Virus record (IMG/VR): IMGVR_UViG_3300048554_000739
Span: 1-20,482 of that record
Reading direction: 5' to 3' (one strand)
Origin: a virus
DNA length: 20,482 nucleotides
Within the stretch, counting starts at the first letter, position 1. Each line of letters begins with the position of its first letter. The translations under genes were made by a program, and so were the position numbers. The notes beneath the pieces were generated by a model that was not told where the DNA came from, searched no databases, and was given only the letters and a program-made list of their open reading frames with translations. Positions 1 to 20,482 of the stretch are shown piece after piece.

Positions 1-832
1 TTGTAATCCAAGGAGAAGGGCCCTCTTCTAATATTTCTATGAGTGGTATTGGAAACCCAAGTCCAAATGCCGGAGTTGTGACTTTTAATCCACCCTTCTT
101 GGCCGCCTCATACTTTGGAATCATATTACAGAGTCGTTCAAAGTCAGATCCAAGGTTTCTTATCCACCCCGATGGGTCATCAAGAATCTCGTCCAAACTA
201 GGATCAAACCCACCCCACTTTCTCTTCATTCTTTCTACTTCTTCAAGAAATTGCTGAGAGTCTAATCCCAATTTATATAGTCTTCTCAACTCATCTTGAA
301 ATGATGGGCCACCACCAGCTGGGCCGCCGCCACCAGCACCGGCACCACCTCCGCCTGGACCACCAACACCTAACAGACCAGCTACTTCCATAAATATATT
401 TTCACTTTGAAATTCTTTCTGGAGTCCTGCTTTAATCAGTGCATAGTCAACTACCCATCTAACAATTACTGCGGGAACGCCCAAGAAGTTGGATACTTTA
501 TCGACAAACAAATCTATAAGTTGGTCAAATTTTTCTTTTAACTCGTCAATCTTATCCGCTAACTCTTCAAAGAATTCACCAACCGCATCACAGGGATTCT
601 GCATCGCAGCGATGTCATTGATCTGTGCATCAATAGCCTCACTGGAAAATACTCCACCCGCCGTAATAGAATCGTCTTCTGGCGCTTCTGGCGGCCCGAC
701 GAGCTCATTATCTACATCGGGCACCCCAACTTCAATTGGAACCCTAGGCTTTGATGGTGTAACCCCAGGCACCTTGTCCTTCGACGCAGAAGGGCTTGGT
801 TGTTTCTGCATCCCTGGCGGTATATAAGACAT
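1..832 (-). CDS. Gly-rich structural protein of the baseplate region, partial
   Basis: The reading frame is open from an ATG at 832 down to the window edge (at least 277 codons), so the C-terminus is missing. AAGGAA lies about 8 bases before the ATG, which supports this start. The N-terminal 60 or so residues are rich in Pro, Ser and acidic residues. A charged stretch with coiled-coil character follows (EFFEELADKIDELKEKF), then a hydrophobic patch, then a glycine-rich tract broken by Ala and Pro near residues 158-177, then a mixed charged region. I do not recognise the family. Its place directly after gp5 and in line with gp27, gp53 and gp48 suggests a virion or tail component. The glycine tract resembles those in the gp48 and tape-measure candidates of this window. 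Confidence 0.8.
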   Translation of the reverse strand, partial: MSYIPPGMQKQPSPSASKDKVPGVTPSKPRVPIEVGVPDVDNELVGPPEAPEDDSITAGGVFSSEAIDAQINDIAAMQNPCDAVGEFFEELADKIDELKEKFDQLIDLFVDKVSNFLGVPAVIVRWVVDYALIKAGLQKEFQSENIFMEVAGLLGVGGPGGGGAGAGGGGPAGGGPSFQDELRRLYKLGLDSQQFLEEVERMKRKWGGFDPSLDEILDDPSGWIRNLGSDFERLCNMIPKYEAAKKGGLKVTTPAFGLGFPIPLIEILEEGPSPWIT

Positions 833-843
833 CTAATTATTCC

Positions 844-3132
844 TTAACCAATCGCAATCGGGTTACCAGTGATAGTGGTCGGACCACTAGCGCCCAGATG
901 AGTAGATATACCACCAGCGAATACTGCGGCACCTGTCGCAGTCGCAGTAACCGCACCACCCGCAGTCAACGTAGCGGCAGCTGCTGCCTGAATATTAACA
1001 GCGGCACCAGAAGTGATAGCAACGACACCCGCAAAGGTGGTCATAGTAATTGCCCCACCAATAACATTCAAGAATATGCCACCAGCGGCAACAGTATCCA
1101 CAATACCACCAGCTTCAACCAATCTAGCAATACCACCCGCAACAACATTTTCAGAGATACCGCCAGCAGCAACATTCGACGCGATTCCACCAACAGCAAC
1201 TTCATTCACAATACCACCGGCGACAACGGTATTTAAGACACCACCAGCGATGACGGTATTAAATATACCACCGGCAACAACCGTACTTAAAATACCACCA
1301 GCGAATACATTATTGATAATACCACCCAACATAATATTATTAGTAAATCCACCGGCAGTCACAAAGTTCTGGATGCCTGGGAGCAAACTGAAGATTCCAG
1401 TATCAACACCTTGAATGTTGTTGATTGCGATTACCGCCTGTCTCGTTGCAAAACCTGGCTTGAGAATAATAGACGCAGCACCAGTAAACATGGCAACCGG
1501 ACCAATCTTCTCATACAAGTCTGCGGTTGCAATGAGGTTATATCTCGCAGTCGCAATACTAACAGACGGTGCGGGGTTCAGTGGTAAGAACGGGTCTGGA
1601 TAAATCAAGTTTGTAGCAATAGAAACATCCTGTTGTGCAAACAGTTCCAGTTTCGATCTTTTCTGAAAGGCGCCCAACAACGCAGATGCATCACTGGGTC
1701 CACCTTCTATTATTTCCCCAACAACCTCAGCACCCTTCTTCAGAATTTCTCTCAAATCATTTTCATACTTCGGATATACGTTGATACTGTGGTTTCCAAA
1801 TGTGATATCTTTTCTGTCAGATATAGCGATGTTCTTCATCTTACCTCTGACTCTAACATTTCTATCACCAGTTATTCTTAAAGAATCATTTGATACCGTT
1901 GCTTGTTTTTCGTCCTGAGAACCAATCTGGACATTTCTGTTTCCTCTAATCATGGTGTGAGAAGTACTCTCAACATCAAGTTCGTCGTTACCTTGAACCT
2001 TGGTGACTCTAGTTCCTCTCACAGTCTGAAAACAGTGACCGCTGATGTGTTCTACTTTACTACCCTTGACATTCAAGAAGTAGTCGCCATCAACGGTCAT
2101 TGTATAATCACCCTTGATGTATATCAATTTGTTTTTTAGATCGATTTCAAAATCATCGCCCACAACCTTCGTGACTTTATCACCAGTTGGTTGAACCTCA
2201 TAAAAAGTTCCGGTGCGGTGATACTCATGAATTCTTTCTGCGCCCAACGTATCGTCAACTTCAAATACATGACCAGATTCAGTTTCCGTAACATGGTTGA
2301 ATGGATACTTTGACTTTGATTTCTCTGGGTCAGCATACATGTCTGGGGGAGTTTGCTGGGGATGTGGTTCGTTCCAAAATCTAACCGCAAATTCTGGGTC
2401 TTTGATTTCTACTGATTCGCCAAATTCTGGGCCCGGCGGGTGAGTGAATCCCTTCGGTCTTGTGCCTCCGCTGACAAGGTTGGGCATAGCAATTGGTATG
2501 TCCGTGACTCGACTTTCTCTTTTGCCTTTTAGAGAGTAATGTTCTTCAACGTGAGGTTGTTCGCCTGGGACACCCCTAGAGAGACGGGAAGAATCCGCTT
2601 CCTGCAAGATGTTCTCACCAACATCCTCACCGTCATCACCGTACTCTGGGGTCTCTCTGGGTCTACCGCTAGAGTGGGTGACACCATCCGCTGGTTCCGG
2701 TTTCTGTTTGTTTGTAACCTTTCTCTTGGGATATCGATAGTGTGGATGAACACCTTTTGGATCATAGAATCCTACAAGACTTCTATCAAAGGGAATAACA
2801 TCACCATTATCATCCTCTCTTGGCAAGTGCGAGGTAACACCAAACGATCCCATGATGACAGGAATCTGACCTTCATCACCATCTGCAAAAAATCCCATAA
2901 CAGCAGAACCTTCAACCAATCCTGTCGGTGAAGTTCCAATACCAGAAATGGCTGCAGAAGAAATTGGTTGCAACGGAATTGACCACGGAAGATGTTCAGT
3001 GGGTAGTTTCTCTTTGTTCTGTGTGTGGTGTCCTAAAATACGAACACGATATCTTCCCATGAGAGCAGGGTCATCCCTGTCCTCTACAACACCTTGCCAC
3101 CAAGAAAACTCAGGATATCTAACGTTTCCCAT
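844..3132 (-). CDS. gp5: Baseplate central spike / hub protein, T4 gp5-like, without lysozyme domain
   Basis: 762 aa. The N-terminal 100 or so residues are an OB-fold-like domain typical of gp5/VgrG spikes (starts MGNVRYPEFSWWQGVVEDR, with RYRVRILGHH and a later GFFADGDEGQIPVIMGSF). Residues 280-460 carry short beta-repeat phrases (GDYTMTVDGDYFLNVKGSKV and similar), as in gp5/VgrG beta-helices. Residues about 593-683 hold ten consecutive steps of an exact 9-residue VxAGGIxNx repeat. The tail is Ala/Gly/Thr-rich. I see no lysozyme (glycoside hydrolase) domain of the kind embedded in T4 gp5, so this spike probably punctures without digesting peptidoglycan itself. GAGGAA before the ATG is a ribosome binding site lying inside the end of gp27. 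The family call is strong; the role as a trimeric needle at the hub tip comes from T4 knowledge. Confidence 0.9.
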   Translation of the reverse strand: MGNVRYPEFSWWQGVVEDRDDPALMGRYRVRILGHHTQNKEKLPTEHLPWSIPLQPISSAAISGIGTSPTGLVEGSAVMGFFADGDEGQIPVIMGSFGVTSHLPREDDNGDVIPFDRSLVGFYDPKGVHPHYRYPKRKVTNKQKPEPADGVTHSSGRPRETPEYGDDGEDVGENILQEADSSRLSRGVPGEQPHVEEHYSLKGKRESRVTDIPIAMPNLVSGGTRPKGFTHPPGPEFGESVEIKDPEFAVRFWNEPHPQQTPPDMYADPEKSKSKYPFNHVTETESGHVFEVDDTLGAERIHEYHRTGTFYEVQPTGDKVTKVVGDDFEIDLKNKLIYIKGDYTMTVDGDYFLNVKGSKVEHISGHCFQTVRGTRVTKVQGNDELDVESTSHTMIRGNRNVQIGSQDEKQATVSNDSLRITGDRNVRVRGKMKNIAISDRKDITFGNHSINVYPKYENDLREILKKGAEVVGEIIEGGPSDASALLGAFQKRSKLELFAQQDVSIATNLIYPDPFLPLNPAPSVSIATARYNLIATADLYEKIGPVAMFTGAASIILKPGFATRQAVIAINNIQGVDTGIFSLLPGIQNFVTAGGFTNNIMLGGIINNVFAGGILSTVVAGGIFNTVIAGGVLNTVVAGGIVNEVAVGGIASNVAAGGISENVVAGGIARLVEAGGIVDTVAAGGIFLNVIGGAITMTTFAGVVAITSGAAVNIQAAAAATLTAGGAVTATATGAAVFAGGISTHLGASGPTTITGNPIAIG
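1060..1356 (-). repeat. 27-bp tandem coding repeat giving a 9-residue beta-helix motif in gp5
   Basis: On the minus strand the motif (A/L/V)-G-G recurs at residues 593, 602, 611, 620, 629, 638, 647, 656, 665, 674 and 683 of gp5, each exactly 9 residues (27 bp) apart. The consensus unit is V-x-A-G-G-I-x-N-x. After residue 683 the phase slips by one residue and the repeat decays. The DNA copies are diverged, so this is an old protein repeat and not a recent duplication. Confidence 0.9.
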
Positions 3133-3134
3133 TA

Positions 3135-4544
3135 TTAAGATTCCTCATGTGCATCTCTAATACACTCCAGTTTCATTTGGTGGTCAAACTCATCACCAAA
3201 TTTAAATTCATGTCTAATACCAACAATCTGATATAAACCAGAAGTCCTTTTGTCCTCTTGAGAACCTTTACCTTCAGCTCTACCCATACCCCTCGGACCT
3301 ACGTCTGGTATTCTTATGTAAACCAGTTGTCCCAAGTCAACATCGGTTCTGCCATTCACTAGAATGTCCACTTGGTTTCTGGTGATTTCCGAAACACCAG
3401 TGTCCCTATAAACAGTGTCTTGGAAAAACTTTTTCTCGTATCCAAACTCTTTATCATCCCAGAGGTTGTGGTTACCAATCTTCATTCTAACGTTTGAGTA
3501 GGGGTGAAATTTCACTTCATCAGAAATGGGATTTACTGGAGCAAGGTGATGGAAACTGTCAAACTTCTCTTTGATAGTAGCCTTGTTTCCTGCAACCGGA
3601 GGCAAGCCAGGAACACCCGCCTGATTCGGCGTGTAATCAAACATCATGTGATATGGCAATCTCTTCATCATGTCGAAACCAATACCAAGTGTCCCCATGT
3701 ATCCATTGTTAAAATCATCGATAGCATTGCTAATGTTTGGTCCAGAAAAATTTCGTATTACATTGTAACTCGCATGAACAAACGGGTGTATATAACTATA
3801 CTCATCTGGTCTATTGCTACCGTCACCGCCGGCAGATTCCCCGTCGAGGTTCGGAAGCAATTCAAAATAATCATACAGAAGTCTTGAAGACTTGTAAACG
3901 TGTCTCATTCGTGACAGACTAGTGCAGTAGTTTTTCTTGTCACTTTGAAAGTACAACACGTTCAACATATAGGGAAGATTGGGTGCGTTCTGTTTGCAGG
4001 CGTAGTTCATCGACCTAAACCCAGACCAATAGTTTGCAGTCATAACAAACTCTGGTTTCTTAAATGTCACCCCAAAGAAATCCAATCCTTTGCCGATACT
4101 TACATACTCATCATAGATTTGTTGTATTACCGCCTGTGGTTCTCCATCAAATCTTTTTGTGGCAACCCTACTAGGATTATTATATCCTTCCTCTGATACA
4201 CATCTAAGAGTATAAAATTGTTCTCTATCCTCTTTGAGTGTTCTGTTTTCGATTCCGTAAACAATGAATTCAAAATTTAGGGGATCGCCCCTGTCTGGAT
4301 AAGTGGACTGAAAACTTATCTTTACCTTTTCATTTGAACCGCCGCCCTTTAGTTTCAATGTTCTAAGCAGGTTTTTTGCATCACCAAGTGAAACATCAGC
4401 AAAGATACAATTCTGCAAAACGTTTTCATAAATGATTACTTCCAGAGCAAAAAACTTTAAGTCCTGCGATCCACCTTGACCAGAAAGGGTGATCGTATTG
4501 GGCTTAAATCGGCCTGGTACTAGTCGTTGTTCGGTTTTAGCCAT
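3135..4544 (-). CDS. gp27: Baseplate hub subunit, T4 gp27-like
   Basis: 469 aa. The N-terminal part (RFKPNTITLSGQGGSQDLKFFALEVIIYENVLQN...ADVSLGDAKNLL) matches the beta-rich hub domain of gp27-type proteins. The phrase NFEFIVYGIENRTLKEDREQFYTLRCVSEE is typical of the tube-like domains that form the trimeric ring around the spike. The C-terminus (VDLGQLVYIRIPDVG, SGLYQIVGIRHEF, HQMKLECIRDAHEES) resembles the end of phage hub proteins. It lies 2 bases upstream of gp5 and 3 bases after gp53, so the hub and spike partners are co-transcribed. GAGAAG precedes the ATG. Slightly longer than T4 gp27. No oddities seen. Confidence 0.85.
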   Translation of the reverse strand: MAKTEQRLVPGRFKPNTITLSGQGGSQDLKFFALEVIIYENVLQNCIFADVSLGDAKNLLRTLKLKGGGSNEKVKISFQSTYPDRGDPLNFEFIVYGIENRTLKEDREQFYTLRCVSEEGYNNPSRVATKRFDGEPQAVIQQIYDEYVSIGKGLDFFGVTFKKPEFVMTANYWSGFRSMNYACKQNAPNLPYMLNVLYFQSDKKNYCTSLSRMRHVYKSSRLLYDYFELLPNLDGESAGGDGSNRPDEYSYIHPFVHASYNVIRNFSGPNISNAIDDFNNGYMGTLGIGFDMMKRLPYHMMFDYTPNQAGVPGLPPVAGNKATIKEKFDSFHHLAPVNPISDEVKFHPYSNVRMKIGNHNLWDDKEFGYEKKFFQDTVYRDTGVSEITRNQVDILVNGRTDVDLGQLVYIRIPDVGPRGMGRAEGKGSQEDKRTSGLYQIVGIRHEFKFGDEFDHQMKLECIRDAHEES

Positions 4545-4547
4545 TAT

Positions 4548-5054
4548 TTAACTTCTCACAAGGTTTTCAAATTGTCTTGAAAAGGTTTCGATGTGTTCCT
4601 TTCTTACAAGTTTAATGATTCTTTTCTTTTCGTTTTCTGCGACTTCGTATTCAAAGTTTGTCACGGGGATCACGAATCCACCATCAACATTTTCTTGACT
4701 GTAGTCTACCTGTACATTGTCATCGGTGAAAACATAGTGATGGGGGTCTCGTAATCTCTCCGCACTACCATACTTATCCAAAGCATAAGCGTACAGGTCG
4801 GCAGCATCCTTCACCCACTCATCATATGGATTGATAATGTTGTTCGCCAACAATATTGTCCAGTAGTACTTAGTGAATCCATAATAGTCATACGAGAGGT
4901 TTTCGGGTGACTGGCCATCTCTCACTGCATACCTCTCCAAAACAAACTGTTCATTTATTTTTTCATTTGGAGCAACCCTGCGGAAAAGATCGGGGACGCT
5001 GAAAGCCGAATTATCAATGACATATCTAGTTCTCGGAAATTTATTAAAAAACAT
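4548..5054 (-). CDS. gp53: Baseplate wedge subunit, T4 gp53-like
   Basis: 168 aa, close to the usual gp53 length. The segment GQSPENLSYDYYGFTKYYWTILLANNI at about residues 47-73 is the hallmark of gp53, a LysM-like fold that staples baseplate wedges around the hub. INPYDEW follows immediately, as in the family. The C-terminal helix is lysine- and glutamate-rich. AAGGAA about 9 bases before the ATG is a good ribosome binding site. Spacing is 12 bases from gp48 upstream and 3 bases to gp27 downstream. Order and strand fit a baseplate operon. Confidence 0.9.
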   Translation of the reverse strand: MFFNKFPRTRYVIDNSAFSVPDLFRRVAPNEKINEQFVLERYAVRDGQSPENLSYDYYGFTKYYWTILLANNIINPYDEWVKDAADLYAYALDKYGSAERLRDPHHYVFTDDNVQVDYSQENVDGGFVIPVTNFEYEVAENEKKRIIKLVRKEHIETFSRQFENLVRS

Positions 5055-5066
5055 TTATTTGGTTCC

Positions 5067-6155
5067 TTAATCAATATGACTTCTGTCTCTTGTAAAGAGT
5101 TCTTTGAACGAGAGAGTTATGGTGATTTCAGTTGGGGCGCCATCAGCATTAGCAAAACTGGTCATGAATCCGCCGTGTCCGTATTGTACGTTCATGTCAG
5201 TCAAGACAGCTGTATTGAGTTTTGGCAAAAAATCATTTGGACTTCCATCATACAAAAATTCTACTTCAAATTCAGAGGGGTAAACCAGAAATAAACCATC
5301 CTTTTCTGGGTGCATATTTCTTTCCAATTCCCTGATAGCGTTTTTCAAAGCAGTGCCTTCTGCCTGACTCTTAGGGGCAAGTTTAAACTGCATGGGAAAT
5401 GTTCTGAAGTTCATGGTTTTGAACAACTGTTCCCTAAAAGGGTTTTCTACTCTTTTAGAAGCAGCAGCAATAGCATCTGGAGCAGTGCCACCCAATGCCA
5501 ACTGTTTTACAGCAGTGGCCATAGCAACAGTTTTTCTTAGGGCGTATTCAGCTACATCATCTGGATTGTTTGCAATACTTCTTAATGATTCTTCTATAGA
5601 GCTACCTTTTCTGTACTCTTCTAGAGCAGCACCCAAAAGACCAAAATCGGTTCCATCCCACTGAGCAGACATTCTATTCTCTGGGGAGTTGGTCATAATA
5701 AATTCCACACTTCCCTCCGTTTGAGTGTTGGCGCTTCCACCACCGCCGCCTCCACCACCGCCGCCTCCGCCGCCTCCGCCGGCGCCATTTCCACCGCCTC
5801 CAGCTGAGGTTGCAGAACCAGTTCCCCCGGCGCCGCCTCCGTTTTCTGATGCTTCAGCATTGCTGTTACCAGTTTCTTGAGCACCATATGCATCCGCGAT
5901 ATCACCGATGGCATCTATAATTCCTTCGGCGCTGCCAATGTCGTTGCTGCTACCAGCAGACTTGGCGGTTATCCTCACGGTGTGTACTCCACCACCGCTA
6001 CCAGTGCGGTTTGAAGTGTCCATGTCCATCGGAAATCTATAATAAAATGGGGGTTTCAATCTAGGCTCGATTGTACTGAACCCGTTATTAGACGTTGGCC
6101 TGTTGTCATACAGTGTGGTCTGGGTTCGCGGAATAAGATCGGCTTCTGTTGCCAT
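5067..6155 (-). CDS. gp48: Baseplate tail-tube cap, T4 gp48-like, with polyglycine insertion
   Basis: 362 aa, near T4 gp48 length. The C-terminal 150 residues have the tail-tube-like fold signature of gp48/gp54 (MNFRTFPMQFKLAPKSQ, DGLFLVYPSEFEVEFLYDG, ending TEITITLSFKELFTRD). gp48 caps the baseplate and starts tail-tube growth. The N-terminal part (residues 31-95) carries PPFYYRFPMDM and VHTVRITAK. Residues 105-140 are an Ala/Gly/Ser-rich insertion that ends in 15 consecutive glycines. The gene is the first of the minus-strand baseplate run and starts 44 bases from the divergent gp4, with a TATAAATA late box upstream. gp54 is the alternative assignment because the two share the fold; length and context favour gp48. 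Confidence 0.8.
   Translation of the reverse strand: MATEADLIPRTQTTLYDNRPTSNNGFSTIEPRLKPPFYYRFPMDMDTSNRTGSGGGVHTVRITAKSAGSSNDIGSAEGIIDAIGDIADAYGAQETGNSNAEASENGGGAGGTGSATSAGGGGNGAGGGGGGGGGGGGGGGSANTQTEGSVEFIMTNSPENRMSAQWDGTDFGLLGAALEEYRKGSSIEESLRSIANNPDDVAEYALRKTVAMATAVKQLALGGTAPDAIAAASKRVENPFREQLFKTMNFRTFPMQFKLAPKSQAEGTALKNAIRELERNMHPEKDGLFLVYPSEFEVEFLYDGSPNDFLPKLNTAVLTDMNVQYGHGGFMTSFANADGAPTEITITLSFKELFTRDRSHID
5736..5780 (-). repeat. GGN microsatellite-like tract coding 15 glycines in gp48
   Basis: Fifteen successive GGA/GGC/GGT codons encode residues 126-140 of gp48. A shorter four-Gly run lies just before it. The codons are mixed, so the run is not one simple trinucleotide repeat, but unequal exchange or slippage here could change the length of this linker between strains. 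Confidence 0.85.
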
Positions 6156-6165
6156 GGGTCTCGTA

Positions 6166-6173
6166 CCTAAATA
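6166..6173 (+). promoter_or_regulatory. Possible late promoter for gp4 (CCTAAATA)
   Basis: CCTAAATA matches TATAAATA at the last six positions. Transcription would start near 6179, leaving a leader of about 20 bases to the gp4 ATG at 6200. The match is imperfect, so this is tentative. Confidence 0.35.
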
Positions 6174-6191
6174 GTTTAGTTATTGTTGGAC

Positions 6192-6199
6192 TATTTATA
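6192..6199 (-). promoter_or_regulatory. T4-type late promoter for the gp48 baseplate operon
   Basis: Exact match to the T4 late -10 box TATAAATA on the minus strand. With the usual 6-base offset, transcription would begin near 6186, giving a leader of about 30 bases to the gp48 ATG at 6155. The presence of gp33 in this window supports a late sigma/coactivator system. Confidence 0.65.
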
Positions 6200-6640
6200 A
6201 TGCCATATAGAAAAGATTTGCATCAAGGGAAATTTATTCCCAAAAACTCTAAGAAATATGTCGGGGACTCTCGGCAGATAGTGTATAGGTCTGGATATGA
6301 ATTGAAATTTATGAATTGGTGTGACATGAATCCAGATGTCATGTCATGGTCTTCCGAGTCAATCATCATCCCATACAGGTCTCCACTGGACAAAAGAGTA
6401 CACAGATACTATGTTGACTTCTATGTGAACATAAAGGGCAAGTCTTACCTCATAGAAATTAAACCATCTAGGTTTACAAAACCACCAGAACCAAGAAAAA
6501 GAACAAAAAGATATTTAGAAGAGGTGGCGCAATGGGGAGTCAACGAGGCCAAATGGAAATCCGCAAAGGAATATTGTCTTGATCGTGGATGGGAATTTAA
6601 GATAATAACCGAAAAGGAATTGGGAATCTCTTATAAATAG
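6200..6640 (+). CDS. gp4: Head completion nuclease-fold protein, T4 gp4-like
   Basis: 146 aa from the ATG at 6200. I chose this start over an in-frame TTG at 6149 because that start lies inside gp48 and would add a 17-residue hydrophobic stretch absent from the family. A GGA about 10 bases upstream is a weak ribosome binding site. The fold is TnsA/PD-(D/E)XK-like: E34 (SGYELKF), D73 (RYYVDFYV) and E86-x-K88 (YLIEIKPS) form the expected acidic/lysine set. C-terminal WKSAKEYCLDRGWEFKIITEKEL is also typical. In T4, gp4 completes filled heads so that tails can join. The next gene also looks like a head/DNA-end protein, and T4 also places genes 2 and 4 together. Confidence 0.85.
   Translation: MPYRKDLHQGKFIPKNSKKYVGDSRQIVYRSGYELKFMNWCDMNPDVMSWSSESIIIPYRSPLDKRVHRYYVDFYVNIKGKSYLIEIKPSRFTKPPEPRKRTKRYLEEVAQWGVNEAKWKSAKEYCLDRGWEFKIITEKELGISYK
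6632..6639 (+). promoter_or_regulatory. Late-promoter box TATAAATA at the gp4 stop codon
   Basis: Exact TATAAATA overlapping the gp4 stop (TAG 6638-6640). Transcription would start near 6645, right at the ATG (6646) of the next gene, so a transcript from here would be leaderless or nearly so. It may instead serve the tail-tube gene and those beyond. Confidence 0.5.
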
Positions 6641-6645
6641 TGTCC

Positions 6646-7215
6646 ATGGCAAACCCATTTGAACAGATAAGGGCCAATTCCAACGATCAGTCAAGATCGT
6701 ATAATTGGTATATGAATCAGGTCAGAAACGTTGCGAGGGGAATCAACAACCCGAGTACAGCGATGTCTTCTAGCATTGCAAAGAGACAGACCATATATGA
6801 TATTGGTGAAATGTATCTGTTCAGATATGACGCAAAACATAAAAACAAGTTGCCGTACTTTGATGCATTTCCATTGTGTCTGCCGTTTGAACCAACAAAC
6901 GATGGATTCTGGGGAATGAATTTACATTATCTACCGTATCTTTTACGGGCGCAGTTATTGGGTAAACTGCTGGAAACTCTGGATGACAAAGAAATAACTT
7001 CTCAGTCACAGATGAGATATAGTTGGGAGTTATTGAGTAGTGCTGCCAGATTTCCAGAAGTCAAACCTTGTGTAAAAAGATATTTGACTACACAGATGCG
7101 TAGTTCTTTTTACAGGATCGACCCACTTGATTGGAAGGCTGCAATATTCCTTCCCGTAGAAGATTTTAACACAAGTAAGTCCTCAGTATTTTCAGACTCT
7201 AGGGGTATGATGTAA
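6646..7215 (+). CDS. Putative DNA-end protector, T4 gp2-like
   Basis: 189 aa from ATG 6646; a GTG at 6640 in the same frame would add two residues, and neither start has a clear ribosome binding site. The core, about residues 47-100 (IYDIGEMYLFRYDAKHKNKL, then PYFDAFPLCLPF and GMNLHYLPYLLR), has the look of a phage family often annotated as DNA-end protector (gp2). Late on comes FYRIDPLDWKAAIFLPVEDF. Position beside gp4 agrees with T4, where gp2 and gp4 act together in finishing the packaged head. The protein is shorter than T4 gp2, and the family call is from memory of conserved phrases, so treat it as tentative. It abuts the next gene with no gap. Confidence 0.5.
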   Translation: MANPFEQIRANSNDQSRSYNWYMNQVRNVARGINNPSTAMSSSIAKRQTIYDIGEMYLFRYDAKHKNKLPYFDAFPLCLPFEPTNDGFWGMNLHYLPYLLRAQLLGKLLETLDDKEITSQSQMRYSWELLSSAARFPEVKPCVKRYLTTQMRSSFYRIDPLDWKAAIFLPVEDFNTSKSSVFSDSRGMM

Positions 7216-7833
7216 ATGGCAAATTTTGACCTAAACAGTTTTCTCAGTCAAGTCAGAAGTAGTGACCTAGCTAGAGCAAACAGATTTGAGATTCAGTTAA
7301 AAAGTCCCGTTGGTGGCGACAGAATGCCTTCACTTCTCTGTGAAGAAGCTTCTGTGCCAGGCTTGCAGGCACTATGGGCACCAACCAAGATCGGAATGTG
7401 GACAGAGAACAGAGTTCACGGCGTAGAATTTTTTGGAGAATCTGCCGCGTTCACCTTCTACTGCGATTCCGATTGGACTCCGAGAACCTATCTAGAAAAC
7501 TGGATGTATGAAGTTGTTCCCAAAGGCGGCAAAGAACCAAACTATTACAATACATATGCGTTGAATGGTTCAGTAGAAATAAAAGTTTTGGACCGAAAAG
7601 ATAATATTCGATCACGGTGGAAACTCCATGAAGCATTTCCCAGATTGTTGAACATCACTCCTGTCGCACATGGTGGAGATGGTATCGTTAGAGTATCAGT
7701 AACATTCTGCTACAGATGGTGGGAATCAAAGGGTGGTGATGGTCTATCTGCGCTCGGGAACATTGGAAATCAGGTCGGTGATGCAGTTGGAGATGCCGTT
7801 CAAGGAGTTATCGACGATGTTTTGGGATTATAA
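7216..7833 (+). CDS. Tail-tube-fold protein (T4 gp19/gp54 family)
   Basis: 205 aa. It starts MANFDLNSFLSQVRSSDLAR and has the gp19-type layout: FEIQLKSP near residue 23, LLCEEASVPGLQ near 39, VHGVEFFGESAAFTFYCDSD near 67, YLENWMYEVV, and a final strand GIVRVSVTFCYRWWES. The last 30 residues are a Gly/Asp/Val-rich tail. This is the fold that builds the T4 tail tube (gp19) and its initiator (gp54). Its location with gp26 and the tape-measure candidate, away from any sheath gene, hints at a baseplate-side tube initiator, but a second gp19 elsewhere cannot be excluded. The ATG directly follows the TAA of the previous gene; AGGGG lies about 10 bases upstream. Confidence 0.75.
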   Translation: MANFDLNSFLSQVRSSDLARANRFEIQLKSPVGGDRMPSLLCEEASVPGLQALWAPTKIGMWTENRVHGVEFFGESAAFTFYCDSDWTPRTYLENWMYEVVPKGGKEPNYYNTYALNGSVEIKVLDRKDNIRSRWKLHEAFPRLLNITPVAHGGDGIVRVSVTFCYRWWESKGGDGLSALGNIGNQVGDAVGDAVQGVIDDVLGL

Positions 7834-7858
7834 TATTTAAAATAATTGGAGTTTAATA

Positions 7859-8560
7859 ATGGCGTTACCTATTACAGAATATCCTTTGATTGACGTTTTT
7901 GTTTATTCAAAAGATGATAATTTTCAGTTCAGACCTTTTCTAGTAAAAGAAGAAAAACTTTTGGTCATGGCTGCAGAGACTAATGAAATTCTCGACATGG
8001 TGAAAGCATCACAACAGATTATCACAAACTGTTCGTTTGGAAAAGTTGAAGGTGACAAACTACCCATCTTCGACATGCAAAATGTATTCATGCAGTTGAG
8101 AAAAGCGTCAATTGGTTCTGACATTGAGGCAAGATTTGCATGTGGTCATTGCAAAGAAAAACAAGATGTCATTATCGATTTGAATAACTTTGAGTTGATA
8201 GAACAAGATGGACACGAAAGAACAATCAAAGTGTCCGACACTATGACTGTAGAGATGCGATATCCAGTTGCATCAGAATTGAAAGAAATTGCAGGAACAA
8301 ACGAACATGCAGAGATTTACACCGTTGCTGCGGAGTGTCTAGATAAAATTTACATTGATGATTCCGTGTACGAGGGAAGTGAACTTTCAAAAGAAGATAA
8401 ACTAGAATTCATTGAAAACATGACAACGGATCAATTTGAAAAAATCCGAAAGTTCTATGAAACAATGCCTGCACTGGAAAATAAAATTCAATTTACTTGT
8501 AAGGCGTGTGGGAAAGAAAACTATACCTTCATGAATGGGTACTTCGATTTTTTCGCATGA
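7859..8560 (+). CDS. gp26: Baseplate hub / tail-assembly protein, T4 gp26-like (T4_baseplate family)
   Basis: 233 aa. The N-terminus (MALPITEYPLIDVFVYSKDD, then FQFRPFLVKEEKLLVMAAE) and KLPIFDMQNVFMQLRKASIG are characteristic of the T4 base-plate protein family. Two CxxC pairs, C95/C98 (FACGHCKE) and C214/C217 (FTCKACGKE), form a likely zinc ribbon, the second pair lying close to the C-terminus. GGAG about 9 bases before ATG 7859 is a good ribosome binding site. The stop overlaps the next ATG (ATGA), and a slippery T_TTT_TTC lies just before it in the correct phase, so part of the product may be extended. Its place just before a tape-measure-like gene matches tail-assembly chaperones of other tailed phages. 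Confidence 0.85.
   Translation: MALPITEYPLIDVFVYSKDDNFQFRPFLVKEEKLLVMAAETNEILDMVKASQQIITNCSFGKVEGDKLPIFDMQNVFMQLRKASIGSDIEARFACGHCKEKQDVIIDLNNFELIEQDGHERTIKVSDTMTVEMRYPVASELKEIAGTNEHAEIYTVAAECLDKIYIDDSVYEGSELSKEDKLEFIENMTTDQFEKIRKFYETMPALENKIQFTCKACGKENYTFMNGYFDFFA
8548..8554 (+). other. Candidate programmed -1 frameshift site T_TTT_TTC
   Basis: In the gp26 frame the codons are GAT TTT TTC GCA TGA, so the heptamer T TTT TTC sits in the canonical X_XXY_YYZ phase. A -1 slip leads to CGC ATG AAC..., which is the frame of the 57-aa ORF. The product would be a 290-aa gp26-ORF57 fusion. The -1 frame is open from 8503. Confidence 0.5.
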
Positions 8561-8730
8561 ACCTCTTTCACGATACTCTGCAAAACTATTTTAAAACAAA
8601 CTTTATTTTACTGCAAGAACATAAATATAGTTTAACAGAGATTGAAAATATGATGCCGTGGGAGAGGTCAGTTTACGTTTCGATGTTGGTTGCTCACCTC
8701 AAAAAGAAAACAGAAAAGAATAACTACTAG
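8557..8730 (+). CDS. 57-aa tail-assembly chaperone candidate downstream of gp26
   Basis: 57 aa from the ATG at 8557, which overlaps the gp26 stop as ATGA, so translation could be coupled. The protein is MNLFHDTLQNYFKTNFILLQ followed by HKYSLTEIENMMPWERSVYV and a basic C-terminus (HLKKKTEKNNY). Phrases of the type YSLxEIExMxPWERxxYVxxL are typical of short chaperone ORFs before tape-measure genes. Its reading frame is -1 relative to gp26 and also opens upstream of the ATG, which fits expression as a gp26 fusion, by analogy with lambda G/GT. In T4 the hub-assembly role belongs to gp51, but I cannot claim homology. Confidence 0.7.
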   Translation: MNLFHDTLQNYFKTNFILLQEHKYSLTEIENMMPWERSVYVSMLVAHLKKKTEKNNY

Positions 8731-8741
8731 AGAAACAACAC

Positions 8742-10601
8742 ATGAGACTTTTCGGAAGAAAAAAACGCAATAAGGGTAATGATAACGACAAGAATAGCGG
8801 CGGCGGACTACTTGGCGCTGGTGCGAGAGGTGCCGCTGCCGGAAGCACATTCGCCGGAATACAGGCTCTAGGCAGTTTATTCGGTGGTTCCGATGGAGAC
8901 CCAGCTGCGGCCGGAGCAGGTGGTGGTTTCGGTACATCAAGAGGAATGGGTGCCGGTGGGTCTGGTTCCTCAAATTATACTCCATCAGCAGCTGCAACCA
9001 GTGTTCTTTCGGACGCAGACAGTTCTGATCCTGTAGTAAGACAACTCCAAGATATTGAAAAAGTCCTAGTATCAATAAAAGGCGATACTTCACTCCTAGC
9101 TGCTGGAACGGGTGGGGGTATTGGAAGAGGAAAAAATAATCCTGCCTTACAAGGAATGTATGGTCAACCAAAAAGATCAGACAGTGATCTCAAATCATTT
9201 TTGCCATTGCTTCTTGCTGGAATGTTTGGTTTCTTTAACCAAAACAAGGGGGGTGGCGGACCTGTAGACAAAAATTATGATGGAGTAGATGACTCGTTGC
9301 AAAACCCTATTGAGGTGGCCACCGAACAGGTTGCAGACCCGAAAGTAGTGAGACAAGCGACAAACGCTCCTAGAGCGATAGTCTCGACGGCCGCAGTGGC
9401 AACAGATGTGGCAAGGGGAGCTGTGTCTGCGGGCAAGGGTGTAGTTAGTACCACTGGAACAGTATTGGATGCAGTGAGAGGAGCTTCCACAGCAGCTGAA
9501 GCAACATCGACACTAGGTGATGCGGTCAAGTCGAATAACATTATCGACATGTCTGGCAAGCCAGTCGATATCAACACAATCCCAGAGGCGGTAGATGCGC
9601 CTGCGCCTGACAAAGCGTCAATTCCCGATGTTCCTACTCCTGATGTAGACTCAGATAGCATAAAAGCCAAAGTTGGAAGGGGAATTGGAAAATTCATAGG
9701 AAAAACATTGCCTGGTGCTGGTGACCTGATAGCTGGTGCGATGATGTTCAACAAACTTGGAGAAGGTGATTTTGAAGGCGCATTTTATGAAGGAGCTTCA
9801 ATAGCATCGAGTGCGCTCGGTGCCGCCGGGGCCGTTGCAGCGACAGGCACAGGCGCTGGAGCTGTCGCCGCACCAGCCATCGCGCTCGCGGGTTCAGCGG
9901 GATCAACATACTTCGATTATAAGTCTATTACAAGAGACCTATACAAAGAGATATTTGGACATTTCCCAAAGGACGATCCAAATTACACCCCAGAAAGAGA
10001 ACAAGAAGTGTTGGATGCAGTCGTAGAATACATCAAGAATCTTCCGGCTGATATGATGGGCCCATCAGAACCAGAATTGCAAGTAGAAGCAAGACCAGAA
10101 GTGACCGCTAGAAGTGGCCACATGAAAAGAAATCAACAGAATTCTCAGAGAAATTGGGACAAAAAATACGGTGAGATGTACAACCCAGATGGTAGTATGA
10201 AACCAGAACTTGTTCCCGCAGCTAAGGCAGAGTTTGAATCTCAAGGAGCTGGATTCCCTGCCAGAATACAGAACAGGATTGATCCTCTAATAGAAGACGC
10301 CAAAGCATTGGGTGAAGAATTTAAAGAAGGCGCTGAGAGATTGGCACCAGGCCTCAAGATTAGTTCTGATACGGTAGAAGTCACCACAGAATCAGCTACA
10401 AGGGTAGATCAAGAAAAACAAGCATCAATGATGGGCGCTACTGTTGGAGAAAGTGTTGCGACGAATCAAAAGGTACAAGGTACTGGTGTCTTGGCAAACC
10501 AACCCTCAGTCAATGTGAGTGTCGCTGGAACCAAAACCACTTTCCCGACAGACAGTGCGGCGATGCTGTCGATTATGAGAAATGGTAGTTATGCTGTTTA
10601 A
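8742..10601 (+). CDS. Putative tape-measure / baseplate hub protein (gp29 analogue)
   Basis: 619 aa, close to T4 gp29 in length. The N-terminus is very basic (MRLFGRKKRNKGN), followed by Gly/Ala-rich sequence to about residue 75. A hydrophobic stretch at 152-165 (SFLPLLLAGMFGFF) and a long Ala/Gly hydrophobic region at 351-390 could enter membrane. The middle 200-260 is Ala/Val-rich with helical character, and 265-305 is Pro/Asp-rich. Such composition, with membrane-active segments, is common in tape-measure and hub proteins. Its position directly after gp26 and the chaperone-like ORF supports that role; sequence homology to gp29 is not evident to me. It ends 8 bases from the convergent radical SAM gene. 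Confidence 0.55.
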   Translation: MRLFGRKKRNKGNDNDKNSGGGLLGAGARGAAAGSTFAGIQALGSLFGGSDGDPAAAGAGGGFGTSRGMGAGGSGSSNYTPSAAATSVLSDADSSDPVVRQLQDIEKVLVSIKGDTSLLAAGTGGGIGRGKNNPALQGMYGQPKRSDSDLKSFLPLLLAGMFGFFNQNKGGGGPVDKNYDGVDDSLQNPIEVATEQVADPKVVRQATNAPRAIVSTAAVATDVARGAVSAGKGVVSTTGTVLDAVRGASTAAEATSTLGDAVKSNNIIDMSGKPVDINTIPEAVDAPAPDKASIPDVPTPDVDSDSIKAKVGRGIGKFIGKTLPGAGDLIAGAMMFNKLGEGDFEGAFYEGASIASSALGAAGAVAATGTGAGAVAAPAIALAGSAGSTYFDYKSITRDLYKEIFGHFPKDDPNYTPEREQEVLDAVVEYIKNLPADMMGPSEPELQVEARPEVTARSGHMKRNQQNSQRNWDKKYGEMYNPDGSMKPELVPAAKAEFESQGAGFPARIQNRIDPLIEDAKALGEEFKEGAERLAPGLKISSDTVEVTTESATRVDQEKQASMMGATVGESVATNQKVQGTGVLANQPSVNVSVAGTKTTFPTDSAAMLSIMRNGSYAV

Positions 10602-10609
10602 ACTCGACA

Positions 10610-12112
10610 CTAACCCAATAGTTTCTTAGTGATATACTCATCAACGTGACCCAACACATGTTCAGTCCTTCTTTCCATGTGAACCTCTGTGGCAAAGTCT
10701 GACCACTTTACGCTGGGATCAATAAAGAATTTATCATACATGAATGGGTCGATCAAGTTCTTCGCCTGATACTCACTAAATTCCTCTGCACAGAAACGCA
10801 TAACTTCTTGTAAGTTTGTATGTTCGTTTTTCCAGAACAAATAGTATCCCGTAGACGCAACATAATCATACAATTGTTTGTAATACGGGTTTCTACTCTT
10901 TGACCAATCTATGTTGTCAATCGGAATAATCTCTCGGCGATACCCATAGTCAAACCAGTTTTTGTCAAACTCCGAATTGTGATTCAGTGTTTCTGTATGG
11001 CGTTCCAAATCTTTTATCATCAGAACATTCATGTGATAACTATTCTGGTTCCAGTATTCGGACAACCATCTGCCGGTGTCTCGCAACGTGTCTATCGTCT
11101 CATGCGGCAAACCAGCAATCAGAGATATGTGACCCTTGTAAAACCCCGCACTGCGGAAGTACTCATCAACCTCTAACAATCCCTCTTTGATTCTGCCACT
11201 GTCCATACCTTTGCCGATAGACTTGGCGGACTTGTGATTCATACTCTCAACACCATAGAAGTGTGAGGTGATTCCCATCTTGATTAGATTGTCCCAATCC
11301 CGTTTTCTGGTAGTAATCAGGTCTGCACGAATGTACGCAGTCATCTTCGGTGTGAATGGTAGTTTCTCTATGACACTGGCAAACTTCTCAATCTTCTCAC
11401 TGGAATCGTTAAAGGTTTCATCAAGTACAATGTAGTGTTCCGTACCCCACTTATCATAGTTCTCCAGCATCTCATCGTACACACTTTGAGCCGTGCGAGA
11501 GTAATCGCCCTTGACACCTAGAACGGGGAAACTGCAAAACTTACATTTGAATTTGCAACCACGGGCAAACTCTAACAAAAGAATTTCTCTGGGAGTTATG
11601 TGGTCGGTATCCTTGTATGACACCGTGAGATCATCTAGGGGAAAAGACTTGTAATTGACGTAACAGTTTATCATCCTGTTTGCATGAATGGGTTCTGGTC
11701 CACCCTTGAAGTGGTCGATCAGTGCAAGGATGGCATTCTCACCATACCCATACACATACCAATCCATCTCCAATTCTTTCATCGAATTGTTTTGACTGCC
11801 TGCAACAAGGGGTATGTGTGGATACCGTTCCTTCAACCATTTTACTAATTCAAGAACGGTGGGTGTATTGAGAAAAAACGTAGAACCAAATCCAAAAAAC
11901 AAAAAGTCATCGGTGACTTTCGGTTCAATGTATTTTTTAAGCTGATCTAAACTCCATCTGTGAACATAGTCGAGGACTTCGACATCATATCCCTGTTGAC
12001 GGAGAAATGTAGCAATCTTGTGGCCACCAGAAGACCGTCTGATACTAATCTTTGAGCTATCAAACTCCATGCCCAAGTCTTCAAGTTGCCCACCAAAAAT
12101 AATACTGTGCAT
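10610..12112 (-). CDS. Radical SAM enzyme with B12-binding-like N-terminal domain
   Basis: 500 aa. The 4Fe-4S cluster motif CxxxCxxC is present as C186-KFK-C190-KF-C193 (ARGCKFKCKFCSFP). Residues 1-150 (RSSGGHKIATFLRQQGYDVE, LFFGFGSTFF, PLVAGSQNN, WYVYGYGENAI) resemble the Rossmann-like cobalamin-binding domain of B12-dependent radical SAM proteins, but I see no clear DxHxxG cobalamin ligand. Radical SAM core phrases include YIVLDETFND, TAYIRADLIT, HFYGVESMN and HISLIAGLPHET. The last 100 residues form a distinct C-terminal domain. Substrate unknown. GGTGA four bases before ATG 12112 is a passable ribosome binding site. It is separated from gp32 by a strong terminator and may have its own late promoter inside that hairpin. 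Confidence 0.85.
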   Translation of the reverse strand: MHSIIFGGQLEDLGMEFDSSKISIRRSSGGHKIATFLRQQGYDVEVLDYVHRWSLDQLKKYIEPKVTDDFLFFGFGSTFFLNTPTVLELVKWLKERYPHIPLVAGSQNNSMKELEMDWYVYGYGENAILALIDHFKGGPEPIHANRMINCYVNYKSFPLDDLTVSYKDTDHITPREILLLEFARGCKFKCKFCSFPVLGVKGDYSRTAQSVYDEMLENYDKWGTEHYIVLDETFNDSSEKIEKFASVIEKLPFTPKMTAYIRADLITTRKRDWDNLIKMGITSHFYGVESMNHKSAKSIGKGMDSGRIKEGLLEVDEYFRSAGFYKGHISLIAGLPHETIDTLRDTGRWLSEYWNQNSYHMNVLMIKDLERHTETLNHNSEFDKNWFDYGYRREIIPIDNIDWSKSRNPYYKQLYDYVASTGYYLFWKNEHTNLQEVMRFCAEEFSEYQAKNLIDPFMYDKFFIDPSVKWSDFATEVHMERRTEHVLGHVDEYITKKLLG

Positions 12113-12124
12113 CGTTCACCAGAT

Positions 12125-12155
12125 AAAAAAAGGGCGCCAAGTATTTATGGCGCCC
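12125..12155 (-). terminator. Rho-independent terminator downstream of gp32
   Basis: On the minus strand GGGCGCCA (12155-12148) and TGGCGCCC (12139-12132) form a perfect 8-bp GC-rich stem with an 8-base loop, followed by seven T residues (12131-12125). It begins 20 bases after the gp32 stop. Confidence 0.9.
12142..12149 (-). promoter_or_regulatory. Late-promoter-like box CATAAATA in the terminator loop
   Basis: CATAAATA (7 of 8 to TATAAATA) spans the loop of the gp32 terminator. A start near 12136 would skip the 5' arm of the hairpin, so this transcript could not form the terminator and would reach the radical SAM ATG after a leader of about 24 bases. Confidence 0.4.
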
Positions 12156-12175
12156 AAAGGAGACGAGACTATGTA

Positions 12176-13078
12176 TCAGTCATCGTCTGCCAGTCGGGAG
12201 AAATACGACATGGCATCTTCATCATCAGATGATGAAACTGTAACTGTTTCTGTTGCGGTAGTTTCCGCAACAAAGATATCGTCTTCAATATCATCGGTTT
12301 GCGATGATACGGTAGGTGCGGGAGCGACAGCACCACCCAAGACAGCAGTCAACTTTTGTGAGAGTTCGTCGTAAGACTTGAATTGACTAGGATCAACAAT
12401 CTCGTTAAGAGAATACTGTTGGGCCCAGATTGCATCAATGGCTTCATCGGATTCGGCAACAGGACGAACCTTGGAACCAAACTTAGACTTATCGTAATTC
12501 CGATAACCAGCAACATTCCTTGCGAGGAGCGCAAAGTCCACACCTTCCCACGGATCAAAAGGATTGATGGGGTCTTCGGTAGGAAGTTCTGGTTTGATTA
12601 CATCTTGAACCATCTCAAAGATTTTCTGACCGTAACGATACAAGAAAACTTTACCTTCGTTTTCTGGGTTGGCAGGATCACTCACAACAAGAATGTTAGA
12701 GTAATAAGAAAGACGGCGCTTCTGTTTACGAGCAGTCTCCTTATCAGCATCCGCACCAGTGTTCCAGAGTTTTGTGTTGAGTTCTGAAACAGGATCGGGT
12801 TGGTTCAGAGTAGTAAGAGAGTTTTCGATATACCACTTACCCATAGGGCCTTGGAAACCGTGTGTCCAAAGACGTACCCAATAACTCTCCTCACCCTTGG
12901 AGGGGGGAAGGAAGCGAATTACGGCAGAACCATTTCCAGCCTTATCAACAGAGAGTTTCCACTCTTTGCCGGTATCATTGGATTCTGTGGTAGTGGTTGA
13001 CATTTTCTCAACTTGCTTAAGCAAAGTATCGAAACTGCCACGACTCTTACGGAGATCAGAAAGTGAATTTGCAGACAT
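12176..13078 (-). CDS. gp32: Single-stranded DNA-binding protein, T4 gp32-like, zinc ligands absent
   Basis: 300 aa, the size of T4 gp32 (301). Layout matches: a basic N-terminus (LRKSRGS) for cooperativity, a core OB domain starting GKEWKLSVDKAGNGSAVIRF with WTHGFQGPMGKWYIE, LSYYSNILVVSDPANPENEG and YRYGQKIF, and an acidic C-terminal tail (SSDDEDAMSYFSRLADDD) that recruits other replication proteins. T4 uses H64, C77, C87 and C90 to bind zinc. Here the His is kept (H73), but the cysteines are replaced (YIENS at S87; DPVS at D95 and S98), and the protein has no cysteine at all. AAGGA about 8 bases before the ATG gives strong initiation. It lies last in the gp33-gp59-ORF63-gp32 run and is followed by a strong terminator. 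Confidence 0.95.
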   Translation of the reverse strand: MSANSLSDLRKSRGSFDTLLKQVEKMSTTTTESNDTGKEWKLSVDKAGNGSAVIRFLPPSKGEESYWVRLWTHGFQGPMGKWYIENSLTTLNQPDPVSELNTKLWNTGADADKETARKQKRRLSYYSNILVVSDPANPENEGKVFLYRYGQKIFEMVQDVIKPELPTEDPINPFDPWEGVDFALLARNVAGYRNYDKSKFGSKVRPVAESDEAIDAIWAQQYSLNEIVDPSQFKSYDELSQKLTAVLGGAVAPAPTVSSQTDDIEDDIFVAETTATETVTVSSSDDEDAMSYFSRLADDD

Positions 13079-13098
13079 AGTTTTTTCCTTTATGCGAT

Positions 13099-13290
13099 TT
13101 ATTTGGGTTCTTGTTTACTGTATATTTTGCTTTTTGCTGTTAGTGATTCGACGAACTCATCACTATCATATACATCTTCATCATACACTAGATGTTTGTA
13201 TTTGTCAAGTCTAGTTTTACCTTCACTAGAAACCCGATGAATACGTTGTTCCTTTGAATAATTTCCTCGGGAACGTTTTGACTTACTCAT
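13099..13290 (-). CDS. 63-aa basic hypothetical protein between gp59 and gp32
   Basis: 63 aa, unrecognised. The first 30 residues are strongly basic (MSKSKRSRGNYSKEQRIHR), the middle acidic and tyrosine-rich (YDEDVYDSDEFVE), and the end lysine-rich. The ATG overlaps the gp59 stop (ATGA), and AAGGAAGT lies about 8 bases upstream inside gp59, so it is a real coupled gene. Co-transcription with gp59 and gp32 suggests a part in replication or nucleic-acid handling, which is inference only. Confidence 0.75.
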   Translation of the reverse strand: MSKSKRSRGNYSKEQRIHRVSSEGKTRLDKYKHLVYDEDVYDSDEFVESLTAKSKIYSKQEPK

Positions 13291-13889
13291 TGATGTACTT
13301 CCTTATTTATAACATCTTTCAGAGGGTCGGCTGAGGACTTCAAATTGTCGGACAACCTGACAAATGGTCTATACTTTTTTATACACATGGATGCATCTTC
13401 AAGCAAGATATCATTTGCGTTCATATCGACAAAGTTAAAAATCTTATCTAAGATTGTCATTGTCTCTATACTAATTATATTACCAAAAAAGAGACGAAAA
13501 GTCAAGGGATGTTTGCCATTTATAGAAATGAATGGGTCACCTATATTTTCCTTTTCCATGTCCAGCACGATTCTATCAACATCCTGCTTGAATTGATACT
13601 CTCTTTTGAGTTTTCGATTCTGCCACTCTTCGTATCGTCTAGCGGCATCAACGTCAAACAATCCACCCCACTTCTCACCGGATACAAAGTTTGCAACAAG
13701 AAAATTTATAATCTCTTCCCTGCTATAATCCCGAGCAAGTTTCTTAATAGAGATGAGGTCTTTTCTCTTGCGGAAGGTTTCTTCTTTGACTCGGACTTTG
13801 CCCTTGTACTTTACAATGTCGTAGTTCTTGGTTGTAAAGTGTAGTTTAATTGCTAAATAAAGTCGGTAGACTTCAAAGGGTTCTATCAT
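13287..13889 (-). CDS. gp59: Helicase loader, T4 gp59-like
   Basis: 200 aa (T4 gp59 is 217). The N-terminus EPFEVYRLYLAIKLHFTTKNYDIVKYKG matches the family's VYKLYLMIKQHM...YDVIKYN opening, and later phrases (KRKDLISIKKLA, INFLVANFVSG, LFFGNIISIETMTILDKIFNF) also align in order with T4 gp59. It loads gp41 helicase on gp32-coated DNA at forks. The ATG overlaps the gp33 stop (ATGA), and its own stop overlaps the next start, showing translational coupling. The order gp33-gp59-gp32 is as in T4. Confidence 0.9.
   Translation of the reverse strand: MIEPFEVYRLYLAIKLHFTTKNYDIVKYKGKVRVKEETFRKRKDLISIKKLARDYSREEIINFLVANFVSGEKWGGLFDVDAARRYEEWQNRKLKREYQFKQDVDRIVLDMEKENIGDPFISINGKHPLTFRLFFGNIISIETMTILDKIFNFVDMNANDILLEDASMCIKKYRPFVRLSDNLKSSADPLKDVINKEVHQ
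13304..13311 (-). promoter_or_regulatory. TATAAATA box inside the end of gp59 (doubtful promoter)
   Basis: Exact TATAAATA on the minus strand, 14 bases before the 63-aa ORF. A start 6 bases downstream would remove most of the ORF's ribosome binding site, and the bases encode the VINK of gp59, so coincidence is likely. It is listed because a late start here could yield gp32 mRNA. Confidence 0.25.
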
Positions 13890-14170
13890 ATTGGCAGTTT
13901 ACCAGAATTCTTCTGTTTGAGGAGATTTAGATTCTGAGCCTCTGCGGTGATCTTCTCTTTCAAAGACGGAGTAAGTAGTTTTTTAACACTTTCAATCTCT
14001 ACTTCATTGCGAACACAAAAATCTGTGAGAACATCAATATAATTTTGTCTGAGACTGGCCTTGCGTTCAATGTGTTGAGAAAATTCAACAGCACTAGAAA
14101 ATTGTTGATTAGTTATCATATACTCATCCGTCTGGGTTGGGTCTAATTTGGGTTGGTTCTTTGTTGGCAT
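13886..14170 (-). CDS. gp33: Late transcription coactivator, T4 gp33-like
   Basis: 94 aa (T4 gp33 is 112). The pattern VEFSQHIERKASLRQNYIDV, then LTDFCVRNEVEIESVKKLL, then LKEKITAEAQNLNLLK matches the compact helical core of gp33-type proteins, which bridge RNA polymerase, the late sigma gp55 and the sliding clamp at late promoters. The ATG at 14170 has a strong AAGGAAG ribosome binding site, so I keep it despite a 47-base overlap with the epimerase gene; an internal ATG at 14119 would remove the overlap. It overlaps gp59 by ATGA. Confidence 0.8.
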   Translation of the reverse strand: MPTKNQPKLDPTQTDEYMITNQQFSSAVEFSQHIERKASLRQNYIDVLTDFCVRNEVEIESVKKLLTPSLKEKITAEAQNLNLLKQKNSGKLPI

Positions 14171-15032
14171 GCGATTCTTCCTTATTTAATTTACTTTCTA
14201 AGTAATCTGATTTCCAATCCTTTATATACCGAATCACATCATATTCGCAATCATAATAAGGTGACTCACACATGGTCTTTTCACTTTCGCCTGGTTTATC
14301 AAACTCATGAACCACCGGATGATCGAAAGCTTTAGCAACATCCGAAATACTGACGGGGGTTCCTCTGCCCAAATGGATATCTTGTGGTTTTCTTTTTTGT
14401 TGCAACAACTGAAAAATGCCGTCTACAACATCATACACATGAGTAAAATCTCTTTCTTTCTTTCCACTACCATATATTCTCAGGGGTTTGTCTTCTTCTA
14501 CACACTTCTTGAATGCCCTGACAACTGTACTGTATATACCGTAGTCTGCCTCTCTGGGTCCATATACATTGTAGAAGTATAACATATGATACTTGATATT
14601 GTAAAGGGATCGATACAATTCTAGTATCTCTTCACAAGTAGCCTTACTAAAAGTATATGGATTCGCATCCTTCTTACTAAACTGTGTACTAGAAGAAGCA
14701 GCAAAGAATATGGGGACTCTCAGTTTTCTAGCCCACTCACAAACGGTCAACGTAGTATCTAAATTATTTCTAATTGTATGGTAAGGATTCTTTTGAGACA
14801 TCCTCACTCTGGGTGTCGCAGCCAAATGAAAGATTGCATCATACCTCCCAGCAGGAAAAACATCCGATACATTTTGAGTAAGGTACTGGACATTCTTGTG
14901 GGGGACTTTGTAATGTCCTTTGCTGAGATCATCCACAACCAAAACATTCTGTCCATGTAAAAGGAGAGCCTCGACCAAATGAGACCCAATAAACCCACAT
15001 CCACCAGTTACAATAAAATTGTGTGTTGACAT
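14124..15032 (-). CDS. NAD-dependent nucleotide-sugar epimerase/dehydratase (extended SDR)
   Basis: 302 aa. The Rossmann glycine motif TGGCGFIGSH is at residues 9-18, with the ribose-binding acid in VVDDLSKG. Catalytic Tyr and Lys are Y126 and K130 (PYTFSK), with the serine cluster SSST at 113-116. NVYGPR (155-160) and RDFTHVYDV are also standard for GalE/RmlB-like enzymes. It probably alters a nucleotide sugar in the host's envelope or lipopolysaccharide pathway; the exact substrate cannot be read. The last 20 residues are charged and polar and are encoded over the gp33 start. It directly follows the hydrolase stop (no gap) with no clear ribosome binding site, so translation is probably coupled. 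Confidence 0.9.
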   Translation of the reverse strand: MSTHNFIVTGGCGFIGSHLVEALLLHGQNVLVVDDLSKGHYKVPHKNVQYLTQNVSDVFPAGRYDAIFHLAATPRVRMSQKNPYHTIRNNLDTTLTVCEWARKLRVPIFFAASSSTQFSKKDANPYTFSKATCEEILELYRSLYNIKYHMLYFYNVYGPREADYGIYSTVVRAFKKCVEEDKPLRIYGSGKKERDFTHVYDVVDGIFQLLQQKRKPQDIHLGRGTPVSISDVAKAFDHPVVHEFDKPGESEKTMCESPYYDCEYDVIRYIKDWKSDYLESKLNKEESHANKEPTQIRPNPDG

Positions 15033-15614
15033 TTAATCACTATAAAAAATATGGTTATCATATACGGCACTAACCGTCATGGCGTTAGACCAATTAGGTT
15101 TGACATAATCAGCGTGATAGTAAACCGCGCCGTTTGTATTATCACCATTTTTTCCCAAAATAATTTCTCTAGATATATCCACTATATTATCAAAAGATTC
15201 CCAATCACTAATCCCATCAGACTTGCCGTCGCAGTACCAAGAAAACTGACACTTATTCTTAACAGGAACTTTTTTTCCTCGTTCTAACCACCACTTTGAA
15301 AGTCTAGCCTGATAAACAACTTCACAGACCGTATTCGGAAATTTATCACTGAACACTCTGTTCATTGTAACATGAGCAACAGCCCTTTGTCCAGACAAAT
15401 CTTCACCTCTTGCTTCGTGATATATGTTTTGAGCAAGACAGAAAACTTCTTCGGGGTCTGGTTGTTTTTGTTTTATCACAACCGGAGTGGCATAAACCAC
15501 TATTGGTTCTAGGACCAGAAAATCTGGGATTGGTTTAACAGACAGTACTGCGACTGTTGGAGTAAGAACCAAAACTAATGCAAATATCCAAGTTAAAATC
15601 TTTGGGAACACCAC
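15033..15614 (-). CDS. SleB-type cell-wall hydrolase with N-terminal membrane anchor/signal (putative endolysin)
   Basis: 193 aa starting at GTG 15614, with GGAG six bases upstream. Residues 7-26 (LTWIFALVLVLTPTVAVLSV) form a signal peptide or signal anchor with no obvious cleavage motif. The catalytic domain runs from about 55: CLAQNIYHEARGEDLSGQRA with the likely catalytic Glu in HEARGE (E67), then HVTMNRV, CQFSWYCDG, and GAVYYHADYVKPNW, all hallmarks of the cell-wall hydrolase SleB family (lytic transglycosylase/amidase type). A membrane-tethered hydrolase would reach the periplasm by the Sec route, as in SAR endolysins. A conserved hairpin lies 25 bases before the start. Function as the lysis enzyme is inferred. 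Confidence 0.88.
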   Translation of the reverse strand: MVFPKILTWIFALVLVLTPTVAVLSVKPIPDFLVLEPIVVYATPVVIKQKQPDPEEVFCLAQNIYHEARGEDLSGQRAVAHVTMNRVFSDKFPNTVCEVVYQARLSKWWLERGKKVPVKNKCQFSWYCDGKSDGISDWESFDNIVDISREIILGKNGDNTNGAVYYHADYVKPNWSNAMTVSAVYDNHIFYSD

Positions 15615-15638
15615 TGATTTCTCCTTTCTTTATATTAG

Positions 15639-15665
15639 TGGGCCCGTTGGGGTGGTGCCCATACC
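15639..15665 (-). promoter_or_regulatory. Conserved hairpin, copy 2, in the leader of the SleB-type gene
   Basis: Minus-strand GGTA then TGGGC (15661-15657) pairing with GCCCA (15643-15639), a one-base bulge, CC/GG, and loop ACC...CAAC. It begins 7 bases after the upstream stop and ends 25 bases before the GTG. Copy 1 (15912-15945) has the same layout with a U-A pair where this has C-G. Confidence 0.5.
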
Positions 15666-15671
15666 TCAGAA

Positions 15672-15884
15672 CTAATCAGAAACGTATGTGTTGATTTCTT
15701 TTGCCATATCAACGATTGTTTTGAATGAGGGGTATTCGGGCAAATTCGTTGGATACTCTGCCCCCTCCACCAACTCATAACGAGCCATCAACTCCGATGT
15801 TTTTGCGTGATACTCATCTACGAGAATTTCTCTTGCCTGTTGAAACATGTCGAACCTGAGTTCGTATGGATTTGATCTAGACAT
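15672..15884 (-). CDS. 70-aa conserved-looking small phage protein
   Basis: 70 aa. It starts MSRSNPYELRFDMFQQAREI, is helical and charged, then ends EYPSFKTIVDMAKEINTYVS. Small proteins of this look (YELR...A..IL...Y near the N-terminus, a Tyr/Pro-rich middle, and a final helix ending in Ile-Asn-x-Tyr-Val) are common in marine T4-like phages, but no function is known to me. AAGGAAAT about 9 bases before ATG 15884 supports expression. It sits between the tmRNA and the cell-wall hydrolase, with a conserved hairpin on each side. Confidence 0.75.
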   Translation of the reverse strand: MSRSNPYELRFDMFQQAREILVDEYHAKTSELMARYELVEGAEYPTNLPEYPSFKTIVDMAKEINTYVSD

Positions 15885-15911
15885 AATTTATTTCCTTGTG
15901 TGTTGTGTGTT

Positions 15912-15945
15912 TGGGTCCGTTGAATTATAAGGTGGAACCCATACC
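15912..15945 (-). promoter_or_regulatory. Conserved hairpin, copy 1, between tmRNA and the 70-aa gene
   Basis: Minus-strand GGTA then TGGGT (15941-15937) pairing with ACCCA (15916-15912), a one-base bulge, CC/GG, and loop starting ACC and ending CAAC. It lies 27 bases before the ATG at 15884 and just after the tmRNA coding piece. It could be a leader element, a processing or termination signal for the tmRNA, or both. Confidence 0.5.
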
Positions 15946-16065
15946 CCACTAGCCTTAGGCGGCTAGAGCATAAACGTCATCGTTTGCGTTTACTTTAGGT
16001 GGCGCTTTGCCAGTCAATCAGTCTCGGTTTATCCTATGCAATCGCAGTCGAACCTATTCACCCCC
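15946..16065 (-). ncRNA. tmRNA coding piece
   Basis: Starts GGGGGUGAAUAGGUUCGACU, the usual 5' tmRNA end (acceptor strand plus D-loop with GG and UUCGAC). A UGGC-AAAGC-GCCA stem lies upstream of the tag. The stop codon sits in the loop of a CUAGCC/GGCUAG hairpin (15966-15949), a common feature just after tmRNA tags. Confidence 0.85.
15955..15987 (-). CDS. tmRNA proteolysis tag: ANDDVYALAA
   Basis: Codons GCA AAC GAT GAC GTT TAT GCT CTA GCC GCC TAA. The resume codon is taken as GCA by analogy with the E. coli tag ANDENYALAA, with which 8 of 10 residues agree. The ending ALAA is the known ClpX recognition signal in E. coli. It is not an independent gene; it is read only after tmRNA enters a stalled ribosome. 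Confidence 0.85.
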   Translation of the reverse strand, partial: ANDDVYALAA

Positions 16066-16149
16066 ATCAGATGCACACTAGCTCCCGCTTCGTTCCGCCC
16101 TGACCAACGGTCTACGGCTGATCCCGCTAAGGTGGTTCTAATGTGCATT
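16066..16149 (-). ncRNA. Intervening segment of the pre-tmRNA
   Basis: 84 nt between CCA and the coding piece. AUGCACAUUAG at its start pairs with CUAGUGUGCAU near its end (11 bp, one G-U), stacking onto the acceptor stem and closing the permuted loop. An inner GACC-GUU-GGUC hairpin is also seen. It is expected to be removed by processing. Confidence 0.75.
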
Positions 16150-16211
16150 TGGTGGAGGTGGCGGGAATCGCACCCGCGTCCTACAATCTTTCAGTCCACT
16201 TCAACGACCGA
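16150..16211 (-). ncRNA. tmRNA acceptor piece
   Basis: About 62 nt. It starts with a small hairpin (CGGUC/GACUG), continues with the P2 strand GAUUGUAG, then the T-arm (stem GCGGG/CCCGC, 7-base loop UGCGAUU), acceptor strand CACCUCC, discriminator A and an encoded CCA ending at 16150. The T-loop has G where tRNA-like RNAs usually carry the second U (position 55). Confidence 0.85.
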
Positions 16212-16216
16212 TCAAG

Positions 16217-16224
16217 TATTTATA
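16217..16224 (-). promoter_or_regulatory. T4-type late promoter upstream of the tmRNA
   Basis: Exact TATAAATA on the minus strand. It lies in the gap after the exonuclease stop (16234), where no protein is coded, and a start near 16211 would give the expected 5' end of the acceptor piece. Confidence 0.65.
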
Positions 16225-16233
16225 ATAACATAC

Positions 16234-16908
16234 CTAGGCAGCAGATGTCAAGACCTCAGACTCGTATAAATCACGACATTCTAGTAAATAGTCCACATGA
16301 TCGTCCCGTTTTTGTACAAATAACTGGGGTTCATCGTCTTGGACACCGATAATTATGACACTTGTATCGATAGGAATTCCGGTTCTCTCCTCAAACATAA
16401 TTGCATAGGCAGCACACTGTGCAAAGTAGTTTTGGATATACTGTTCTTTCTTTGGTCTGCCGGAGGTTTTGAAGTCTATAATAGAGAGCCTGCCGTCAAA
16501 CTCAGCAATGCAGTCACACTGACCGGCGAGGCGGAGATGTTCACTGTATAGAAACTCTTCAACACAATGGATGTTGTCGATTCTATCAATGAGAGGTTTC
16601 ATTTTATTGAACATGTCAACTTCAACAAAGGATAGTTTGTCGAAAGTCAATTCTTCGTTGTTTACATAATCTTCGCAAACGGAGTGGATTTTTGTACCAC
16701 GAACAGAAGCCTGATTGCTGATTCTGTTTGCTTTTTCTGCACCGACACGTTTACGCCAAGCAACGATGCCTGGTTTACTCTTGTGTCCAAGAACGGTGGT
16801 GACAGAGGGAAATCTGACACCACCATCCGTCTTGTACATTCTCTTGCCTTCGTAGTTTTCCCTAATGAGTTTGGGGAGACTGTAAGACTTTTCTACATGA
16901 TGAAACAT
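16234..16908 (-). CDS. PD-(D/E)XK (RecB/Cas4-like) exonuclease
   Basis: 224 aa from ATG 16908. An in-frame TTG at 16932 would add 8 residues; neither has a clear ribosome binding site, but a TATAAGTA box at 16944-16951 would give a 30-base leader to 16908. The nuclease core, numbered from this ATG, is H75 (RGTKIHSVCE), D132 (LAGQCDCIAEFD), D145-F-K147 (LSIIDFKTSG) and the helix QNYFAQCAAYAIMF with the conserved Q and Y of RecB-type nucleases. FPSVTTVLGHKSKPGIVAWR near residue 33 also fits phage exonucleases of this family. Likely role: DNA end processing in recombination or host DNA breakdown. It lies 51 bases after PhoH, upstream of the tmRNA. Confidence 0.85.
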   Translation of the reverse strand: MFHHVEKSYSLPKLIRENYEGKRMYKTDGGVRFPSVTTVLGHKSKPGIVAWRKRVGAEKANRISNQASVRGTKIHSVCEDYVNNEELTFDKLSFVEVDMFNKMKPLIDRIDNIHCVEEFLYSEHLRLAGQCDCIAEFDGRLSIIDFKTSGRPKKEQYIQNYFAQCAAYAIMFEERTGIPIDTSVIIIGVQDDEPQLFVQKRDDHVDYLLECRDLYESEVLTSAA

Positions 16909-16959
16909 AAAACAATACCGTATAACTTTCAACTATCATACTATACTTATAACCAAATG

Positions 16960-17709
16960 TCAAGACATATCGTCTTCATATTTCATCCTCGCAAGCAAGT
17001 ATTCTCGTACAAGATCACTTCTAACAATGTCGTCGGTATCAAATTCAAATGTATGGAATGATGGCATATTTTCAGCAATCACCATAAATTTCTGCAAACC
17101 AGACATGTCTCCTCTCTTGTATAAGTCTGTTTGGCGGAAGTCGCCGCAGAAAACGATTTTGCTACCCACCCCGATTCTGGTCATGATAGAATTGAGTTCC
17201 ATGTCGTTCATGTTCTGACACTCATCTACAATGACAATCGCGTTATCCAATGTAAGTCCACGGACAAACGAGGTAATCATAAAGTCTAGATGTTTTTGTT
17301 CAACGAGACGTTGAAATGCTTGTTGTTTTGTGGGGAATAATTCTTCGCACATGGTCACATATGGAGCCATGTAAACTTCGGATTTGTCCTTTTCGTCACC
17401 AGGCAAGTGACCAATTTCTCTAGAGGGCACGGCAGATCGCACGATTATAACCTTCTTGTAAAAACCTCCTTTGTTTAATACTTCCTCTATCGCCTTGTAT
17501 AATGCAATAAAAGTTTTTCCTGTACCAGCACATCCATGTAGAACCATTGCAGTTCCACCAGATTGATACTGAGAAAAAAACTGACCCTGCGTTTCGGTCA
17601 TTGCATCGACTGTAATTAGATCATCGATTCGCATCTTCAAACTAGTATTAGGATTTCTCTGAGTTTCAGAATCTTGAATTAGTTGAAGATTTGATTTTCT
17701 TTTTGGCAT
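16960..17709 (-). CDS. phoH: PhoH-like P-loop ATPase
   Basis: 249 aa. Walker A GCAGTGKT at 59-66, preceded by TETQGQFFSQYQSG as in PhoH. Then RSAVPSREIGHLPGD near 91-105, VRGLTLDNAIVIVDECQN with Walker B (VDEC, 161-164), and GDFRQTDL at 189-196, the sensor region of PhoH/helicase-like folds. PhoH is very common in marine phages, where its role (RNA/DNA-related ATPase, suspected phosphate-stress link) is unsettled. The ATG is preceded by GGGAAAAC. It is the first gene after a 59-base gap from the sulfotransferase. Confidence 0.95.
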   Translation of the reverse strand: MPKRKSNLQLIQDSETQRNPNTSLKMRIDDLITVDAMTETQGQFFSQYQSGGTAMVLHGCAGTGKTFIALYKAIEEVLNKGGFYKKVIIVRSAVPSREIGHLPGDEKDKSEVYMAPYVTMCEELFPTKQQAFQRLVEQKHLDFMITSFVRGLTLDNAIVIVDECQNMNDMELNSIMTRIGVGSKIVFCGDFRQTDLYKRGDMSGLQKFMVIAENMPSFHTFEFDTDDIVRSDLVREYLLARMKYEDDMS

Positions 17710-17768
17710 AGTTGTTTTCCCGACTCTTAGTTAATTTAGGTTGCAAACAATACTATGTAATTTTCCTC

Positions 17769-18401
17769 CTATTTGTTTTCCCATCCACGTTCCTTTGTTA
17801 TATATTCAAAAAACTCATAATCGTCTCTATAAGTGTTTTTGACAATAGTCTCATCGACCTCTTTTATAATGTTGATTGGCCCCACATTTTCTTTGATTTC
17901 GCCGTATCTAGGGGGCGTTATCTTGTATTTATTCCAAAGATATGCTTGTACGTCCAAAACAACGTCATTTTCTTTCGACATCCAAAAGAATGTATATCTT
18001 TCTGGATATTCCACATAGAATCTGCGTTGGACTTCGATATTTTGCGGCAGAAAATGAACATCAACGTCAGATTTAAAAATGCTTTCATTGTGGTTGAAGT
18101 GATTTGGAATGTACCACGGAAACATTACTTCGGGTGTAATATCGGGACGGTATTTGGATCGGGAATCTCCTGTCCAATTGGATATATCCATATACCGATT
18201 TATGGCTGAAAGAAACCTTTCGTATGGGTCTCTAAACACTACAATCACTTCTTGCGCCTTATTCTGTTTAAATAATTCCACAGTATCTAAATGTGGCCAA
18301 GACTTAAAATTGTGTCTAAAACTTGTAGAAGCATTTTTTGGAATTTCTACTACTGCAAGTTTTTGTTTCTCATTCCACCAATACATCTCAGAATTCTGCA
18401 T
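17769..18401 (-). CDS. Sulfotransferase family protein
   Basis: 210 aa. IPKNASTSFR at 20-29 is the 5'-phosphosulfate (PAPS) binding loop, and VFRDPYERFLSAINRY at 55-70 is the 3'-phosphate binding segment; both are standard for carbohydrate sulfotransferases. It lacks a transmembrane segment, so it would act in the cytoplasm. The acceptor is unknown; sugar or lipid head groups are likely by family. Its start overlaps the 100-aa gene by 14 bases with no ribosome binding site visible, so translation is probably coupled. With the epimerase and carbamoyltransferase it suggests glycan modification. Confidence 0.85.
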   Translation of the reverse strand: MQNSEMYWWNEKQKLAVVEIPKNASTSFRHNFKSWPHLDTVELFKQNKAQEVIVVFRDPYERFLSAINRYMDISNWTGDSRSKYRPDITPEVMFPWYIPNHFNHNESIFKSDVDVHFLPQNIEVQRRFYVEYPERYTFFWMSKENDVVLDVQAYLWNKYKITPPRYGEIKENVGPINIIKEVDETIVKNTYRDDYEFFEYITKERGWENK

Positions 18402-18690
18402 ATAGAGTAGATAACGGCAACACCTCCACAGAATTGATAATTCTGAATATAGTCTTCTTGCAGATTTCCGATAAAATGGGACTGTCCAAACACATTTTCA
18501 TTTTGGATATGACAAACTCAGGCTCAATGGTTCTCAAATCCCTACGCACCCACTTTTTATCATCATCCATATCATCAGATAGATTCAAACAAGTCAAGAC
18601 AATAGTTATATCGTCTTCCGTGTAAAGATTAATTCTATATCCAGTAGGCTCTGAAGTTCTTTTCTTTGGAAACTTTACTACATTGTCCAT
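18388..18690 (-). CDS. 100-aa hypothetical protein
   Basis: 100 aa, unrecognised. The N-terminus is basic (MDNVVKFPKKRTSE), then come strands (YRINLYTEDDITIVLTCLNL), an acidic stretch (SDDMDDDKKW) and a cysteine-containing helical end (KMKMCLDSPILSEICKKTIF). The stop overlaps the start of the sulfotransferase. Upstream, an AATAAATA box (18725-18732) could be a weak late promoter. No function proposed. Confidence 0.65.
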   Translation of the reverse strand: MDNVVKFPKKRTSEPTGYRINLYTEDDITIVLTCLNLSDDMDDDKKWVRRDLRTIEPEFVISKMKMCLDSPILSEICKKTIFRIINSVEVLPLSTLYAEF

Positions 18691-18727
18691 TTTATACTAC
18701 ACTTGGTTCTACTTATTATATACTTAT

Positions 18728-20152
18728 TTATTTGAATACTTTGACATTATACTTTTTTTCAAACCTATTTGCATCATTTATATCATTTACAATAGGTTCG
18801 CCTTTGATATTAAGGCTTGTATTCAACAACATAGGACAACCAGTTTTGTGTTTCCAGTGAGTAAGTACCTCGTATAGACCGCTGTGTTGTCTCTGATTGA
18901 CCGTTTGGACTCTGCTGGTGCCATCTTTGTGTACTATGGCGGGATATTTCTCTGGGTCTTTGCATGTAACTATTTCTTGCATATATGGTGAAGAAAATCC
19001 ACGACTTACATTAAAACACTTGTGTGCATCCTCTTCCCTGATAACAGGTGCAAATGGTCTAAACTCTTGCCTCTTTTTGATCGCGTTGACCTTTGACTTC
19101 ATGAATTCGCCGCGAGGATCAGCAAGAAGACTCCGATTCCCCAAAGCACGAGGACCAAACTCAGCGCAACCGTTTGCAACTCCGACAATTCCATTTCTAT
19201 CAAGTTCCCCCAGAATTTCTTCACTTGGATATTCTCCCTCTATCTTATGTCCAAGGTAAGGTGTCTCAAACTCCACCCTTTGTTCTGTCCCCGCTAGAAC
19301 AGCACCCAGAGATGATCCCGCATCGCCTGGGTTTGGCATGATCCAATAATCATCAAAGAAAACTGGGATCAACCTGTTTGCAAGACAGTTTAATGCACAT
19401 CCTCCCATGAAAACCAATTTTTTTCTTTTGGTAAGGTTTCCTGCAAAGTACAACAGTGAAGCCAGTTCAGATTCATACATATGTTGTACTGATGCTGCAA
19501 CGTCAAAGTAGTCCTCCTCCTTGAGTTCTGGTTTCCACCACTTAACTCCGCGATGAAACTCTGTCTTATCGTCCACAAGTTTCATCAAGTCTTCCTTGAA
19601 TCGATGTTTGTCTCCATATGCAGCCATGCCCATAAGAATATATTCATCCTCATTGGCCTTCAATCCAATCCTATCAGTAAATGCAGAATAAAACAACCCC
19701 AAAGAGTTGGGATACCTCTTGGACCAAACCATAGTCTCATCACGCCATATAGACGTTGTTATCCACTCACCGATTGCATCGATAACAAGAGTGGCACAAT
19801 CCTCAAATGGTCTGGTGTAATATCCAGCAGCCATATGACTGCGATGGTGGTTCCCCCACTTCATCTTGCGAGGTTTATATCCGTGGTCGATGAGATATTT
19901 CTTTGGATTGGTCCAGATATTTTTTTGACCAGAGTAGATTCTTCTGGTTGCTTTTAGGAGTGGGTTCTCATACCAGTATACGACATCTGGTTCCCCATGT
20001 GACAAAGCATCCTCAATCAAAAACCCATTGAGATGTTTGTCGTTTTTGTATCTGGAGTATCTTTCTGCATGTCCTGCAAAAACTATCTGTCCATCTTTTA
20101 CAACAGATAGAGATGCATCATGATACCCAGCACTGACTCCCCAATTAATCAT
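18728..20152 (-). CDS. NodU/TobZ-type O-carbamoyltransferase
   Basis: 474 aa, shorter than TobZ. The N-terminal Kae1-like ATPase domain is clear: GVSAGYHDASLSVVKDGQIV at 5-24, HAERYSRYKND, metal-binding HHRSH at 102-106, LVIDAIGEW near 122-130, and later FMGGCALNCLANR. The C-terminal YrdC-like part carries the signature GCAEFGPRALGNRSLLADPR and ends with HKTGCPMLLNTSLNIKGEPI. Such enzymes use carbamoyl phosphate and ATP to add a carbamoyl group to a sugar or other hydroxyl. The ATG at 20152 lies in the stop of the 40-aa ORF (ATGATTAA overlap) without its own ribosome binding site, so it depends on that ORF for translation. The target (host glycan, phage DNA or other) is unknown. Confidence 0.9.
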   Translation of the reverse strand: MINWGVSAGYHDASLSVVKDGQIVFAGHAERYSRYKNDKHLNGFLIEDALSHGEPDVVYWYENPLLKATRRIYSGQKNIWTNPKKYLIDHGYKPRKMKWGNHHRSHMAAGYYTRPFEDCATLVIDAIGEWITTSIWRDETMVWSKRYPNSLGLFYSAFTDRIGLKANEDEYILMGMAAYGDKHRFKEDLMKLVDDKTEFHRGVKWWKPELKEEDYFDVAASVQHMYESELASLLYFAGNLTKRKKLVFMGGCALNCLANRLIPVFFDDYWIMPNPGDAGSSLGAVLAGTEQRVEFETPYLGHKIEGEYPSEEILGELDRNGIVGVANGCAEFGPRALGNRSLLADPRGEFMKSKVNAIKKRQEFRPFAPVIREEDAHKCFNVSRGFSSPYMQEIVTCKDPEKYPAIVHKDGTSRVQTVNQRQHSGLYEVLTHWKHKTGCPMLLNTSLNIKGEPIVNDINDANRFEKKYNVKVFK

Positions 20153-20267
20153 AGATGAACGGGTCGCGGTCTTTCATTTCTTTCAACCTTTTTCTAATCT
20201 TTCTTCGCATCTTCCAATCAACAATTTTCTGTTTGATTCTTCGGTAAAGCTTTTTGATTTTTGTCAT
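20145..20267 (-). CDS. 40-aa very basic small protein
   Basis: 40 aa: MTKIKKLYRRIKQKIVDWKM, then RRKIRKRLKEMKDRDPFIYD. About half the residues are Lys or Arg and the pattern is amphipathic-helical. AGGAG nine bases before the ATG is one of the strongest ribosome binding sites in the window. It overlaps the end of the upstream gene by 50 bases and the carbamoyltransferase start by 8 bases. It may be a nucleic-acid- or membrane-binding peptide, or mainly a coupling leader; no family is recognised. Confidence 0.65.
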   Translation of the reverse strand: MTKIKKLYRRIKQKIVDWKMRRKIRKRLKEMKDRDPFIYD

Positions 20268-20482
20268 ACCCGAGTTCTCCTAAAACTGTGTCTGATATAA
20301 ATTCGTTTTCTACTTCGCCTGGGTGCATAGTATCCCTAGCAAGATATTTCAAATCTCCCAAATAAGGCCTTCCAGCTGGATTGAGGTATTTCTCAGTAAT
20401 AAAGACATCATCAAAACAATAAAATTTGGAACCGTTTCTAGAACATACCGTTTCCAAAGCATCCATATTTTTTTGTTTGTTA
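20218..20482 (-). CDS. 3' part of a gene, possible SGNH/GDSL-type hydrolase end (partial)
   Basis: The frame is open from the window edge to a stop at 20218. An ATG at 20466 is in frame, but it has no ribosome binding site and the codons before it are open, so this is most likely the C-terminus of a larger gene. Readable are YCFDDVFITEKYLNPAGRPY and then RDTMHPGEVENEFISDTVL. The DTMHPG phrase resembles the Asp-x-x-His block at the end of SGNH/GDSL hydrolases. The last 15 residues are polar. The assignment is an inference from one motif. Confidence 0.5.
   Translation of the reverse strand, partial: NKQKNMDALETVCSRNGSKFYCFDDVFITEKYLNPAGRPYLGDLKYLARDTMHPGEVENEFISDTVLGELGYDKNQKALPKNQTENC

Follow-up and report, generated by a model that had tools for sequence, protein, structure and literature searches.

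A complete two-piece tmRNA gene adjoining a predicted late promoter in a T4-like marine phage

Organization of the locus

The window, that is, the whole stretch of DNA that was analyzed (20,482 bp, an entire virus record), carries T4-type genes for baseplate, tail tube, DNA end protector, head closure, gp32, gp59, gp33, exonuclease, and PhoH. A complete circularly permuted (two-piece) tmRNA gene occupies positions 15912-16224 on the minus strand. The features of this gene and of its surroundings are as follows:

16234..16932, minus strand: T4-like phage exonuclease gene (phrog_298), the 5' neighbor of the tmRNA gene, in relatives too
16217..16224, minus strand: T4-type late promoter -10 element TATAAATA (motif), 75 nt before the CCA end; RNA start predicted at about 16211
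16150..16211, minus strand: acceptor piece of about 62 nt, consisting of P2 strand, T-arm, acceptor 3' strand, and A73-CCA (sequence, RF04321, and ARAGORN)
16181..16188, minus strand: P2 inner helix, acceptor-piece strand GAUUGUAG, pairing with 16040-16047 (96.9% of cells paired in 8 relatives)
16161-16177, minus strand: T-arm of the acceptor piece
16154-16160, minus strand: acceptor 3' strand
16150-16153, minus strand: A73-CCA
16066..16149, minus strand: intervening segment of 84 nt, predicted to be no part of the mature RNA (fold and comparison with relatives)
15912..16065, minus strand: coding piece, consisting of acceptor 5' strand, D-arm, P2 strand, resume region, tag, stop hairpin, and pseudoknot
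16059-16065, minus strand: acceptor 5' strand in the coding piece
16040-16047, minus strand: P2 strand in the coding piece
15955..15987, minus strand: tag frame GCA..UAA, encoding ANDDVYALAA* (ARAGORN; frame maintained in relatives)
15949..15966, minus strand: stop-codon hairpin (sequence and relatives' alignment)
15913..15948, minus strand: H-type pseudoknot 3' of the tag, UGG/CCA plus GGGUU/GACCC (double change from U-A to C-G in relatives)
15672..15884, minus strand: 70-aa ORF downstream of the tmRNA gene, no known family
13886..14170, minus strand: homolog of the late transcription coactivator gp33 (phrog_254)

From 5' to 3', the acceptor piece with its CCA is followed by the intervening segment and the coding piece, and the acceptor stem pairs across the two pieces: CACCUCC (16160-16154) and GGGGGUG (16065-16059) form 7/7 pairs, including G3-U70. 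The AlaRS identity features G3-U70 and A73 are both present, and the CCA is encoded, with ACCA ending at 16150. The pieces are also joined by the P2 inner helix (GAUUGUAG/CUGCGAUU, 8 pairs), to which an outer helix (UCGGUC/GACUGA) is added; the whole P2 exceeds what the covariance model displays. The stop of the tag sits in a hairpin loop (CUAGCC-GCCUAA-GGCUAG), and an H-type pseudoknot comes next. When the coding piece was folded alone, its MFE was no better than that of shuffles (z -0.43), which is no surprise for a pseudoknotted RNA that the other piece holds in place and speaks neither for nor against the assignment.

The RF04321 (tmRNA_permuted) covariance model matched 16209-15955 on the minus strand over its full length (106 bits against a cut-off of 47, E 3.7e-20), alpha_tmRNA (RF01849) passed marginally (51.7 bits against a cut-off of 50), and ARAGORN independently called a permuted tmRNA (tmRNA*) with the tag ANDDVYALAA*. 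An initial annotation, which named no strand, had claimed a phage-borne permuted tmRNA with an acceptor piece (T-arm and encoded CCA), an intervening segment, and a coding piece, together with the seven acceptor pairs, G3:U70, A73, a P2-like helix between the pieces, and a tag with its stop in a hairpin loop. All of these elements were seen in the sequence, the helix proved real, the proposed ends (CCA end at 16150 and G1 at 16065) were right, and the covariance-model search suggested there gave the strong match above. The observation and the identification as an intact, phage-borne two-piece tmRNA gene are confirmed.

The gp32 protein is 53%, 53%, and 52% identical to those of the isolated marine T4-like phages HTVC008M, P-SSM2, and Mosig, respectively, and 57% identical to that of Melnitz over a shorter stretch. 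A cyanophage origin was considered and set aside: gp32 is about equally close (~53%) to SAR11 phage and cyanophage proteins, and no psbA-type photosystem gene was found in 8 related contigs. Among the other genes of the window are a radical SAM protein between the structural genes and gp32 (10610-12112, minus strand), whose B12-binding match is weak and which falls into no PHROG family, and a 619-aa ORF adjoining the baseplate hub gene (8742-10601, plus strand), which has no PHROG family and a sub-threshold Pfam match. A possible sulfotransferase (under the Pfam cut-off), a Nol-like carbamoyltransferase, and a nucleotide-sugar epimerase are encoded near the tmRNA (17769-18401, 18728-20152, and 14124-15032, respectively, all on the minus strand).

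Relatives, tag, and lineage

A search of IMG/VR with the exonuclease yielded 40 loci. In the 8 closest loci (exonuclease identity 91-100%), a permuted tmRNA with the same tag lies directly after the gene (8/8), and one of these tmRNAs is identical in sequence to that of the window; these close relatives come from different metagenomes, with at least 8 contigs having the gene at the same site. No tmRNA was present within the sequence examined in the loci of intermediate identity (L010-L021) and in three more-distant ones. In most of the more-distant loci (37-42%), a tmRNA follows a few hundred bases after the gene, and its tag usually differs. The exonuclease search plus two pattern scans gave 134 distinct environmental phage copies. 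Moreover, permuted tmRNA-like genes with CCA and D-arm in L404 (2501-2713, recognized by eye) and L405 (1792-2004) were missed by ARAGORN, and more such genes probably escape this program.

Two-piece ssrA genes in phages, including isolated T4-like marine ones, have already been published, and the gene of the window joins them. Among 133 distinct phage tmRNA structures, 53 were two-piece, with 50 from marine or aquatic samples (PMC9004378), and a tmRNA database holds 79 unique bacteriophage sequences (PMC11915505). Methylophilales (OM43) phage Melnitz (PMC9004378; MZ577096), a T4-like member of Kyanoviridae, also has a permuted ssrA between a PDDEXK exonuclease and gp33, with TATAAATA 77 nt before the CCA end. 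It differs in its tag (ANDNYVPVDYALAA), its intervening segment of 142 nt, two small ORFs between its exonuclease and tmRNA, and a reported glutamine riboswitch (PMC9004378), whereas no riboswitch in the window reached the Rfam cut-off. The cultured Pelagibacter (SAR11) phage Mosig EXVC030M (MT647606) likewise carries a permuted ssrA between exonuclease and gp33, but its tag is GEDNFALAA, its intervening segment is 44 nt long, its upstream stretch contains no exact TATAAATA, and it falls outside the tree clade of the window. A two-piece tmRNA in a T4-like neighborhood is present, as initially annotated, but calling it unusual needs qualification, given the publication of Melnitz and Mosig and at least 120 IMG/VR stretches matching one permuted-tmRNA pattern. 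Alphaproteobacterial two-piece tmRNA (RF01849; Caulobacter ssrA) shares the piece order, the stop in a hairpin, and the terminal pseudoknot, but bacterial tags are mostly ANDN..., and the bacterial genes lack TATAAATA upstream. The one-piece tmRNA of Lysobacterales has the identical tag ANDDVYALAA, but it is not permuted and belongs to another RNA lineage.

Among 84,980 bacterial and archaeal species, 109 stretches encode exactly ANDDVYALAA; 89 of them gave a one-piece tmRNA call with ARAGORN, and none gave a permuted call. These one-piece genes are mostly gammaproteobacterial and include those of Lysobacterales, Methylococcus, and Thiotrichaceae. In IMG/VR, 38 of the 43 stretches with this tag are permuted and none is one-piece. 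A bacterial donor sought by the exact tag was rejected, since only one-piece genes were returned. In a FastTree tree of the mature pieces, which is rough and has weak deep supports, the window belongs to a clade whose 117 members all come from phages, with no bacterial sequence among them, and a nucleotide search against isolated phages gave a match confined to the T-arm/acceptor stretch. Because no permuted bacterial match was found and the clade is phage-only, we conclude that none of the sampled bacteria was a recent source of the gene and that the permuted form is apparently passed down within phages.

These data also bear on the possibility that the host has a one-piece tmRNA and that the phage tag was fitted to host protease adaptors while the RNA form stayed that of the phage lineage. 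The occurrence of the tag in one-piece tmRNAs of Lysobacterales and other gammaproteobacteria is consistent with this proposal, as is the [YF]ALAA ending: among phage copies collected irrespective of their tag, 54 of 84 tags end in this way, versus 3 of 60 bacterial permuted tags. The tag match may nevertheless be convergence, and we regard the proposal as unlikely. It concerns the origin of the tag and is compatible with the phage-selected, late-made tmRNA that we favor below.

A late promoter motif at a fixed distance

The late promoter of marine T4-like phages is NATAAATA/TATAAATA (PMC2984593). In the window, the motif TATAAATA lies 9 nt past the end of the exonuclease gene (16234) and adjoins the acceptor piece. 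The motif is found upstream of 35 of the 134 phage copies (mean 2.2 and largest 6 in 50 shuffles) and upstream of 0 of 47 bacterial copies. In 33 of the 35 (33/134), the distance from the start of the motif to the CCA end downstream is 73-80 nt. A start 6 nt past the motif gives a predicted acceptor RNA of 60-64 nt in seven examples, the first bases of which form the outer P2. The outermost two pairs of P2 are lost in some relatives, and these pairs lie upstream of the predicted RNA start. Thus, judged by sequence motif, the gene has the marks of a T4-type late gene, namely TATAAATA at a constant distance and gp33 in the genome, and the gp33 homolog supports the predicted use of the promoter. 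Read-through from upstream genes could also produce the tmRNA. There are 4 exact TATAAATA motifs in the window versus 0.87 expected, the others being at 6192-6199 (minus strand), 6632-6639 (plus strand), and 13304-13311 (minus strand), each a short way upstream of a same-strand ORF.

The ALAA ending of a tag is a signal for proteases (ClpXP), and the tag of the window ends in this way. This ending fits the proposal made for Melnitz, in which a tmRNA made early tags host proteins for amino-acid recycling, and the Melnitz ssrA lies directly downstream of a predicted early (sigma-70) promoter (PMC9004378). On the other hand, TATAAATA adjoins the acceptor piece here and likewise in Melnitz (-77), the total being 33 of the 134 copies. 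In Melnitz, the motif falls inside the ARAGORN gene call, and we infer that the removal of non-intergenic promoters in that paper may have hidden it. Furthermore, tmRNA targets stalled ribosomes rather than selected host proteins. The promoter placement argues for late expression and against the early expression proposed for Melnitz, and a late product would be better suited to rescuing ribosomes while virions are made than to tagging host proteins early on; early recycling thus seems improbable to us. A search among open-licence papers found no published mention of late-promoter placement at phage tmRNA. What is new here is the predicted late promoter abutting a two-piece tmRNA, in this phage and in many relatives.

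Selection on the structure and the tag frame

The joined mature pieces of the 8 close copies, including the window, were aligned, and 98.2% of the cells are paired under the proposed structure. Double changes are seen at four positions of the structure: two T-stem pairs, acceptor pair 6-67, and one pair of the pseudoknot. In the control, in which the partner was slid by 1-3 columns, about 50% or less were paired and no double changes occurred. All three stop codons (UAA, UGA, and UAG) occur among close relatives, in which the tag frame is nonetheless maintained. In all 134 phage copies, the 7/7 acceptor pairing, G3-U70, and A73-CCA are invariant across 18 different acceptor-stem sequences; this conservation is partly ascertained, since at least 6/7 pairs were required and the parser and ARAGORN favor good pairing and AA-ending tags.

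A search for SmpB (PF01668) in 13 long phage contigs that carry permuted tmRNA, one of them a 165-kb relative, found none, a result limited by the incompleteness of the contigs; the same search was positive in 10 of 14 control genomes. Host SmpB is therefore the likely partner. The lack of a phage SmpB would also suit a decoy, which would bind SmpB and thereby block trans-translation by the host. Such a role has been proposed for the tmRNA of mycobacteriophage DS6A, which has no tag, and RNA of the DS6A type has been reported to inhibit tmRNA (PMC4131195, PMC11915505). However, a decoy needs no tag frame, stop hairpin, or pseudoknot, all three of which are maintained, and here the frame holds while the stop codon varies and G3-U70 is invariant, so that we consider a decoy very improbable. 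The compensatory changes and the maintained tag frame point to selection for full trans-translation and not for SmpB titration. By integrating at ssrA, prophages can come to carry fragments of this gene (PMC9004378), but a recently captured host fragment, a decaying passenger (the decayed host fragment foreseen in the initial annotation), or an assembly artefact is hardly tenable here, as both pieces are complete, related phages retain the pairing through compensatory changes, the gene occupies the same site in contigs of different metagenomes, the rough tree places the window among phage sequences only, and no cellular permuted tmRNA among 84,980 species has its tag.

The intervening segment

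The ends of the segment pair in an 11-bp stem (16138-16148 with 16071-16081), and the segment folds with an MFE of -32.3 kcal/mol (z -3.25). The mature pieces of the close relatives are about 90-97% alike. Part by part, the T-arm/acceptor, the upstream strand, and the coding piece share 86-100% identity between the window and these relatives, whereas the segment is 12-84 nt long and 11-52% identical. An unconserved segment between stable mature parts is the expected appearance of one that would be excised.

The median length of the segment is 30 nt in bacteria versus 75 nt in phages. The segment of the window was examined as a gene and rejected: it contains a 39-codon ATG frame, in which no ribosome-binding site was seen and which is not conserved in L003 and L006. 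In several relatives, judging from their codon patterns and reading frames, the segment is predicted to be protein-coding. Between L175 and L195, 17 sites differ in 25 codons, of which 13 are third positions and 2 change the amino acid, and this frame recurs inside permuted tmRNA genes of further phages (L398-L403); the L195 frame has a weak match in isolated phages, at the tmRNA of Stenotrophomonas phages. In L164, L173, L184, and L193, the segment encodes a zinc-ribbon-like peptide, a homolog of which is free-standing, with no tmRNA call, in L412-L416. ATG frames with a ribosome-binding-site-like sequence are present in the segments of L186 and L407. No isolated phage gave a match to the segment peptides of L164 or L186. 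In addition, L196 is a recombinant whose T-arm, acceptor, and segment resemble L190 (97-100%) and whose flanks and coding piece resemble L169 (94-97%); the acceptor and intervening segment seem to move as a cassette.

A broader and tentative view, to which we give somewhat less than even odds, is that phage two-piece tmRNAs form their own lineage, separate from that of bacteria, that in T4-like phages they would be late genes in which the acceptor piece begins at its own gp55/gp33 promoter, and that the removable segment may double as a slot for small protein genes.

Proposed role in infection

The best overall explanation of these sequence comparisons, with a probability of roughly 0.72, is a selected phage tmRNA that would be made late and top up ribosome rescue with host partners. 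The initial annotation had suggested ribosome rescue or a redirection of tagging as possible roles. Transcription would start about 6 nt past TATAAATA, where the acceptor piece begins or close to that point, and the intervening hairpin would keep the precursor together. Host RNase P would cut before G1, and host tRNA 3' processing would release the CCA end. The RNA would then be charged by host AlaRS via G3-U70 and brought by host SmpB and EF-Tu to ribosomes that have stalled because their mRNA is broken or lacks a stop codon. Such a ribosome would resume at GCA, append (A)ANDDVYALAA, stop, and be recycled, and the tagged fragment would go to ClpXP-type proteases. Such a late-made RNA may supplement rescue when virion proteins are being made from decaying messages and the cell is perhaps not renewing its own ssrA RNA.

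The wide distribution of these genes across environmental phages suggests a frequent demand for ribosome rescue when aquatic bacteria undergo lytic infection. The fixed placement of the putative late promoter, seen in 33 distinct copies including cultured Melnitz, offers a new clue to when and why phage tmRNA is used. It makes testable whether this RNA is a late product that frees ribosomes in virion synthesis or an early tool for the degradation of host proteins.
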